Both the position numbers and the translations under genes were made by a program. Below, in pieces: positions 1 through 64,000 of a DNA stretch of 64,000 nucleotides; position 1 is the stretch's first letter; each line of letters starts with the position of its first letter. The notes under the pieces were generated by a model that ran no database searches, had not been told where the DNA came from, and saw only the letters and a program-made list of their open reading frames with translations. The DNA comes from Pseudomonas sp. LS.1a (lineage in GTDB: Bacteria; Pseudomonadota; Gammaproteobacteria; Pseudomonadales; Pseudomonadaceae), in the NCBI RefSeq assembly GCF_022533585.1, contig NZ_CP092827.1:2954001-3018000 (forward strand). The letters are read 5' to 3'.

Positions 1-104
1 GTGCCCAGCGCCGCGCCATACAGCAGCGAGCGGCGGCCCTGGATACGGCCGAGTACGGTGCCTTGAAGGGCAGCGCCGAGAACGGCTTGGGTGATGGAGT
101 CCAA
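1..104 (-). CDS. YdjM-type membrane metal-dependent hydrolase, N-terminal fragment
   Basis: Only the first 34 codons are in the window; the gene continues off the left edge. Read from a TTG at 104 the product begins LDSITQAVLGAALQGTVLGR and goes on with an Arg-rich loop and LLYGAALG. That is the characteristic opening of the YdjM/DUF457 family of inner-membrane proteins annotated as metal-dependent hydrolases (usually M-D-S-[IL]-T-Q). An AGGA about 10 bases upstream supports the TTG start, and no ATG is available in this frame. It is the next gene downstream of benF on the same strand, but nothing ties it to benzoate. The family call rests on a short match. Confidence 0.55.
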   Translation of the reverse strand, partial: MDSITQAVLGAALQGTVLGRIQGRRSLLYGAALG

Positions 105-148
105 GGGTGGCGATCCTGAAAAGGTGGTTTCAGGAAACTACCCTCATC

Positions 149-1399
149 TCAGAACAACTGCCAGGTGTACACCAGCGTCAAGCGGTTCTCGTCGATGTCG
201 CTGCGGTAATTGGACCGGGCCATGGCATTGCGTACCCGGATCCCCAGCCCCTTCAGCACCCCGCTCTGCACCGCGTAACCAATGTCCAGGTCACGCTCGC
301 GGTCACGCCCTTCATAACCCAGCCCGGTATCGACATTGTTACCCGTGATGTAACGCACCGTCGCGGTCAGCCCCGGCACGCCCATGGCCGCAAAGTTGTA
401 GTCGTAGCGCACCTGGTATGAGCGTTCGTCGGTATAGGCGAACTCATAAGTGGGCACTTCGTTACCCAGCGGCGAAATGTTGGCGAACACCCGTGGGAAC
501 GGGCTGTCGCCATAAATGCCCTGGTAGCCGGCGTGCAAGCTGTGCCCGCCATGCCGGGCGGTAAACATCGAGAAGAACGCCTGGTTGTCGATGTTGCCGA
601 GCAACGCATCGCCATCCTCACGCGCGGTGAAATACCCCAGGTTGGCGCTGAGCACCCAGTTGCCTACGGGCTTGCTGTGCTTGAGGCCGACAAAGCCCTG
701 TTCGTAGATGTCCTCCAGCTGCCCGTACCACAGGCTGACACTGCTCTGGTTGGCATTGAATGCATAGTCCCCGCCCAGGTAGTTGAAGGCATCGCTTTCT
801 ACCTGGCGCATCGGCACATGGCCGAGCATGGGGTTCATCTTGCCGTCGCCGCCTTCGTTGCGCAGGTGGGTGCTCTTCAGGTGCCCGGTCTGCACGGTCA
901 GGCCGTCGATTTCCGCAGAGCTCAGGCTGACGCCTTGATAGGTCGGTGGCAGCAGGCGGATGTCGCTGAAAGTCAGCACCGGCAGGTTGGGTTGCAGTTC
1001 GCCGACGCGCAGTTCGGTCTTCGACAAGCGGGCCTTGAAAGTGGGTGCCAGGCGGCTGTATTCGTCGGCGGCGCGGCCGTCGCCGTGCACCGGCAGCAAC
1101 CCGGTGTTGGTGCGGTCGGGGCTGCTGTCGAGCTTGATGCCCAGCAGGCCCAGCGCATCCAAGCCAAAGCCGACCGTGCCCGGGGTGTAGCCGGACTTGA
1201 AGTCGAGGATGAAACCCTGGGCCCACTCCTCGGCCCTGGATTGCCGGTTGGCCCCGACAATGTCGGAGAAGTCGCGGCTGAAGTAGTAGTTACGGGCACT
1301 CAGGGTAGCCTTCGAATCCTCGAAGAGGCCGCCTTCGGCGGCCAGCAACGGTTGGCTGAGCAAAGTCAGACCCAGGGCGACGCAAGGGGTGTGGTTCAT
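149..1399 (-). CDS. benF: BenF-like OprD-family outer membrane porin
   Basis: Encodes 416 residues, the usual OprD length, with a signal peptide ending near LLAAEGG and a C-terminal aromatic residue (WQLF) as expected for an outer-membrane barrel. The N-terminal block with RNYYFSRDFSD, then GFILDFKSGYTPGTVGFG, is the OprD signature. It is the last gene of the benzoate cluster, directly after benE. In this position the family member is BenF, a porin for aromatic acids such as benzoate; the substrate here is inferred from context. The 5' leader has an AAAAACAAG stretch (1417-1425) that could be a weak Crc/Hfq motif. Start is the ATG at 1399, placed just before the hydrophobic signal segment. 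Confidence 0.88.
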   Translation of the reverse strand: MNHTPCVALGLTLLSQPLLAAEGGLFEDSKATLSARNYYFSRDFSDIVGANRQSRAEEWAQGFILDFKSGYTPGTVGFGLDALGLLGIKLDSSPDRTNTGLLPVHGDGRAADEYSRLAPTFKARLSKTELRVGELQPNLPVLTFSDIRLLPPTYQGVSLSSAEIDGLTVQTGHLKSTHLRNEGGDGKMNPMLGHVPMRQVESDAFNYLGGDYAFNANQSSVSLWYGQLEDIYEQGFVGLKHSKPVGNWVLSANLGYFTAREDGDALLGNIDNQAFFSMFTARHGGHSLHAGYQGIYGDSPFPRVFANISPLGNEVPTYEFAYTDERSYQVRYDYNFAAMGVPGLTATVRYITGNNVDTGLGYEGRDRERDLDIGYAVQSGVLKGLGIRVRNAMARSNYRSDIDENRLTLVYTWQLF

Positions 1400-1453
1400 T
1401 CCGAAGCTCTCTTGATCTTGTTTTTATGGGTTAAGCGTTGGAAACACAGCGGT

Positions 1454-2653
1454 TCATGGGGTACGGGGCAGCACCTCCCGGGCACGTGGCTGGCCCAGCC
1501 TCAGCAGCGCATGGGCCAGCAGGCCGAACAGCAAGCCCCAGAACGCCGCCGAAAGGCCCAGGAAGGCCACCCCCGAAGCGGTGACCAGGAAGGTGAACAA
1601 CCCGGCATCGCGCTCGGCCGGGTCCGCCAGGCTGCGGGCCAGGGCCTCGCTGATGGCGCCATACAGGGCCAGCCCGGCCAGGGCGGCGATCAGGGCGGCG
1701 GGAAAAGCCGCGAACAGCGACATCAGCGTTGCTCCGGCGACGCCCAGCAACAGGTACAGCGCACTGCCAGCCACCGCCGCGACATAGCGCCGCCGTGGGT
1801 TTTCATGGGCTTCATGGCCGGTACACAGGCTGGCGGTGACTGCCGCCAGGTTCAGCCCGTGGCAACCGAACGGCGCCAGCGCGGCACCGGCCAGGGCACT
1901 GGCACCGATGATCGGGCTGGCCGACGTGGGGTAGCCGGCGTTGCGCAGTACCGCCATGCCCGGCATGAACTGCCCGGTCAGGGCCACCAGCACCAGCGGT
2001 AGTGCCAGGCTGAATACCGCTGCCAGGCTGAACTGCGGGGTGACCCACTGCGGTGACGCCAGCTCCAGCACCAACGCCTCGCTGCGAAACGCCCCGCTGG
2101 CCACGGTCATCACCGTGCCCACGCACAGCACCGCCGCCACGGCGTAGCGCGGCTGCACCCGGCGCATCAGCAGGTAGGTGACGAACATTGCCAGTACCAG
2201 CAGTGGTTGCACCGGCAAGGCGCGGAACACCTCGATGCCGAAGCTGAACAGGATGCCGGCCTGCATGCCGGCGGCGATGGAGCCCGGCAGGCGCGCGATG
2301 ATGCGGTCGAAGGCCCCGCTGATGCCGATCAGCAACAGGACCAGGTTGGCCACCAGGTAGGCACCCACGGCCTGCTCCAGGCCCAGTAGCGGCAAGGCGG
2401 TGACCAGCAGCGCCGAGCCAGGGATCGACCAGGCGATTACCACCGGCACCCGGTAGCGCAGGCTGAGCAGCGCGCCGAGCACGGCGCTGCCCATGGACAC
2501 TGCCCAGACCCAGGAGGACAGTTGCCGATGAGACAGGCCGGCGGCTTCGGCGGCGTGAAAGATGATCACCAGTGGGCCGGCGTAGGAGATCATCGTGGCG
2601 ATGCAGCCAGCGACGATGGCCGACAGGGAGCAGTCCTTGATCAGGGTTTTCAT
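1454..2653 (-). CDS. benE: BenE-family benzoate transporter
   Basis: A 399-residue inner-membrane protein with about 11-12 hydrophobic segments, the BenE (benzoate:H+ symporter) family length. Diagnostic stretches are SYAGPLVIIFHAAEAAGLS near the start, the Ala/Leu-rich core, TGQFMPGMAVLRNAGY, and APFGCHGLNLAAVTASLCTG with the conserved GCHG. The frame is open further upstream, but that extension translates the REP pair at 2714-2799, so I start at the ATG at 2653 (MKTLIKDCSLSAIVAGC). It lies between catA and benF and supplements BenK for benzoate uptake. Confidence 0.9.
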   Translation of the reverse strand: MKTLIKDCSLSAIVAGCIATMISYAGPLVIIFHAAEAAGLSHRQLSSWVWAVSMGSAVLGALLSLRYRVPVVIAWSIPGSALLVTALPLLGLEQAVGAYLVANLVLLLIGISGAFDRIIARLPGSIAAGMQAGILFSFGIEVFRALPVQPLLVLAMFVTYLLMRRVQPRYAVAAVLCVGTVMTVASGAFRSEALVLELASPQWVTPQFSLAAVFSLALPLVLVALTGQFMPGMAVLRNAGYPTSASPIIGASALAGAALAPFGCHGLNLAAVTASLCTGHEAHENPRRRYVAAVAGSALYLLLGVAGATLMSLFAAFPAALIAALAGLALYGAISEALARSLADPAERDAGLFTFLVTASGVAFLGLSAAFWGLLFGLLAHALLRLGQPRAREVLPRTP

Positions 2654-2713
2654 GACGCTTCTCGCAAGGCAGCGGCCGGCCTTTGTGGCTGGCTCTTGTT
2701 CTGGTGTTGGCTT

Positions 2714-2799
2714 TTTCGCGGGTGAACCCGCTCCCACAGGGACTGCGCAGGTTTCAGCATTTGCGCCGTACCTGTGGGAGCGGGCGCGCCCGCGAAGAA
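2714..2799. repeat. REP pair (BIME) between catA and benE
   Basis: Two facing copies of the P. putida-type REP (GCGGGTGAACCCGCTCCCAC, then GTGGGAGCGGGCGCGCCCGC) separated by about 35 bp. It sits inside the ben gene string, so any ben transcript crossing it would carry a strong hairpin between catA and benE. Confidence 0.9.
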
Positions 2800-2813
2800 A
2801 CCAACCTGGTGGA

Positions 2814-3728
2814 TCAGGCCTCCTGCAAAGCCCGTGGCCGGCTGCTGCGCTGCTCATCGGCGCTGCCCTGGGCCCGCTGCAACTGGAAGTCGAACTTCAG
2901 CTCGGCATGCCGCCCCGCCTCACCCTCGACGAACACCACCTCGCCCACCAGCCCATCCCGCGTGGCATAGGCAAAGTCGTCCCACAGGTACTTGTCCCCG
3001 GCCAGGTTGATCTGCGTGGTCAGGTGCCGGTGCCCCGGCGCCGAGATGAAGAAGTGCACATGCGCCGGGCGCTGGCCATGGCGGCCCAGCAGGTCCAGGC
3101 ACTCCTGGGTCGGCCCCTGCGGGTCGCAGCCATAGCCCGATGGCACGATGGAGCGCGCGCGATAGCGCCCTTCGGCATCGGTGACGATGCGCCGGCGCAG
3201 GTTGTACTCGGACTGGCTCTGGTCGAAGAACGAATAGGTGCCGCGGGTATTGGCATGCCACAGGTCCACCGTGGCACCTGGCAGCGGCCGGCCCTCCGGG
3301 TCGAGCACCTGGCCCTCCAGGTACATGAGCGTGGCCACGCCCTCCTCGCTGCCGTCGTCCATGCGTACTTCACCTTCGGCGATGGGCGCACCGGCCACGT
3401 ACAGCGGGCCTTCGATGGTGCGCGGGGTACCGCCGCCCAGCCCAGCCTCGGCGTCCTTGGCATCCTGCAGCAGGTCGAGAAAGTGCTCGATGCCCAGCCC
3501 TGCCACCAGCAGCCCGGCCTCGCCGCGCCCGCCCAGGCGGTTGAGGTAGTCGACGGCATGCCAGAACTCGTCCTCGCTGATTTCCAGGTCTTCGATCAGC
3601 CGCGCGGTGTCCTGCAGCACGCGCTGCACGATGCGCTTCAGGCGTGGGCTGCCGGCATCGTTGCCGAAGCCTGCGGCCTCTTCGAAGAACTGCTGCACCT
3701 CGGCAGTGTGGGAAATTTTCACGGTCAT
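2814..3728 (-). CDS. catA: Catechol 1,2-dioxygenase (intradiol, ortho cleavage)
   Basis: Cleaves catechol to cis,cis-muconate with Fe(III). The 304-residue length matches P. putida CatA enzymes. The N-terminal helical dimerisation domain (about residues 1-100) is followed by the intradiol signature LEGQVLDPEGRPLPGATVDL and WHANTRGTYSFFD. The four iron ligands are recognisable: Tyr in GTYSFF, Tyr in PSGYG, and both His of RPAHVHFF. Being inside the ben cluster, it is the benzoate-linked second catechol dioxygenase (catA2 of KT2440) rather than the catBCA copy. The ATG at 3728 follows GAGGTG and a CA-rich leader. The stop is followed by the REP pair before benE. Confidence 0.95.
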   Translation of the reverse strand: MTVKISHTAEVQQFFEEAAGFGNDAGSPRLKRIVQRVLQDTARLIEDLEISEDEFWHAVDYLNRLGGRGEAGLLVAGLGIEHFLDLLQDAKDAEAGLGGGTPRTIEGPLYVAGAPIAEGEVRMDDGSEEGVATLMYLEGQVLDPEGRPLPGATVDLWHANTRGTYSFFDQSQSEYNLRRRIVTDAEGRYRARSIVPSGYGCDPQGPTQECLDLLGRHGQRPAHVHFFISAPGHRHLTTQINLAGDKYLWDDFAYATRDGLVGEVVFVEGEAGRHAELKFDFQLQRAQGSADEQRSSRPRALQEA

Positions 3729-3742
3729 GGTGGGTCACCTCA

Positions 3743-3752
3743 TGTTGTTGTT
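3743..3752 (-). promoter_or_regulatory. CA motif before catA (candidate Crc/Hfq site)
   Basis: AACAACAACA lies just upstream of the GAGGTG ribosome-binding site of catA. Crc/Hfq in Pseudomonas represses translation by binding AAnAAnAA stretches near start codons, and the ben pathway is a known target. Binding here is inferred from the motif. Confidence 0.5.
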
Positions 3753-3758
3753 CTGGAA

Positions 3759-5087
3759 TTACGCCTGCGCTGCAATGGCCTGGGCATGCCGACGGCCGCT
3801 GGCCAGGTGCACGGCCATGGCCAGCGCGGCGATCGCGCCAGGTATGGCGAAGGCGATGAAATTGAGTTGCAGGGGCAAGTTGATGCCCATCAGTGCACCA
3901 CCCAGCAGCGGGCCGACGATGGCACCGTTGCGGCCGATGCCCGAGGCCCAGCCCAGCCCGGTGGAGCGCACCGACAACCCGTACATTTGCGCAGCGCCGG
4001 CATACAGCAGGATCTGGGTGCCGATGGTGGTGGCGCCGGCAATGAAGATCAGCAGGTACAGCACCGGCATCGGGCTATTGACACCCAGCAGGCTGATCGA
4101 CAGCGCGGCAGCCATGAAGAACGCGACCTTGACCTTGACCAGGTTGTAGCGGTCGCCCAGCCAGCCGCCGAGGATCGCCCCAGCCATGCCACCGAAGTTC
4201 AGCGCCAGCAGGAACGACAGGCTCGAGCCCAGGCTGTAGCCGGCGTTGGCCATCAGCTTTGGTAGCCAGGAGCTGAGCGCGTAGACCATCAGCAGGCAGC
4301 AGAAGAACGCCAGCCACAGCGCCAGGGTACGAATGGCCAGGCCGTTGCGGAACAGTTCCAGCACCGACGCCCCGCTGCCTTTGCGGTCGGCTGCCTGCAG
4401 CACATCATCCGCCTGCACGTTGCAATCCGGGTCCAGCCGCTTGAGCAGCTTGCGGGCCTCGTCGGTCCGGCCCTTGCGCACCAGGAAACCGATCGATTCC
4501 GGGAGGTGGTAGAGGATCACCGGCAACAGCAGCAGTGGTACCGCTGCGGCGAAGAACATCGATTCCCAGCCGAAACGCGGCAGCATGAAGATGCCGACGC
4601 CCGCCGAGAGCATGCCGCCGAGCGAGTAGCCACTGAACATGATCGCTACCAGCGTGCTGCGCAGGCGCTTGGGCGCGTACTCGTTCATCAGTGCCACGGC
4701 ATTGGGCATCAGGCCGCCGCAGCCCAGGCCGGCGATGAAGCGGTAGATGCCGAACTCGCTCGGGCTGCTGGCAAACCCGTTGAGGATGGTCGCCCCGGAG
4801 AACAAGGCGAAACAGATGGCGATGCCCTTCTTGCGCCCGATGCGGTCGGCCAGGCTACCGAATGCCAGGGCGCCGAACATCATGCCGAACAGCGCATAGC
4901 TGCCCAGCGCACCGGCCTGCAGCGGGGTCAGGCCCCACTCTTTCATGATGACCGGCAGTACCACGCCGTAGATGAACAGGTCATAGCCGTCGAAGATCAG
5001 CAGCAGGCCGCACCAGGCCATGACCATCCAGTGGAACGGGGTAAAGCGCGCGTTATCGATGATCGGGTGTACGTCAAGGGTTCGCAT
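3759..5087 (-). CDS. benK: Benzoate MFS transporter BenK
   Basis: A 442-residue, 12-TM major facilitator of the aromatic acid:H+ symporter (AAHS) family. Seen directly: DGYDLFIYGVVLPVIMKEW in TM1 with the family's conserved Asp residues, GSLADRIGRKKGI (MFS loop 2-3 motif), a central hydrophilic loop around residues 190-235, and GGWLGDRYNLVKVK as the repeat in the second half. It lies 30 bp upstream of catA on the same strand and imports benzoate across the inner membrane. The start at 5087 is preceded by a CA-rich leader with AAGAG. Confidence 0.93.
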   Translation of the reverse strand: MRTLDVHPIIDNARFTPFHWMVMAWCGLLLIFDGYDLFIYGVVLPVIMKEWGLTPLQAGALGSYALFGMMFGALAFGSLADRIGRKKGIAICFALFSGATILNGFASSPSEFGIYRFIAGLGCGGLMPNAVALMNEYAPKRLRSTLVAIMFSGYSLGGMLSAGVGIFMLPRFGWESMFFAAAVPLLLLPVILYHLPESIGFLVRKGRTDEARKLLKRLDPDCNVQADDVLQAADRKGSGASVLELFRNGLAIRTLALWLAFFCCLLMVYALSSWLPKLMANAGYSLGSSLSFLLALNFGGMAGAILGGWLGDRYNLVKVKVAFFMAAALSISLLGVNSPMPVLYLLIFIAGATTIGTQILLYAGAAQMYGLSVRSTGLGWASGIGRNGAIVGPLLGGALMGINLPLQLNFIAFAIPGAIAALAMAVHLASGRRHAQAIAAQA

Positions 5088-5100
5088 GGCATCTGTCGCT

Positions 5101-5112
5101 CTTGTTTTTGTT
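5101..5112 (-). promoter_or_regulatory. CA motif before benK (candidate Crc/Hfq site)
   Basis: AACAAAAACAAG sits 14-25 bases upstream of the benK ATG, overlapping the ribosome-binding region. It fits the AAnAAnAA consensus of the catabolite-repression proteins Crc/Hfq; function inferred. Confidence 0.5.
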
Positions 5113-5144
5113 GTGAAAGAAAGCTCTTGCCTTTGGGGTGTCGC

Positions 5145-5906
5145 TCAGCCGAGGTCACCGCCCCCTACCGGCAAGGTCACGCCGGTGATGTACGAGGCTT
5201 CGTCGGAGGCGAGGAACAGAATCGCGCCCACCTGCTCGTCGATGCTGCCGTAGCGGTGCATCAGGCTGCTGTCGAGGGTCTGGTCGACGATCTGCTGGTA
5301 CCAGTGCTTTTCCTGTTCGGTCTGCTCGGCACTGTTGCGCGGCACGCGCCGGGGTGGCGCTTCGGTGCCGCCGGGGGCGGTGGCGTTGACACGGATGCCA
5401 CGGCCGGCGGTTTCGAAAGCCAGGCACGCGGTCAGCGCGTTGACGCCGCCCTTGGCCGCGCCGTAGGGCACGCGGTTGACGCCACGGGTGGCGATGGACG
5501 AGACGTTGACGATGGCGCCACTGCCACGTTCGAGCATGTACGGCAGTGCGGCATGGCAGCACCACAGGGTGGGGAACAACGAGCGGCGCACTTCGGCTTC
5601 GATCTGGTCCACTTCGTAGTGTTCGAAGGGCTTGGCCCAGATAGTGCCGCCAACGTTGTTGACCAGGATGTCGAGGCGGCCGAATGCTTCAACCGCGCTG
5701 GCCATGACCCGGGTGCAGTCGCCATGTTGTTCAAGGTCGGCGGTGAGGGTGAGCATGCCCTCGCCGGCCAGTTCGTGAACCAGTTCGGAGCGGTCTACCG
5801 CGACCACTTGCGCGCCTTCGGCCTTGAGCCGCCAGCACACGCCACGGCCGATGCCCTGGGCGGCACCGGTGACCAGGGCGACCTTGCCTTGGAATCGGTT
5901 GTTCAT
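5145..5906 (-). CDS. benD: Benzoate cis-diol dehydrogenase BenD
   Basis: Short-chain dehydrogenase of 253 residues that oxidises 1,6-dihydroxycyclohexa-2,4-diene-1-carboxylate to catechol with NAD+ and loss of CO2. Rossmann motif VTGAAQGIGRG near residue 13, the NNVGG motif, catalytic Ser in VNVSSIA and YGAAKGG (YxxxK) are all present. The open frame extends upstream through the REP pair at 5933-6022; the ATG at 5906 (MNNRFQGKVALVTG) is the true start by homology. It follows benC and precedes benK. Confidence 0.94.
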   Translation of the reverse strand: MNNRFQGKVALVTGAAQGIGRGVCWRLKAEGAQVVAVDRSELVHELAGEGMLTLTADLEQHGDCTRVMASAVEAFGRLDILVNNVGGTIWAKPFEHYEVDQIEAEVRRSLFPTLWCCHAALPYMLERGSGAIVNVSSIATRGVNRVPYGAAKGGVNALTACLAFETAGRGIRVNATAPGGTEAPPRRVPRNSAEQTEQEKHWYQQIVDQTLDSSLMHRYGSIDEQVGAILFLASDEASYITGVTLPVGGGDLG

Positions 5907-5932
5907 ATGCAAATCTCCACTTGCCCGCTGTC

Positions 5933-6022
5933 CCTGTGGGAGCGGGTTTACCCGCGAATGCGTCCGACAAGACAAAACCGCTGTACCGGCTGGCCTCTTC
6001 GCGGGTGAACCCGCTCCCACAG
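5933..6022. repeat. REP pair between benC and benD
   Basis: GTGGGAGCGGGTTTACCCGC and its facing partner GCGGGTGAACCCGCTCCCAC about 40 bp apart. It is located inside the ben operon, between the reductase gene and the diol dehydrogenase gene, where it could act as a processing or stability element of the mRNA. Confidence 0.9.
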
Positions 6023-6050
6023 AAGCGGTGTCATGTTCGGATGAAAGGAA

Positions 6051-7061
6051 TCAAGCCGCCGCCGCGAACTTCTCGTAGTAGAAGTTCGCCGGGGTAATGC
6101 CCTGCTCGCGCACGTACTGGCTGACCGCTTCGACCATCGGTGGCGGGCCGCACAGGTACACGTCGACATCGCCATCGTTGAGGTGGCGCGGCTCGATGTG
6201 CTGGGTCACGTAGCCCTTTTGCGGGTACTGGCTGTCCGGGTTGGCCACGCAGGCGCTGAAGGTGAAGTTGGGGATGCGCGCCGCCAGCGCCTGCAGGCGG
6301 TCGAGCTCGACCAGGTCGAAGTCGTTGGTCACGCCGTAGATCAGGTGCAGCGGGTGCTCGCTGCCCTGCTCGGCGATCTTCTCCAGCATCGCCGTGAACG
6401 GTGCCAGGCCGGTGCCACCGGCCAGCAGCAGCAGCGGGCGCTGGATCGGCCGCAGGTAGAAGCTACCCAGCGGCCCGGCCAGGGTCATGCGGTCGCCGGC
6501 CTTGGCCAGGTTGGTCAGGAAGCTGCTCATCAGCCCGCCCGGCACGTTGCGGATCAGGAAACTGACTTCGCCATCCTTCTGCAGCGAGCTGAACGAATAG
6601 GCGCGGCTCTGCTCGCTGCCTGGCACCTTGAGGTTGACATACTGGCCTGGCAGGAAGGCCAGGCGGCTGAGGGCCTCGCCCTTGATCGACAGGGCAATGG
6701 TGCTGGCCGACAGCTGGCGGACATCGCTGATGGCGGCCACGAAACTGGCCTGTTCGGTCTTGCACAGCTGCGACGAGGCCGGGATGCGAATGACGCAGTC
6801 GCTCTCGGCGCGCATCTGGCAGGTCAGGACGAAGCCTTCGGCGACTTCGTCTTCGCTCAGGGCGTCTTCGATGAAGTTGTCGCCCAGGTCGTAGCGGCCG
6901 GACTCGGCCTTGCACTTGCAGGTACCGCAGGCGCCGTCGCGGCAGTCCAGCGGGATGTTGATGCCCTGGCGGTAGGCGGCGTCGGCCACGGTTTCATGGC
7001 CGGCGGCTTCGATGAAGCGGGTAACCCCGTCTTCGAAATTCAGTGCGATCTGGTAGCTCAT
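6051..7061 (-). CDS. benC: Benzoate 1,2-dioxygenase electron transfer component BenC
   Basis: A 336-residue NADH:ferredoxin-type reductase that passes electrons to the BenAB oxygenase. The N-terminal [2Fe-2S] domain shows CRDGACGTCKCKAESG plus VLTCQM, the C-x4-C-x2-C...C pattern of plant-type ferredoxins. Next come the FAD domain (RAYSFSS, binding the flavin) and the NAD domain (LLLAGGTGLAPF, then CGPPPMVEA). The order ferredoxin-FAD-NAD is class IB. The ATG at 7061 is chosen because the protein begins MSYQIALNFEDG as in known BenC; upstream codons in frame are not homologous. Confidence 0.95.
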   Translation of the reverse strand: MSYQIALNFEDGVTRFIEAAGHETVADAAYRQGINIPLDCRDGACGTCKCKAESGRYDLGDNFIEDALSEDEVAEGFVLTCQMRAESDCVIRIPASSQLCKTEQASFVAAISDVRQLSASTIALSIKGEALSRLAFLPGQYVNLKVPGSEQSRAYSFSSLQKDGEVSFLIRNVPGGLMSSFLTNLAKAGDRMTLAGPLGSFYLRPIQRPLLLLAGGTGLAPFTAMLEKIAEQGSEHPLHLIYGVTNDFDLVELDRLQALAARIPNFTFSACVANPDSQYPQKGYVTQHIEPRHLNDGDVDVYLCGPPPMVEAVSQYVREQGITPANFYYEKFAAAA

Positions 7062-7134
7062 GTTGCACCTCGCGGGCGAGCCTGGCCACGGCGCGTCGCA
7101 GGACGCACCGGGCAGCGCTCGCAAAAACCCTGGA

Positions 7135-7620
7135 TCAGATGTGATAGATGTCGATGACCTGGCGCACGTAGTCGTTCTTCAGCACCACCTTCTTGGCCTT
7201 GATCAGCGGCTGCTCACCGCGCAGGTCGAGGGTGTAGAAGCTGGTGCCGAAGTAACTGTCGGTGGTCTTGTAGCGGAAGCTCAGGGTGTGCCAGTTGAAG
7301 CGCACCTGGCACTCACCTTCACCCTGCTCGACGATCTCGATGTTGCTGATGTTGTGCGAGGTGCGGGTATCGGGCACGGTCGCACTGGAGCGCTCGGTCT
7401 TGATGCGGAACACGCGGTCTTCCAGGCCGCCACGGTTGCCGTACCAGATCAGCGAGATTTCGCTTTGTGGGTCTTCGGTAAGGGTGTCGTCATCGTCCCA
7501 GCTCGGCATCCAGAAGCTGGCGTCGCTGGCGTACAGTTCCAGCCACTGATCCCACTGGGCATCGTCGAGGTAACGTGCTTCACGGTAGAGGAAGTCGCGC
7601 ACGGTTTCATACAGGCTCAT
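7135..7620 (-). CDS. benB: Benzoate 1,2-dioxygenase small subunit BenB
   Basis: Beta subunit of the ring-hydroxylating oxygenase, 161 residues, as in the family. It carries the typical [18 protein letters not shown] opening and the DxxFWMPSW segment of the cystatin-like beta-subunit fold. It has no cofactor and shapes the alpha3beta3 hexamer. Its ATG overlaps the benA stop by four bases (ATGA), so the two subunits are translationally coupled. Confidence 0.96.
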
Positions 7621-8975
7621 TGCACGGCCTCCACGGGGATCAGTTGCTGTTCGTCCTTCAGGGCCTGGATCATGGTGTCCTGCCAGTACTTGTGCTGCAG
7701 CACGAACAGGCCTTCGTCCTCGGTGCGTACACCGGACAGCAAAGGCTTGAGTTCGATTTCCCTGGCCGCCTCGTCGGCACCCTCCACCCAGTGCGCAGCG
7801 CCGCGGGACATGTCGTTCCAGCCGGTGCCGCCGCCGTAGCCGGTCTGACACGAGCGGAACTCCTCCAGGTCATCCGGGGTGGCCATGCCGCTGACGTTGA
7901 AGAAGTCTTCGTACTGGCGAATGCGCTTGGCGCGGGCATCGGCACTCTCGCCTTTCGGCGCGATGCAATAGATGGTGATTTCGGTCTTGTTCACCGAAAT
8001 CGGCCGGGCGATGCGGATCTGCGAGCTGAACTGGTCCATCAGGTACACGTTCGGGTACAGGCACAGGTTGCGCGAGTTCTCGATCATCCAGTCGGCACGG
8101 GCCTGGCCGAAGTCGGCTGCCAGCTGGTCACGGCGCTCGTAGGCCGGGCGGTCCTCGGGATTGGCCCAGCGGGTCCACAGCAGCAGGTGACCGTGGTCGA
8201 AGGAGTAGAAGCCACCGCCCTGCTTGGCCCAGGCGCCGGCGCTCATGGTCTTGATCTCGTCACCCGCCTCACGCTGCTTGCGCTGGTTCTGGGTGGCGGC
8301 GTAGTTCCAGTGCACCGAGCTGACGTGGTAGCCGTCGGCGCCATTCTCGGCGGTGAGCTTCCAGTTGCCTTCGTAGATGTACGAACTGGCACCGCGCAGC
8401 ACTTCCAGGCCTTCCGGCGACTGGTCGACGATCATGTCGATGATCTTGGCCGACTCGCCCAGGTGCTCGACCAGCGGCTTGACGTTGGCATTCAGGCTGC
8501 CGAACAGGAAGCCACGGTACGACTCGAAGCGCGCCACCTTGGTCAGGTCGTGGGAGCCGTCGCAGTTGAAGCTGTCGGGGTAGCCGGCGTTGCTGGGGTC
8601 TTTGACCTTGAGCAGCTTGCCGCTGTTGTTGAAGGTCCAGCCGTGGAACGGGCAGGTGTAGCTGGAGCGGTTGCCACGCTTGTGCCGGCACAGCATGGCG
8701 CCGCGGTGGCTGCAGGCGTTGAGGAAGGCGTTGAGCTCACCGTCCTTGTTGCGCGCGATGAAGATCGGCTGGCGCCCCATGGTCAGGGTGAGGAAGTCGT
8801 TTTTCTCGGGGATCTGGCTTTCATGGGCCAGGTAGATCCAGTTGCCCTCGAAGATGTGTTTCATCTCCAGGTCGAACAGGCGTGGGTCGGTGAACATCTC
8901 GCGCTTGCAGCGGTAGATGCCCTTTTCACGGTCGTCCTCGAGCAAGGCATTGAGGTAGTCGAATCCCAGGGACAT
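7617..8975 (-). CDS. benA: Benzoate 1,2-dioxygenase large subunit BenA
   Basis: Catalytic alpha subunit, 452 residues, which adds O2 to benzoate to give the cis-diol carboxylate. The Rieske [2Fe-2S] centre is at C88-S-H90 and C108-P-F-H111. The mononuclear iron site is in [14 protein letters not shown], where both His are ligands. First gene of the ben catabolic operon, transcribed away from the BenR operators at 9039-9074. The leader contains AACAATAACAA directly before a GGGAG ribosome-binding site, which suggests Crc/Hfq translational control. Confidence 0.97.
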
Positions 8976-8989
8976 GGCCAGGGTCTCCC

Positions 8990-9000
8990 TTGTTATTGTT
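8990..9000 (-). promoter_or_regulatory. CA motif at the benA ribosome-binding site
   Basis: AACAATAACAA immediately precedes GGGAG of benA and matches the AAnAAnAA target of Crc/Hfq. Benzoate genes are established catabolite-repression targets; the site itself is inferred. Confidence 0.55.
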
Positions 9001-9038
9001 TAGACCTGGTCAGGTTAGGGAGACGGCTGGCGGGGGAC

Positions 9039-9074
9039 TATCCGGATTGTGCAGAGTGCTATCCAGCTTTGCCT
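9039..9074 (-). promoter_or_regulatory. BenR operator pair of the benA (Pb) promoter
   Basis: Read on the minus strand there are two direct 15-bp sites, each ending GGATA, separated by 6 bp (21-bp period). The proximal one (9039-9053) is TGCACAATCCGGATA, an exact TGCA-N6-GGATA as bound by XylS/BenR. The distal one (9060-9074) is a degenerate half-site, AGGCAAAGCTGGATA. The 15-6-15 layout is that of the Pm/Pb promoters. The distal site overlaps the stop codon of the RHS gene at 9059. Confidence 0.8.
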
Positions 9075-9766
9075 GGGTCTCGTACGTTCGAAATTTCCCG
9101 TTTGGGGTCATGTAGCCAGCTGATGGCACTAGGAGTATTTTTGGCGAGCTTCATCTTTTCGTAGAGCGGAACGAGCACGCGGATTGCCTCGCTTAGTCGA
9201 CTCTGCGAACTGATAGGTGCTGCAGCTTGGCTGACTGTCCAACCCGCTTCCCGTTTCAAGTTTTCTCCATAATTGCTGATCAGTTTCTGCGTGGTGCCTT
9301 CCACCAGTAGAATTTGAGGATCAGTCCATTCCGCCGATGTCATTATGTGACTCAACTGATCCCCATAACCACGGCCCAGCTCATTAACCGTTCCCACGAC
9401 ACGTTCGCTTACAACTGGAGAGGTCGTTGTTTTTCCTTTGAGTTCTGGATTTCGCATGTGAAACCCTGCCTTAGAGCGAACGCTCTGCAACTGCACTCGG
9501 GGAAGCTTGAAGTGACCGCTCGGGTCCGTATTGTTAACGGGATCCCCAGCACAGTAGGCGTAACAATTAAATCCTCCGGCACCCATTGGGCTTAAGCTGT
9601 CAGGGCTGTGGAACCGCATCAAAACCGGATTGAACGCACGGTATCCATTCCCCAGCAAGTAGTGGCCTGTTGCAGACTCTTTTCTCTGCCCGCTGAAACG
9701 CAGCACTGATGGGTATTGACTGTATCCATCATGCCCATAAACGGTGTACTGCAATGAAGTCGACAT
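9059..9766 (-). CDS. Orphan RHS repeat-associated core (RHS tip) protein
   Basis: 235 residues. The N-terminal part contains the RHS-associated core: FSGQRKESATGHYLLGNGYR, FNPVLMRFHSPDSLSP, then CYAYCAGDPVNNTDPSGH, the conserved end after which polymorphic toxin tips begin. The roughly 150 residues after DPSGH match no family I recognise. There is no signal peptide and no long YD-repeat shell, so this is a free-standing tip or a remnant. The ATG at 9766 has AGGTGG six bases upstream. The DNA is visibly less GC-rich than its neighbours, suggesting transfer. It lies on the benR-benA axis with no evident immunity gene. Confidence 0.75.
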   Translation of the reverse strand: MSTSLQYTVYGHDGYSQYPSVLRFSGQRKESATGHYLLGNGYRAFNPVLMRFHSPDSLSPMGAGGFNCYAYCAGDPVNNTDPSGHFKLPRVQLQSVRSKAGFHMRNPELKGKTTTSPVVSERVVGTVNELGRGYGDQLSHIMTSAEWTDPQILLVEGTTQKLISNYGENLKREAGWTVSQAAAPISSQSRLSEAIRVLVPLYEKMKLAKNTPSAISWLHDPKREISNVRDPGKAG

Positions 9767-9860
9767 GATTGCCACCTTTTACCTGAGATAAGGCAAATGG
9801 TGTGTTGTGCATGAAATGCAAACAACTGGCAGAAATATCAGGTGGCCAAGCGGGCGGGTG

Positions 9861-10817
9861 TCATCCCCGCCGCTTGAACGTCTGCGACGGCAGCTCACCA
9901 AACTGCTGCCGATAGACCTCGGAAAAACGCCCCAGATGAAGGAAACCGTAATCCAGGGCCAGCTCCGTCACACTGCGCACGCCACAGGTCGGGTCGCTCA
10001 GGCATGCATGCACCCGCTCCAGCTTGCGCTGGCGCACGTAATGCTTGGGCGTGGTGCCCAGATGCTGGTCAAACAACCCATACAACGAGCGCAAGCTCAT
10101 ACAGGCCTGCTCCGCCAGCACCTCAGCCGACAACTCCAGCTTCAGGTTGCGCTCGATGTAATCGAGAATGCGCTCAAGGCCCACTTGAGGGGCGCTCAGG
10201 CATTCGCGACGGATATTGGTGCTCATCAGGGTCAGCAACTTGCTGGCTACGATCTGGCTGTAATGGCCCTGTACCCTTGGCAGTGAGTCGCTTACCTCGG
10301 CCTCGTGGCAAACCATCGCCAGCAGGTTGACGAACCCGTCCAGCTCCTCCAGCCGATAATGGTTGCGCAAGAACCGCACCCCGCCATCCGGCCGGTGCCA
10401 GCGCTGTTCATCGCAGATCGAATCCAGCAACCGGGTCGGCACCTTGAGGATGAATTTCTCGCAGTCTTCCGAATAGGTCAGGTCAACCGGGTCGTCGGGG
10501 TTGATCAGCAACAGCTCGCCCGGCACCAGGTGTTGCTCACGCTTGTGCCCCCGCCACAGGCAGTTGCCGTTGAGCAACACCTGCAGGTGATAAATGGTTT
10601 CCAGCGCCGGCGAAGTAACCCGTACGCTGCCGCCGTAGCTGATGCGGCACAGGTCCAGTTCGGCGAACTTGCGGTGGCTGAGGCTGGCTTGCGGATGGGT
10701 GGTGCGGGACAGACCGATGCAATGCTGGCCTACATGCTGATTGACATAATCGGACACAGCATAGGGGTCGGCGTGATGAAACACGCTACTGCGCTCGCTC
10801 AGCAGGCGGCTTTCCAT
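9861..10817 (-). CDS. benR: BenR, AraC/XylS-family activator of the ben operon
   Basis: 318 residues, the length of P. putida BenR. The C-terminal AraC DNA-binding domain has two helix-turn-helix motifs: LSAEVLAEQACMSLRSLYGL with GTTPKHYVRQRKLERV, and VTELALDYGFLHLGRFSEVY with FGELPSQTFKRR. The N-terminal domain is XylS-like and senses benzoate. It lies upstream of the ben operon in the same orientation, separated from it by the RHS gene. The ATG at 10817 gives the usual length; a TTG two codons earlier is possible. A CA-rich motif 20 bases upstream fits the known Crc control of benR translation. Confidence 0.92.
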   Translation of the reverse strand: MESRLLSERSSVFHHADPYAVSDYVNQHVGQHCIGLSRTTHPQASLSHRKFAELDLCRISYGGSVRVTSPALETIYHLQVLLNGNCLWRGHKREQHLVPGELLLINPDDPVDLTYSEDCEKFILKVPTRLLDSICDEQRWHRPDGGVRFLRNHYRLEELDGFVNLLAMVCHEAEVSDSLPRVQGHYSQIVASKLLTLMSTNIRRECLSAPQVGLERILDYIERNLKLELSAEVLAEQACMSLRSLYGLFDQHLGTTPKHYVRQRKLERVHACLSDPTCGVRSVTELALDYGFLHLGRFSEVYRQQFGELPSQTFKRRG

Positions 10818-10836
10818 AGGCAAGGCACTCGGTATC

Positions 10837-10845
10837 GTTATTGTT
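10837..10845 (-). promoter_or_regulatory. CA motif before benR (candidate Crc/Hfq site)
   Basis: AACAATAAC lies 20-28 bases upstream of the benR ATG. BenR mRNA is the described target of Crc in P. putida benzoate catabolism, so this is the best supported of the CA motifs in the window. Confidence 0.6.
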
Positions 10846-11071
10846 CTGGTCGCCGCGTCCTACGGCCCGGTGGGCTGTGGTTGCGGTCGTCACGGTCATT
10901 CTATCGAGCCGGCTGCGGGTCGCGGGGGCAGGCGACAACCGGTGGATGGGCACACTTAAGCAAAAAGGCGGGGGTTGGGCAATGCAACCTTGGGAATGGA
11001 TGGGCGGATAGCGGACAGACGGGACAGTGGCCGTGTTCGTTTATCGAACGGTCTTTCCTGAACCGCTCACG

Positions 11072-11803
11072 TCACTGTACAGGCAGGAAGTTCATCAGCA
11101 AGAGGCTTTGCGCGTAATTCAAACCAATCCGCCGATACCGCTCATCCAGCAATTCCGCCAGCAAATCCAGCCGAGCCACGATCTTGCCGAACTCCACCGC
11201 AAAACTCAGGTTGCTGCCCTCTTCCGAGATCTCGTTGGAGAACAACAGCAGCACGCCATTGGCATCCTGCCGCTGGCTCAACATCCAGGTGGCCTTCTCG
11301 ATATTGCGCGCGGCGTTGTTGACGAACAGCGGGTCGATGGTATCGGTCATGTAGAACTCGGTACGGCCACCGTGCGCCGTGATCAGCATGCTGCCGATGG
11401 CGTAGATGAAGGCACCGACCCGATCACCGCGAAACTCGGGGCTCAGGGCATAGCTCAAGGCTGCGAGATCGCGACGGTTGCCCAGTTGCGCCAACGGCTG
11501 GCGTTGTTCGATGGCGATGCGGATCTGCCGCTCGGCAGTCGCGGCGTCGACATAACCGGACATTTTCCACTGGTTGGGGTTGCGCAGGTACAGCTTGTTC
11601 ATCAGCAGGTACAAGCTCTGCAGGTTGTCGCGCATGGACAGCGTGGCCAGGCGGTCGACGCTGGTCTGGAACAGTTCGCTGGGCTTGCCGTTGCCGAGCT
11701 GGTTGACCATGTCGCGACCCTGCTGCTGGGTGCAGGCGCACAGGCATGTGAGGGCGCCTGCCAGCAGCAGGCGGGAGAAGACATTGGGATTGCTTGCAAC
11801 CAT
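11072..11803 (-). CDS. Predicted lipoprotein of unknown function
   Basis: From the ATG at 11803 it encodes 243 residues with a lipoprotein signal (RLLLAGALTCLCAC; Cys of the lipobox near residue 21). The remainder is alpha-helical looking, with Arg/Leu-rich amphipathic stretches and no enzyme motif I recognise. A GTG ten codons further upstream (11833) is an alternative start. It stands alone between benR and a REP pair, on the same strand as the neighbouring phosphatase gene. Conserved hypothetical protein of pseudomonads by general appearance; function unknown. Confidence 0.75.
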   Translation of the reverse strand: MVASNPNVFSRLLLAGALTCLCACTQQQGRDMVNQLGNGKPSELFQTSVDRLATLSMRDNLQSLYLLMNKLYLRNPNQWKMSGYVDAATAERQIRIAIEQRQPLAQLGNRRDLAALSYALSPEFRGDRVGAFIYAIGSMLITAHGGRTEFYMTDTIDPLFVNNAARNIEKATWMLSQRQDANGVLLLFSNEISEEGSNLSFAVEFGKIVARLDLLAELLDERYRRIGLNYAQSLLLMNFLPVQ

Positions 11804-11927
11804 CGGCACCGGGTCGATATTCGGCGGCCGCACCGGGGATCAGAGCGGCCTGGCCAAGCATAGAGCCCGGAAATTGGAAAAAGTGCGGTGATTGGGAAGA
11901 TAGTAAGCCTGTACCGGCCTCTTCGCG

Positions 11928-12008
11928 GGTAAACCCGCTCCCACAGGATCACCACAAATCCTGAAAACCGTGCAGTACCTGTGGGAGCGGGTTTACCCGC
12001 GAAGAGGC
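11928..12008. repeat. REP pair
   Basis: Facing GCGGGTAAACCCGCTCCCAC and GTGGGAGCGGGTTTACCCGC with flanking CTCTTCGC/GCGAAGAG, about 35 bp apart, between the lipoprotein and phosphatase genes. Confidence 0.9.
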
Positions 12009-12028
12009 CAGTACAGGCGACACAACAC

Positions 12029-12820
12029 TTACATGGCGTGACGCAACATCTCCACCACCTGTGCATGCAGCGCCGGGTCACCACAGGCCACCACACACCC
12101 GCCATTCTGCGCGCTGCTGCCATCCCATGCGGTAATCACCCCGCCCGCCCCTTCGATGATCGGCATCAGCGCCTGCACGTCATACGGCTGCAGGCTCGCC
12201 TCGACGATCACGTCGACAAAACCGGAAGCCAGCATGCAGTAGGCATAGCAGTCGCCACCGTAGCGCATCAGGCGCGCCTTGCCGGCAACGGCCTCGAACG
12301 CAGCCTTGCGCGCGGTGGTATCGAACATGTCCGGCGTGGTGCACATCAGCGTGGCCGAGGCCAGGTCGGCACAGGCGCGGGTCTGCAACGGCGTACCGCT
12401 GCGCCAGGCACCTTCCGGGGTGCCGACAAAGCGCTCGCCGGTAAACGGCTGGTTCATCACCCCGACCACCGGGCGCACGCCGTCGTTCAAGGCAATCAGC
12501 GTGCCCCATAGCGGCAGGCCGGTGATGAAAGCGCGGGTGCCGTCGATCGGGTCCAGCACCCAGGTAAGCGGGCTGCTGCCGACTGCCACACCGGCTTCTT
12601 CGCCGAGGATGCCATGCTCGGGGTAACGGGCCTGGATCAGCTCGCGCATGGCGTCCTCGGCCGCCTTGTCGGCCACGGTCACCGGGTCGTACAGGCGCCC
12701 GCCCTTGTCCTCGACCTCCAGGCTGGCGCGAAAGTATGGCTTGATCGCCACAGCGGCAGCATCGGCCAACTGCTCGGCAAAGGCGCGGAATTCGCCGATC
12801 TGTTCAGCACTCAGGGACAT
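12029..12820 (-). CDS. Inositol-monophosphatase-family phosphatase, HisN-type
   Basis: 263 residues. Metal-site motifs of the IMPase superfamily are all present: GEEAG (Glu ligand), WVLDPIDGTRAFITG (D-P-I-D-G-T) and QPYDVQALMPIIEGAGG near the C-terminus. The combination FITGLPLWGTLIAL and the YDVQALMPII box resembles HisN histidinol-phosphate phosphatases more than SuhB. A Mg2+-dependent monoester phosphatase is secure; the substrate (histidinol phosphate, inositol phosphate or another) is not. The start at 12820 is preceded by a GAGGC-type site. Confidence 0.85.
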   Translation of the reverse strand: MSLSAEQIGEFRAFAEQLADAAAVAIKPYFRASLEVEDKGGRLYDPVTVADKAAEDAMRELIQARYPEHGILGEEAGVAVGSSPLTWVLDPIDGTRAFITGLPLWGTLIALNDGVRPVVGVMNQPFTGERFVGTPEGAWRSGTPLQTRACADLASATLMCTTPDMFDTTARKAAFEAVAGKARLMRYGGDCYAYCMLASGFVDVIVEASLQPYDVQALMPIIEGAGGVITAWDGSSAQNGGCVVACGDPALHAQVVEMLRHAM

Positions 12821-12967
12821 GGGGCGGGCCTCGTGAAAATGATGGGGCCCGCATCATACCCGACACGCCGTGCCGCGCCAGCCTCCGTCAGGTGCTCATG
12901 CAGCCCTGCGCGGTCTAGACTGAACAAGACCAGATCACCGGGGGGCTGTCACACGTGGAGGTGTGAG

Positions 12968-13858
12968 ATGAGCCAGTTCAAGCGTCTGTTCGTCATGCTT
13001 GGCCCGCAGATGCGCCACACGCCGGCGCTGCAACGCGCTGCGGCGTTGGCGGAATCCAGCGGGGCTTTGCTGGATATCAATGTGTTCGTCGACGATGTCG
13101 ACACCTTTGGCTTGATGAGCGATAGCCGTGAGCGTGAGCGGCTGCTCAGCGACAACCGCCAATGGCTGGCGGACGAAGCCGAACAACTGGCCAACGCCGG
13201 CCTGGATGTGTCTACCGAATTGCTGCTGACCCGCGACCCGCTGGGCAGTGTGCTGGAGCGGGTAGAACGGCTGGGTTGCGACCTGCTGATCAAGGACGTG
13301 CAGCATGAACCGGTACTCAAGCGCCTGCTGGTAACGCCACTGGACTGGCAGTTGCTCAAGGACAGCCCGGTGGCCGTGCACCTGGTCAGCGATATCCGCC
13401 TGCCCCTGCCCCGGCAGATTGCCGCCGCGGTGGACCTGAACAGCCATGGCGCTGGCGAGCACCTGGATGAGCAGGTGATCCACTGCGCCCATGCCTTGGC
13501 CCTGCAGTGCAATGCCGAGTTGCATCTGCTGCACGTGTGCGACGCGGCCAAGACCCACATTGCCGACTTCGGCGCCGGTACGGTGACCATGCCTGGCTTC
13601 GATGGCAGCGTGCGGACCGCGCAGCGGGCGGCGTTCAACCGGTTGGGCGACCACCACCAGATTCCGCTGGAGCGCAGGCACTTCCTGGAGGGGGCAGCGA
13701 TCAAGGCCATTGCCGAGTTCGTCGGGCACAGCCGGGCGGATGTGATCGTGATGGGCAGCCACCGGCACGACGCCATGCAGACGTTCCTCGGCGGGACCAC
13801 GGCGCATGTGCTGGAGCATCCGCTGTGCAATGTGCTGGCGATCAAGGCGGTCCGCTGA
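12968..13858 (+). CDS. Universal stress protein, tandem Usp (UspE-like)
   Basis: 296 residues containing two Usp domains. The first (about 1-140) begins FKRLFVMLGPQMRHTPAL; the second (about 150-296) ends VGHSRADVIVMGSHRHDAMQTFLGGTTAHVLEHPLCNVLAIK, whose G-S-H-R-x9-G-[ST] pattern is the ATP-binding signature of the family. This architecture is that of E. coli UspE. The ATG at 12968 is preceded by GGAGGTGTGAG, a very strong ribosome-binding site. It is transcribed divergently from the phosphatase gene across about 150 bp. Confidence 0.88.
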   Translation: MSQFKRLFVMLGPQMRHTPALQRAAALAESSGALLDINVFVDDVDTFGLMSDSRERERLLSDNRQWLADEAEQLANAGLDVSTELLLTRDPLGSVLERVERLGCDLLIKDVQHEPVLKRLLVTPLDWQLLKDSPVAVHLVSDIRLPLPRQIAAAVDLNSHGAGEHLDEQVIHCAHALALQCNAELHLLHVCDAAKTHIADFGAGTVTMPGFDGSVRTAQRAAFNRLGDHHQIPLERRHFLEGAAIKAIAEFVGHSRADVIVMGSHRHDAMQTFLGGTTAHVLEHPLCNVLAIKAVR

Positions 13859-13880
13859 AGGCTGGGTAACCTGGACCGGC

Positions 13881-13966
13881 CTCTTCGCGGGTAAACCCGC
13901 TCCCACAGGTACCTCACTGCCCTCAGGCCAGTGGCCCCCCTGTGGGAGCGGGTTTGCCCGCAAAGA
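13881..13966. repeat. REP pair
   Basis: Facing GCGGGTAAACCCGCTCCCAC and GTGGGAGCGGGTTTGCCCGC between the Usp gene and the TonB receptor promoter. Confidence 0.88.
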
Positions 13967-14028
13967 CGGCGGTTCGGATTTCACCCTTTGGTACCTGGCA
14001 CACCAGTACCACTTAAAAAGAATGCATT

Positions 14029-14043
14029 TGATAATGATTCGTA
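14029..14043 (+). promoter_or_regulatory. Fur box upstream of the TonB receptor gene
   Basis: TGATAATGATTCGTA matches 12 of the 14 fixed positions of the 7-1-7 Fur consensus TGATAATnATTATCA. It is 62 bp before the receptor start, where Fur-Fe2+ would block transcription under iron sufficiency. Confidence 0.65.
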
Positions 14044-14104
14044 GTAGTTTCTTGGCGCTTGCCCACCCTACCCCTCAGCGCCTTACTCCAGGATCGTCCC
14101 GTCG

Positions 14105-16228
14105 ATGCGTCGCACGTTCGTTTCGCTTTGTGTGCTTCATGCTGTCTCCCCGCTGGCCTTTGCCGAGCCCGAGCCGCTCGGCGCCCCCGCCCAGATCGAA
14201 CTCCAGGCCCTGAGCATTACCAGCAGTGCTGATAGCGAACGTGCCGATGGCCCGGTCGACGGCTACAAGGCCACCCGCTCGGCCAGCGCCACCCGCACCG
14301 ACACCGTGCTGCATGAGACCCCGCAATCGGTCAGCGTGGTGCCCAGGGACGTCCTGCAGGACACTGGCGCCACCCGCCTGCAGGACGGCCTGGACTACGC
14401 CGGCGGTGTCGGGCGCGCCAACAACTTCGGCGGCCAGGGCCTGACCACCTTCACCGTGCGCGGCTTCACCACCGGCGAGTTTTACCGCAACGGCTTCCCC
14501 ATCAACCGCGGCTACCCCAACGCCCCGGACGCCAACACGGTCGAGCGCCTGGAGGTGATCCGTGGCCCGGCCAGCAGCCTGTATGGCCGTGGCGACCCCG
14601 GCGGCACCTTCAACGTGGTCAGCAAGCAGCCGCTGCCGGAATCCAAGGTCACCCTGGGCAGCCAGTTCGATGACCAGGGCATGCACCGCGCAACCCTGGA
14701 CGCTACCGGGCCGCTGAACCAGGACGGCTCGCTGGCCTACCGCCTGAACCTGCTGGGCGAAGGCGGCGAAAGCTTCCGCGACAACGTTGAAAGCGAGCGC
14801 TATGACGTGGCGCCGGTGCTCAGCTGGCAGGTCAACGACAGTACGAAGATCGTCTTCGAGGGCGATTTCATGCGCAACAACCACCCGCTGGACCGTGGCT
14901 TGACCCGCTACCCGACCCAGGCCGGCAGCGCTTCACGCGATACCTACATCTGGGAGAAAGGCAGCGACAACCTGCTGCACAATGACAACAACATGGCTCA
15001 GGTGCGCTTCGAACACCTGCTCAACGATAACTGGACGCTGGGTGGAGGCTTCCAGTATCTCGATGGCTCGCTCAAAGGCAATGCTGTAGAGGCCACCATT
15101 GCCCCAGCAGATGGCCGTACCCTGCAGCGCAACTTCAATTACCGCAAGCTGGAGTGGACCGACCGCGACTGGCAGTTGAACCTCACCGGGCATTTCGATA
15201 CAGGTGCGTTCAGCCATACCCTGCTGACCGGCGTCGAGTACGAGAACTACCATTACAATTCGATCATTCGCCGTTCCACCGCGCCCTACACGATCGATAT
15301 TTACAATCCGGTACTAGGCCAGCCGAGGCCGGAGCTGGCAGCGGTACCAACTACCTGGGACAGCGAGAAGCTCGAGACCTGGGCGTATTTCATCCAGGAC
15401 CAGGTGGCCCTGACGGAGCGCTTGAAGGCACTTGCAGGTGTACGCTTCGAGCGTTTCGAGCATGATTACGACGACAAGCGGCCCGCGAACCGCGACTTCA
15501 GCAAAGGCGAGAACGGCGTCACCCCGCGCTTTGGCCTGATCTACGACCTGACCGACTCTGTCGCCGTTTATGCCAACACCGCCCGTTCGTTCAAGCCCAA
15601 TAGCGGCGCCAGCCTGCAAGGTTCGGGCTTCGCCCCGGAGAAAGGCAAGTCGTACGAACTGGGTATGAAATGGGAAGCGCCGGACCGTCAGCTGAGCGTT
15701 GACGCGGCGATCTATCACATCGTCAAGGAAAATGTGCTGACACGCGACCCGGCGGACCCCAACTACAACCTTGCCGCTGGCGAAGTACGTAGCCGTGGTC
15801 TGGATATCAACATCGCCGGCAATGTCACGCCAGAATGGCGGGTGATCGGTGGCTACGCCTACGTCGACGCGGAAGTGACCAAGGACAACCGCCTGCCCAC
15901 TGGCACCCGGCTGGCGAACATTCCTAGGAACAGCTTCAGCCTGCTCAACACCTACGAATTCCAGGACGGACTGGCCAAAGGCCTTGGGCTGGGGGTTGGG
16001 GTGAAGTACGTCGATGACCGCAATGGCCAGACCGAGGCAGTGACTTACAACATGGACCAGTACACCGTTGTTGACCTGCTGGCCTTTTACAAGGTCAACG
16101 ACAACATCCGCCTCAACCTGGACCTGAAGAACCTGTTCAACAAGGAATACGACGAGGGAGCATTCAACTTCTACGCCTACCCAGGAGCGCCGCGGACGGT
16201 GCAGGCTGGGGTTTCGTATACCTTCTGA
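14105..16228 (+). CDS. TonB-dependent siderophore receptor
   Basis: 707 residues with signal peptide (MRRTFVSLCVLHAVSPLAFA). The plug domain spans about residues 55-170, with ETPQSVSVVPRDVLQD, TTFTVRGFTTGEFYRNG and VERLEVIRGPASSLYGRGDPGG, the classic ferri-siderophore receptor signature. A 22-strand barrel follows, ending in GVSYTF with terminal Phe. No N-terminal STN signalling domain fits between signal and plug, so it should not signal to an ECF sigma factor. The Fur box in front supports an iron role; the cognate siderophore cannot be named. The start follows AGGATC. Confidence 0.92.
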   Translation: MRRTFVSLCVLHAVSPLAFAEPEPLGAPAQIELQALSITSSADSERADGPVDGYKATRSASATRTDTVLHETPQSVSVVPRDVLQDTGATRLQDGLDYAGGVGRANNFGGQGLTTFTVRGFTTGEFYRNGFPINRGYPNAPDANTVERLEVIRGPASSLYGRGDPGGTFNVVSKQPLPESKVTLGSQFDDQGMHRATLDATGPLNQDGSLAYRLNLLGEGGESFRDNVESERYDVAPVLSWQVNDSTKIVFEGDFMRNNHPLDRGLTRYPTQAGSASRDTYIWEKGSDNLLHNDNNMAQVRFEHLLNDNWTLGGGFQYLDGSLKGNAVEATIAPADGRTLQRNFNYRKLEWTDRDWQLNLTGHFDTGAFSHTLLTGVEYENYHYNSIIRRSTAPYTIDIYNPVLGQPRPELAAVPTTWDSEKLETWAYFIQDQVALTERLKALAGVRFERFEHDYDDKRPANRDFSKGENGVTPRFGLIYDLTDSVAVYANTARSFKPNSGASLQGSGFAPEKGKSYELGMKWEAPDRQLSVDAAIYHIVKENVLTRDPADPNYNLAAGEVRSRGLDINIAGNVTPEWRVIGGYAYVDAEVTKDNRLPTGTRLANIPRNSFSLLNTYEFQDGLAKGLGLGVGVKYVDDRNGQTEAVTYNMDQYTVVDLLAFYKVNDNIRLNLDLKNLFNKEYDEGAFNFYAYPGAPRTVQAGVSYTF

Positions 16229-16234
16229 ATTGCC

Positions 16235-16339
16235 GGGGCTGCTTCGCAGCCCTTTCGCGACACAAGGCCGCTCCCACAGAAGTCAGGCGCATACCTGTGG
16301 GAGCGGCCTTGTGTCGCGAAAGGGCTGCAAAGCAGCCCC
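16235..16339. repeat. 45-bp inverted repeat, composite hairpin between convergent genes
   Basis: Two 45-base arms (16235-16279 and 16295-16339) are reverse complements with a single mismatch, around a 15-base loop. Each arm combines a GGGGCTGC...GCAGCCC hairpin, the GACACAAGG segment and a CCGCTCCCACAG REP end. It lies between the convergent receptor and pagL genes and could terminate both transcripts, although there is no T-tract. Confidence 0.85.
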
Positions 16340-16344
16340 CGGTC

Positions 16345-16866
16345 TCAGAACCCTTTGCTGTAGAACAGCGAGTACGACTCGATGCCGTCGTTAGGCTGCT
16401 TGAGCCCCGCGTTGGAGTAATGCATCGCGCGGATCCCCACCTTCTGCTCTCCCGGCAATTTCAGGCCAAAGCCGATGCGGTCTTCGAAGTTGACCGCCGA
16501 GCCCAGGCGCTGGTCGCCCACGTCGGTCTTGGAAAACGCCGCCAGGCCAATGCCGGCCTCGATGTACGGGGTATAGGTAAAACCGCTGAATTCATAGGTA
16601 AACACCGGGCTGAACGACAGCGAGTGCGCGCCACTGGCCTCACCGCCCTCCCAATAGGTGTAGGCCGCATCCCAGTATCCGGTCAGATAACCGGTGCTGC
16701 TCTCCAGCCATTTCTTGTCCCAGTCGAACGACAGGCCAATACGGTAGGTCATGTCGCCTTGGCCAGTGGCGCCAACGGCGCCGGTCACCTGCGCTGCCTG
16801 GGCCAGATTCGCTCCGGCAAAGGCCAGCACTGCAGCAGCCAGCGAAGCTGCTAGTCGGGTTTTCAT
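16345..16866 (-). CDS. pagL: Lipid A 3-O-deacylase PagL
   Basis: 173 residues: signal peptide to about residue 25 (AQAAQ), then an 8-strand outer-membrane barrel ending in a terminal Phe (YSKGF). The catalytic region RAMHYSNAGLKQPNDGIESY carries the PagL His-x-Ser and the downstream Glu. PagL removes the 3-O-linked acyl chain of lipid A. The ATG at 16866 has AGGAG nine bases upstream. It converges with the TonB receptor gene. The family is sporadic in pseudomonads and its position here beside a receptor gene is not functionally informative. Confidence 0.88.
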   Translation of the reverse strand: MKTRLAASLAAAVLAFAGANLAQAAQVTGAVGATGQGDMTYRIGLSFDWDKKWLESSTGYLTGYWDAAYTYWEGGEASGAHSLSFSPVFTYEFSGFTYTPYIEAGIGLAAFSKTDVGDQRLGSAVNFEDRIGFGLKLPGEQKVGIRAMHYSNAGLKQPNDGIESYSLFYSKGF

Positions 16867-17063
16867 CAATGACTTCTCCTGATGGTCTACACGGCAAGTG
16901 GGGGCTTGGGCCCCTCGATCTTATGCGGTGACCGGTTGCATCCGGACCGGTCACGCGAAGTAATACTTTTCTGATTATCGACCAGATAACCAGAAAGTTG
17001 AAAGCGAGTTGCCACTATTGGCTAATTCCGTCTGCCAGCCTCTAGCCTGCCGAACAGCAAGAC

Positions 17064-17810
17064 TCAGTCGTATTCCGCTTCTTCGTGTTCGCCCAGCAGA
17101 CGCCTTTGCCTGGGTGTGGCCTCCTCCAGCACCTGAGGGTTGAAACGCCAGTTCAGGTACGGCGAAAACTTCTGCGCGACCATGCGCCGGCCGTAATGCA
17201 CTTGCAGCATGTCGCGCTCGCGAGACTGGGTGCAGTTGGCCCCGCCGCTGTGCCAGACATCGCTGCGAAACACCAGCGCGTCCCCTGCCTTGCACAGCAC
17301 CGGCTGGGCCTCATGGCCCTGCCAGTGTTGCTCGCCAGCCCGCGGTGGCCGCGCCGCACGGTGGCTGCCCGGTACAACCCAGGTCGGCCCGATGTGATGG
17401 TCGATATCGCTGAGGTACAGCTGCGCAGTCAGGATCTGCGCGGGCTGGGTGAAGTCGCCACGCTCACTGAGCCAATCGGGCAACTGCATGGGCAGATGGT
17501 CCAGGTGCAGGGCCACGCCGGGGTAGCCCGGGTGGCTGCGCCAGGCGGTTTGCCCGATCACATGGCAGTCGGCGCCCAATGCCGCTTCGGCCAGGGCAAT
17601 CAGCGGCGGCAGGTCGAGAAATGGCAACCACAACGGGTTGCGGTTGAACACGCACTTGTAGTGTTCCAACAGCCCCTGGTAATCCCAGTGGATGGGCTGC
17701 AGGTCATCGATGGCGCAGCGCAACAAGGCGATACGCAAGGGTTCGAGCACACCGGGGAGCAACACATAGCCCCACTCGTCCAACATCTCCAGTTGAAGGT
17801 CCAGGCTCAT
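17064..17810 (-). CDS. Phytanoyl-CoA dioxygenase (PhyH) family protein
   Basis: 248 residues of the Fe(II)/2-oxoglutarate oxygenase PhyH family. The opening LDEWGYVLLPGVLEP is typical. The iron triad can be placed at HLD in VALHLDHLP and His in SDVWHSGGAN, with the Arg of SRERDMLQVHYG as a 2-oxoglutarate candidate. Substrate unknown; bacterial PhyH members often act on small secondary metabolites or compatible solutes (ectoine, for example). No biosynthetic partner lies next to it. The only neighbour in the same orientation is the small secreted protein gene 54 bp upstream. Confidence 0.8.
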   Translation of the reverse strand: MSLDLQLEMLDEWGYVLLPGVLEPLRIALLRCAIDDLQPIHWDYQGLLEHYKCVFNRNPLWLPFLDLPPLIALAEAALGADCHVIGQTAWRSHPGYPGVALHLDHLPMQLPDWLSERGDFTQPAQILTAQLYLSDIDHHIGPTWVVPGSHRAARPPRAGEQHWQGHEAQPVLCKAGDALVFRSDVWHSGGANCTQSRERDMLQVHYGRRMVAQKFSPYLNWRFNPQVLEEATPRQRRLLGEHEEAEYD

Positions 17811-17864
17811 GGCGATGCGCTCCTTTCAGGCAGGAGCACATCCGTACTCCTGCCCGTTTTTCCA

Positions 17865-18308
17865 TCAACGCCAGTTCAAGCTAACGGTCGTGGGGGCCTT
17901 GCCACTCACGGTCACCAACTGTTGCACCGTCTCACCCTGGGCGTTGCCCGTAACTTTGTACTTGCCGGGAGGCAACTGCACGTACAGCAGCGGCCCGGCA
18001 TCCACAACGCTGAGCACGGACTGGCCCTGTGCATTCTGGATGTCGACGTTGGCACCGCTCTGGAACTCACCTTCCGGGCCGGTGGAGAGCTCTACGTGCA
18101 GGTCATAGCCCGGGGTTTTGCGCAGGGCGTTGGCTTCATCCTGGCCGATGCCACCTTGCAGGTAGCGGATGCCGTTCTGCTCCTGCTGTTGCAGTTGCAC
18201 GGCCTGCATGTTGATCGGGGCATTGAGGTCGGCGGCGGCGGCCAGGGTCCATGGCAGCGCCAGGGCGATCAGCAGCGCCGCGCCGAGGGCATAGTGATGG
18301 TTACGCAT
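17865..18308 (-). CDS. Small secreted protein with a beta-sandwich-like C-terminus
   Basis: 147 residues: a clear Sec signal peptide (ALLIALALPWTLAAAAD), then a Gln-rich segment (QAVQLQQQEQNG) and a C-terminal region that reads like a carboxypeptidase-regulatory or transthyretin-like beta-sandwich (VLSVVDAGPLLYVQLPPGKYKVTGNAQGETVQQLVTV). Such domains are common in periplasmic and surface proteins and bind ligands rather than catalyse. No specific family recognised. Confidence 0.75.
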   Translation of the reverse strand: MRNHHYALGAALLIALALPWTLAAAADLNAPINMQAVQLQQQEQNGIRYLQGGIGQDEANALRKTPGYDLHVELSTGPEGEFQSGANVDIQNAQGQSVLSVVDAGPLLYVQLPPGKYKVTGNAQGETVQQLVTVSGKAPTTVSLNWR

Positions 18309-18433
18309 GGTACGACCCTCCTTTCGAGGATGGCTTACCTATTATCTGATCCTTCGGGCGTAACGGCGTTCGTGCTGATGCATGGTTGTCGGGATGAAAT
18401 TTGCATCAATGGCGTAGGTTTTGCGTTAGAACA

Positions 18434-19300
18434 TCAGCTTGCGCGCCCTTCTTCGAGCAATTTCACGAACATGCTCAAACTGCGCGACACCGTACCCCGT
18501 CGCCACACCAGCCAGGTTTTCAGGTAGCGGAAATCCTCCGACATCGGCCAGGCACTGACGGTGCTGCAACCGGGCATGTTGTCGAGCATGCTGCGCGGCA
18601 TCATGGCCAGGCCGGCACCGGCGCTAACGCAGGCCAGCATGCCGTGGTACGACTCCATCTCGTGGATCTTGCCCGGCACGGCCTGGTCCTGGACGAACCA
18701 GTTCTCGAAGTGGTGGCGGTACGAACAGTTGGCGCGAAAGGCGTAGATGCTTTCGCCATTGACGTCCTGGGCGCGGGTTACCGGGGCGTGGTTGAGCGGC
18801 GCGATGACCATCATTTCTTCCTCGAACACCGGCATGCCCTCCAGCGTCGGGTGCAGCACCGGCCCATCGACGAACGCCGCCACCAGGCGGCCAGACAGCA
18901 CGCCTTCGAGCATGGTCCCGGAAGGCCCGGTGGACAGGTCCAGGTCGACCTTGGGGTAACGCTGGTTGTAGGCCGCCAGCAAGGCCGGGATGCGCACCGC
19001 CGCCGTGCTTTCCAGCGACCCCAGGGCGAAGGTACCTTGCGGGTCTTCACCGGCCACGGTCAGCCGCGCCTCGTGCACCAGGTCGAGGATGCGCCGGGTG
19101 TACTCAAGGAAGTTCCAGCCTGCTGGGGACAGGCGCAGGCGGCTCTTTTCACGGATGAACAGCTCCACGCCCAGGTCCTCTTCCAGTTGCTTGATGCGCG
19201 TGGTCAGGTTCGACGGCACCCGATGGATGTGCTGCGCGGCGGCGCTGATACTCCCCTGCTCTGCCACGGCCTTGAAGATCTCCAGTTGCACCAGGTCCAC
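18434..19300 (-). CDS. LysR-family regulator, PtrR-like
   Basis: 288 residues with an N-terminal winged HTH ([41 protein letters not shown]) and a type 2 periplasmic-binding effector domain. The [13 protein letters not shown] recognition helix is that of E. coli PtrR (YneJ), which is likewise divergent from sad. Given the divergent aldehyde dehydrogenase (107 bp intergenic) and the polyamine genes nearby, it probably controls putrescine/4-aminobutyrate-derived semialdehyde use. The identity is inferred from family resemblance plus synteny. Confidence 0.85.
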
Positions 19301-19407
19301 AGTCTTTCTCCAAACGTGAATGTTTCGCTCATTATTATTCAGTTTTCAATAAAGCCCTAGCCCACTAGTCTGGCGTCTCGGATCAACGACAACGAGAGTG
19401 TCCCGCC

Positions 19408-20793
19408 ATGAGCGCGATCAGCAGCCTGACCCACGCCATCTCCCTCGACCCGTACAGCGGCGAGCAGATCGGCGCCTACCCGTTCGACACCGACGCCGCA
19501 CTGGAAGCGGCGCTGCAACGCGCCAAGGTTGGCTACCGCCAGTGGCGCCAGGTGTCGCTGGGTCAGCGCAGCGAGTACCTGCTTGCCCTGGCCAGCACCC
19601 TCGAAGCCAAGGCTGAAGCCTTCGCGCAAATGATCAGCCACGAAATCGGCAAGCCGATCGCCCAGGCGCGCGGTGAAGTCAGCAAGTGCGTCGGCCTGTG
19701 CCGCTGGTACGCCGAGCACGGCCCGGCCATGCTCGCCCCCGAGCCGACCCAGGTCGAGAAAGCCCGCATCGAATACCGCCCGCTGGGCCCGATCCTGGCC
19801 GTGATGCCATGGAACTTCCCGGTCTGGCAGGTACTGCGCGGCGCCGTGCCGGCGATCCTGGCCGGCAACACCTACGTGCTCAAGCACGCGCCGAACGTGA
19901 TGGGCAGCGCCTACCTGCTGGGCGAGCTGTTCAAGGATGCCGGCCTGCCGGAAGGCGTGTTCGAAGTGCTGAACGTGACCCCGGACGGCGTCACCCGCGC
20001 CATCAACGACCCGCGCATCGCCGCGGTGACCCTGACCGGCAGCGTGCGTGCCGGCATGGCGATTGGTGCACAAGCCGGCGCCGCGTTGAAGAAGTGCGTG
20101 CTGGAGCTGGGCGGTTCCGACCCGTTCATCGTGCTGGCCGATGCTGACCTGGACGCTGCCGTGAAGGCTGCGGTGATCGGCCGCTACCAGAACACCGGCC
20201 AGGTCTGCGCTGCGGCCAAGCGCCTGATCGTCGAGGAAAGCATCGTTGACGAATTCACCCGCAAGTTCGTTGAAGCGACCCGCGAGCTGAAGGTCGGCAA
20301 CCCGCTGGAAGACAGCACCTACATCGGCCCGATGGCCCGTTACGACCTGCGCGACGAACTGGATGACCAGGTCCAGGCGACCATCGCCGAAGGCGCCACC
20401 CTGCTGCTGGGTGGCCACAAGGTCGATGGCGTGGCCAACTTCTACGCGCCGACTGTGTTGGCCAACGTTACCCCGGACATGACCGCATTCAAGCAGGAAC
20501 TGTTCGGGCCGGTGGCAGCGATCATCAGCGCACGGGATGCAGACCATGCGGTGGAGCTGGCTAACGACAGCGAATTCGGCCTGGCTTCGACCATCTACAC
20601 CGCCGACTACGCGCTGGCCGAGCGCATGACCGCGGCGCTGGATACCGGCGGCGTGTTCATCAACGGCTATTGCGCTTCCGACCCCCGCGTGGCGTTTGGT
20701 GGGGTGAAGAAGAGCGGCTTCGGGCGTGAGCTGTCGCACTTTGGTGTGCGTGAGTTCACCAATGCCCAGACGGTGTGGCTGGACCGTAACTGA
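19408..20793 (+). CDS. sad: NAD(P)-dependent succinate-semialdehyde dehydrogenase, Sad-like
   Basis: 461 residues of the aldehyde dehydrogenase superfamily. Visible: GPILAVMPWNFPVWQ (with the catalytic Asn), LTGSVRAG for cofactor binding, general base Glu in VLELGGSDPF, nucleophile Cys in NTGQVCAAAKR, and ELFGPVAAI. It lacks the extra N-terminal region of GabD and fits the shorter Sad/YneI type, which oxidises succinate semialdehyde at the end of putrescine/GABA breakdown. Divergent PtrR-like regulator supports this. Confidence 0.88.
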   Translation: MSAISSLTHAISLDPYSGEQIGAYPFDTDAALEAALQRAKVGYRQWRQVSLGQRSEYLLALASTLEAKAEAFAQMISHEIGKPIAQARGEVSKCVGLCRWYAEHGPAMLAPEPTQVEKARIEYRPLGPILAVMPWNFPVWQVLRGAVPAILAGNTYVLKHAPNVMGSAYLLGELFKDAGLPEGVFEVLNVTPDGVTRAINDPRIAAVTLTGSVRAGMAIGAQAGAALKKCVLELGGSDPFIVLADADLDAAVKAAVIGRYQNTGQVCAAAKRLIVEESIVDEFTRKFVEATRELKVGNPLEDSTYIGPMARYDLRDELDDQVQATIAEGATLLLGGHKVDGVANFYAPTVLANVTPDMTAFKQELFGPVAAIISARDADHAVELANDSEFGLASTIYTADYALAERMTAALDTGGVFINGYCASDPRVAFGGVKKSGFGRELSHFGVREFTNAQTVWLDRN

Positions 20794-20805
20794 TCCGATG
20801 CTTAG

Positions 20806-20853
20806 GGGCCGCATTGCGGCCCTGTGGGAGCGGGTTTACCCGCTCCCACAGGG
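20806..20853. repeat. GC hairpin plus back-to-back REP palindrome
   Basis: GGGCCGC-ATT-GCGGCCC (20806-20822) follows the sad stop and can act as a terminator stem, though no T-tract follows. It runs straight into a perfect REP palindrome (CCTGTGGGAGCGGG-TTTA-CCCGCTCCCACAGG, 20821-20852). Confidence 0.75.
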
Positions 20854-20887
20854 ATTTTGAAGGGCTGAAAAAGCAGCCCCAGGGGCC

Positions 20888-22798
20888 TCAATCGCGAACC
20901 TGGTCCTTGACCCAGTCCAGCATCCCCCCCGGCACGATCAGTTCATGCCGCGCCCGCGAACAGGCGGTATACAACCCCGCCAGCATCCGCGCCCGCTCAT
21001 TGCGGTTCCCCGCCACTTGCGGCGCCACCATCAGCTCCGGCGACACCATTACCCGGGCGAACTCCATGTTCTTCACATCCCGCACCCGCCCCAGGAACAG
21101 CTTGGGCGCCTTGTCCCAGCGGTAACGGCTCTTGGCCCTGGCGAAGTGCTCCGGCGTGTAGCCCTTGCGCAGCATGTTGGCCACGGCAACGAACGCCTTG
21201 TCATCACCCTTGTCCTGCTCCAGCGCCTGCCAGCTGGCATAGCGGAACAGCATCGGGTGACGTGGCCGGGTACCATGGCGGTACAGTTCGATGCAGTCTT
21301 CGACGAACAACTCGAAGTCCTTGCGCGCGCTTTTCAGCAGCACGAACGGCACGCCCTGGTGGGTCAGGCGCTGGAACCAGCCAAACAGGCCCCATTCATC
21401 GTCGACGATCAGCGCCGTAGGCTGTTCCGGCACGCTCACCGTGTCGAAGAAGCTGACCCGGGTGTAATGCTCGGCGCTGCCACTGAAGGCCGCCTGGATC
21501 GCCGCCGGGTGTGCCTGGATCAGCGGGTTGAGCACGTTGTCCATCGCCGGCCCGGCCCGCAGTGAATGGTCGATATAACGCTGGCGGATAAAGCCGCCAT
21601 GGTGCGCGCTGAGACCGTTGAGGTTCTGCAGCTCGTCACCCAGGGCAATGATCGACTGCGGGCTGCGGTCGAGCACGGCAAGCATTGGTGCCGACAGCTC
21701 GTGGGCCTCATCGACGATGACATGGGTGTAGCGGCTGTCGATCACATAACCGGTCAGCGACAGCAGTTTGACCCGATGGTAGTCGCGCACCGGCAACTGG
21801 ATTTCCCGTGCCGACGGGCGAATCAGCTCCTGCCAGTACAACCGTGCCTTTTCCAGCAACACTTCCTGGTCCAGCGGCGTGGTCCCCGGCCCGGCCCAAG
21901 GCAGGTGGTGCAACTGCAACTGGGTGTCGGCGCTGTGGCAGAACGTACGCACCGCGCGGATGCACAAGGCAACCACATCGCGTGCGGCGAGCGGGCCTAT
22001 GTCAGGGATGGCCAGCCAACGTACCACCTGCGCATCCTGCGGGCGCCACGACAGCTTGGTACGGTACGGGTCGCGCAGGCGCCAGCCGTTGCCGGTGAGG
22101 TCGCGGTTGAGCAGCTCGTCGGCCAGTTGGCCAAAGGTCAGCGCGGTGTAGGCGGCGGCGTCCTTGACCCGTGCCTGCAGGGCGCGCAACTGGCCTTCGG
22201 TCAAGGCCAGCAACAGCGTACGCTGCGGCTCGAGCAGGCGGGCGAACTGGTGAATCAGGAAGGTCTTGCCGGTGCCTGCAAAGCCCTGTACCGCCACCGA
22301 CTCGTCGATACCACTGAGGAATTCGCGCAACAGGCGGTTCTGCTGGTCGCTGAGCATCAGGTCGCTGGCCAGGGACGGCAGGTACACCGGGTGCAGCGGG
22401 GTTGCCCGCTGGCGGTAGCTGTCGGCGAACTGGAAGTTCCACTGGCCCTCGGCGTCCAGCAGCTCGTCGGCCTGGTACTCCACCTCGGTCGACAGCAGTG
22501 CGATACCGTTTTCGCCCAGCATGCCCAGGCCCATGGCGAAGGCTTCGCGATCGAAGTGCTGCGCCACCTGGCCCTGGAAGCGGCCGGGTGCGGCGCTTTC
22601 GACTTCGTTGGCAATACGCACGATTTCGGCAAAGCGGCGCTCCTGCGCATCCGCCGAGGCGATGGCGGGCTGGCGCGGCAGGTTTTGCACGAACAGCACT
22701 GCGGCGGCGTCGAGGACGCTGGCGGTGGTGAAGAAATCGGTGGTGGGCTCGCTGGCGAGGCGGTCGGCCTGGTCGCTGGGCAAAGGCAGGTAGAACAT
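20888..22798 (-). CDS. SF1 (UvrD/RecD-like) DNA/RNA helicase domain protein
   Basis: 636 residues. An N-terminal region of about 150 residues has no recognised family. It is followed by Walker A VQGFAGTGKTFLIHQF (around residue 172), Walker B VIVDEAHEL, and motifs around GDELQNLNG and, near the end, YTACSRARHELIV (the UvrD C-terminal Thr-Arg motif equivalent). It is a P-loop helicase of the UvrD-like DUF2075/RecD class; the process is unknown. The ATG at 22798 has GAGG upstream; a GTG two codons earlier is less likely. It interrupts the polyamine genes but is oriented opposite to them. Confidence 0.8.
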   Translation of the reverse strand: MFYLPLPSDQADRLASEPTTDFFTTASVLDAAAVLFVQNLPRQPAIASADAQERRFAEIVRIANEVESAAPGRFQGQVAQHFDREAFAMGLGMLGENGIALLSTEVEYQADELLDAEGQWNFQFADSYRQRATPLHPVYLPSLASDLMLSDQQNRLLREFLSGIDESVAVQGFAGTGKTFLIHQFARLLEPQRTLLLALTEGQLRALQARVKDAAAYTALTFGQLADELLNRDLTGNGWRLRDPYRTKLSWRPQDAQVVRWLAIPDIGPLAARDVVALCIRAVRTFCHSADTQLQLHHLPWAGPGTTPLDQEVLLEKARLYWQELIRPSAREIQLPVRDYHRVKLLSLTGYVIDSRYTHVIVDEAHELSAPMLAVLDRSPQSIIALGDELQNLNGLSAHHGGFIRQRYIDHSLRAGPAMDNVLNPLIQAHPAAIQAAFSGSAEHYTRVSFFDTVSVPEQPTALIVDDEWGLFGWFQRLTHQGVPFVLLKSARKDFELFVEDCIELYRHGTRPRHPMLFRYASWQALEQDKGDDKAFVAVANMLRKGYTPEHFARAKSRYRWDKAPKLFLGRVRDVKNMEFARVMVSPELMVAPQVAGNRNERARMLAGLYTACSRARHELIVPGGMLDWVKDQVRD

Positions 22799-22878
22799 CG
22801 GCACCTCGGGTGGAATCAGGGCGGCACGATAGCAATTTTCGCGGTGGAATGCTGGGCTGTGTATGTCTGGGCCTGCCT

Positions 22879-22967
22879 CTTCGCGGGTGAACCCGCTCCC
22901 ACAGGGACCTCACAATGCCTGGCCCCGAGGTGATCCTGTGGGAGCGGGTTCACCCGCGAAGAGGCCA
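22879..22967. repeat. REP pair
   Basis: Facing GCGGGTGAACCCGCTCCCAC and GTGGGAGCGGGTTCACCCGC, with flanking CTCTTCGC/GCGAAGAG, between the helicase and AraC genes. Confidence 0.9.
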
Positions 22968-22985
22968 GTAGCTACACCATCAAAT

Positions 22986-23885
22986 TCAGCCCCTGCCCCG
23001 CTTCAAGGTCTCGCTGGGAAACTCCTTGAACAATTGCCGGTAACTCTCTGAAAACCTTCCCAAATGCCAGAACGACCAACGCATCGCCACTTCGGCGACG
23101 GTCACGCCACCGCCACGCAACAGATCGCGCCGCGCACCGTTCAGCCGGCGCAGGCGCAGCCAGTGCGCCGGCGTCATACCGGTAAACGCCTTGAACGCCT
23201 GCTGCAACTGGCGCAGGGAAACCCCCGCAACATCCGCCAGCTCCACCAGGTTCAGGGTTTCCTCCGGGCAGTCGGCCGCCCACTCGCTCACCCGGCGCAT
23301 GATCGCCCGTTCCTCGTCACGCCGGCCCAACGCCACGCCCTGCAGGCGCTGGCAGGCGTTGTCGAGGATGAACAGGCAGTCTTCCAGCAGTTGCTCCGCC
23401 AGGGCCTGCCCCTGCAGCGGGCAATCGGCCTCGCCCAGGCGGGTCAACGTCGCGCTCAGCCAACTGCCGAACAGCGCATTCTGCCCGCTGCCCAGCGGCA
23501 CCATGAACAACCCTTCCAGGCGCTGCGGGTCAAGCCCATGGCGGGCCAGGAAGGCCTGATCGAACACCACCGCCACTTCCTGGTAGTTCTCCGGCGTGAT
23601 CCAGATGTTGCGGCTCTGTTCGTTCAGCAGGTACAGGCTGTTCTCGCTGCGGTCGAAGCAGAACGCCAGCGAACCGCTCGGCGCGCGGAAAAACTGCTCC
23701 ACCCGGGTGTTCAGCCGCTCTTCGTAAACCTCCACCCCGTCCAGCCCCAGGCAACGCAGCTCACCGCTGAAATGCCCGGGCGACATTTGCCGGTACTGCT
23801 GCTGCCAGCCAGGGGTGGCACGTACTTGTTCGGTAACGTCGGTGGTGTGGAAAGCCTGGACTTGCAGGGCATTTGCGGTTGTCAC
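22986..23885 (-). CDS. AraC-family transcriptional regulator
   Basis: About 299 residues from the GTG at 23885 (VTTANALQVQAFHTTDVTEQVR), chosen because AGGACCGAGC precedes it and the further upstream open frame (to 24011) has no protein-like composition. The C-terminal AraC domain is clear: LNLVELADVAGVSLRQLQQAFKAFTGMTPAHWLRLRRL and VTVAEVAMRWSFWHLGRFSESYRQLFKEFPSETLKR. The N-terminal part resembles the EutR/OxoR-like group. Divergent from the glutamylpolyamine synthetase gene, so it likely regulates that operon. Confidence 0.85.
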   Translation of the reverse strand: MTTANALQVQAFHTTDVTEQVRATPGWQQQYRQMSPGHFSGELRCLGLDGVEVYEERLNTRVEQFFRAPSGSLAFCFDRSENSLYLLNEQSRNIWITPENYQEVAVVFDQAFLARHGLDPQRLEGLFMVPLGSGQNALFGSWLSATLTRLGEADCPLQGQALAEQLLEDCLFILDNACQRLQGVALGRRDEERAIMRRVSEWAADCPEETLNLVELADVAGVSLRQLQQAFKAFTGMTPAHWLRLRRLNGARRDLLRGGGVTVAEVAMRWSFWHLGRFSESYRQLFKEFPSETLKRGRG

Positions 23886-24068
23886 GCTCGGTCCTAGTCG
23901 CACTCTTTTGGTGCATTCATTGCCGGAGAAAGTGGATAGATCAGCCTTGCTGGCTGCGACCAAGATAGTCTCCAGCGCGTCACCTGGGAAGCGGGACGCC
24001 TTCGAAACCACACAACGGTTTACGCCGGCACACTCGCTCCCACACTAAAACCCAACCAAGAGGTCTGT

Positions 24069-25427
24069 ATGAACGCCCCCTTCGATCAGCTGTCCACCTG
24101 GCTGAAAGAACACCGGATCACCGAAGTCGAATGCGTGATCAGCGACCTGACCGGCATCGCCCGTGGCAAGATCGCGCCCACCGCCAAGTTTCTCCACGAG
24201 CGCGGCATGCGCCTGCCCGAGAGCGTGCTGCTGCAGACGGTCACCGGCGACTACGTTGACGATGACATCTACTACAACCTGCTCGATGCCGCCGACATCG
24301 ACATGGTCTGCCGCCCCGACCCGGCCGCGGTGTACCAGATCCCGTGGGCGATCGAGCCAACCGCAATCGTGATCCACGACACCTTCGACAAGCAAGGCAA
24401 CCCCATCGAATTGTCGCCGCGCAACGTGCTGAAGAAGGTGCTCAAGCTGTACGCCGACAAGGGCTGGCAGCCGATCGTGGCACCAGAGATGGAGTTCTAC
24501 CTGACCCAGCGCTGCGAAGACCCGGACTTGCCGCTGCAAGTGCCGCTGGGGCGCTCCGGCCGCGCCGAAAGCGGCCGCCAGTCGTTCTCGATCGATGCCG
24601 CCAACGAATTCGACCCGCTGTTCGAAGACGTCTACGACTGGTGCGAGATCCAGGGCCTGGACCTGGACACGCTGATCCATGAAGACGGCCCGGCGCAGAT
24701 GGAGATCAACTTCCGCCATGGCGACGCCCTGGACCTGGCCGACCAGATCACCGTGTTCAAGCGCACCATGCGTGAAGCGGCGCTCAAGCACAACGTGGCC
24801 GCCACCTTCATGGCCAAGCCGATCACCGACGAGCCGGGCAGTGCCATGCACCTGCACCAGAGCGTGGTGGACATCGCCACCGGCAAGCCGATCTTCGCCA
24901 ATGAAGACGGCAGCATGAGCCAGCTGTTCCTGTACCACATCGGCGGTTTGCAGAAGTACATCCCCAAGTTGCTGCCGATGTTCGCGCCCAACGTCAACTC
25001 GTTCCGCCGCTTCCTGCCGGACACCTCGGCACCGGTGAACGTCGAGTGGGGTGAAGAAAACCGCACCGCCGGCCTGCGCGTGCCCACCTCCAGCCCCGAG
25101 GCGATGCGCGTGGAAAACCGCCTGCCGGGCGCCGATGCCAACCCGTACCTGGCCATCGCCGCCAGCCTGCTGTGCGGCTACCTGGGCATGGTCGAGCGCA
25201 TCGAACCCAGCGCACCGGTGCAGGGCCGTGCCTACGAGCGGCGCAACCTGCGCCTGCCGATCACCATCGAGGACGCCCTGCAGCACATGGAAGACTGCGA
25301 GACCGTGCAGCAGTATCTGGGCAAGCAGTTCGTCCAGGGTTATGTGGCGGTCAAGCGTGCCGAGCATGAGAACTACAAGCGCGTGATCAGCTCGTGGGAG
25401 CGTGAATTCCTGATGCTGAGCGTCTGA
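24069..25427 (+). CDS. Glutamine-synthetase-family gamma-glutamylpolyamine synthetase (PuuA/SpuI-like)
   Basis: 452 residues of the GS fold: DLTGIARGKIAP near the N-terminus, APEMEFYL (metal Glu), QMEINFRHGDAL, MAKPITDEPGSAMHLHQSV (H-x-H ATP loop) and NRTAGLRVPTSSPEAMRVENRLPGADANPYLAIA. True GlnA lacks DLTGIARGK; this opening is typical of PuuA/SpuI enzymes that link Glu to putrescine or related amines. The downstream polyamine-binding protein and PuuB-like oxidase in the same direction support the role. The adenylylation-type Tyr loop of GlnA is absent. Confidence 0.9.
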   Translation: MNAPFDQLSTWLKEHRITEVECVISDLTGIARGKIAPTAKFLHERGMRLPESVLLQTVTGDYVDDDIYYNLLDAADIDMVCRPDPAAVYQIPWAIEPTAIVIHDTFDKQGNPIELSPRNVLKKVLKLYADKGWQPIVAPEMEFYLTQRCEDPDLPLQVPLGRSGRAESGRQSFSIDAANEFDPLFEDVYDWCEIQGLDLDTLIHEDGPAQMEINFRHGDALDLADQITVFKRTMREAALKHNVAATFMAKPITDEPGSAMHLHQSVVDIATGKPIFANEDGSMSQLFLYHIGGLQKYIPKLLPMFAPNVNSFRRFLPDTSAPVNVEWGEENRTAGLRVPTSSPEAMRVENRLPGADANPYLAIAASLLCGYLGMVERIEPSAPVQGRAYERRNLRLPITIEDALQHMEDCETVQQYLGKQFVQGYVAVKRAEHENYKRVISSWEREFLMLSV

Positions 25428-26654
<1,227 letters not shown>

Positions 26655-26667
26655 GTCGAGAACGCTC

Positions 26668-27963
26668 ATGTCTTTCACTACCCAACACACCGCTTCGTAC
26701 TATGCCGCCACGGCACGCGATGCGGCGCCCTACCCCAGCCTGGAGGGCGAACTGACCGCCGATGTGTGCGTGGTCGGCGGCGGGCTGACCGGGGTCAATA
26801 CCGCCCTGGAACTGGCTGAGCGCGGGCTCTCGGTGGTGCTGCTGGAAGGCCGGCGCATCGGCTGGGGGGCCAGCGGCCGCAACGGCGGCCAGCTGATTCG
26901 CGGCATCGGCCATGACGTCAGCAGCTTTGCCCGGCATGTCGGCCAGGACGGCGTGCATTACCTGAAGCAGGCCGGCATCGACTCGGTGGCGCTGGTGGCC
27001 AGCCGCATCGCCCAGTACGGCATTGCCTGCGACCTGCGCTGGGGCTTCTGCGAACTGGCCAACACCCCTGCACAGTTCGCCGCCTTCAAGGACGAACAGG
27101 ATGACCTGCTTGCACTCGGCTATCGCCCTCAAACCCGCCTGGTCAGTGCCGACCAGCTGCATGAAATCGTCGCCAGCGACCAGTACGCAGGCGGCCTGGT
27201 GGACATGGGCTCGGGCCACCTGCACCCGCTCGACCTGGTCCAGGGCGAAGCCCGCGCCGCCCACGGCCTGGGCGTACGCATCTTCGAGCAGAGCCCGGTG
27301 CTGCGCATCGAGCACGGCCCCCGCGTGACCCTGCACACGGCCCGCGGCAAGGTGCGGGCAAGCAGCCTGGTGCTGGGCTGCAACGCCCACCTCGATGAAC
27401 TGGAGCCACGCCTGAGCGGCAAGGTGCTGCCGGCCGGCAGCTACGTGGTGGCCACCGAGCCATTGCCTGAAGCACTGGCCAGCAGCCTGATCCCGCAGAA
27501 CATGGCGCTGTGCGACCAGAAGGTCGGCCTGGACTACTACCGTCTCACGGCAGACCGGCGCCTGCTGTTCGGTGGCGCCTGCCACTATTCTGGCCGCGAC
27601 CCCAAGGACATCGCCGCCTACATGCGGCCCAAGGTGCTGAAGGTGTTCCCGCAACTGGCCAACGTGCGTATCGACTACCAGTGGGGCGGAATGATCGGCA
27701 TCACCGCCAACCGCTTCCCGCAGGTCGGGCGCCTCAGCCAGCACCCCAATGTGTATTACGCCCAGGGCTATTCCGGGCACGGGCTCAACGTCACCCACTG
27801 GACAGCGAAGCTGCTGGCCGAAAGCATCGCGCTTGGCCACAGCCAGGGGCTGGACGTCTTCAGCGCGGTACCACATCTGACCTTCCCCGGCGGCAAGGCA
27901 CTGCGCTCGCCGCTGCTGGCGCTGGGGATGTTGTGGTACCGATTGCGTGAGGTGCTGGGTTGA
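26668..27963 (+). CDS. FAD-dependent gamma-glutamylputrescine oxidase-like oxidoreductase
   Basis: 431 residues of the DAO family: FAD dinucleotide motif VCVVGGGLTGVNTALELAERG, then GWGASGRNGGQ typical of PuuB, and the C-terminal YYAQGYSGHGLNVTHWTAKLLAE flavin-contact segment. In E. coli PuuB oxidises gamma-glutamylputrescine after PuuA; the order synthetase-binding protein-oxidase here implies the same route. It starts 13 bp after the binding-protein stop, so the two are co-transcribed. Confidence 0.88.
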   Translation: MSFTTQHTASYYAATARDAAPYPSLEGELTADVCVVGGGLTGVNTALELAERGLSVVLLEGRRIGWGASGRNGGQLIRGIGHDVSSFARHVGQDGVHYLKQAGIDSVALVASRIAQYGIACDLRWGFCELANTPAQFAAFKDEQDDLLALGYRPQTRLVSADQLHEIVASDQYAGGLVDMGSGHLHPLDLVQGEARAAHGLGVRIFEQSPVLRIEHGPRVTLHTARGKVRASSLVLGCNAHLDELEPRLSGKVLPAGSYVVATEPLPEALASSLIPQNMALCDQKVGLDYYRLTADRRLLFGGACHYSGRDPKDIAAYMRPKVLKVFPQLANVRIDYQWGGMIGITANRFPQVGRLSQHPNVYYAQGYSGHGLNVTHWTAKLLAESIALGHSQGLDVFSAVPHLTFPGGKALRSPLLALGMLWYRLREVLG

Positions 27964-27967
27964 GTGC

Positions 27968-28047
27968 GCCTGGAGGTTTTCTGCGGCTGTGAGACCGAGC
28001 GCCGCGCGGGTGGCGCTCGGTCTCACAGCCGCAGAAAACCTCCAGGC
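27968..28047. repeat. Perfect 36-bp inverted repeat with 8-base loop
   Basis: Arm 27968-28003 and arm 28012-28047 are exact reverse complements, with loop GCGCGGGT. The arms start GCCTGGAGGTTTTCTGCGGC and contain no REP core, so this is a different palindrome family. It directly follows the oxidase stop and could act as a terminator or mRNA stabiliser, but there is no T-run right after the stem. Confidence 0.92.
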
Positions 28048-28165
28048 AAACCCTTCCAGCCGCAACTTTTTACCTTTTCACAAAGGATTGGAACCTACCC
28101 ACTGGCCAACTGTCACGCACCTGCTAGCGTTGTTCTGGCCGACCTATCATGGATGCATCTTCATC

Positions 28166-28843
28166 ATGAAATCATTGCCCCGCATTACCCTGTTGTGCGC
28201 CGCACTGCTTACCATGGCCGCCTGCTCCAGCAATCGCGTGGACCCCAAGGACTATTCCGGCTTCCTCAAGGATTACAGCCGGCTGCAGGAAGCCAAGAGC
28301 CCTTCGGGTGACCCGGTGATGCGCTGGATCGATCCCAAGGTCAACGTCAACCAGTACAGCCAGGTATTCATCGAGCCCAGCCAGTTCTACCCCAAGCCGC
28401 AGCCGACGGAGGTCATCTCGACGCAGACGCTGCAGGAAATCACCCGTTACTTCAATGAAGCGCTGCGCCGTGAAATGGGCAGCGTCGTGCCGCTGGCCAA
28501 GGGCCCCGGCCCGGGTGTGATCGTGGTGCGCCCGGCAATCACGGCAGTGTCGACCAGCAACGAGGGCCTCAAGCCCTATGAAGTGATCCCGATCGCCTTG
28601 ATTTCGGCCGGTGTGAACACTGCCATGGGCGGCCGTGACCAAGAGGTGGATGTCGGTGTGGAAGCTGCGTTCCTCGATGGTTCCAGCCAGAAGGTGCTGG
28701 CCCAGGTCGTGCGCAAGGGCACGGGGCAGGAACTGGAGAACAAGACCACGAAACTGACTTTGAATGACGTCAAGCCGGTGCTGGATGGCTGGGCCAAGGA
28801 CATGCGCGCGAGCTTCCTGGCAGCGAAACAGAAGAACCGTTAG
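28166..28843 (+). CDS. DUF3313-type lipoprotein
   Basis: 225 residues from the ATG at 28166. Signal and lipobox: LLCAALLTMAACSS, Cys at about residue 20. The mature part (DYSGFLKDYSRLQEAKSPSGDPVMRWIDPKVNVNQYSQVFIEPSQFYP) is characteristic of the DUF3313 family of Pseudomonas outer-membrane-anchored lipoproteins. Function unknown. The longer open frame upstream runs through the palindrome at 27968-28047 and is not used. A terminator hairpin follows. Confidence 0.82.
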   Translation: MKSLPRITLLCAALLTMAACSSNRVDPKDYSGFLKDYSRLQEAKSPSGDPVMRWIDPKVNVNQYSQVFIEPSQFYPKPQPTEVISTQTLQEITRYFNEALRREMGSVVPLAKGPGPGVIVVRPAITAVSTSNEGLKPYEVIPIALISAGVNTAMGGRDQEVDVGVEAAFLDGSSQKVLAQVVRKGTGQELENKTTKLTLNDVKPVLDGWAKDMRASFLAAKQKNR

Positions 28844-28866
28844 TCTTGCACCCAGCCATGGACAAA

Positions 28867-28892
28867 CGGGGTTGCTTTGCAGCCCCGTCTTT
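28867..28892 (+). terminator. Rho-independent terminator after the lipoprotein gene
   Basis: CGGGGTTGC-TTT-GCAGCCCCG stem (one G-T wobble) followed by TCTTT, 23 bases after the stop. Confidence 0.65.
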
Positions 28893-28916
28893 GTACATTA
28901 CTCTAGGCTACGAACT

Positions 28917-29783
28917 CTAATAGTCAGCTCTAGGCCCACGAATGAACGCTGCCTTTCGGTAAATGGAAGTGACAATGGCTTTATTATCCGAAGCAAAAAC
29001 CCCTTGCCCAGTCGAGTGCAAACGTGGGTTATTCGCCGCATCGGGCAAATCTCCATATTCGGTCTTCATGTGATACCTGCCTGCTCCCCATTTGATAACT
29101 GCAGCTCCAGCAGTCCCTTTACCCTTCTGCAGCGTAACTTCCATAGCCCCGAATGGTCTCTCGACCTGAAAATACAGCCCGCCTTCCAGTTGAGGATCTT
29201 CTTTTATAGCGGCTTTAATCAAATGCTTTAGCTCCGGAGCTTTCAAGCCTGCCCGATCCATCGCACTCTTGACACCTTTTATAGATTGCCATGGCCAGCG
29301 AAAACACCCAGAAGGGTCATGGAAATTTACCGGATCCCCGGAGCAATAGTTGTATGAGCCCAGACCGCCCCGGCCAAATGGGCTTTCAGTATCAGGGGAA
29401 CAGAATCTCGTGAGCGTTACACTAAAAAACCGTTTTCCTAGACCAAGTGGATAACCGCCTCCGACTGGGTCACGCCATTGACCGTTGAAACCTGCCAGTG
29501 CTAATGCCTGCTCCAGCAATGAAAAGCCATAAGGGGAGTAAGTAGCCCGCTCTCCCCCACCTCTTCCCCATGACGCGATTACCGTATTGTTACCTGCGGT
29601 TTGCAAGAGTTTAAGGTCTTCAGACTGCTGTACCAGTAATTGACTACTCGCGTACAAAAGACGCGCCATTTCTTTTCCAGTTTGACACACCAGTTCCCGG
29701 CCAGAGTAAAACAGCAAATTACCTGTGTACTTTTGCAAAAAGCCATTCATAGCGGTGATATCCAGGATGATTGAGGCCATCAT
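28917..29783 (-). CDS. Second orphan RHS repeat-associated core protein
   Basis: About 288 residues from the ATG pair at 29783 (a TTG further upstream at 29807 is possible, and a later ATG, MNGFLQ, is also usable). An N-terminal segment of about 80 residues precedes the RHS core: YSPYGFSLLEQALALAGFNGQWRDP, GYPLGLGKRFFSVTLTRFCSPDTESPFG and YNYCSGDPVNFHDPSGC. The variable tail (WPWQSIKGVKSAMDRAGLK onward, about 125 residues) is unlike that of the gene at 9059 and of unknown activity. Lower GC content than neighbours. No immunity gene is evident: it sits between a lipoprotein terminator and sdaA. Confidence 0.75.
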   Translation of the reverse strand: MMASIILDITAMNGFLQKYTGNLLFYSGRELVCQTGKEMARLLYASSQLLVQQSEDLKLLQTAGNNTVIASWGRGGGERATYSPYGFSLLEQALALAGFNGQWRDPVGGGYPLGLGKRFFSVTLTRFCSPDTESPFGRGGLGSYNYCSGDPVNFHDPSGCFRWPWQSIKGVKSAMDRAGLKAPELKHLIKAAIKEDPQLEGGLYFQVERPFGAMEVTLQKGKGTAGAAVIKWGAGRYHMKTEYGDLPDAANNPRLHSTGQGVFASDNKAIVTSIYRKAAFIRGPRADY

Positions 29784-29828
29784 GGAAATATCGGCAACAG
29801 TCGGCAACTAGCATTTTTAACAGTCCCG

Positions 29829-31205
29829 TCAACACTCCACGAACGCAACAGCAAGGCCGCCGCGCGAGGTCTCCTTGTAGTTGGCGTGCATGTCCGCCCC
29901 GGTATCACGCATGGTGCGGATCACCCGATCCAGCGAAATGAAGTGCTCGCCGTCCCCCCGCAACGCCATTTGCACGGCGTTGATCGCCTTCACTGCTGCA
30001 ATCGCATTGCGCTCGATGCACGGCACCTGCACCAGGCCACCCACCGGGTCGCAGGTCAGCCCAAGGTTATGCTCCAGGGCAATCTCGGCGGCATTTTCCA
30101 GTTGCGGCGGTGTAGCACCCAGCACCTGGGCCAGGCCGGCAGCGGCCATTGAACAGGCCGAGCCCACCTCGCCCTGGCAGCCAACCTCGGCCCCGGAAAT
30201 CGACGCGTTCTTCTTGCACAGGATGCCTACCGCCGCTGCCGCCAGCAGGAAGTCCACCACATCCGCGTCGCACGCGCCCGGGTTGAACTTCATGTAGTAG
30301 TGCAGCACCGCCGGAATGATGCCGGCAGCACCGTTGGTAGGCGCAGTCACCATGCGCCCGCCGGCGGCGTTCTCTTCATTCACCGCCAGGGCGAACAGGT
30401 TGACCCACTCCATGGCACTGAGGGTGGACCCGATCACGTTGGGCTTGCCCAGTTCCTGCAGGCTGCGATGCAGCCGCGCCGCGCGGCGCTTGACGTGCAA
30501 CCCGCCAGGCAGGATGCCTTCATTGCGCAAGCCGTTGTCGACGCACTCACGCATGGCGGCCCAGATCCGCAGCAGGCCTTCACGTACTTCAGCCTCTGGG
30601 CGCCAGGCACATTCGTTAGCCATCATCAGTTGCGCCACGCTCAAGCCATGGGCCTTGCACAAGGCCAGCAACTGCGCAGCACTGTCGAACTCGTACGGCA
30701 GCGCCACCGTGTCCGCTTCGCCTGATGGCGCATCGATCTCGGCTTGCTCGACGATAAAGCCACCGCCCACCGAATAGTAGGTCTGGCGCAACAGGCTGCC
30801 CTGCCCGTCCATGGCTTCCAGGCTCATGGCATTGGGGTGGTACGGCAGGTTCTCGTCGAGCAGCAGCATGTCGCGGCTGTACTCGAACGCCAGCGGGTGG
30901 CTGCCATCGAGCATCAGGCAGTGCTCCTGCATCACCTGGCCAATGCGCGACTCGATAGTGGCCGGGTCGATACGGTCCGGCCACTGCCCCATCAGGCCGA
31001 GCAGGCAGGCACGATCGGTGGCGTGGCCAACCCCGGTAGCTGACAGCGACCCGTAAAGCCGCACCTCGACACGGCTTACCCTGGCCAACAGCCCTTGCTC
31101 ACGCAGGACTTGGGCAAAGGTAGCCGCCGCCCGCATCGGGCCGACGGTGTGGGAACTGGACGGCCCGATGCCGATTTTGAAAAGGTCGAAAACACTGATA
31201 GCCAT
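29829..31205 (-). CDS. sdaA: L-serine ammonia-lyase (iron-sulfur dependent)
   Basis: 458 residues, the single-chain SdaA length. N-terminal beta domain begins MAISVFDLFKIGIGPSSSHTVGPM (the conserved G-P-S-S-S-H-T). The alpha domain shows ITGSTLSAMEWVN-type sequence, VTAPTNGAAGIIPAV, the CKKNASISGAEVGCQGEVGSACSMA segment and CDPVGGLVQVPCIERNA, which carry the [4Fe-4S] cysteines. It converts L-serine to pyruvate and ammonia. The ATG at 31205 gives the standard N-terminus; the open frame upstream lacks homology. A LysR gene is divergent. Confidence 0.95.
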   Translation of the reverse strand: MAISVFDLFKIGIGPSSSHTVGPMRAAATFAQVLREQGLLARVSRVEVRLYGSLSATGVGHATDRACLLGLMGQWPDRIDPATIESRIGQVMQEHCLMLDGSHPLAFEYSRDMLLLDENLPYHPNAMSLEAMDGQGSLLRQTYYSVGGGFIVEQAEIDAPSGEADTVALPYEFDSAAQLLALCKAHGLSVAQLMMANECAWRPEAEVREGLLRIWAAMRECVDNGLRNEGILPGGLHVKRRAARLHRSLQELGKPNVIGSTLSAMEWVNLFALAVNEENAAGGRMVTAPTNGAAGIIPAVLHYYMKFNPGACDADVVDFLLAAAAVGILCKKNASISGAEVGCQGEVGSACSMAAAGLAQVLGATPPQLENAAEIALEHNLGLTCDPVGGLVQVPCIERNAIAAVKAINAVQMALRGDGEHFISLDRVIRTMRDTGADMHANYKETSRGGLAVAFVEC

Positions 31206-31351
31206 GCTAATGCCTGACCGTACCCGGGTATGAAGCCGCAGCACGGTTATCTGGAAAAATTGAGCGGTATTGCGAAGTTGCGCGATACTGCCTAGCTGGC
31301 TCACGGATGACCAACGAAACTTCCTAAGCAAGGCTTTAGTGGAACTAAACG

Positions 31352-32293
31352 ATGCGACGACAACTCAATGGCCAGATGTTCGTCTGGCTGCATGTGTTCG
31401 CCTGTGCGGCCCGGCACTTGTCCTTCACCCGCTGTGCCGAAGAACTGCACATCACCCCGGGTGCAGTCAGCCAACAGATGCGCCAGCTGGAAGAACGCCT
31501 GGGCTACCGGCTGTTCCTGCGCCGCGCGCGCGGCGTGGAACTGAGCGCCGAAGGGCAACGCCTGGCGCAGACGGTGGCCGAAGCCTACGGCAGCATCGAA
31601 GCCGAACTGCTGCGCCTGGACGCCGGTGAAATCCGCGGCACCTTGCGCCTGCGCTCGATCCCGTCGTTCCTGGCCAAATGGCTCACGCCCCGCCTGCCGC
31701 GCTTTCAGCAACGCTACCCGGACATCGAGCTGCGCCTGGTGGCCGAAGACAGTGCCCAGGCCTTGACTCCGGGCGATTTCGACCTGGCCATCGACCTGAA
31801 CGACGGCAGCTACCCCGGCATGCTCTCGACGCCGCTGCTGGACGAGCAGATCTTCCCCGTGTGTTCCCCCACCTTGCTGCGCGGGCGCCCACCGCTGCAC
31901 GGGCCGGCGGACCTGGCACACTACCCGCTGCTGCACGACATCACGGCCTGGCGCGGCAGTTCGGAGTATGCCGAATGGGAGTTCTACCTGGAGGGCATCG
32001 GCGCCGCCGGCCTGGATGTACGGCGCGGGCACACCTTCAACCGCAACCACCTGACCATCGAGGCGGCGATTGCCGGCATTGGCGTGGCGATTGCCCGCCG
32101 CACGCTGCTCAACGACGAACTGGAGCGCGGTGCGCTGATCGTGCCGTTCGGGGTGCCGATCGCCAATCACAAGCGCTATGTGGTGCATTACCCACCGGGC
32201 GGGTTGAACCAGCCGGGGGCCCGGGCGGTGCATGACTGGCTGGTGGAGGAAGCGCGGGGGTTCAGGGAGCTGCACCCGCTGAACAAGGACTAG
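31352..32293 (+). CDS. LysR-family regulator (GcvA/DsdC-like) divergent from sdaA
   Basis: 313 residues. HTH: FVWLHVFACAARHLSFTRCAEELHITPGAVSQQMRQLEERLG. The AARHLSFT-AAEEL pattern places it in the GcvA/DsdC group, whose members control amino acid (glycine, serine) metabolism. The divergent sdaA makes serine-responsive control the likely role. The effector domain is complete. The start ATG is 147 bp from the sdaA start. Confidence 0.85.
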   Translation: MRRQLNGQMFVWLHVFACAARHLSFTRCAEELHITPGAVSQQMRQLEERLGYRLFLRRARGVELSAEGQRLAQTVAEAYGSIEAELLRLDAGEIRGTLRLRSIPSFLAKWLTPRLPRFQQRYPDIELRLVAEDSAQALTPGDFDLAIDLNDGSYPGMLSTPLLDEQIFPVCSPTLLRGRPPLHGPADLAHYPLLHDITAWRGSSEYAEWEFYLEGIGAAGLDVRRGHTFNRNHLTIEAAIAGIGVAIARRTLLNDELERGALIVPFGVPIANHKRYVVHYPPGGLNQPGARAVHDWLVEEARGFRELHPLNKD

Positions 32294-32355
32294 GCCAGCC
32301 AAAAGCGCTTGCACACTTTCATGGAATTACGAGTGACTCATTGAATTGGCAGGGA

Positions 32356-32447
32356 CCCTGTGGGAGCGGCTTTAGCCGCGAACACCGGCACAGCCGGTGC
32401 CATGCACCGTGTTGGATTCTTCGCGGGTAAACCCGCTCCCACAGGGT
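32356..32447. repeat. REP pair with CACCGG core, extended type
   Basis: GTGGGAGCGGCTTTAGCCGC, the AACACCGGCACAGCCGGTGCCAT core, then GCGGGTAAACCCGCTCCCAC. The copy at 38317-38407 matches it through the core and also in the flank (ATTGAATTGGCAG versus ATTGAATTAGCAG), so the repeated unit is longer than the REPs alone. The same core builds the 118-bp array at 50-53 kb. Confidence 0.9.
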
Positions 32448-32492
32448 GCGCAGGGCGCATACGAAATTTGCTCCTTTACCGACAGTGCTGTG

Positions 32493-33923
32493 TCAGTAGG
32501 CCTGCTTGCCGGTAAAGGCGCTGAGTGTGCGCACCAGAATCACGAAATCCAGCCACAGCGACCAGTTGTTGATGTACTCGATGTCCGAGTCCACCCGCTG
32601 GATCATCTGCTCGATATCCTTGGTCTCGCCCCTGAACCCGCGCACTTGCGCCAGGCCGGTCATGCCAGGCTTGATATTGTGGCGGGCAAAGTAGTCGACG
32701 ATGTCCTGCGAATACAACGTGTCATGCTGCAATGCATGCGGCCGCGGCCCGACCAGCGACATCTCCCCAGTGAGCACATTGAACAACTGCGGCAGTTCAT
32801 CCAGGCTGGTGCGGCGGATAAAGGCGCCGACCCGGGTCAGCCGCGGGTCATTCTTCTGCGCCTGCTTGACCACGCCCTCTTCCGGCTGGTGGACATGCAT
32901 GCTCCTGAACTTCCAGATACGGAACGCTTCCCCGGTCCAGCCGGTGCGTTCCTGACGGAAGAACACCGGGCCGCGGCTATCGAGCTTGATGGCCAGGGCA
33001 ACGGCCAGCAACACCGGCGATGCAAACAGCAGGATCAGCGCCGCCAATACCCTGTCTTCGAGGTTCTTCAGGAACAGGCTCATGCCCGTCAGCGGTGTTT
33101 CCGACAAGGTCAGTACAGGAATGCCGGCAATTTCCCGCACGCTATGGTTGATCAGGCGCAACGAGAAGATATCCGGTACCCAGTTCACCGCAATGCACTT
33201 GTCGAGCAGCCTCAAATACACATCGTTGATCACCTCGGAGCCACCCAATGGGGTCACCAGGTAGACCGTGCGAATGCCGTAGCGGGCCACGATATCGTCG
33301 AGCTCGGCAATATGCCCGAGCACCGGCAGGCGCTGCTTGCCTTCGGGGCTTTCGCGCCCCGGCTCCTCGGCCGCGATCAGCACGCAACCCAGCACCCGCT
33401 CACCGAACCAAGGGTTGTTACTGATTTTCTGATACAGGAAATTGGCCAGATCACCGGCGCCAATGATCAGGGCGTTGTCCAGGCGTGCATGGGCGGTAAA
33501 ACGCTTTTGCAACTCTCGCACGGCAAAATGCAGGAACAACTGGGCGATGTAGCCAATGATGAACAACTGCACGACCAATAGCCGCGAATAGGTTTCGCTC
33601 TGCTTGGTCAGGAAGGCCATGACCACCAGCAGGCAAAAGGTTGCCGACCAGGCCTTGAACAGCCGGAAAGCCTTGATGGAGAGCCCGACGTTGGTACGGT
33701 AGATTGCATAGTGATCGTAGATGACTGCCAGTGCGCCAACCAGCAACAGCAGCATGATCACGTAATCGGAAGTGATGTAGCCAAACTGGTCGTAGATCAG
33801 GTACCAGGCAATACTGGTGACTGCAATTCCATCGAGGCCGGCCTGAATGGCGTTACTTACGCTGCTTCTTCTTTGCAGTAAGGAACGACTGCTTCTGGGT
33901 TCGAAAACCATTTCAGACCTCAT
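32493..33923 (-). CDS. Undecaprenyl-phosphate glycosyl-1-phosphate transferase (EPS priming enzyme)
   Basis: 476 residues of the WcaJ/PssY polyisoprenyl-phosphate hexose-1-P transferase class. Four N-terminal TM helices (about 25-125) and a Rossmann-like CoA-binding-type domain (NALIIGAGDLANFLYQKI) precede the catalytic C-terminal domain: RVLAALILLFASPVLLAVALAIKLDSRGPVFFRQERTG, WKFRSM, VGAFIRRTSLDELPQLFNVL and MSLVGPRPHA. It starts the repeat unit by loading a sugar-1-P (often glucose) on undecaprenyl phosphate. Last gene of the long minus-strand EPS block; 162 bp separate it from the preceding gene. Confidence 0.93.
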   Translation of the reverse strand: MRSEMVFEPRSSRSLLQRRSSVSNAIQAGLDGIAVTSIAWYLIYDQFGYITSDYVIMLLLLVGALAVIYDHYAIYRTNVGLSIKAFRLFKAWSATFCLLVVMAFLTKQSETYSRLLVVQLFIIGYIAQLFLHFAVRELQKRFTAHARLDNALIIGAGDLANFLYQKISNNPWFGERVLGCVLIAAEEPGRESPEGKQRLPVLGHIAELDDIVARYGIRTVYLVTPLGGSEVINDVYLRLLDKCIAVNWVPDIFSLRLINHSVREIAGIPVLTLSETPLTGMSLFLKNLEDRVLAALILLFASPVLLAVALAIKLDSRGPVFFRQERTGWTGEAFRIWKFRSMHVHQPEEGVVKQAQKNDPRLTRVGAFIRRTSLDELPQLFNVLTGEMSLVGPRPHALQHDTLYSQDIVDYFARHNIKPGMTGLAQVRGFRGETKDIEQMIQRVDSDIEYINNWSLWLDFVILVRTLSAFTGKQAY

Positions 33924-34085
33924 CGATTTGCGCGTAGCAACTGCCTTGCATCAAACAGCAGTCTTGACAACGGCTCATGCAAAGCCAGTGAAACAGAATC
34001 GTGCAGCCCCCAGCCGTTGATCTCACTGTAGCAGCCAACCGCTATCAGTGTGCCGGAATCACCGCCCGCGCGGATGCCGACCGAC

Positions 34086-34838
34086 TCATACGGTGCGCCT
34101 GGCGCCCCCTCCGCCCCGGCGGTACAGCAAGGTGCGCAGCAAGAACAACGGGTTGCCCACTACATAGCGCATGAACAAACGCTTCGGCTCGCGCATCAGC
34201 CGGTACAGCCACTCCCCGCCAAACCGCCGCAGCCATTCAGGCGCCCGGCTGACCTTGCCGCCAAGAAAGTCCAGGATCGCGCCGCCGCACACGATCAGGC
34301 ACGGCTCGCCAGTGGCCGCCAGCCTTGCCGCCACCGCCTCCTGCCTGGGCATGCCCATGCCCAGCACGATCAGCTCCGGTTGCTGCTCCCTGGCCAGTTG
34401 CAGGTAGGTATCGATGCCGGCAAAGCCATCGTGAACCGACACCGGCACCACCCCGAACAGGGCTGCGCTGCGCTGCACCGCCTGGTCCAGGTAAGGTTGC
34501 CGGGTGCCCCAGAACGCGACCCGTCGCCCGCGGTAGGCGGCCATGAGCCGAGGAATGAAGTCGGTACCATTCATGTTGAGCCCAGGTTCAAGCCCCAGCC
34601 GGCGATAGAGAATCGCCATGCCGGAGCCGTCGCGCAACAGCACGTCGGCCGCCGACAATGCCTGGTGGTACGCACCATCGCGCACCACCAGGTTCATTGC
34701 ATGGGCATTGACGAAGCCCAGCACGGTCGCGGCCTGCGGGGCGGCCAGCTGGGCGAGCAGGCGCTGCGCAGCAGCGGCATCAGCCACCACTTCGAGCTTG
34801 CCGACCAGGGTGTTCCAGCGTTTCTGCCACTCTGCCAT
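34086..34838 (-). CDS. WecG/TagA/CpsF-family glycosyltransferase
   Basis: 250 residues. Family markers: VNAHAMNLVVRD, LLRDGSGMAILYRRLG, GTDFIPRLM, ELIVLGMGMPRQE and the C-terminal EWLYRLMREPKRLFMRY. Such GT26 enzymes add the second sugar (often N-acetylmannosamine or a uronic-acid relative) to the lipid-linked primer. Its start overlaps the preceding glycosyltransferase stop by one base. Confidence 0.9.
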   Translation of the reverse strand: MAEWQKRWNTLVGKLEVVADAAAAQRLLAQLAAPQAATVLGFVNAHAMNLVVRDGAYHQALSAADVLLRDGSGMAILYRRLGLEPGLNMNGTDFIPRLMAAYRGRRVAFWGTRQPYLDQAVQRSAALFGVVPVSVHDGFAGIDTYLQLAREQQPELIVLGMGMPRQEAVAARLAATGEPCLIVCGGAILDFLGGKVSRAPEWLRRFGGEWLYRLMREPKRLFMRYVVGNPLFLLRTLLYRRGGGGARRTV

Positions 34839-36025
34839 CAGTCTTCATCCCGTTTCGAACGTACCCATTCCACCTGGCGCCTGATCAGGAACCCCAGATA
34901 CAAGGGGACCTTCCTTGCGGCGTAGAACGGCGCGTACAGCAGCACGGAAAACGGGATCAGTTCGCGACAGAAGCGCGCCCAGGCCAGCACGATGGCAAGG
35001 CCCAGCAACGCCAGCGCGCAAAGGGCGATCCACGCAGGTGCCGCCAGGCCGAACAGCAGGTACGCCAGCCAGGCCACAAGGTTAAGCCCGAGCAGGGCCA
35101 GTGCGAGCAATGCCAGGGGAGGCACCAGCAGGTCCAGGGTCATGGCCAGCAAGCTGCTGTTACGCTGGGTGATTGCGACCAGCGCACGCCTGGGCGCATC
35201 GGCCAGCATCATGCCCAGGTGCCCATGCTCCCAGCGTGTGCGCTGGCTACCCAGGCCTCGCTGGCTGGCAGGGAACTGGCTGCTGACCACCGCCTCGGGG
35301 CAGAACACTGGCGGCTTGCCCTGCTGGCACAGGTCCAGGCCCAGCTTCAAATCCTCCACCAGGTGCCCATTGGCCAGGTCGATCAAGGCCAGGTCACGCC
35401 AGCCGAACGCCATGCCCGCCCCCATCAACTGGCAAGGCAGGCCCAGCCGAGCCCAGCCACGCGGGCGCACCAGGTTCTTGACCCGCCAGGCGAACTCGGC
35501 AACCTGCACTTTCAGCCCGGCCCCTGCCGGTGCGCGCATCAGGTACAGCGCCTGCACCGGGCGAGCGACCTCGCGGTAGCACCGCGCCAGGCGCTCGATC
35601 GCCCCCTCGCCCACCTGGCAATCGGCATCCACCACGATCACCACCTCGGGCGGCTGCTCGGCCAGGTGGCGCACACCAAAGTCCAGGGCGTAGCCCTTGC
35701 CGCGCAACTGCGGGTCGTGACGTTCCACCACTTCGGCACCGGCCTCGCGCGCCAGTTGCGCAGTATCGTCAGTGCAGTTGTCCGCCACCACCAGCAAGCG
35801 GTCGCCAGGCCGCAACTGCGGGGCAATGCTCGCCAGCGTGGCACGAATGATCGAAGCCTCGTCATGGGCAGGCACCAGCACTGCCACCTGCGGACGAGCG
35901 TTGTGGCCCGACGGTGGCGCGCGCGCCGGCAGGCAGGCCATCAGCACCTGCAACAGCAGCAGCAGTACCGGCAACAGGACGATGGCCGCCAGCACGCCCA
36001 GTAACCAAGCCAGTACACTCATCAT
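34838..36025 (-). CDS. Membrane-bound family 2 glycosyltransferase
   Basis: 395 residues. One N-terminal TM helix (LLGVLAAIVLLPVLLLLLQVL), GT-A domain with VLVPAHDEASII, VVDADC (DxD-type) and HLVEDLKLG (acceptor ED), then QRTRWEHGH, the QxxRW motif of processive or BcsA-like GT2 enzymes, followed by C-terminal TM helices (about 285-375). Probably adds a hexose to the lipid-linked repeat unit. Overlaps the neighbouring GT4 gene by four bases. Confidence 0.88.
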   Translation of the reverse strand: MMSVLAWLLGVLAAIVLLPVLLLLLQVLMACLPARAPPSGHNARPQVAVLVPAHDEASIIRATLASIAPQLRPGDRLLVVADNCTDDTAQLAREAGAEVVERHDPQLRGKGYALDFGVRHLAEQPPEVVIVVDADCQVGEGAIERLARCYREVARPVQALYLMRAPAGAGLKVQVAEFAWRVKNLVRPRGWARLGLPCQLMGAGMAFGWRDLALIDLANGHLVEDLKLGLDLCQQGKPPVFCPEAVVSSQFPASQRGLGSQRTRWEHGHLGMMLADAPRRALVAITQRNSSLLAMTLDLLVPPLALLALALLGLNLVAWLAYLLFGLAAPAWIALCALALLGLAIVLAWARFCRELIPFSVLLYAPFYAARKVPLYLGFLIRRQVEWVRSKRDED

Positions 36026-37224
36026 GCGGATGCCTTGAAATAGCCGGCCAGCCTGGCCGCCTCGGTATCGATGTCATGCCGTTGCAGCACACGTTGGCGA
36101 GCCGCCTCGCCCATGCGCTGGAGCACTTCGGCAGGTTGCGCCAGGCACTCGGCCATGGCCACCGCCAGCTCGTCCACGGCACCGGCGGGGAACAACCAGC
36201 CGTTCTCGCCCGGCCGCACCAGCTCGGGAATGCCTGCCACATAGGTGGTCAGCACTGGCCGGCGCAAAGCCATGGCCTCCATGATCACCACTGGCAAACC
36301 CTCGGCAAAGCTCGGCAGCACCAACGCGCGCGCAGCAAGGATTTCCTCGCGCACCTGCGCGCTGCTGATCCAGCCGGTAATGCGTACCTGCTGCTGCAAG
36401 CCGTGCCGGGCGATCAACGCCTCGATCTGCCCACGCATCTCACCGTCGCCGGCCAGCACCAGCTCGCAATCGATCGACCGGGCGGCAAGTATCCGCATGG
36501 CTTCGAGCAACAGCAGCTGCCCTTTCTGCTCGCACAGGCGGCCAACACACACCAGGCGCGGCGCCGTGGGCACGCTGACCGGCGCCACTTCATGGAAGCT
36601 GCGTTCAAGGCCGCAATGCACCACCTTCACCTTGGCCCATTGGTCGTGTGCCACCCAGCGAAACAACTGGCTGCGCCCGTACGAGCTGACCGCCGCGACA
36701 AAAGCGGCACGCCGCACCTTCTCGCCCATGTGCAGGAACTGCGGCTTGTCGAACTCTTCCGGCCCGTGCACGGTAAAGCTGTAAGCTGGCCCACCCAGCA
36801 CGTTGGCCAGCATCACCACCTCGGTGGAATTGGTGCCGAAATGCGCGTGCACGTGTTTTGCCTCGCCTGCCTGCAACCACTGCAGTACCTGGCAGGCCTC
36901 GGCCAGGTAGACCAGGTGGTAGGGCCAGGTGCGGTCGGCCCGCAGGCCAAGGCGCATGGCCAGCCACAGCGCCTGGAAGAACCGCCGCGGCTGCGTGCGC
37001 AATACCTGCCAGGCCGGTGGCAGCAAGCCCTTGATGCCACTTCGCAGCACATAACGGGTCCTGTCCTGCTCGCTGGTGTCCTCGGCGTCCTGCAGCTCGG
37101 CGTCCCAGCCGCGCAGGGCGATACGCTGCACCTCTACCCCCTGGCGCTCCAGCGCCAGGATCTCACGGCGGATGAAACTGTGGCTGACCTTCGGGTACTG
37201 GTTGATGAAATAAGCAATGCGCAT
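36022..37224 (-). CDS. Family 4 glycosyltransferase
   Basis: 400 residues of the GT-B fold. The N-terminus reads MRIAYFINQYPKVSHSFIRREILALERQG, common in exopolysaccharide GT4 enzymes, and the C-terminal half has VGRLCEQKGQLLLLEA and the E-x7-E motif in FAEGLPVVIMEAMALRRP. Retaining transferase for EPS repeat assembly; donor unknown. The ATG at 37224 is preferred to a TTG five codons upstream. Overlaps the next gene by four bases. Confidence 0.9.
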   Translation of the reverse strand: MRIAYFINQYPKVSHSFIRREILALERQGVEVQRIALRGWDAELQDAEDTSEQDRTRYVLRSGIKGLLPPAWQVLRTQPRRFFQALWLAMRLGLRADRTWPYHLVYLAEACQVLQWLQAGEAKHVHAHFGTNSTEVVMLANVLGGPAYSFTVHGPEEFDKPQFLHMGEKVRRAAFVAAVSSYGRSQLFRWVAHDQWAKVKVVHCGLERSFHEVAPVSVPTAPRLVCVGRLCEQKGQLLLLEAMRILAARSIDCELVLAGDGEMRGQIEALIARHGLQQQVRITGWISSAQVREEILAARALVLPSFAEGLPVVIMEAMALRRPVLTTYVAGIPELVRPGENGWLFPAGAVDELAVAMAECLAQPAEVLQRMGEAARQRVLQRHDIDTEAARLAGYFKASA

Positions 37225-37289
37225 AGGAATCCAGATCAAGACCCGCGTAATGAACCCTCAGCCCTGTCGCGGCAGCGTCAGCCGTTACT

Positions 37290-38267
37290 TCAGGCTCCCG
37301 CCGATGCCACCTCGTCAGGTGCATTCCCCTGCTTTCCTTGTAGCTCAAGGTTGTCACCGCTGCCTGGTAACGCGGCCTGCAAGCGGGCGAAAACATCGTC
37401 GAGCAACGCCTGGCGACGGCGGTACATCGCCCGTTTCTTCGCCGGTGTGTCCTCTAGCGCCCGCTGTACCGCGGCCAGCGGGAGGGCGAAGAAGTCTGCA
37501 TGGTTCGACGCAGAAGCCCCGTGTTCACGCCAGATCACGTCGTAATCGGCTGCCAGGTCCTGGCCTTTGTCGTTGCCAAAATACGCGTGCCGATGGTGGC
37601 GGCAGGCATCACTGACGGCATACAGGTGCGCCACGCCCAGGGTCCTGGCCAGGCACTTCAACCCCTCGAGCAGCAGGCTGCGGGGGCGTAACCCTTCGAA
37701 GTCCTTGGTCAGGTCGCGGTAGATGGCCAGCGAGGTTTCGCTGTCGACACCCTTGTGAATACCCTGCACGGCACCGATGAACAGGCACAGTTCGCCCTGG
37801 CTGCGGCACAGGCTGAACGCCAGGGAAGCCACGCGCAGGTCGCCCTGGAACAGGTTCAATACCAGCTCGCCTTCGCGCTTGAACCAGATCGGCCGGTCCA
37901 GCACCAGGCGACAGCCCGGCGAATGGCTGGACAGTTCGCACAGCGTCAGGCTTTCGTCCCGCCCCAGCAGCAACAGCGCCGGGAACTGCCCGGCCAGCAC
38001 TTCGAAGTGCGAAGCCACCACCTCCAGGCGCTGCGGGGCTTCCCAGCATTTGCTGAGGTAGGGCCACTGCACGACACCGATGCAATCCACGCCCAGCCGC
38101 TGCAGACCGTGCTGGCCCAGGGCTGCGGTCATGCGCTGCAGGAACGCATTCAGCTCAGGCCATTGCCTGGCAATCTGCAGCGTCAATTTGTACTTGTTGT
38201 TCAGCGCCCGCAACGAGTAGCCCGGTTGCAAGGTAAACACGCTTTTCACGATCGTGCCGAGCATCAT
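37290..38267 (-). CDS. VirK/YbjX (DUF535) family protein
   Basis: 325 residues. Diagnostic DUF535 stretches include HFEVL, LTLCELSSHSPGCRLVLDRPIWFKREGELVLNLFQGDLRVASLAFSL, GAVQGIHKGVDSE and the RPRSLLLEGLKCLARTLGVAHLYAVSDACRHHRHAYFG segment. VirK/YbjX proteins are linked to virulence-protein localisation and envelope stress in enterobacteria, with no known enzymatic activity. In an EPS block this is an unusual member. It lies 65 bp before the GT4 gene, preceded by a REP pair. Confidence 0.85.
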   Translation of the reverse strand: MMLGTIVKSVFTLQPGYSLRALNNKYKLTLQIARQWPELNAFLQRMTAALGQHGLQRLGVDCIGVVQWPYLSKCWEAPQRLEVVASHFEVLAGQFPALLLLGRDESLTLCELSSHSPGCRLVLDRPIWFKREGELVLNLFQGDLRVASLAFSLCRSQGELCLFIGAVQGIHKGVDSETSLAIYRDLTKDFEGLRPRSLLLEGLKCLARTLGVAHLYAVSDACRHHRHAYFGNDKGQDLAADYDVIWREHGASASNHADFFALPLAAVQRALEDTPAKKRAMYRRRQALLDDVFARLQAALPGSGDNLELQGKQGNAPDEVASAGA

Positions 38268-38316
38268 TGGGCCTCTTTCTCATAGAGCTGCACGTAACTT
38301 ATTGAATTAGCAGAGG

Positions 38317-38407
38317 CCCTGTGGGAGCAGCTTTAGCCGCGAACACCGGTGCAGCCGGTTCCATGCACCAGGCTGGATTCTTCGCGGCTAAAGCCGCTCC
38401 CACAGGG
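38317..38407. repeat. REP pair with CACCGG core, extended type
   Basis: GTGGGAGCAGCTTTAGCCGC, core AACACCGGTGCAGCCGGTTCCAT, then GCGGCTAAAGCCGCTCCCAC. Close copy of 32356-32447, including the flank ATTGAATTAGCAG. It breaks the minus-strand EPS block between the GT2 gene at 38473 and the DUF535 gene. Confidence 0.9.
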
Positions 38408-38472
38408 TACGCGGACTGCTTGCGACCTCGGTTCTCTGCGCCACAGCACACCGCAAAGGGCTGAATGATCTC

Positions 38473-39450
38473 TCACTTGTACTCGATCAACGCCGATTTG
38501 CCGGCCGCGATGCGGTGGCGCAAGAACTTCAGTTGCCCGAGCATTTCCGGGAACTTGCCCAATACCAGAAACACCGCCTGTAGCCAGTTCTCCCGCACCG
38601 ACTTGCCTCCACGACGGGCCAGGCGTACGGCCTGCAACGGGTAGACCAGCAGCAGCAGCAGGCCCCAGCCGCCCACCAGCAGGCAGGCCAGCACGATCAC
38701 CACGGGGATGCCCAGGCCCCACAGCCAGGCCCGCCGCGACTCGCGCAGCCAGTGCCGCTCCGGCGTGTGACCATGCAGGTAGGCCCCTTCGGCATAGGCG
38801 TGACCAGCACGCAGGCTACGCCACCACCATTGGCTGAAACGGGTCATGGCAGCGTCGTGCAGGGTCATCTCGGCATCCAGGCGCCAGACCTTCCAGCCCT
38901 TCGCCCGCAGGCGCACGCACAATTCGGGCTCTTCTCCGGCGATCAGCTCGGGGCGGAAGCCGCCGACGGCGGCGAAGGCATCTACCCGCATCAGGGCATC
39001 GCCACCACACGCCTTGGCCTCGCCGATGGGGGTGTCCCACTCCAGGTCGCACAACAGGTTGTACACCGACCGTTGGGGGAAGCGCTCGCGTCGGCGGCCA
39101 CACACCACTGCCACCTCAGGATGCTGGTGGAGAAATGCCTGCCCCGTGGCCAGCCAGCCGGCATCCACCTCACAATCGCCATCGACGAACTGCACCAGGT
39201 GCATCGACGGCAGCAGCCGTTGCAAGGCGGCAAAGCCTTCGTTGCGCGCGCGCGCGGCGGTGAACGGGGTGCCCATGTCCAGAGCCAGTACCTCCATCCC
39301 CAGGCTGCGGGCCAAGTGCGGTGAACCATCGGTTGAGCCCGAGTCGACATACAGGACCTTTTCCGCACCCTGCAGCAGCGAACGCAGGCAACGCTCCAGG
39401 CGCTGGCCTTCATTACGGCCAATCACCACCACACCGATCCCGCTCGCCAT
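38473..39450 (-). CDS. Family 2 glycosyltransferase
   Basis: 325 residues from the ATG at 39450 (a GTG at 39459 that overlaps the upstream stop is possible). Motifs: VVVIGRNEGQRLERCLRSLL, VLYVDSGSTDGSP, VQFVDGDCEVDAGWL (DxD-like) and GGDALMRVDAFAAVGGF with GEEPELCVRLRAKGW. A hydrophobic segment near the C-terminus (about 230-275) may anchor it to the membrane. Position next to the acetyltransferase suggests joint work on the repeat unit. Confidence 0.88.
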   Translation of the reverse strand: MASGIGVVVIGRNEGQRLERCLRSLLQGAEKVLYVDSGSTDGSPHLARSLGMEVLALDMGTPFTAARARNEGFAALQRLLPSMHLVQFVDGDCEVDAGWLATGQAFLHQHPEVAVVCGRRRERFPQRSVYNLLCDLEWDTPIGEAKACGGDALMRVDAFAAVGGFRPELIAGEEPELCVRLRAKGWKVWRLDAEMTLHDAAMTRFSQWWWRSLRAGHAYAEGAYLHGHTPERHWLRESRRAWLWGLGIPVVIVLACLLVGGWGLLLLLVYPLQAVRLARRGGKSVRENWLQAVFLVLGKFPEMLGQLKFLRHRIAAGKSALIEYK

Positions 39451-39455
39451 GGGCC

Positions 39456-39980
39456 TCACTCGACGGGCACCGTGGCGGCCGGTTGCCTGGCCTTGATGAT
39501 CGCCGGCACCCCCACCGCCAGCGAGTTGTCCGGCACATCCACCAGCACCACGGCATTGGCACCGATGATCACGTTGTTGCCGATGCGGATGCTACCCAGC
39601 ACCTTGGCCCCGGTGCCGATATCGACGTTGTTGCCGAACACCGGTGCAACCGGTTCGCTGACGTTCTTCAGGCCCACCACCACGCCATTGCGGATGCGGC
39701 AGTCATCGCCGAACCGGGCATAGCCGCTGATGACGATGCCGCCAAAATGGTCGATGACGAAGTTGCGGCCGATCACCGCTTCGCACGGCAGCTCCACACC
39801 CGTGATGATCTGCACGAACTTGTAAAGGATCTTGTAGATGAGCGAAAACAGCTTGCGCAGCAGTGCCGGGCGCACGCCATAGCGCCAGCGGCCGAAACGG
39901 TACACCAACAACACCCAGAAGCCCTGGGCGCCCCAGTCGCCACCATGGGCACGCAGGTCGGCACGTACATTCTCGAACAT
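39456..39980 (-). CDS. Serine acetyltransferase-like hexapeptide O-acetyltransferase
   Basis: 174 residues. The first part (MFENVRADLRAHGGDWGAQGFWVLLVYRFGRWRY) and the left-handed beta-helix (VIGRNFVIDHFGGIVISGYARFGDDCRIRNGVVVG...GAKVLGSIRIGNNVIIGANAVVLVDVPDNSLAVGVPAIIK) look like CysE-type enzymes that have been recruited to polysaccharide clusters. There it most likely acetylates an EPS sugar with acetyl-CoA rather than making O-acetylserine. The start at 39980 is the only good ATG. Confidence 0.85.
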   Translation of the reverse strand: MFENVRADLRAHGGDWGAQGFWVLLVYRFGRWRYGVRPALLRKLFSLIYKILYKFVQIITGVELPCEAVIGRNFVIDHFGGIVISGYARFGDDCRIRNGVVVGLKNVSEPVAPVFGNNVDIGTGAKVLGSIRIGNNVIIGANAVVLVDVPDNSLAVGVPAIIKARQPAATVPVE

Positions 39981-39988
39981 GGCTCCAC

Positions 39989-40954
39989 CTACCTTGTCGG
40001 TTGGCTGGCGTACCGGGTCTTGAACAACAGTGACCAGGTCGCCCGACAGTGACGCCAGCAGGCCTGTATTGCGCCCCGCCCGCGTCGTTTCAACAGCGCC
40101 TTGAGTGCCAGCACCAGGTCGCCCAGGGTGACCAGCAGCATGTGCAGGGCAAGCCCCGCCAGCCCGTGATGCTTGCGGAAGTACAGCAGCTCGCTTTCGA
40201 TCTGGTATGACGAGATCTGCCGGCTGGCCGCCTCCAGCTCGGCTACCGACCTGGAACTTTCCCCACCGATGTGCACCACCGTGGTGTGCGGGTAGAACAC
40301 CACTTTCCAGCCCGCCGCCTTCACCCGCTTGCAGTGGTCGACTTCCTCGTAATAAAGAAAGTAGCGCGGGTCGAACAGGCCCACCTGGTCCAGCACTTCG
40401 CGGCGCACCAGGTAGAAGCAGCCAGGCAGCCAGTCGCATTCACGGACCGAGGCGTGGTCCCAGTTCATTTCGTCGACCATCTTCAAGCCCGGGAAGAAGC
40501 GCCCCAGCCCGGTACGCCCGACGAACACGTTGAGCGGTGTGGGAAAGTAGCGGCAGCTGGGCTGCAGGTCGCCGTCGCGGCCCTCCAGGCGCACCCCCAG
40601 CACCCCGCATTCAGGGTGGGTGTCCATGTAGTCGAGGGTTTTCTGCAGGGAGTCTGGGGCGACAAAGGCATCGGTATTCAGCAGCAAGGCGTACTTGCCC
40701 TTCAGGTGCGCCAGCAACTGGTTATTGGCCCGGCCGAACCCCACGTTCTGCTTGTTGCTCAGCAGCAGCGCTTGCGGGCACACCTCGGCCATGCGCTGCA
40801 GCGAGTCATCGACCGAGGCGTTGTCCACCACCAGGTAGCTGGCCAGCCGTTCGCTGTCGGCCCGGCGCAGCGCGTCGAACATCGGCCGCAGCAGCCCGGC
40901 CGTGTTGAAGTTGACCACCATGACGTCCACAGGTTTGCTAGCCATGGTTGCCAT
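39989..40954 (-). CDS. Family 2 glycosyltransferase (rhamnosyltransferase-like)
   Basis: 321 residues: DVMVVNFNTAGLLRPMFDAL, VVDNASVDDSLQ, NVGFGRANNQLL, YALLLNTDAFVAPDSL and GCFYLVRREVLDQVGLFDPRYFLYYEEVDHCKRVKAAGWKVVF. This set is the WbbL/RfbF-like GT2 pattern often linked with rhamnose transfer; the actual donor is not provable. The start overlaps the upstream acyltransferase gene by 17 bp. Confidence 0.9.
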   Translation of the reverse strand: MATMASKPVDVMVVNFNTAGLLRPMFDALRRADSERLASYLVVDNASVDDSLQRMAEVCPQALLLSNKQNVGFGRANNQLLAHLKGKYALLLNTDAFVAPDSLQKTLDYMDTHPECGVLGVRLEGRDGDLQPSCRYFPTPLNVFVGRTGLGRFFPGLKMVDEMNWDHASVRECDWLPGCFYLVRREVLDQVGLFDPRYFLYYEEVDHCKRVKAAGWKVVFYPHTTVVHIGGESSRSVAELEAASRQISSYQIESELLYFRKHHGLAGLALHMLLVTLGDLVLALKALLKRRGRGAIQACWRHCRATWSLLFKTRYASQPTR

Positions 40955-41555
40955 CCCCGAAGAAGTACTGGCGCCTTTGCGCCATCAGCAGCGGCTCCAG
41001 CTGCGGGTCATAGGCGCCATTGCGCTGCTTGATCAGGTCGATCCACGGGTAGGCCTCACAACGTGCCTCGACCCGTTTGATCAACGCCTCGGTGGTGCAG
41101 ATGAACTCTGCCGGGTTGCCACCAAACACCGTGCCCGGCGGCACGTCCTTGGTCACCACGGAACCGGCGGCCACGATCGACTCAGGGCCGATGGTCACGC
41201 GGGGCATGACGATCGCACCATGGCCGATGAAGCAATTGTCCTTGATGTCGATGAAACCGACCGAGTCCAGGTGCTTGCCGAAGCGATGCTCGATCAGCAA
41301 TACCACCCCGTCGTGACCGATCAGCGTGCAGTCGGACAGGCCCACACTGTTGCCGATGCGAACCAGCGAGGGGTCGAGGAACTTGCAGCCTGTATTGACA
41401 TAGAAGTTGCTGCCTACCGAGTGAAAGTTGCCCCAGCGCGTCAGATAGGCCCCCCACTCAAGCCCGGAAGGCTTGCAGAACTTCCTGTAAAACGAGCTTC
41501 CTCGCCCCGTTGCGTGGACATAGTGCGTCACTGCCTTGCGTATCCATCCTTTCAT
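40938..41555 (-). CDS. Hexapeptide-repeat acyltransferase (WcaF/LacA-like)
   Basis: 205 residues from the ATG at 41555, preceded by GAGG eight bases upstream; the longer frame to 41639 looks non-coding. Left-handed beta-helix repeats: VRIGNSVGLSDCTLIGHDG, FIDIKDNCFIGHGAIVMPRVTIGPESIVAAGSVVTKDVPPGTVFGGNPAEFI. It is probably a second EPS O-acetyltransferase. Overlaps the following GT2 gene by 17 bp. Confidence 0.85.
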   Translation of the reverse strand: MKGWIRKAVTHYVHATGRGSSFYRKFCKPSGLEWGAYLTRWGNFHSVGSNFYVNTGCKFLDPSLVRIGNSVGLSDCTLIGHDGVVLLIEHRFGKHLDSVGFIDIKDNCFIGHGAIVMPRVTIGPESIVAAGSVVTKDVPPGTVFGGNPAEFICTTEALIKRVEARCEAYPWIDLIKQRNGAYDPQLEPLLMAQRRQYFFGDGNHG

Positions 41556-41660
41556 GCTGCCCGCCTCGCAATCAAAGCAATCTGGACTGTTCCTGAGGCG
41601 CATCCGGTCTCGTTCTTGTGGGTGCTGACCGCAGCGCACTCAACCCATGTACAACCTGCA

Positions 41661-43127
41661 TCACGCCACGGCGTCCCTGGCCGAACTCATCCTGGCATCG
41701 AGGTGGTCGGCCAGGCGTACCGCAAACTGCAGCAGCGGCATGGTCGGGTTGGAAGCGCCACCCGTGGCAAAGATGCTGCTGCCGGCGACGTAAAGGTTCT
41801 CGGTGCCGAACACCTTGCAGTTGCTGTCGACAACACCGAATTGCGCCGACGATGCCATGCGCGTGGTTCCCATGTGGTGGGCATGCGGCGACAACTTCAG
41901 CGGTATCGAGGTGTCATAAACGAAGTCGTTGAGCTTGACGAAGCCCAGGTTCATGTCAGCCCACTGCTTGGCCAGTTCGCTGCCAATGCACTTGATGGTG
42001 TGGCGGTCATCTGCGGTCAGTGCCCAATTGACATTGACCTTGGCCACGCCCAGTGCGTCCTTCTCATCCAGCAGCGAAACGCGGCTGTGCAGGTTGGGGA
42101 ACTGCTCGATCATGGTGCTGATCACGCCGTCACCGGGGCAACTGAACCTGGCCACGAAGGCGATCTTGCTGGCAACCCCCATGTCACAGGCCAGGCTCTC
42201 CAGAAAATGCTTGACCTCGGCAGTACGACCATAGGTTTGCACATCGGCCAGCAAGGCGGCCCGGACATTGCCTTTACCTGCCTTGTATTCGTCAACGAAG
42301 GCATCGGTGGTGTAGTACTCGCGCGGCTCAGGGGCCAGCCCCGACTTGAGGATGAAGGTGCCAAGGTCAATGTTCAGATGCTCCATGAAGCAGCCGCCAA
42401 CCAGCCCATCCTTGCTCACGACCCCGGCCGCCACCAACGACTCACTGTTGAGCAGTTGCCGGGCATTCTCGATGGCACCGGTGGCCAGCACGAAGTTTCT
42501 CGCAACCAGGCGCTGGCGATTGCACTCGTAATCGGACAGTACGACTGCAGCCAGGTGGCCGGAGGCCTGGTCAAACTCCAGGTTCACGCAATTGCAGTTG
42601 ATGAATACATCCAGGCCTTGGGTCTGCTCAAGGGCCGTGGCGTATTTTTGCGCAAAGCGCGTTGGCGGGCTGAGCAGAAAGCGGTCTGGCTCGAAGTCAC
42701 CGCCGTCCAGGCCAGTATTCAACGCCTGAAAATCCGACCCGGGCGGCAGGTCGACGATGTCCATGGCTGCTGGCAGGTAGCCCGCGATTTCCGAATAGGG
42801 GATGGGCCAGCCAGGCAAGTCGCCAAGGGGGGGTATGGAGAAGTCCGAGGGGCTGAACGGGCGGCAACGGCCTGCCCAATGGTTGGATGTTCCGCCCAGG
42901 TAACGTAGGCGAGCCTCCTTGGCATACAGCTCCAGGCCGGTGGACGCACAGGCGTACAAGGCTTGCGAGTTCGCCGAGTACTCACGCCCGCCGCCTTCGG
43001 CAAGCAGTACGCTCCAGCCGGCGGCGGCCAGGCGCAAGCCCAGGGTGATACCCGCCGGGCCGGCGCCAATGATGCAGACATCGTAGCTGTCGCGCAGTAC
43101 CTTCTGCTGCTGATAGTCCTTGATCAT
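41661..43127 (-). CDS. GMC-family FAD oxidoreductase
   Basis: 488 residues: FAD motif VCIIGAGPAGITLGLRLA, RYLGGTSNHWAGRC near residue 75, and the GMC C-terminal signature with HHMGTTRMA (catalytic His region) and GTENLYVAGSSIFATGGASNPTMPLLQFAVRLADHL. It may oxidise an alcohol group of a sugar or polyol. Its start overlaps (ATGA) the stop of a 64-aa Tat-signal protein and it has no signal of its own. The oxidation target in EPS synthesis is unknown. Confidence 0.87.
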   Translation of the reverse strand: MIKDYQQQKVLRDSYDVCIIGAGPAGITLGLRLAAAGWSVLLAEGGGREYSANSQALYACASTGLELYAKEARLRYLGGTSNHWAGRCRPFSPSDFSIPPLGDLPGWPIPYSEIAGYLPAAMDIVDLPPGSDFQALNTGLDGGDFEPDRFLLSPPTRFAQKYATALEQTQGLDVFINCNCVNLEFDQASGHLAAVVLSDYECNRQRLVARNFVLATGAIENARQLLNSESLVAAGVVSKDGLVGGCFMEHLNIDLGTFILKSGLAPEPREYYTTDAFVDEYKAGKGNVRAALLADVQTYGRTAEVKHFLESLACDMGVASKIAFVARFSCPGDGVISTMIEQFPNLHSRVSLLDEKDALGVAKVNVNWALTADDRHTIKCIGSELAKQWADMNLGFVKLNDFVYDTSIPLKLSPHAHHMGTTRMASSAQFGVVDSNCKVFGTENLYVAGSSIFATGGASNPTMPLLQFAVRLADHLDARMSSARDAVA

Positions 43128-43318
43128 GCGGGTTCGTTCCGGAAGTAACGGGACGGCAATACCCAGCCGTTGATCACTACGAACCCGGACTTGTCGGCAG
43201 GTTGACTGGCAACGGCTGCCTTAGCGCCGAACACCGCACCACCAACGCCCAGCAAGACACAACTCTGGAGAAAGCCTCTACGACCCAACTGCGCAGTACA
43301 AAAAGTAAGCTTCCCCAT
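43124..43318 (-). CDS. 64-residue Tat-signal protein coupled to the GMC oxidoreductase
   Basis: From the ATG at 43318 the product has a twin-arginine motif, LGRRGFLQ (Arg13-Arg14), a hydrophobic h-region (SCVLLGVGGAVFGA) and AxA-like cleavage at AVASQ. About 30 residues (PADKSGFVVINGWVLPSRYFRNEPA) remain mature. Its stop overlaps the GMC start by four bases. In other two-subunit GMC dehydrogenases a small Tat-signal subunit carries the flavoprotein through the Tat pore; this could be a minimal version. A remnant of a longer subunit is possible. Confidence 0.7.
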   Translation of the reverse strand: MGKLTFCTAQLGRRGFLQSCVLLGVGGAVFGAKAAVASQPADKSGFVVINGWVLPSRYFRNEPA

Positions 43319-43363
43319 GATCCTGTTACCTGTATCTTTGAAAATTTCACCCAGCAAGCCGCA

Positions 43364-44740
43364 TTACAGCCAGTTGAAAAAGGCTGTCAGCAGCGCCCCG
43401 CAAAGCGCCCCGACCAGTAGCATCGGCAGCACCACCAGCTCACGTTTGAGGCTGAAGATATCCAGTTTGCAATTCACATACACGATCAGCACCAGAGTTG
43501 GCACGGCATGCAGGGCAACCCCCCAGATCGCCCAGTCCACACCGCCAATCGCCAGCAACAGCGGTAGCAGCCCCCACAGCGAGACCAGGCGGATGATGTT
43601 GTCCATGGCCTGGTACTTGGTCAGGCCCAGGGCAATCCACACCTGATGAGCCAAGGTATAGCGCAATGTGAGGAACGACAGCGAAAGAATCGCCAGCATC
43701 GGGCCGGCTTCACGGTAGCGGTCGTCGTACATCCAGCTGATCAGCAGCGGGCTGGCGGTCAGGAAGCCGCCACAGATGAACAGCACCAGCAGGTCGACCA
43801 GCAGACGGAAGCGGTGATACAGCGCCTTCAGGCGTTCCTTGTCGTCGGCCCGGGCCGCTTCGCTGAAGGCGGGTAGCGCCACGGCCCCGAAAATTTTCAT
43901 CAGCGCGGTCTGCACGGCACCGAGGATCAGCACGGCAATCGAATACACCCCCAGTTGTGCCGCCGTCATGCTGGCGCCAAACCACATGCGGTCACCGTAC
44001 ATGGCCAGCACGCCGACCATCGACGACAGCAGAATCCAGCGGCCAAACACGATCAGTTCGTTCAGCGCGCTGCGGTCCCACTGCAGGCGGTTGCTGTGCC
44101 CCTTGAGGGCAGTGTGGCCCAGCAGGGTCCAGGCCAGGGCCGACACCAGACCGGCGATCACCAGCGCCCAGACCGAGTGCGTCAGGTAGCCCAACACCAG
44201 CATCACCACCAGGCCGACCAGCTGCGAGGCCAGGTCGACCAGCACCACACGCTTCTGTTGGAAAGTTCGTACCGCCACATCTATCTTGGTGGACTGGAAC
44301 CCCCAGATCACCGCCGACAGCCCGGTCGCCGCCAGTACCATCGGTAACACCGGTTCGGCATAGGTGGAGCCCGCCGGCCACAGCTCGGCCAGCTGGGCAA
44401 GCCAGGCCCCCAGGGCTAGCAGCAAGGTCAGGGCAAACAGCACGAAGCCGCGGATGATCTGCACGGTCCATGCGGTATTGAGAAAATGCGGATCGTCACC
44501 GCGATGGCTCTGGATGATGTTCTGGCGCAGGCCGACATCGGACAGCAAATGCAGGAGTACCGAAACGGTGGTGGCGATGACCATCACCCCGAACATTTCC
44601 GGTAGCAGCAAGCGGGCCATGACCAGGTTGCCGCCAAGGCGCATCACCTGTGACGCCACCTGTGCAACCAGGTTCCACGACCCGGCCCTGAGGGCCCGCT
44701 TGCGCAGGCTCGCGGTGGCAGACACATCAATCGACGGCAT
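43364..44740 (-). CDS. Lipid-linked oligosaccharide flippase (Wzx)
   Basis: 458 residues with about 12-14 hydrophobic helices of the polysaccharide transport (PST) family. The beginning, RAGSWNLVAQVASQVMRLGGNLVMARLLLPEMFGVMVIATTVSVLL, is a typical PST opening, with a mixed-charge central loop (AARADDKERLKALYHRFRLL) between the halves. It flips the undecaprenyl-linked repeat unit to the periplasm for Wzy. First gene of the minus-strand EPS block; divergent from the polymerase gene across 96 bp. Confidence 0.9.
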   Translation of the reverse strand: MPSIDVSATASLRKRALRAGSWNLVAQVASQVMRLGGNLVMARLLLPEMFGVMVIATTVSVLLHLLSDVGLRQNIIQSHRGDDPHFLNTAWTVQIIRGFVLFALTLLLALGAWLAQLAELWPAGSTYAEPVLPMVLAATGLSAVIWGFQSTKIDVAVRTFQQKRVVLVDLASQLVGLVVMLVLGYLTHSVWALVIAGLVSALAWTLLGHTALKGHSNRLQWDRSALNELIVFGRWILLSSMVGVLAMYGDRMWFGASMTAAQLGVYSIAVLILGAVQTALMKIFGAVALPAFSEAARADDKERLKALYHRFRLLVDLLVLFICGGFLTASPLLISWMYDDRYREAGPMLAILSLSFLTLRYTLAHQVWIALGLTKYQAMDNIIRLVSLWGLLPLLLAIGGVDWAIWGVALHAVPTLVLIVYVNCKLDIFSLKRELVVLPMLLVGALCGALLTAFFNWL

Positions 44741-44755
44741 GACGTCAATCTCTGA

Positions 44756-44791
44756 CTGATTGGCTAAAAGGTCACTATAGTTTCAATCAGC
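44756..44791. promoter_or_regulatory. Divergent EPS control region with inverted repeat
   Basis: In the 96-bp gap between the flippase and polymerase starts, CTGATTG (44756-44762) is mirrored by CAATCAG (44784-44790). On the plus strand CACTATA (44773-44779) and TTCAATCAGC (44782-44791) recur at 57652-57674 upstream of the other EPS transcription unit, with different spacing. Candidate operator overlapping a TATAGT -10 (44776-44781); role inferred. Confidence 0.45.
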
Positions 44792-44836
44792 CACGATGCT
44801 AGCCGTTGCCCACCGACGCAAAGGTGTACATAGCCA

Positions 44837-46363
44837 ATGCCTGAACATTTTCGTGCGTTGATCGTCATCCTGTTTCTGGCAAGCGTGGTCTTCCTGCTGG
44901 CGCGGCGGCCTGCCACCGACCTGATTCCGCTGAGCGACTTCAAGCGCCGGCGCAACCTGTGGTTCCTGCTGACCTTGCTGGCCTTCGTCTCGCACAGTTT
45001 CTGGCTTTACCTGGGTGCGGGCGCCGTCATCCTGTTTATCGCCGGGCGCCGCGAGCACAACCCCATGGCGCTGTTCTACATGCTGCTGTTCCTGATCCCG
45101 CCAGCTTCGGTGCAAGTGCCCGGGTTTGGCGTGGTCAATTACCTGGTCGACCTCAACCATATCCGCCTGCTGACCCTGTGCGTGCTGTTGCCGGCGGCAC
45201 TGGCTCTGCGCCGGCAAGGCGACACCCTGCGTTTCGGCCGCACCTGGCCCGACAGACTGCTGGCGGCCGGCCTGCTACTGATGAGCGTGCTGTACCTGCG
45301 CGAAACCACCCTGACCGACACCCTGCGCCAGACGCTGTACCTGTATGTCGACGTGTTCCTGCCGTATTACGTGGCCAGCCGTGGCCTGCGCCAGATCAGC
45401 GACTTCAAGGACACACTGCTGGCCTTCGTGCTTGCCTCCTTCGTCCTGGCCCTGATCGGCGTGGCCGAGTACGTGCGCCACTGGCTGCTGTACAGTGCCC
45501 TGGTCGACGCCATGGGCGTGCCGTGGAGCATGTCCGGCTACCTCAGCCGTGGCGGCTCGCTGCGTGCCAGCGTCACCACCGGGCAGGCGATTGCCCTGGG
45601 CTATGTGATGAGCGTCGCCATCGGCCTGTTCCTGTTCGTCCAGGGTTATGTGCGCAGCACCCTGCAGCGGGTGCTGGGCGCCCTGCTGCTGGCCGCCGGG
45701 TTGTTCGCGCCACTGTCCCGTGGCCCGTGGATCGGCGCCGTGGTCATCGTGGTGGTGTTCATCGCCCTGGGCAAAGGTGCGGTCAGGCGCCTTGCGCTGC
45801 TGGCCGCGGCCGGCATGCTGGCCCTGCCCCTGCTGACCATCGTTCCCGGTGGCGACAAGGTTCTGGACCTGTTGCCGTTCATTGGCAGCCTCGAAAAGGA
45901 GAACATCACCTACCGCGAACGGCTGATGGACAACTCGTGGATCGTCATCCAGCGCAACCCGCTGTTCGGCTCGTTCGACTTCCGCAACACCCCGGAAATG
46001 CAATCGATGATCCAGGGTGAAGGCATCATCGACATCGTCAACACCTATATCAACCTGGCACTGCGGATCGGGCTAGTCGGGCTTGGCCTGTTCGTGGCGT
46101 TCTTCGCCACCGTACTGCACGGCATCCGCAAGGCCATGCGCAGTTTCCCCGACAAGGACGACGAGCGACGCCAGCTCGGCCGGGTATTGCTGGCGACACT
46201 GATCGGCATCCTGGTGATCATCTTCACCGTCAGCAGCATCACCTTCATCCCGGTGGTGTACTGGTCTGTCGCCGGGCTGGGCGTGGCCTACGTCCAGATG
46301 GTCCGCAGACTGCAGAACAGCCAGGCCATCGCGCTGGCCGACCCCGGCCTTCAACCCAGGTAA
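44837..46363 (+). CDS. Wzy-type polysaccharide polymerase (O-antigen ligase family)
   Basis: 508 residues with at least 10 TM helices and a large periplasmic loop around residues 335-400. Wzy_C family landmark LSRGPWIGAVVIVVVFIAL sits just after the middle. The loop contains RERLMDNSWIVIQRNPLFG, typical of the large periplasmic loop. It polymerises EPS repeat units on the periplasmic face. First gene of the plus-strand EPS block; overlaps the glycosidase gene by one base (TAATG), so the two are coupled. Confidence 0.88.
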   Translation: MPEHFRALIVILFLASVVFLLARRPATDLIPLSDFKRRRNLWFLLTLLAFVSHSFWLYLGAGAVILFIAGRREHNPMALFYMLLFLIPPASVQVPGFGVVNYLVDLNHIRLLTLCVLLPAALALRRQGDTLRFGRTWPDRLLAAGLLLMSVLYLRETTLTDTLRQTLYLYVDVFLPYYVASRGLRQISDFKDTLLAFVLASFVLALIGVAEYVRHWLLYSALVDAMGVPWSMSGYLSRGGSLRASVTTGQAIALGYVMSVAIGLFLFVQGYVRSTLQRVLGALLLAAGLFAPLSRGPWIGAVVIVVVFIALGKGAVRRLALLAAAGMLALPLLTIVPGGDKVLDLLPFIGSLEKENITYRERLMDNSWIVIQRNPLFGSFDFRNTPEMQSMIQGEGIIDIVNTYINLALRIGLVGLGLFVAFFATVLHGIRKAMRSFPDKDDERRQLGRVLLATLIGILVIIFTVSSITFIPVVYWSVAGLGVAYVQMVRRLQNSQAIALADPGLQPR

Positions 46364-48984
46364 TGCCCATGAACGTGCTCACCCTGCGCTGCCCAGGTTT
46401 TCCAACCCTGCTGCGAGTATCGGCCATTGCTGGCCTGGCCTTGCTGCCGCTCACCAGCTGGGCATCGGCGTGGCAAGTCAGCGTCGACGAACAGAATGGC
46501 CTGCCCATGGTGACCCACGGTGGTGGGCCGGTGATGAAAGCCAAGTTCGACTTCTGGGCGGCCAACTGGAGCTGGACGGGCTTCGCCACCGCGTTCAAGG
46601 TCAATGGCCCCTACCACTACACGCTGCAAGGCAAGAACAAAGAGCTGGACTTCGACCTGGCGGCGGATATCCGCAAGGCACAGGCGCAAACCCTGAGCTG
46701 GGCCTTCGACCTCGACGCCCATAGCCGCCAGGCCGGGGTGATGGGGGGCGGCATGGTGTTCCAGTTCGACCCGGCGCAAATTGCCGGGGACATGGGCGCC
46801 CCGCAGCTGCTGCCCGGCAACCGTGGCTGGTCGTGGGGCAAGGCTGAACAGGGCCGGCGCATCGAAATGCGCTTCGACCCGCCACTGGCCAAGGTGTATT
46901 TCGAGCGCGGCAACCCGTCCGAACTGCGTGCGTTCATCTACAGCGACCCGATCAGCGCTGGCCGGCAGCAGATCAAGGCGGTGCTCAACATCACCGGCGA
47001 CATCGACCTGGGGCCCACGCCCAGCGAACGCTTCGGCCTGGTCGACCCCGTCGGTTGGCCCGACGACCAACTGGACTGGCGCACCTCGCCAGTGGACCTG
47101 TCGTTCCTCAATGCCGCGGAAAAGCCTGCCGGCAAGCGCGGCTTCGTCAAGGCCGTCGGCGAACAGCTGATGTTCGAGGACAACACCCCGGTGCGCTTCT
47201 GGGGCACCAACCTGTCCGCCTATTCGTTGTTCAAGAGCCCCGACGAAGAAATCCGCCAACAGGCCAAGCGCCTGTCGGCACTGGGTTTCAACCTGGTGCG
47301 CCTGCACCACCACGACTCGCCATGGGTCAGCCCGAACGTGTTTGGCGACGGCTCGCTGGTGCGCGATACCCAGCAACTCAGTGCCGAATCGCTGCGCAAG
47401 CTCGACCTGTGGATCAAGGCACTCAAGGACGAAGGCGTCTATATCTGGCTGGACATGCATGTGCAGCGTGCGCTTACCGCCAATGACCACATCGATGACT
47501 TCAAGGAACTGGCCAAGGGAGAGGAACGCGTTGACCTGAAGGGTTACGCCTATGTGAACAACAGTATCCAGAACGCGATGAAACGCTTTGCCGAGCAGTA
47601 CCTGACCCATGTGAACGAATACACCGGCCTGGCTTACAAGGACGACCCGGCCATCGCTGCCGTGCTGCTCACCAATGAGAACGACCTCACCCAGCATTAT
47701 GGTAACGCCCTGATGCCGAACAAGGACGTACCGCGTCACAGCGGGCGCTACATGGAGGCGGCCAAAGCCTTCGCCAAACGCTATGACCTGCCCACCGATC
47801 TCACCTGGCGCGCCTGGGAGCATGGCCCTTCAAAGCTGTTCCTCAACGACCTGGAACAACGCTTCAACGCCGACATGATCGCCCACCTGCGCGGCCTCGG
47901 TGTGAAAGTGCCGATCGCCACCACCAGTACCTGGGGCGGCAATGGCCTGAGCGCGCTGCCGGCACTGACCGCAGGCGATATCATCGACGCCCATAGCTAC
48001 GGCGCCAATGGCCAACTGGAGAAGAACCCGTTGAGCAGCGACGGCATGATCGACTGGATCGCCGCGGCCCAGGTGGTCGGCAAGCCGCTGACTGTCACCG
48101 AGTGGAACGCCGAGCCCTTCCCGCTACCCGACCGCCACTCGCTGCCGCTGTACGTGGCCGGCACCGCCGCTCACCAGGGTTGGGACGCCATGCTGCAGTA
48201 CGCCTACAGCCAGCAGGCCTTCAACCCAGGCTGGCGTACGGCGGATAACTGGCACGCGTACAACGACCCGGCGATGATCGCCACCCTGCCCGCTGCCGCC
48301 CTGCTCTATCGCCGTGCGGATGTGAAGCCTGCCACTACCCGCTACGTGTTCGCGCCGACGCCCGCCACCCTGTACAACCAGGAGGTCACCCCACGCAACT
48401 CGCCGCTGCTGCGCACGGCCATGGAAAAGGGCCAACTGCAGATCGCCCTGCCACAGACGCCGGAGTTGCCCTGGCTGAAACCCGCCGCCATCCCCGCCGG
48501 TGCGCAGGTGCTGCACGACCCGGGGCAGTCCCTGCTGCCAGCCGACGCCACGGAGGCAGTCAGTGACACGGGTGAACTCAAGCGCAACTGGCAACAGGGC
48601 ATCTACACCATCGACACACCGCTGACCCAGGCCGCGACCGGCTGGCTGGGAGGTCGCTCGATCAGCCTCGGCGCCATTCAGGTGCAAGCACAAACGCCGT
48701 ACGCCAGCGTCGTCGTGCAAAGCCTGGACGGCAACCCCCTGGGCCAGTCGCGCGAGCTGCTGGTGTCGCTGGGCACCCGTGCCGTGCCCAAGGCCGATGA
48801 CAAGACACCGTTCAACGTCGAGCCGCTTGCCGGCACCCTGAGCATCAAGGCGCCTGCTGGCCTGAAGCTGTTCGCCCGGGATGCACAGGCACAGTTGAAA
48901 CCGTTGCCGATGGCTTACCAGGATGGGCGCTACAGCATCACGTTCGACGGCAAGTACATGTCCAACTGGCTGTTCTTGAAATAG
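46363..48984 (+). CDS. Secreted clan-A glycoside hydrolase (GH5/GH39-like), EPS-associated
   Basis: 873 residues; signal peptide LRVSAIAGLALLPLTSWASA near residue 37. After an N-terminal beta domain (about 40-260), a TIM-barrel with LGFNLVRLHHHDSPW, the acid/base Glu439 in LLTNENDL and the nucleophile Glu580 in VTEWNAEPF is seen, followed by a C-terminal beta domain with WLGGRSISLG. Translationally coupled to wzy (TAATG). EPS glycosidases of this sort trim or degrade the polymer in the periplasm. ATGs at 46363 and 46369 are both possible starts. Confidence 0.82.
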   Translation: MPMNVLTLRCPGFPTLLRVSAIAGLALLPLTSWASAWQVSVDEQNGLPMVTHGGGPVMKAKFDFWAANWSWTGFATAFKVNGPYHYTLQGKNKELDFDLAADIRKAQAQTLSWAFDLDAHSRQAGVMGGGMVFQFDPAQIAGDMGAPQLLPGNRGWSWGKAEQGRRIEMRFDPPLAKVYFERGNPSELRAFIYSDPISAGRQQIKAVLNITGDIDLGPTPSERFGLVDPVGWPDDQLDWRTSPVDLSFLNAAEKPAGKRGFVKAVGEQLMFEDNTPVRFWGTNLSAYSLFKSPDEEIRQQAKRLSALGFNLVRLHHHDSPWVSPNVFGDGSLVRDTQQLSAESLRKLDLWIKALKDEGVYIWLDMHVQRALTANDHIDDFKELAKGEERVDLKGYAYVNNSIQNAMKRFAEQYLTHVNEYTGLAYKDDPAIAAVLLTNENDLTQHYGNALMPNKDVPRHSGRYMEAAKAFAKRYDLPTDLTWRAWEHGPSKLFLNDLEQRFNADMIAHLRGLGVKVPIATTSTWGGNGLSALPALTAGDIIDAHSYGANGQLEKNPLSSDGMIDWIAAAQVVGKPLTVTEWNAEPFPLPDRHSLPLYVAGTAAHQGWDAMLQYAYSQQAFNPGWRTADNWHAYNDPAMIATLPAAALLYRRADVKPATTRYVFAPTPATLYNQEVTPRNSPLLRTAMEKGQLQIALPQTPELPWLKPAAIPAGAQVLHDPGQSLLPADATEAVSDTGELKRNWQQGIYTIDTPLTQAATGWLGGRSISLGAIQVQAQTPYASVVVQSLDGNPLGQSRELLVSLGTRAVPKADDKTPFNVEPLAGTLSIKAPAGLKLFARDAQAQLKPLPMAYQDGRYSITFDGKYMSNWLFLK

Positions 48985-49063
48985 GGTATATGGCCATCTA
49001 CCCTCACAACAGACCTGTAGCTGAAAAGCGCGGCTGTACAACAGCAGAGTCCAGGAGGCATGG

Positions 49064-50038
49064 ATGAAGTTTCTGGTTGTCGGTGGCGCAGGCTACATTG
49101 GCTCGCACATGGTCAAGCACCTGCTCGGTGCAGGCCATGAGGTAGTGGTGGCGGACCTGGTCTCGCCCGGCCCCGGCATCCAGTGGGCGAAACTGGACAT
49201 CGCCGACGAACCCGCCCTGGATGTGCTGTTTGGCGTTTGCCGTTTCGATGCCGTGTTCCACTTTGCCTCGTTCATCCAGGTGGGCGAGTCGGTCAGCGTG
49301 CCCGGCAAGTACTACCAGAACAATGTCGCGGCCACCCTTGCCCTCCTGCAGGCCATGGTGAATGCCGGTATCAGGTACCTGGTGTTTTCTTCCAGTGCTG
49401 CGGTTTACGGCAACCCGCAGTATGTGCCGATCGACGAAGCGCATGCCAAGGGGCCGATCAACCCGTATGGGCTGAGCAAATGGATGGTCGAACAGATTCT
49501 CGAGGACTTCGACCGGGCCTACGGCTTGAAGTCGGTATGCCTGCGTTACTTCAATGCCGCGGGTGCTGACCCGGAAGGCCAGTTGGGCGAGTGCCATGAC
49601 CCGGAAACCCACCTGATCCCGCTGATCCTGCAGGCTGCTTCGGGCCGGCGTGAGGCGGTGACGGTTTTTGGTCGGGATTACGATACGCCGGATGGCACCT
49701 GTATCCGTGACTACGTGCATGTGGCCGATCTGGCGACGGCGCATGCGTTGGCGGTGGAATATCTACTGGCGGGTGGCGAGCGCACTGCGTTCAACCTGGG
49801 CAATGGCCTGGGCTTTTCGGTGCAGCAGGTGATCGATACGGCCCGGGCGGTGACCGGTCGGCAGATCAAAGCCCTTGACGCGCCACGCCGAGCTGGTGAC
49901 CCGCCACGGCTGGTGGCGGATGCGAGCAAGGCGCTGCAGGTGCTGGGCTGGCGGCCGGAGTTTGCCTCGCTGGAGCAAATTGTGCGGCATGCGTGGCAGT
50001 GGGAGTTGCAGTATCCCTGGACTGCGCGCCAGACCTGA
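49064..50038 (+). CDS. galE: UDP-glucose 4-epimerase
   Basis: 324 residues of the extended SDR family: VVGGAGYIGSHMVKHLL (NAD-binding GxxGxxG), VFSSSAAVYGNP, YGLSKWMVEQIL (catalytic YxxxK) and LRYFNAAGADPEG. It interconverts UDP-glucose and UDP-galactose, supplying galactose donors for the EPS. The ATG follows CAGGAGGCATGG, a good ribosome-binding site. Last plus-strand EPS gene; convergent with the kinase gene beyond the repeat array. Confidence 0.94.
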   Translation: MKFLVVGGAGYIGSHMVKHLLGAGHEVVVADLVSPGPGIQWAKLDIADEPALDVLFGVCRFDAVFHFASFIQVGESVSVPGKYYQNNVAATLALLQAMVNAGIRYLVFSSSAAVYGNPQYVPIDEAHAKGPINPYGLSKWMVEQILEDFDRAYGLKSVCLRYFNAAGADPEGQLGECHDPETHLIPLILQAASGRREAVTVFGRDYDTPDGTCIRDYVHVADLATAHALAVEYLLAGGERTAFNLGNGLGFSVQQVIDTARAVTGRQIKALDAPRRAGDPPRLVADASKALQVLGWRPEFASLEQIVRHAWQWELQYPWTARQT

Positions 50039-51292
50039 GGTTCGGAAGGCGCTGCGCCTCCCTGTGGGAGCGGGTTCACTCGCGACCACCGGCGCAGCCG
50101 GTGCCATCCACCGCGTCGCCTGCTTCGCGGGCATGCCCGCTCCCACAGGATCCCCGCCAGCCGAAGGAGTGCGCCATACCTGTGGGAGCGGGTTCACCCG
50201 CGAACACCGGCGCAGCCGGTGCCATCCACCGCGTCGCCTGCTTCGCGGGCATGCCCGCTCCCACAGGATCCCCGCCAGCCGAAAGAGTGCGCCATACCTG
50301 TGGGAGCGGGCGCGCCCGCGAACACCGGCGCAGCCGGTGCCATCCACCGCGTCGCCTGCTTCGCGGGTGAACCCGCTCCCACAGGATCCCCGCCAGCCGA
50401 AGGAATGCGCCATACCTGTGGGAGCGGGCGCGCCCGCGAACACCGGCGCAGCCGGTACCATCCACCGCGTCGCCTGCTTCGCGGGTGAACCCGCTCCCAC
50501 AGAGACCCCGCCAGCCGAAGGAATGCGCCATACCTGTGGGAGCGGGCGCGCCCGCGAACACCGGCGCAGCCGGTGCCATCCACCGCGTCGCCTGCTTTGC
50601 GGGTGAACCCGCTCCCACAGGATCCCCGCCAGCCGAAGGAATGCGCCATACCTGTGGGAGCGGGCGCGCCCGCGAACACCGGCGTAGCCGGTGCCATCCA
50701 CCGCGTCGCCTGCTTCGCGGGCATGCCCGCTCCCACAGGGCCCCCACCAGCTGAAGGAATGCGCCATACCTGTGGGAGCGGGTTCACCCGCGAACACCGG
50801 CGCAGCCGGTGCCATCCACTGCGTCGCCTGCTTCGCGGGCATGCCCGCTCCCACAGGATCCCACCAGCCGAAGGAATGCGCCATACCTGTGGGAGCGGGC
50901 GCGCCCGCGAACACCGGCGCAGCCGGTGCCATCCACCGCGTCGCCTGCTTCGCGGGCATGCCCGCTCCCACAGGATCCCCGCCAGCCGAAGGAGTGCGCC
51001 ATACCTGTGGGAGCGGGTTCACCCGCGAACACCGGCGCAGCCGGTGCCATCCACCGCGTCGCCTGCTTCGCGGGCATGCCCGCTCCCACAGGATCCCCGC
51101 CAGCCGAAGGAGTGCGCCATACCTGTGGGAGCGGGCGCGCCCGCGAACACCGGCGCAGCCGGTGCCATCCACCGCGTCGCCTGCTTCGCGGGCATGCCCG
51201 CTCCCACAGGATCCCACCAGCCGAAGGAATGCGCCATACCTGTGGGAGCGGGTGTGTTCTGGTCAAGTATTTCCGGACACCGGTTACGGTGA

Positions 51293-52174
51293 TCAAGCCG
51301 CCTGCTGCTCCATAGCTATTGGTGACAGGTAGTCGTTGTAGCTGTGGAGCCTGATTCGGTTGTATCGCATGAAGTAGCTGGTCATGTCCTGCTTGGCTTC
51401 TTCAATTTCCTTGTAGCCCTTGGGCGGCACCCATTCTGACTTGAGCGTCCCAAAGAAGCGCTCTGTTGGTGCGTTGTCCCAGCATTGTCCCCTGCGACTC
51501 ATGCTTTGCGTTATCCCATGCTCAAGCAGCTCGGATTGGAAGCGCTGGCTGGTGTATTGGCAGCCTTGATCCGAGTGAAACATCAAGCCTGCATGCTTGC
51601 CCCTAACCCCTACTGCCATCCTAAGCGCCTTGCTAACCAAGTTGGCGTCGTTGATCAGGGAAAATGCCCACCCAACGATCCGACGCGCGAACAAGTCAAT
51701 CACTACTGCCAGGTGATACCAGCGCTTCCCGACCATCAAACTGGTCACGTCACCGCACCAGACCTGGTTAATTGCGGTTGGCTCAAAGTTACGCTCGAGC
51801 AGGTTCTTGGCCACAAACGCTTCAACGCCTTTGGAGCGATTCCGATGCGGACGGCGTTGCTTGCTTTCCAGATTTGCCTCCTCCATGAGTTTTCCGGCCA
51901 GATACCGCCCCACCTTGAGCTGCTGGGCCTTCAGGTACTCAGAGATCATTCTCGCGCCCGCGCTTCCCCTGCTTTCGACGTGCAGCTGAACTACTTTCTC
52001 TCTGAGTTCGTCACGCTTGGTATTCGGCGCTGAACGACGGCGAAGCCAGTCATAAAACGCGCTACGGGATACGTTCAGCGCACTGCAAAGGAGGCTGGTC
52101 GGATACGAGCCTGACTCTCTCAGTTCCTCAATCAGGAAAAACGATCGGGATCCGACATCAAGAGAGCCGTAGCC
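51293..52174 (-). CDS. IS3-family transposase OrfB (DDE), expressed by -1 frameshift
   Basis: The catalytic half of the transposase. In the -1 frame it starts after the slippery site and reads FFLIEELRESGSYPTSLLC, ALNVSRSAFYDWLRRRSAP, then the rve integrase core with NQVWCGDVTSLM (D), VIDLFARRIVGWAFS, FHSDQGCQYTSQRF (D) and GQCWDNAPTERFFGTLKSEW (E), a complete DDE triad. OrfAB is the functional transposase; an internal ATG at 51949 would give a product missing the HTH_21 region. Confidence 0.9.
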   Translation of the reverse strand, partial: GYGSLDVGSRSFFLIEELRESGSYPTSLLCSALNVSRSAFYDWLRRRSAPNTKRDELREKVVQLHVESRGSAGARMISEYLKAQQLKVGRYLAGKLMEEANLESKQRRPHRNRSKGVEAFVAKNLLERNFEPTAINQVWCGDVTSLMVGKRWYHLAVVIDLFARRIVGWAFSLINDANLVSKALRMAVGVRGKHAGLMFHSDQGCQYTSQRFQSELLEHGITQSMSRRGQCWDNAPTERFFGTLKSEWVPPKGYKEIEEAKQDMTSYFMRYNRIRLHSYNDYLSPIAMEQQAA

Positions 52175-52440
52175 TTTTTTAAGATTTCAGCCTCGGTCTC
52201 CAGGCGCTTGATCTTGGCTCGCAGCTGCTGGAGCTCTCGCTGTTCGTCGCTGATCGGTTTGGTACCGGCTACTGGCTGGCCCTTCTGTCGCTCTTTACGT
52301 ACCTGATCAACCCAGCGGCGCAGGGCTGTAGGGCCGACGTCCATTGATGCGCAGACGTCGGGAATCGAGCAGTGGTCATCAAGAACCATGCTGGCAGCAC
52401 GTTGCTTGAACTCGCGGGTGTAGGTCTTTCGTTCTTGCAT
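52132..52440 (-). CDS. IS3-family transposase OrfA (HTH)
   Basis: 102 residues: N-terminal helix-turn-helix (YTREFKQRAASMVLDDHCSIPDVCASMDVGPTALRRWVDQVRKE) that binds the terminal repeats, then a leucine-zipper-like coiled coil (ELQQLRAKIKRLETEAEILKKATALL). It ends at 52132 and overlaps OrfB, which is read in the -1 frame. Confidence 0.9.
   Translation of the reverse strand: MQERKTYTREFKQRAASMVLDDHCSIPDVCASMDVGPTALRRWVDQVRKERQKGQPVAGTKPISDEQRELQQLRAKIKRLETEAEILKKATALLMSDPDRFS
52174..52180 (-). other. Programmed -1 frameshift site (A AAA AAG)
   Basis: On the minus strand TTA AAA AAG codons of OrfA create the heptamer A AAA AAG. Shifting back one base leads into the long OrfB frame (reading GGC TAC GGC). 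Strand and phase of the two frames agree with this: codon positions are 1 mod 3 in OrfA and 2 mod 3 in OrfB. Confidence 0.85.
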
Positions 52441-53012
52441 GGAACCTCCTGATTGGGCGAATCATATCGCCCTTAAGAGGTGTCCGGGATCATTAGGCCA
52501 GTTCAGTGCGCCCGCGAACACCGGCGCAGCCGGTGCCATCCACCGCGTCGCCTGCTTCGCGGGCATGCCCGCTCCCACAGGATCCCCACCAGCCGAAGCA
52601 ATGCGCCATACCTGTGGGAGCGGGTTCACCCGCGAACACCGGCGCAGCCGGTGCCATCCACCGCGTCGCCTGCTTCGCGGGCATGCCCGCTCCCACAGGA
52701 TCCCCGCCAGCCGAAGGAGTGCGCCATACCTGTGGGAGCGGGTTCACCCGCGAAGCAGGCGCAGCCGGTGCATGGCACCGGCTTCGCCGGTGTTCGCGGG
52801 TGAACCCGCTCCCACAGGGACCCCGCCAGCTGAAGGAATGCGCCATACCTGTGGGAGCGGGCGCGCCCGCGAACACCGGCGCAGCCGGTGCCATCCACCG
52901 CGTCGCCTGCTTCGCGGGCATGCCCGCTCCTACAGGATCCCCGCCAGCTGAAGGAATGCGCTGTACCTTTGTGTCTCGAAAGGGCTGCAAAGCAGCCCCG
53001 GGATCTGAAGCT

Positions 53013-53819
53013 TCAGTAATAGGTCCGTGGCTGCTCGTCGGCCTTGTTCAATACCGTCCCGACCAGGTTCACCCTGGCCAGGTGATGCAGGCAATCCTCG
53101 ATTTCCTTCCTGTTGTTCATACCGTTGGCCACCACCAGCAGCACACAGTCGAACTTGGGTATCACGGTGATCGCATCGTCAGAGCTGAGCAGCGGCGGCA
53201 AATCGAAAATGCAGATGCGCGACTCGTAGCGGTTGCGCAGTTCGCTGATCAGGTTGCTCACTTTGGGCGACGACAGCATTTCGGTAGACAACGGCACCGG
53301 TACGCGCGTCGGCAACACCACAAACCGAGGCAAGGTCGGGTTGACCAGGCAGTCCTGCAGCTCGGCCTTGTCCGTCAGGAACTCGTTCAGCGCCTGATCC
53401 ATGGGCAGGCCCAGGGTGCTGCCGACCTTGGGCCGACGCAGGTCGAAGTCCACCAGCAACGCGGTCTTGGTGGTGTGGTGGGCGATGCTCATGGCCAGGT
53501 TGACCGCCAGCACCGTCTTGCCCGCTTCCGGGGTTGGCGAGGTGATGGCCAAAGTTCGCCAGCCATTCTCCTCCATGGTCCTGAGCACTTGCGTGCGCAG
53601 CAGGTCGATCGGCCCGTTCATGTGCGAGTTCTTGTTGTAGGCGACGATGCGGTGACGTTCCAGGTGCTCCGCGCGCAGCGGCACCACCTTGGTGTTCACA
53701 TAATCGAACTGGCCAGGCACTTCCGTCAGCGCCGTACCAGGGGCAGGTGACAAGGCCTGAGGGGTACCCGGAGTAACCGGGTGAAGATTATTGCCAACAG
53801 CCGGCTTGGTCCTGTCCAT
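53013..53819 (-). CDS. CpsD/CapB-type tyrosine-kinase-like ATPase of the EPS system
   Basis: 268 residues from the ATG at 53819, 10 bp after the chain-length gene. BY-kinase motifs: Walker A ITSPTPEAGKTVLAVNLAMS, Walker A' LLVDFDLRRPKVG, Walker B RICIFDLPPLLSSDD. A cytoplasmic partner of the Wzz protein that cycles EPS assembly by phosphorylation. The tail lacks the usual Tyr cluster; only TYY closes the protein, so its autophosphorylation could be reduced or replaced. The last gene before the repeat array. Confidence 0.88.
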   Translation of the reverse strand: MDRTKPAVGNNLHPVTPGTPQALSPAPGTALTEVPGQFDYVNTKVVPLRAEHLERHRIVAYNKNSHMNGPIDLLRTQVLRTMEENGWRTLAITSPTPEAGKTVLAVNLAMSIAHHTTKTALLVDFDLRRPKVGSTLGLPMDQALNEFLTDKAELQDCLVNPTLPRFVVLPTRVPVPLSTEMLSSPKVSNLISELRNRYESRICIFDLPPLLSSDDAITVIPKFDCVLLVVANGMNNRKEIEDCLHHLARVNLVGTVLNKADEQPRTYY

Positions 53820-53829
53820 CACTGCTTCC

Positions 53830-55392
53830 CTATGCAAACCGAGACATGACTTTGAACAACAGCACATCCAGTGGCATGTAGAACACGTGCACCAGCACTA
53901 CCATGATAGCCGCCAGCGCCAGCGCTGCCAGGATCAGCCAGTTGCGCCAACGCCTGCGCCTGGCCACATCGGCCTTGGTATCGATGTATGGCAGCGCCAC
54001 CAGCACCCGCCTGCCCAGCAGGTTTTCCAGGGCTCCGACGCCGCGAATACGCTGGTTGAACATTTCCAGCAACATCACCAGCGCACCGCCACCTGCCGGT
54101 GCCAGCACCAGACCCAGCGCGGCGATTTTCTTGCGGTTGGGTTTGATCGGTTTCTCGGGCATCAGCGGTGGTTCCAGCAGTACAAAGCGCTCGGCCTTGT
54201 TCTCCTGCTCCAGGCTTTCGGTAATCTTCGCGCCCATTTCCTTGGCGCGGATTTCCTCGTACTTCTTGCGCGCGTTGTCGTGGTCACGCATCAAGGTCAC
54301 CAGGCCACGCTCGACCTGCGGCGCCTCGAGGATCTCGGCCTCATAGCCTTCCATCTTGCGGGTCAACTCGCGCTTCTGCTCGGCCAGTGAAGCAATGCGT
54401 TCCTGTGCCGCGCTCATCTTGGCACGCACGCGGGCGACATCGAGGCCGACCGTGGACGCCGCCGCCGTGCGATTGCCACTGGCTTCGAGCGCCTGGATCC
54501 TGCGCTTGACCGCCACCACATCGGGGTGGGCTTCCTTGTAGCGGCTCAGCAACTGGGCATACTCGGCCTTCAGGCTGGGCAGGTCCTGGGGCTGTTCGGC
54601 ACTGGCCGCCCTGGGGCCTTCGCCGGTCTTGGTGGCCAGCCCGGCATTGGCCGCGGACAGTTCCAGTTCCAGGTAACGCAGTTCTTCCTGGGCGGCCTTG
54701 TAATCACGGTCGACCTCGCGGAACTCCAGCTCCGACCGCGACAGCATGTTCATGCGCAGGGTCTGGTGCTCGGGCAAGGCATTGGCGTGCGCCTGCTTGA
54801 AATCCGCCAGCTGGTTTTCCAGGCTGGCCAGCTCGGCCCCCAGCTTGTTCGCCTCCTGGGTGAGGAACTCGGTGGTTTCATTGGCCCGCTCGGTACGCTG
54901 CTTGAGGTTCTCGTTGAGGAACAGCGTCACCAGTTCGTCGGCGACTTCCTTGGCCACTTCCGGCTGCTTGTGCTCGAAGGACACATTGAACGCCACGGTC
55001 GCTTCACCGCGCCCGCGCACATAGGTGGTGAGGGTCTCGACCACGACGGCACTGCGCATGTGGTCGATCTTGTCGCTTTCGCTGAAGCGCTTGTCGGGGA
55101 ACAGGTTGTACTTGCCGATGATGCGCAGCAGGTTCTCGCGGGTCATCACCCGCTGGCGAATGACCTCGATACGCTCATCGGCAAAGCTGGTGTTGTTGGT
55201 CGACACCAGCTCGGGCGAAATCTGCTGCGACTCCACCAGGATGGTGCCGGTCGACTGGTAGATCGGCGGCACCATCACTGCGACAGCAACGGTCGCGGCC
55301 AGGATGACTACGATGCTCACCCCCAATATCAGGCCTCGGTCCTTGATTATGGCGATGTAATCTCTGAGGGAGAGCTCGTAGTCAGACTTCAT
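53830..55392 (-). CDS. Polysaccharide chain-length/co-polymerase protein (Wzz, GNVR-type)
   Basis: 520 residues: TM helix at about 20-42 (LILGVSIVVILAATVAVAVMV), a long periplasmic region with coiled coils (about 170-390, EQKRELTRKMEGYEAEI) and a second TM near the C-terminus (WLILAALALAAIMVVLVHVFY) after a NRKKIAALGLVLAPAGGGALVML segment. It is the PCP-2-type chain-length determinant, with the kinase as a separate gene. Stop and start are in a tight block with the beta-barrel gene. Confidence 0.9.
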   Translation of the reverse strand: MKSDYELSLRDYIAIIKDRGLILGVSIVVILAATVAVAVMVPPIYQSTGTILVESQQISPELVSTNNTSFADERIEVIRQRVMTRENLLRIIGKYNLFPDKRFSESDKIDHMRSAVVVETLTTYVRGRGEATVAFNVSFEHKQPEVAKEVADELVTLFLNENLKQRTERANETTEFLTQEANKLGAELASLENQLADFKQAHANALPEHQTLRMNMLSRSELEFREVDRDYKAAQEELRYLELELSAANAGLATKTGEGPRAASAEQPQDLPSLKAEYAQLLSRYKEAHPDVVAVKRRIQALEASGNRTAAASTVGLDVARVRAKMSAAQERIASLAEQKRELTRKMEGYEAEILEAPQVERGLVTLMRDHDNARKKYEEIRAKEMGAKITESLEQENKAERFVLLEPPLMPEKPIKPNRKKIAALGLVLAPAGGGALVMLLEMFNQRIRGVGALENLLGRRVLVALPYIDTKADVARRRRWRNWLILAALALAAIMVVLVHVFYMPLDVLLFKVMSRFA

Positions 55393-55411
55393 GGGGCCAC
55401 CTGCCTGAAGT

Positions 55412-56527
55412 TCAGATGTCGGGGTACCTGTACGTCAACGTCAAACCCACGATCGTAGCGTTCGCATCGGCTTCGTGATCCTGCTGCCGCTCCTTGTACA
55501 TCAACGACAGGCGCAGGTCCCAATATGGCGAAAACTGGCGGCTGGCCCACACGCTGTAAGTCTGCAGGGTGTTGGGGGTCTGCCCTTTGCTGTCCTGCCA
55601 GGCAGCGTCCGCGCCCACCCGGGTCAGCTCGCTGACGGCGTAACTCCACACACCGCGCACCTGGTCCAGTTCGGCGAAGCCGCCTTCGGCGCTGGCCACC
55701 GTGCTGCGTTCGGCGGTGAAGCTGGCGTCGGCGCGCGCACCGGTGTACAGCAGCGCAACCCCACCCTCCCCGCGTTGTCCACCCTCGTCGCCGGAAACCT
55801 CGGTGACGCCCACATGCGCATCGGCGCTTAGGCGTTCGGAGAACTGATACTTGACCCCGATCGCCGGGCTGTAGCTGTTCGAGGCCGTCGCCGTCTGGTC
55901 CTGCTCGGGCTCATAGCGCCGGGCGCCAAAGCGGCTATACACATCAGCCCGCTCGCTCCAGGCGTAGGTCCAGGTGAACACGTTGCCCAGTTCGTCGTAA
56001 CCCGTCAGCGTACTGATGTCATAACGGGCACGGTTGTACGTGGTTTCGTTGCTCAAGGTGCTGCGTTCGGTAACCGCCTGGCTCCAGTTGCCGGTCAGCG
56101 TATACAGCTTTTGCGTGCCATCGGTGGTGACCACGCCAGTATCCAGCACCGTTCCCGACAGCGTCGAACTTTCGTTGTAGCGCGCCAGCAGGCCAAAACG
56201 CCCGCGCTCGGTCTGACGCTGCCAGCCCAGGCTTACATCGGGGTCCTCACGATTGTCGACCACCGCCGTGTCGGACGAGCGCAATACATGCATGCCCAGC
56301 CCCAACCTCAATTCGTCACGGTCGAAGGTACCGATCAGGGTGTAATCCGGCGCGATGATCGTGCGCGTTATGCCCTTTTCACCCGACGACAGCAGCAAGG
56401 GGTTGCTGTCGTATTCGACGGATGTCGGTACCACCACCGTAGATTGCCAATTTGCTGCCAGGACCGTGTCCGTAAACGGCAACATCAAGATTGCCGCTGT
56501 AATGCTAGTTGTTCTAAGAAGAGGCAT
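55412..56527 (-). CDS. Outer-membrane beta-barrel of the EPS export locus
   Basis: 371 residues: signal peptide (AAILMLPFTDTVLAAN), an opening VPTSVEYDSNPLLLSSGEKGITRTIIAPDYTLIGTFDRDE, and alternating strands with a C-terminal YRYPDI. This resembles the uncharacterised beta-barrel proteins found beside exosortase-type EPS clusters (TIGR03016-like) and the BcsC/AlgE-type barrel role. It may be the outer-membrane exit for the polymer, or a scaffold. Starts 24 bp before the export gene ends on the same strand. Confidence 0.75.
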   Translation of the reverse strand: MPLLRTTSITAAILMLPFTDTVLAANWQSTVVVPTSVEYDSNPLLLSSGEKGITRTIIAPDYTLIGTFDRDELRLGLGMHVLRSSDTAVVDNREDPDVSLGWQRQTERGRFGLLARYNESSTLSGTVLDTGVVTTDGTQKLYTLTGNWSQAVTERSTLSNETTYNRARYDISTLTGYDELGNVFTWTYAWSERADVYSRFGARRYEPEQDQTATASNSYSPAIGVKYQFSERLSADAHVGVTEVSGDEGGQRGEGGVALLYTGARADASFTAERSTVASAEGGFAELDQVRGVWSYAVSELTRVGADAAWQDSKGQTPNTLQTYSVWASRQFSPYWDLRLSLMYKERQQDHEADANATIVGLTLTYRYPDI

Positions 56528-56551
56528 TAAGTGTTCTTATTAAAGGCAAGA

Positions 56552-57109
56552 TCAAGGAACGACCAGCGTATCGCCAGCCTGAAGTTGGATGTTGGTGGAC
56601 ATATCCCGGCCAGACACCAGGTCTCTGTATCGCACGGGCAGGATTTTTTGGGAAGCGCCGGTACCGCGGACCACTTTGATTTCGCTTTCATCGGCAAACT
56701 TGTCCAGGCCACCCGACATGCTCAGGGCCTGCAGCACTGCGGTAGGGCCCGCCATTTGTACCGCCCCGGGCTTGATCACTTTGCCTTGTACATAGACCAG
56801 GTTGCCGGCGATGCTTTTGACAACAACGCTGACGTTCGGGTCGGGGAGGTATTTTTCGAGTTTGGCAGCCACTTGTTTTTCAACTGCCGTTACATCCAGC
56901 CCGGCAACATCGATGCGCCCGGCCAGGGGAAAAGTGATACTGCCGTCGGGAAGTACGGTGGCTTCCTGGCGCAGGCTCTCTTCCTGCCACACCGAAACCA
57001 TCACCACATCGCCGGGGCTGAGCAGGTAGGCGGTACTGTTCGGGTCGGCGTTACCGGCACCGGACCACACCATCAGCATGCAGAATGCAGCAAACATTGA
57101 ACGCACCAT
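56552..57109 (-). CDS. Polysaccharide export protein (Wza-like, SLBB)
   Basis: 185 residues from the ATG at 57109, which follows GGAGGGACCCTC. Signal peptide near GAGNADP; Poly_export domain STAYLLSPGDVVMVSVWQEESLRQEATVLPDGSITFPLAGRIDVAGL and an SLBB-like repeat (VYVQGKVIKPGAVQMAGPTAVLQALSMSGGL). It is short relative to Wza (about 380), without the lipobox or C-terminal helix, so it is the minimal OPX type that works with a separate barrel, presumably the next gene. Confidence 0.88.
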   Translation of the reverse strand: MVRSMFAAFCMLMVWSGAGNADPNSTAYLLSPGDVVMVSVWQEESLRQEATVLPDGSITFPLAGRIDVAGLDVTAVEKQVAAKLEKYLPDPNVSVVVKSIAGNLVYVQGKVIKPGAVQMAGPTAVLQALSMSGGLDKFADESEIKVVRGTGASQKILPVRYRDLVSGRDMSTNIQLQAGDTLVVP

Positions 57110-57289
57110 GAGGGTCCCTCCGGCCAAAAGGCCCGACAAAGAGCACTGAATGAGAACAGCACACCAACTCTCGCTCCGCTTCGCGGCATATGCCCGCCGC
57201 GATGGCCTCGATTTTCCTGGAGGCCTTACCTTGACGCTGTGCAGCCTGGCTGTGCTGCCTGCAACCGTGGACCTACACGGGCTACTGGC

Positions 57290-57317
57290 AATATAGCAAC
57301 GGTTGGGAAATTGACAA
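57290..57317 (-). promoter_or_regulatory. Sigma-70-like promoter upstream of the export gene
   Basis: On the minus strand TTGTCA (57312-57317) is followed 16 bp later by TATATT (57290-57295). This predicts a start point about 10 bases further on and an untranslated leader near 170 nt for the export-protein gene. The leader ends in a GGCC-TTTT-GGCC hairpin just before the ribosome-binding site. Confidence 0.55.
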
Positions 57318-57364
57318 GCCAAGCCCCGGGCCGCTGCATCAGGGTAACACTCAGGCTGGCGGAC

Positions 57365-57541
57365 TCAGATCCTTCCACTGTTGGCGACTGCCACGAAGCC
57401 AACGACAGCAAATGCAAAGAACCACCCTGCAGTTGAAACAGGAATGATACTGTTCTGATTGATATACGCATCCGCCGCGCGCGCCGCACCACTTAACAGC
57501 ACCAGCAAAGACATCGACTTGATAATCAGGGCCGTGCGCAT
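57365..57541 (-). CDS. 58-residue secreted/membrane peptide with PEP-CTERM-like tail
   Basis: The ATG at 57541 has AAAGGAGG six bases upstream, one of the best ribosome-binding sites in the window; the stop is TGA at 57365. The peptide has a Sec signal (IIKSMSLLVLLSGAARA, predicted cleavage at ARAAD), a short middle AYINQNSIIPVSTAGW, and a hydrophobic C-terminal helix ending in VAVANSGRI. The tail has the order of VPLPA/PEP-CTERM anchors (IPVSTAGW, then a TM, then a basic residue). It heads the second minus-strand EPS block. No exosortase is visible in this locus. Confidence 0.72.
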   Translation of the reverse strand: MRTALIIKSMSLLVLLSGAARAADAYINQNSIIPVSTAGWFFAFAVVGFVAVANSGRI

Positions 57542-57651
57542 ACGCCCCTCCTTTAAAGAGGAAAATCAACCATTTGTTGGCGCGGTGTTCGGGAGTTGTT
57601 TCGCTGTTGAATTGAGCTTATGGGCACAATGACATTGCGTCAATGATTCGA

Positions 57652-57674
57652 CACTATAATAAAATTCAATCAGC
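57652..57674. promoter_or_regulatory. Two-part motif shared with the divergent EPS promoter region
   Basis: Plus-strand CACTATA (57652-57658) and TTCAATCAGC (57665-57674), separated by ATAAAA. The same two blocks, 2 bases apart instead of 6, occur at 44773-44791. On the minus strand this reads GCTGATTGAA...TATAGTG, about 110 bp before the 58-aa peptide, with TATAGT as a possible -10. Confidence 0.45.
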
Positions 57675-57754
57675 AATGGACGATATCGTCAAAATAACGA
57701 CGGACAGATTGGCATGGGAGCTCTGCCGACAGTGGCGCCAGCGTTTCATCGGCG

Positions 57755-57785
57755 AGAAAAACGTGGGGGCACACGGGCGCCCCCA
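57755..57785 (-). terminator. Rho-independent terminator after the XRE-cupin gene
   Basis: On the minus strand TGGGGGC-GCCCGTGT-GCCCCCA (57764-57785) is followed by CGTTTTTC. It ends the XRE-cupin transcript and isolates the EPS promoter. Confidence 0.7.
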
Positions 57786-57789
57786 TCAT

Positions 57790-58332
57790 TTACTCGTCTG
57801 CGTGGTGTACCACGACCAACAACTGCGCCGGCAGCGGTCCTACCGATCTTAGCCGGTGTGGAATCTGGGCATTGAAATGCAGAGCATCGCCTTGCTCCAG
57901 CAGCACCCGCTCGTTCATGAAGTCCACTTCCACCTGCCCGGCATGGACGAACAGGAACTCTTCGCCCAGGTGTTCCTTGAACGTGGGGTCGCTGAACTCC
58001 GACGGCGGCTGGATCAGGAACGGCAGCAGGCTGCGCTGGCCGACCTGGCTGGTGAGGGCCGCGTACCCTGGCCCTGCTCCGTCCCCCACCAGGGCCTGGC
58101 GCTCGCCATGGCGCACCAGGCTGTAGCGGCTCTGGCCGGCCTGCTCTTCGGCGAACAGCTCTTCGACATTGACATTCAGTGCCCGCGCCAGCTTCAGCGC
58201 GGTGGCGATCGAGGGGGTGTTCAGGCCGCGTTCGACCTTGGACAGGTAGCTTTTGGTCATGCCGGTCTTGTCGGCCAGCAGTTCCAGGGTCATCCCCAGT
58301 TTCTTTCGCAGCAGTTTCAATCGGATAGACAT
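57790..58332 (-). CDS. XRE-family regulator with cupin sensor domain
   Basis: 180 residues: HTH_3 at the N-terminus (LKLLRKKLGMTLELLADKTGMTKSYLSKVERGLNTPSIATALKLARAL) and a C-terminal cupin (FKEHLGEEFLFVHAGQVEVDFMNERVLLEQGDALHFNAQIPHRLRSVG) with the expected HxxEE-type and H metal-binding motifs. Such proteins often repress catabolic operons. It lies 98 bp upstream of the AtoE gene's end, in the same orientation, so it may control that transporter and the CoA-transferase genes. Confidence 0.87.
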   Translation of the reverse strand: MSIRLKLLRKKLGMTLELLADKTGMTKSYLSKVERGLNTPSIATALKLARALNVNVEELFAEEQAGQSRYSLVRHGERQALVGDGAGPGYAALTSQVGQRSLLPFLIQPPSEFSDPTFKEHLGEEFLFVHAGQVEVDFMNERVLLEQGDALHFNAQIPHRLRSVGPLPAQLLVVVHHADE

Positions 58333-58430
58333 GCGACGCGGGTTCCAGTCTTAAGCAGCCTGGCCATCATACGTGGACTGCCAAGGAAATGCTGGCTTGC
58401 CGGCGATGGGCCGCGCAGCGGCCCCCGACT

Positions 58431-59849
58431 TTACGGCATCACCGGTGGGATGTACTGCAACGTCGTACCCAATGCCCACAGCAACACCAGCACCAGAGGC
58501 ACGTGCACCAGCAACTGCACGAACGAGAAGCCGATCAGGTCGCGAGCCTTGAGCCCCAGTACACCCAGCAGCGGCAGCATGTAGAACGGGTTGATCAGGT
58601 TCGGCAAGGCTTCGGCGGCGTTGTAGATCTGCACCGCCCAGCCCAGGTGATACTGCAGGTCGTTGGCCACCAGCATCACGTAGGGCGCCTCGATGATCCA
58701 CTTGCCACCACCCGAAGGGATGAAGAAGCCCAGCACCGCCGAATACACGCCCATCAGCACGGCATAGGTGTCATGGGTGGCGATCTGGGTGAAGAACAGC
58801 GAAATGTGGTGGGCCAGGGTCTGCTCGTCGACGCCCTTCACCTGGGTGAGGATGGCAGCGATCGAACCATACAGCGGGAACTGGATAAGCACCCCCGTGG
58901 TAGTCGGAACCGCGCGCGCCACCGCATCGAGGAAGCTGCGCGGGCGCCAGTGCAGCAAGGCGCCGAGCATGATGAACAACAGGTTGTAGGTGTTCAGCCC
59001 GGAAATGGCGGTAATCGCCGGTTTGGTGGCGAACTCCTGGTACAGCCAGCCAGCGGCCAGGGCCACCAGCATCAGGATCAGGATCGGGCTGTGTTCCAGC
59101 CACTCGCCCGGGCGGGTGCGCTGGGGTGCCGGTGGCGCGGTGAAGCTGGGGTCGACCCCGCAGTCCTGGGCGCTACGCGCGCTGTTCGGGCCCGGGGCCG
59201 TGGCGTAGGCGATGACCAGCGAGACCACCACCAACGCCGCCAACATCACACCGGACTGCCAGAGGAAGATGGTTTCGGTGAACGGGATCACGCCGGTAAT
59301 CGACAGGATCGACGGTGGCAGGCTGGCCGGGTTGGCCTGCAGTTGCGCCGCCGACGAAGACAGGCCCAGTGCCCACACGGCGCCCAGGCCCAGATAGGCG
59401 GCGGCACCGGCGGCGCGGTAGTCCATCTTCAGTTCGGTGCGCCGGGCCAGGGCGCGCACCAGCAGGCCACCGAACACCAGCGACAGGCCCCAGTTGAGCA
59501 GCGACGCCAGCATCGAGATCAGCGCCACCCAGCACACCGCCGAACGGCCATTGCCAGGGATGCGTGCCAGGCGGTCGATCAGCCGCGCGGCGGGAGGCGA
59601 GCTGGCCACCACATAGCCGCCGATGACTACGAAGGCCATCTGCATGGTGAACGGGATCAGGCTCCAGAAGCCATCGCCAAAGGCCTTGGCGGTGTCGGTC
59701 GGCTTGGCGCCCATGGCCAGGGCGCCGATGCCCACCAGCATCACCGCCAGGGCTGCGAATACCCAGGAGTCAGGGAACCAGCGTTCGGCCCAGTTGGAGC
59801 AGCGCAAGGCAAAGCGGGCGGAGCGGCTGTCTTGGATTTCAGCGGCCAC
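58431..59849 (-). CDS. atoE: Short-chain fatty acid transporter AtoE
   Basis: 472 residues, about 12 TM helices, AtoE family. The sequence WIIEAPYVMLVANDLQYHLGWAVQIYNAAEALPNLINPFYMLPLLGVLGLKARDLIGF is the conserved C-terminal block. It takes up acetoacetate/butyrate-type acids for the CoA-transferase made by the neighbouring genes. Its start is GTG at 59849, preceded by AAAAGGAATTGAACC; no ATG is nearby. Confidence 0.9.
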   Translation of the reverse strand: MAAEIQDSRSARFALRCSNWAERWFPDSWVFAALAVMLVGIGALAMGAKPTDTAKAFGDGFWSLIPFTMQMAFVVIGGYVVASSPPAARLIDRLARIPGNGRSAVCWVALISMLASLLNWGLSLVFGGLLVRALARRTELKMDYRAAGAAAYLGLGAVWALGLSSSAAQLQANPASLPPSILSITGVIPFTETIFLWQSGVMLAALVVVSLVIAYATAPGPNSARSAQDCGVDPSFTAPPAPQRTRPGEWLEHSPILILMLVALAAGWLYQEFATKPAITAISGLNTYNLLFIMLGALLHWRPRSFLDAVARAVPTTTGVLIQFPLYGSIAAILTQVKGVDEQTLAHHISLFFTQIATHDTYAVLMGVYSAVLGFFIPSGGGKWIIEAPYVMLVANDLQYHLGWAVQIYNAAEALPNLINPFYMLPLLGVLGLKARDLIGFSFVQLLVHVPLVLVLLWALGTTLQYIPPVMP

Positions 59850-59908
59850 GGTTCAATTCCTTTTATTGGTTTTATGAGGTGAAGCAGTACTGCCAGACAA
59901 CGCAAAAA

Positions 59909-59986
59909 CCCTGTGGGCGCGGGCGTGCCCGCGCATACGTCGGTAAATTCACCGCAGCATTCGCGGGCACGCCCGCGCCCACAGGG
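59909..59986. repeat. Variant REP pair between scoB and atoE
   Basis: Facing CCTGTGGGCGCGGGCGTGCC and GGCACGCCCGCGCCCACAGG, a divergent REP (GGGCGCGGGC rather than GGGAGCGGGT). Confidence 0.85.
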
Positions 59987-60003
59987 TAGGATCGCATGAT
60001 GCG

Positions 60004-60660
60004 TTAGAAGGTCATTTCCTTCACATCATCCGGCACGATCAGCTTGCCGGCGGTCTTCTCGATGATTTCTTCAACGCTCACCCCCGGCGCGGTCTCGCGC
60101 AGGATGAAGGCGCCGTCTTCGATTTCCAGGTAGGCCAGGTCGGTCAGCACCTTGCGGATGCAGCCGGCGCCGGTCAGCGGCAGGCTGCACTGCGGCAGCA
60201 GCTTGGACTCGCCGTCCTTGGAGGCATGGGTCATGGTGACGATGATGTTCTCGGCGCCGGCCACCAGGTCCATGGCGCCGCCCATCCCCTTCACCAGCTT
60301 GCCCGGGATCATCCACGAGGCGATGTTGCCCTGCACATCCACTTCGAAAGCGCCGAGCACGGTCAGGTCGACGTGGCCGCCACGGATCATGGCGAACGAC
60401 TGTGCCGAATCGAAGATCGAGGCACCGCGGCGGGCGGTGACGGTCTGCTTGCCGGCGTTGATCATGTCGGCATCGATGGTGCCTTCGGTGGGGAATTCGC
60501 CCATGCCGAGCAGGCCGTTTTCCGATTGCAGCATCACATCCATGTCGGCGGGTACGTAGTTGGCCACCAGGGTCGGAATGCCGATGCCCAGGTTGACGTA
60601 GTAGCCGTCCTTCAGTTCACGGGCGACGCGTTGCGCCATCTGTTCGCGGGTCAGTGCCAT
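60004..60660 (-). CDS. scoB: 3-oxoacid CoA-transferase subunit B
   Basis: 218 residues: GIGIPTLVANYVPADM at the N-terminus, the catalytic Glu in SENGLLGMGE, MINAGKQTVT, GGHVDLTVLGAFEVD and MGGAMDLV-type active site features. With ScoA it forms succinyl-CoA:3-ketoacid CoA-transferase, activating acetoacetate. Stop followed by a REP pair and atoE. The leader contains AACAACAAAGA before GATCC, a possible Crc/Hfq site. Confidence 0.93.
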   Translation of the reverse strand: MALTREQMAQRVARELKDGYYVNLGIGIPTLVANYVPADMDVMLQSENGLLGMGEFPTEGTIDADMINAGKQTVTARRGASIFDSAQSFAMIRGGHVDLTVLGAFEVDVQGNIASWMIPGKLVKGMGGAMDLVAGAENIIVTMTHASKDGESKLLPQCSLPLTGAGCIRKVLTDLAYLEIEDGAFILRETAPGVSVEEIIEKTAGKLIVPDDVKEMTF

Positions 60661-60670
60661 GGTCAGGATC

Positions 60671-60681
60671 TCTTTGTTGTT
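60671..60681 (-). promoter_or_regulatory. CA motif before scoB (candidate Crc/Hfq site)
   Basis: AACAACAAAGA lies 11-21 bases upstream of the scoB start, matching AAnAAnAA and overlapping the ribosome-binding region. Confidence 0.45.
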
Positions 60682-60695
60682 CTGGTGGATGGCGC

Positions 60696-61394
60696 TCAGG
60701 CCTTGACGGTGCGCTTTTCGATACGCTTTTCGAAGGTGCCGACGATGACGCGGTCCACGTAGATGCCCGGGGTGTGGATCTCGCTGGGCAACAGCACGCC
60801 GGGTTCGACGATCTCTTCCACTTCGACCACGGTGATCTTGCCGGCGGTGGCCGCCAGCGGGTTGAAGTTTTGCGCAGTGTTGCGGTACACCACGTTGCCG
60901 TAGTGGTCGGCCTTCCAGCCCTTGACGATGGCGAAGTCGCCGGTGATGGATTCTTCGAGGATGTACTTGCGGCCGTTGAACTCGCGCACTTCCTTGCCAT
61001 CGGCAACCGGGGTGCCGTAGCCGGTGGCGGTGTAGAAGGCCGGGATACCGGCGCCACCAGCGCGCATTTTTTCGGCCAGGGTGCCCTGCGGGGTCAGTTC
61101 CACTTCCAGCTCACCGCTCAGCAGCTGGCGTTCGAACTCGGCGTTCTCACCCACGTAGGAGGCGACCATCTTGCGGATCTGCCGGTCTTCCAGCAGCACG
61201 CCCAGGCCAAAACCGTCGACACCGCAGTTGTTGGAGACCACGGTCAGGCCCTTGACGCCACGGCGCCTGATTTCGCTGATAAGGTTTTCCGGGATGCCGC
61301 ACAGGCCGAAACCACCAGCCAGTACCGTCATGTTGTCGGTCAGGCCTTCGAGGGCCTGTTCATAGGTTGCAACGCGCTTGTCCAGTCCGGCCAT
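60696..61394 (-). CDS. scoA: 3-oxoacid CoA-transferase subunit A
   Basis: 232 residues: [106 protein letters not shown]. These are strongly SCOT/ScoA-like. ATG at 61394 is the first start in frame. Overlaps no gene; 35 bp before scoB. Confidence 0.95.
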
Positions 61395-61534
61395 GCTGAT
61401 CCGCCTTTTGTAGTTGTTGAACCGACGAGGCTGTCGGTGAGCGTGTGGGGACATCTTCACCGCAAGCGACTGATTTGTTAATTTTGTTTTCATCATCGAT
61501 TGATAAACTTTGCAAAACAACCAACAGGCCTGTC

Positions 61535-62440
61535 ATGAACGTCAAGCAACTGCGCGCCTTTGTCACCGTGGCCAAGTACCAGAGCTTTGCCCAGGCCGGT
61601 GAACACCTGCATGTTTCGCAACCCGCCCTGAGCCTGACCATCAAGGCCCTGGAAGAGAACCTTGGCGGCGCCCTGCTCAGCCGCACCACGCGCAGCGTCA
61701 GCCTGACTGCCGAGGGCGAGGTGCTGCTGCCGCTGGCGCGGCGCCTGCTGGCCGACTGGGACGACACCGAAGAGATGCTGCGCCAGCGTTTCACCCTGCA
61801 ACTGGGCCGGGTTTCGGTGGCGGCCATGCCGGCCTTTGCCGGCAACCTGCTGCCCCACTCGCTCAAGGTATTTCGCCAGCGCTACCCGAAGGTCAACGTC
61901 ACCGTGCACGATGTGATCAACGAACAGGTGCTGGAACTGGTGCGCCATCGCCGCGTCGAACTGGGCATCGGCTTCGAACCGGACAACATCGATGGCCTGG
62001 ATTTCCACCCGTTGTACATGGACCGGTTTGTCGCCGTGGTGCCCGCCGACTCGCCCTTGGCGCAGCTGCCCCAGGTCAGTTGGGCACAATTGCTGGCCGA
62101 AGACTTCGTGGCCCTGCAACGCCCTTCGGCGGTGCGCCTGCTGATGGAGCAGAACGTGGCCGCCCACCACGGCAAGCTGGCGGTAGCTTTCGAGAGCCAC
62201 CAGCTGTCGACCATCGGCCGCATGGTCGCCAGTGGCCTGGGGGTCAGTGCCGTACCGGCGCTGTGCATCAACCAGATGCAGGAGCTTGGTGCCCGCTGCG
62301 TAACCCTGGTCGAGCCCACGGTCGAGCGCCGCATCGGCGTGATTGCCCTCAGCGAACACAAGCTTTCCACGGCGGCGCAAGCGCTGCTCGAGGTACTGCT
62401 TTCCAATACCCGGATCCCGGAGGTGACATGCGTTACGTGA
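61535..62440 (+). CDS. LysR-family regulator, divergent from scoAB
   Basis: 301 residues; HTH LRAFVTVAKYQSFAQAGEHLHVSQPALSLTIKALEENLGG and a complete effector domain (VAAMPAFAGNLLPHSLKVFRQRYPKVNVTVHDVINEQVLELVRHRRVELGIGFEP). The 140-bp divergent spacing from scoA suggests it regulates CoA-transferase use of 3-oxoacids. Its end overlaps the AKR gene by 13 bp. Confidence 0.88.
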   Translation: MNVKQLRAFVTVAKYQSFAQAGEHLHVSQPALSLTIKALEENLGGALLSRTTRSVSLTAEGEVLLPLARRLLADWDDTEEMLRQRFTLQLGRVSVAAMPAFAGNLLPHSLKVFRQRYPKVNVTVHDVINEQVLELVRHRRVELGIGFEPDNIDGLDFHPLYMDRFVAVVPADSPLAQLPQVSWAQLLAEDFVALQRPSAVRLLMEQNVAAHHGKLAVAFESHQLSTIGRMVASGLGVSAVPALCINQMQELGARCVTLVEPTVERRIGVIALSEHKLSTAAQALLEVLLSNTRIPEVTCVT

Positions 62441-63249
62441 AACTGGCAGGTTCGAGCGTTCCGGCCATCGGCCAGGGCACCTGGTACATGGGTGAAGACC
62501 CGGCCCGCAAGGCTGCCGAGGTGGCGGCCCTGCAACAGGGCATCGAACTTGGCCTGAGCTTGATCGATACCGCCGAGATGTATGCCGAAGGTGGCGCAGA
62601 AGAGGTCGTTGGCCAGGCCATTGCCGGGCGCCGCGACCAGGTGTTCCTGGTCAGCAAGGTGTACCCGCACAATGCCAGCCTGCGCGGCATGGCGGCCGCC
62701 TGCGAGCGCAGCCTGACGCGCCTGGGCACCGACTGCATCGACCTGTACCTGCTGCACTGGCGTGGTCAGCACCCGCTGGAGGAAACCGTCGACGCCTTCG
62801 AGCGCTTGCGCGAGCAAGGCAAGATCAAGCGCTGGGGTGTTTCCAATTTCGACGTCGACGACCTGCGCGAGCTGCACAACCCCGATTGCGCCACCAACCA
62901 GGTGCTGTACAACCCGACCCAGCGTGGCATCGAGTTCGACCTGTTGCCGTGGTGCGAAAAGCGCGCCCTGCCGATCATGGCCTACTGCCCGCTGGCCCAG
63001 GCCGGGCGCCTGTTGCAGCACCCGGTGCTGGCGGAAATCGCCGAGCGCCATGGGGCCACAGCGGCCCAGGTCAGCCTGGCCTGGGTGACCCGGGATGACG
63101 GGGTGATAGCCATCCCCAAGGCCGTGGCGCCCGAGCATGTGCGGCTGAATGCGGCTGCGGGTACGTTGACCCTGACCAGCGAAGACCTGCGGGCGATCGA
63201 CCGGGCGTTCCCGGCACCGACACGCAAGCAGCGGTTGGCGATGGTGTAA
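62428..63249 (+). CDS. Aldo/keto reductase
   Basis: 273 residues of the AKR fold: IGQGTWYMGED, SLIDTAEMYAEGGAE (catalytic Asp and Tyr), DQVFLVSKVYPHNAS (Lys), DLYLLHW (His), GVSNFD, and AIPKAVAPEHV NADP(H)-binding. It starts inside the LysR gene (ATG 62428, GGAGGTGA upstream), so the two are translationally coupled. Substrate not inferable. Confidence 0.9.
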   Translation: MRYVKLAGSSVPAIGQGTWYMGEDPARKAAEVAALQQGIELGLSLIDTAEMYAEGGAEEVVGQAIAGRRDQVFLVSKVYPHNASLRGMAAACERSLTRLGTDCIDLYLLHWRGQHPLEETVDAFERLREQGKIKRWGVSNFDVDDLRELHNPDCATNQVLYNPTQRGIEFDLLPWCEKRALPIMAYCPLAQAGRLLQHPVLAEIAERHGATAAQVSLAWVTRDDGVIAIPKAVAPEHVRLNAAAGTLTLTSEDLRAIDRAFPAPTRKQRLAMV

Positions 63250-63277
63250 CAGAACTGAACTCGCAAGCAATCCTGGC

Positions 63278-63370
63278 ACCCTGTGGGAGCGGCTTTAGCC
63301 GCGAAGAATCCAACGCGGTGCATGGCACCGGCTGCGCCGGTGTTCGCGGCTAAAGCCGCTCCCACAGGGT
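63278..63370. repeat. REP pair with CACCGG core, inverted relative to other copies
   Basis: GTGGGAGCGGCTTTAGCCGC, a GTGCATGGCACCGGCTGCGCCGGTG core, then GCGGCTAAAGCCGCTCCCAC. It is the reverse orientation of the unit at 32356 and 38317. Confidence 0.9.
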
Positions 63371-63378
63371 GCCGGGGA

Positions 63379-63999
63379 TTAATGGAAATCCCGGCTGCGC
63401 ACATCCAGCCCTTGCAACAGCGGGCTCACATCCTCCAGCCGCCGCGCGATCAGGTGGCGCACGCCATTCTCCTGCTCCAGCCGCCCGCTGACCTTGAGCA
63501 ACTGCGACCCCACCAGCGCCCGCCGCTGCCGTTCGGCCAGATCCCGCCACACCACCACATTGACCATCCCGTGCTCGTCCTCCAGGGTGACGAAGGTCAC
63601 GCCGCTGGCGGTCTGTGGCCGCTGGCGGCCCACCACCAGCCCGGCCACGGCAATGTTGTCACCATGCCCGACATCTTGCAGCTCGCGCGAACTGCGACAG
63701 CCCAGTGCCCGCAGGCGTGGGCGCAACAAGGTCAAGGGATGCGGCCCAAGCGTGGTACCCAGGGTCTGGTAATCGGCCATCAGGTCCTCCGCCACGCTGG
63801 GGACAGGCAGCTCAACGGTGCTTTCCGGCAAGGCTGCCACGTCGGCAAACAAAGGCAGTTGCGGCTGCACCGCCGCCACCTGCCAGCGCGCCTGGTGCCG
63901 GTCGCTGGCCAAGGCGCGCAGCGCGCCGGCATCGGCCAGCTGGGCGCGGGTACGCGAATCGAGCCCGGCACGCAGGCACAGGTCTTCGACATCGCGCCA
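63379..63999 (-). CDS. dnaE2: Error-prone DNA polymerase DnaE2, C-terminal part
   Basis: The last 206 residues of a larger protein whose 5' part lies beyond the right edge. The sequence runs [31 protein letters not shown], with a helix-hairpin-helix look, then [34 protein letters not shown] and the C-terminal OB-fold [34 protein letters not shown], as in DnaE2. It is usually in the imuA-imuB-dnaE2 SOS mutagenesis cassette; those partners would be to the right. TAA at 63379. Confidence 0.9.
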
Positions 64000-64000
64000 T

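Follow-up and report, generated by a model that had tools for sequence, protein, structure and literature searches.

A tandem array of 14 REPINs, split by an IS3-family element, that has probably grown in copy number between galE and an EPS kinase gene of Pseudomonas

The analysis of the window, by which we mean the whole 64,000-nucleotide stretch of DNA under study, revealed a tandem array of 14 REPIN-containing units between two convergent genes, which we consider with good confidence to be a BIME-like series of tandem REPINs, selfish or neutral in nature, that has grown in copy number at this locus. One of the genes converging on the array is galE (49064..50038, plus strand; TIGR01179, 2.7e-123), and from the opposite side converges an EPS tyrosine autokinase-like gene (53013..53867, minus strand; TIGR03018, 3.1e-42, under the model cut-off). 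The array is a large and apparently recent example of an already known repeat type. A host function is neither needed nor shown, and the array most likely does nothing for the host.

The 14 units, each 117–119 bp long, contain 28 REPs and span positions 50062–52966, with starts at 50062, 50180, 50298, 50416, 50534, 50652 and 50770 for units 1–7 and at 50887, 51005, 51123, 51240, 52612, 52730 and 52849 for units 8–14; a spacing of 117–119 bp was observed in all 13 intervals measured between unit starts. The left block (50062..51254) comprises units 1–10 and the start of the unit 11 forward REP, and the right block (52506..52966) comprises the rest of unit 11 and units 12–14. TRF reported 10.2 copies in block one (94% matches, score 2069) and 3.9 copies in block two (86%, score 714). 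Every unit is laid out as a forward REP, a core, a reverse REP and a linker, that is, as a REPIN plus a linker, with REPs of the type GTGGGAGCGGG-loop-CCCGCGAA. When a variant-tolerant pattern was applied, with the flanks of the insertion sequence (IS) joined for the count, the REP order was a strict alternation, (><)x14 (n = 28); by the same pattern, 13 cores measure 39 bp and one 40 bp, and 11 linkers measure 39 bp and two 38 bp. The 118-bp period exists because of these two fixed spacers (20 + 39 + 20 + 39); linkers of 40 bp result in a period of 119, as seen in other arrays of the same genome and in the genomes G110 and G245. Near-identical REPINs are repeated here together with their flanking sequence, as in ordered tandem REPIN clusters.

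The forward loops are TTCA or CGCG and the reverse loops CATG or TGAA, forming a mosaic by unit, to which unit 11 adds a single TGCG. In each of units 1 and 5, one of the two REPs carries a variant base, the forward REP of unit 11 is interrupted by the IS, and the core of unit 13 (52730..52848) is inverted between its two REPs relative to the other units. With the exception of the unit 13 core, cores are 0.98–0.99 alike within the window blocks, and linkers are 0.93 alike. The G+C content of the array is 72% vs 63% in the window. At the right edge (52955..52985), the last linker runs into TTTGTGTCTCGAAAGGG, which resembles the decayed remains of a REP belonging to another class, one that is intact at the same locus of genome G057 (L187). 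A CRISPR-like array was considered and rejected, given that the linker itself is repeated and varying spacers are lacking. Genome-wide, the search for REPs of the array type, allowing at most 2 mismatches, produced 790 + 774 matches and its reversed-pattern control 0, so that a chance origin is not an option.

A previous sequence-only reading had described 14 consecutive units with a 117–119 bp period, each with two facing REPs and a linker, about 28 REPs in 1.65 kb, and a mosaic of loops by unit. The count, the period, the facing arrangement and the mosaic all hold, whereas the units are not consecutive, since a 1251-bp IS splits unit 11, and the figure of 1.65 kb is valid only without this element. 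The same reading had placed single copies of the composite elsewhere in the window; REPINs with related cores are indeed present near 32361, 38322 and 63284, but they do not amount to the whole composite, the linker being absent by count. In our own accounting (10 of 17 places listed), the linker places of this genome (15 + 2) correspond to 14 in the array, one at 2318677 and two in a second array.

The interrupting element, which had been omitted from the earlier reading, is an IS3-family insertion sequence of 1251 bp (51255..52505, ORFs on the minus strand) with imperfect terminal inverted repeats (TGTTCTGG.. / TGAACTGG..), located in the loop of the unit 11 forward REP and flanked by a GTG target-site duplication (left copy 51252..51254, right copy 52506..52508). 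It carries both the IS3-family OrfA (52132..52440, minus strand; HTH_Tnp_1, 8.7e-14) and OrfB (51293..51949 from the listed ATG, minus strand; Pfam rve integrase core; NF033516 IS3 transposase, 2.7e-72), as an ISPsy8-like element does. The protein matches provided no specific IS name: among the 120 of 533 matches listed, only the generic 'IS3 family transposase' was found, together with one source name containing ISLad1. A second, identical copy is present in the same genome (C1:1605645-1606895), and both full-length copies interrupt a REP loop. The same three bases are hit in both cases when read on the REP strand, and the two copies point in opposite directions.

Relatives of this IS were matched in 14 of 398 genomes, and 25 copies were examined (2 own, 2 on plasmids and 21 from 13 other genomes), in a census that considered no more than two candidates from each genome and drew its 398 genomes from a larger group. 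Excluding L094, whose flanks are cut by contig ends, and the own-genome remnant L003, 24 copies were assessable, those of one genome or lineage being non-independent; 19 of them lie at one fixed REP point, with GT[AG]GGAGCNN immediately preceding the three target bases on one or both sides, and 13 of the 19 show both REP halves plus the 3-bp duplication. The five located outside a REP are L084 and L085 (both on plasmids), L090, L095 and L104. The L084 copy, on the large plasmid LT969519.1 of P. aeruginosa RW109, is 97.6% identical and also has a 3-bp duplication. The remnant L003 (G000:C1:803875-803978, where G000 is the genome under study) comes from a related IS and matches 116 bases, and its left end apparently abuts a REP of another class at that same point. 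Two copies in genome G072 (L086 and L099) are flanked by two 5' REP halves with no target duplication, which suggests a rearrangement between REP-inserted IS copies. An IS3 element favouring one REP point could help to study how transposases find hairpins.

To place the array among the REPs of its own genome, we considered an 864-kb sample consisting of the window minus the array plus 40 stretches, which is non-random, as many stretches were picked at known REPs, arrays and RAYTs. This sample contained 299 REPs, with 97 tail-to-tail neighbours (< >), 91 of which were 38–42 bp apart, and 49 head-to-head neighbours (> <), of which 36 were 39 bp apart and the rest 26 or 41 bp. Tail-to-tail neighbours were thus commoner than head-to-head ones in the sample, and the length of the linker was almost constant and its sequence very variable. 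The idea of the linker as a conserved hairpin received no support when the 34 different linkers of 40 bp from an initial 464-kb sample were examined, as pairing within linkers scored 233 vs 240.0 ± 9.9 across linkers (p = 0.77).

The genome has two RAYT (Y1_Tnp) genes. One of them, L004 (G000:C1:5488763-5492080), is adjoined by six REPs of the same class, in three pairs, within 1.5 kb, as is expected where REPINs occur; these pairs are tail-to-tail and not head-to-head REPINs. By pattern search, no REP was detected close to the second RAYT gene (L005). The existence of two such genes, one of them accompanied by REP pairs, is what could be cited for an array built by successive RAYT-driven REPIN insertions, a history to which we nevertheless give only a very small chance, considering that separate events would not carry the same linker. 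Equal-length linkers within arrays had a mean similarity of 0.86–1.00 in 19 of 19 blocks with at least 5 REPs (20 stretches given), compared with a mean of 0.61 between arrays (132 comparisons in both orientations), a value already raised by conserved linker ends. The fixed REP pattern used here breaks the window array and the L175 array into two blocks each, and the between-array mean includes the comparison of the two window blocks with each other. This likeness of linkers within arrays argues for duplication of the unit together with its linker rather than for repeated independent insertion.

We therefore favour growth in copy number at the locus, and the earlier suggestion of a satellite-like expansion of a REPIN-containing unit is supported, the gap being short in relatives (see below). 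A locus of the form > core < linker > offers two direct REPs about 118 bp apart, and unequal exchange or replication slippage, acting at first on such direct REPs and subsequently on entire units, would have led to a number of 14. Conversion would then have mixed the loops among units, the core of unit 13 may have been flipped by exchange between its own inverted REPs, and the IS3-family element was probably inserted after the array had formed, through a transposase that presumably favours REPs. Exchange among the units, also proposed previously, finds support in the presence of all four combinations at 13 of 55 informative site pairs (unit 13 excluded) and in the identity of units 9 and 12, from both of which unit 2 is one base off. 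Adjacent units differed at 6.0 positions vs 7.06 in random order (p = 0.08, unit 13 excluded); this is a trend only, so a stepwise history of adjacent duplication is not demonstrated.

In assemblies, short tandem repeats frequently come out too short or too long, and the array might on that account be taken for an assembly artefact, which we judge extremely unlikely. The genome was assembled as one contig of 5.75 Mb, and expansion errors would hardly yield an ordered succession of differing units, one of them with its core inverted and another holding an IS flanked by a clean 3-bp duplication; moreover, G390 and G110 are examples of other genomes in a single contig that have similar arrays.

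The flanking genes allowed the locus to be followed in relatives. In an alignment of 28 named loci gathered by the kinase protein, the nearest relatives of the EPS kinase were those of Pseudomonas sp. SID14000 (97.5%) and P. pudica (96.8%), a kinship that places the strain in the P. putida group. The galE gene lies downstream in 24 of these 28 loci and is absent within reach in 4, and in the 24 where both genes could be placed the gap between them is 37–402 bp. REPs of the array type are present in 6 of the 24 gaps and absent from 18; 6 gaps contain arms of other REP classes and 12 lack any REP arm. At the SID14000 locus (L036), a single REPIN is found, edged by GCGCCTCCC on the left and GCGCTGTACCTTTGTGTCTCGAAAGG on the right, both in agreement with the ends of the array; the contig is a short-read one, where a single REPIN could be a collapsed repeat. 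The sequence of genome G103 (L186) equals that of SID14000 at the locus and may belong to the same strain. In L042, the gap is occupied by three units with a different linker, and in G057 (L187, 3 contigs) by one REPIN with the linker and an intact other-class REP; there, a linker remnant on the left, read by eye, seems to provide the last codons and the stop of galE. In five additional genomes where both genes could be located, the gap measures 37–95 bp and is free of REPs by pattern, that of L110 containing another REP-like palindrome. REP pairs of other classes were observed in the gap in L041, L043 and L048, which makes the interval between these two genes a site where REPs recur.

Because the gap is short and mostly free of array-type REPs in relatives, and because SID14000 has a single REPIN, the array looks like a local, lineage-specific expansion and not like a conserved insulator. 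The sequence-only reading had assigned to it the insulation of two convergent EPS blocks, and this claim is not supported: the convergent pair is kept in 24 of the 28 named relatives, and 12 of these 24 lack a REP arm in the gap; the terminator-like matches of the region all fall within the IS. More generally, we regard it as very improbable that a host function keeps the array in place, be it insulation of the convergent EPS transcription units or a role as a sink for gyrase or other proteins. Such a function would agree with the position of the array exactly between the convergent genes, with the array-type REPs in 6 of 24 gaps and a REP arm of some class in six more, with the binding of gyrase, IHF and Pol I by E. 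coli REPs reported as background in PMC1525189, and with the folding of the unit as RNA, which is far better than that of shuffles on both strands. However, the convergent pair occurs with no REP arm in half of the 24 relatives, the five further genomes keep their short gaps without pattern REPs, and the array itself lacks terminator-like, promoter-like, exact IHF or Rfam matches.

Specifically, the only 3 terminator-like matches in 49900–53200 (shuffles 2.0 ± 1.6) are all inside the IS, and nowhere in the array is a G+C-rich hairpin followed by a T run. Promoter-like sites were likewise not found within the array, nor was an exact IHF consensus, nor any Rfam family at gathering score. Folded as RNA, unit 2 reached −64.6 kcal/mol (z −5.4), the two strands of one unit gave z −5.4 and −3.3 vs shuffles, and a linker-centred stretch gave z −7.8. 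This strong folding arises because of the palindromes and is thus no evidence of function.

The linker proved to be shared beyond this locus. Using its 23-base core with at most 3 mismatches as a query on the 398 genomes, we obtained matches in five, namely the genome under study (17), G057 (4), G072 (34), G390 (15) and G103 (1); as the reversed linker pattern gave one match in each of six other genomes, the single match of G103 rests on its context and not on its count. Linkers adjoin a REP at 11 of the 12 loci inspected, out of 30 linker loci (at L198 the pattern showed nothing), and several of these loci are non-orthologous in the genome under study, G057, G072 and G390, comprising the interval between galE and the kinase gene, the second array of the own genome and the ribE locus (G390, G072). 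The second array is located about 221 kb away, between other genes, and the linker of two of its units is identical to that of unit 6.

At ribE, the unit number differs as well, with 13 units in G390, six in G072 and none in G057, which has only CCTGTGGG between the matching flanks; whole (REPIN-linker)n blocks are either present or absent between flanks ending in CTGTGGG. The G057 site may represent the old, empty state or a scar left by collapse. At the same locus, G217, G145 and G045 have 34–65 bp without REPs, the genome under study has one REP, and G265 and G157 have one tail-to-tail pair and a different upstream gene.

The occurrence of the same linker beside REPs in four genomes, at loci that are not orthologous, means that the composite has spread, or that conversion has spread its linker, and as the linker is common to other loci, duplication in place is not the whole story of the array. 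A tentative extension of our reading, which we hold possible though rather doubtful, is that the 118-bp composite of REPIN and linker would behave as a dispersing, self-seeding satellite, pieces of arrays being copied to new sites where they re-expand; gene conversion through REPs is an equally open route for the spread of the linker. This spread of the linker along with the REPIN is the less ordinary part of the present observations and worth pursuing. The locus between galE and the kinase gene, where closely related species differ greatly in the number of REPINs, is a place where repeat growth and loss could be measured.

Three direct REPs 108–124 bp apart were detected in 33 of 398 Pseudomonas genomes, the present one included, a count that covers any REP class fitting the pattern and hence several classes and periods, and for which the control gave 0. 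The largest other arrays inspected have 13 units (G390, L175), 11 (G245, L174) and 9 (G110, L167), and G110 and G072 exceeded our genome in total pattern matches for this search. The window array is large, yet one among many. As regards published cases, Bertels and Rainey 2011 (PMC3116915) describe 16 tandem REPIN clusters in P. fluorescens SBW25, the largest with four REPINs plus one REP, and arrays of GI–GIII REPs with at most 12 REPs, the two largest of which are nearly identical at distant places; according to PMC8450116, REPs are single, paired or in clusters of up to 5. Within the open-licence literature, judged by titles and abstract starts among the matches listed, no REPIN array of this size was found for the P. 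putida group.

When compared with known systems, the array resembles the SBW25 clusters of PMC3116915 in its tandem, near-identical REPINs with flanks, in the fixed spacing and in the occurrence of several arrays per genome, and differs from them in size (14 REPINs with 28 REPs, vs at most four REPINs plus one REP per cluster and up to 12 REPs per array), in its 118-bp period and in the presence of an IS. It also resembles the E. coli BIMEs, characterized in PMC3686654 as 'tandemly repeated REPIN-like doublets', in the alternating palindromes and the two kinds of spacers, and is unlike them in REP sequence, in host and in its lack of an exact IHF consensus site. The inserted element shares with ISPsy8, an IS3-family member of P. 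syringae DC3000, the OrfA/OrfB organization, the 3-bp duplication and the use of one fixed REP point; according to PMC1525189, all five ISPsy8 copies have this duplication at the axis of the predicted REP hairpin, and four of the five are in REP clusters. Whereas ISPsy8 is in a REP in 5/5 copies, the present IS and its relatives are so in 19/24, in several REP stem classes. Finally, ISPpu9 and ISPpu10 of P. putida KT2440, from the same species group, are similar in their REP-specific insertion, and differ in belonging to the IS110 family and producing a 2-bp duplication, their insertion point being given as between REP bases 9 and 10 (PMC1525189 and PMC8450116).
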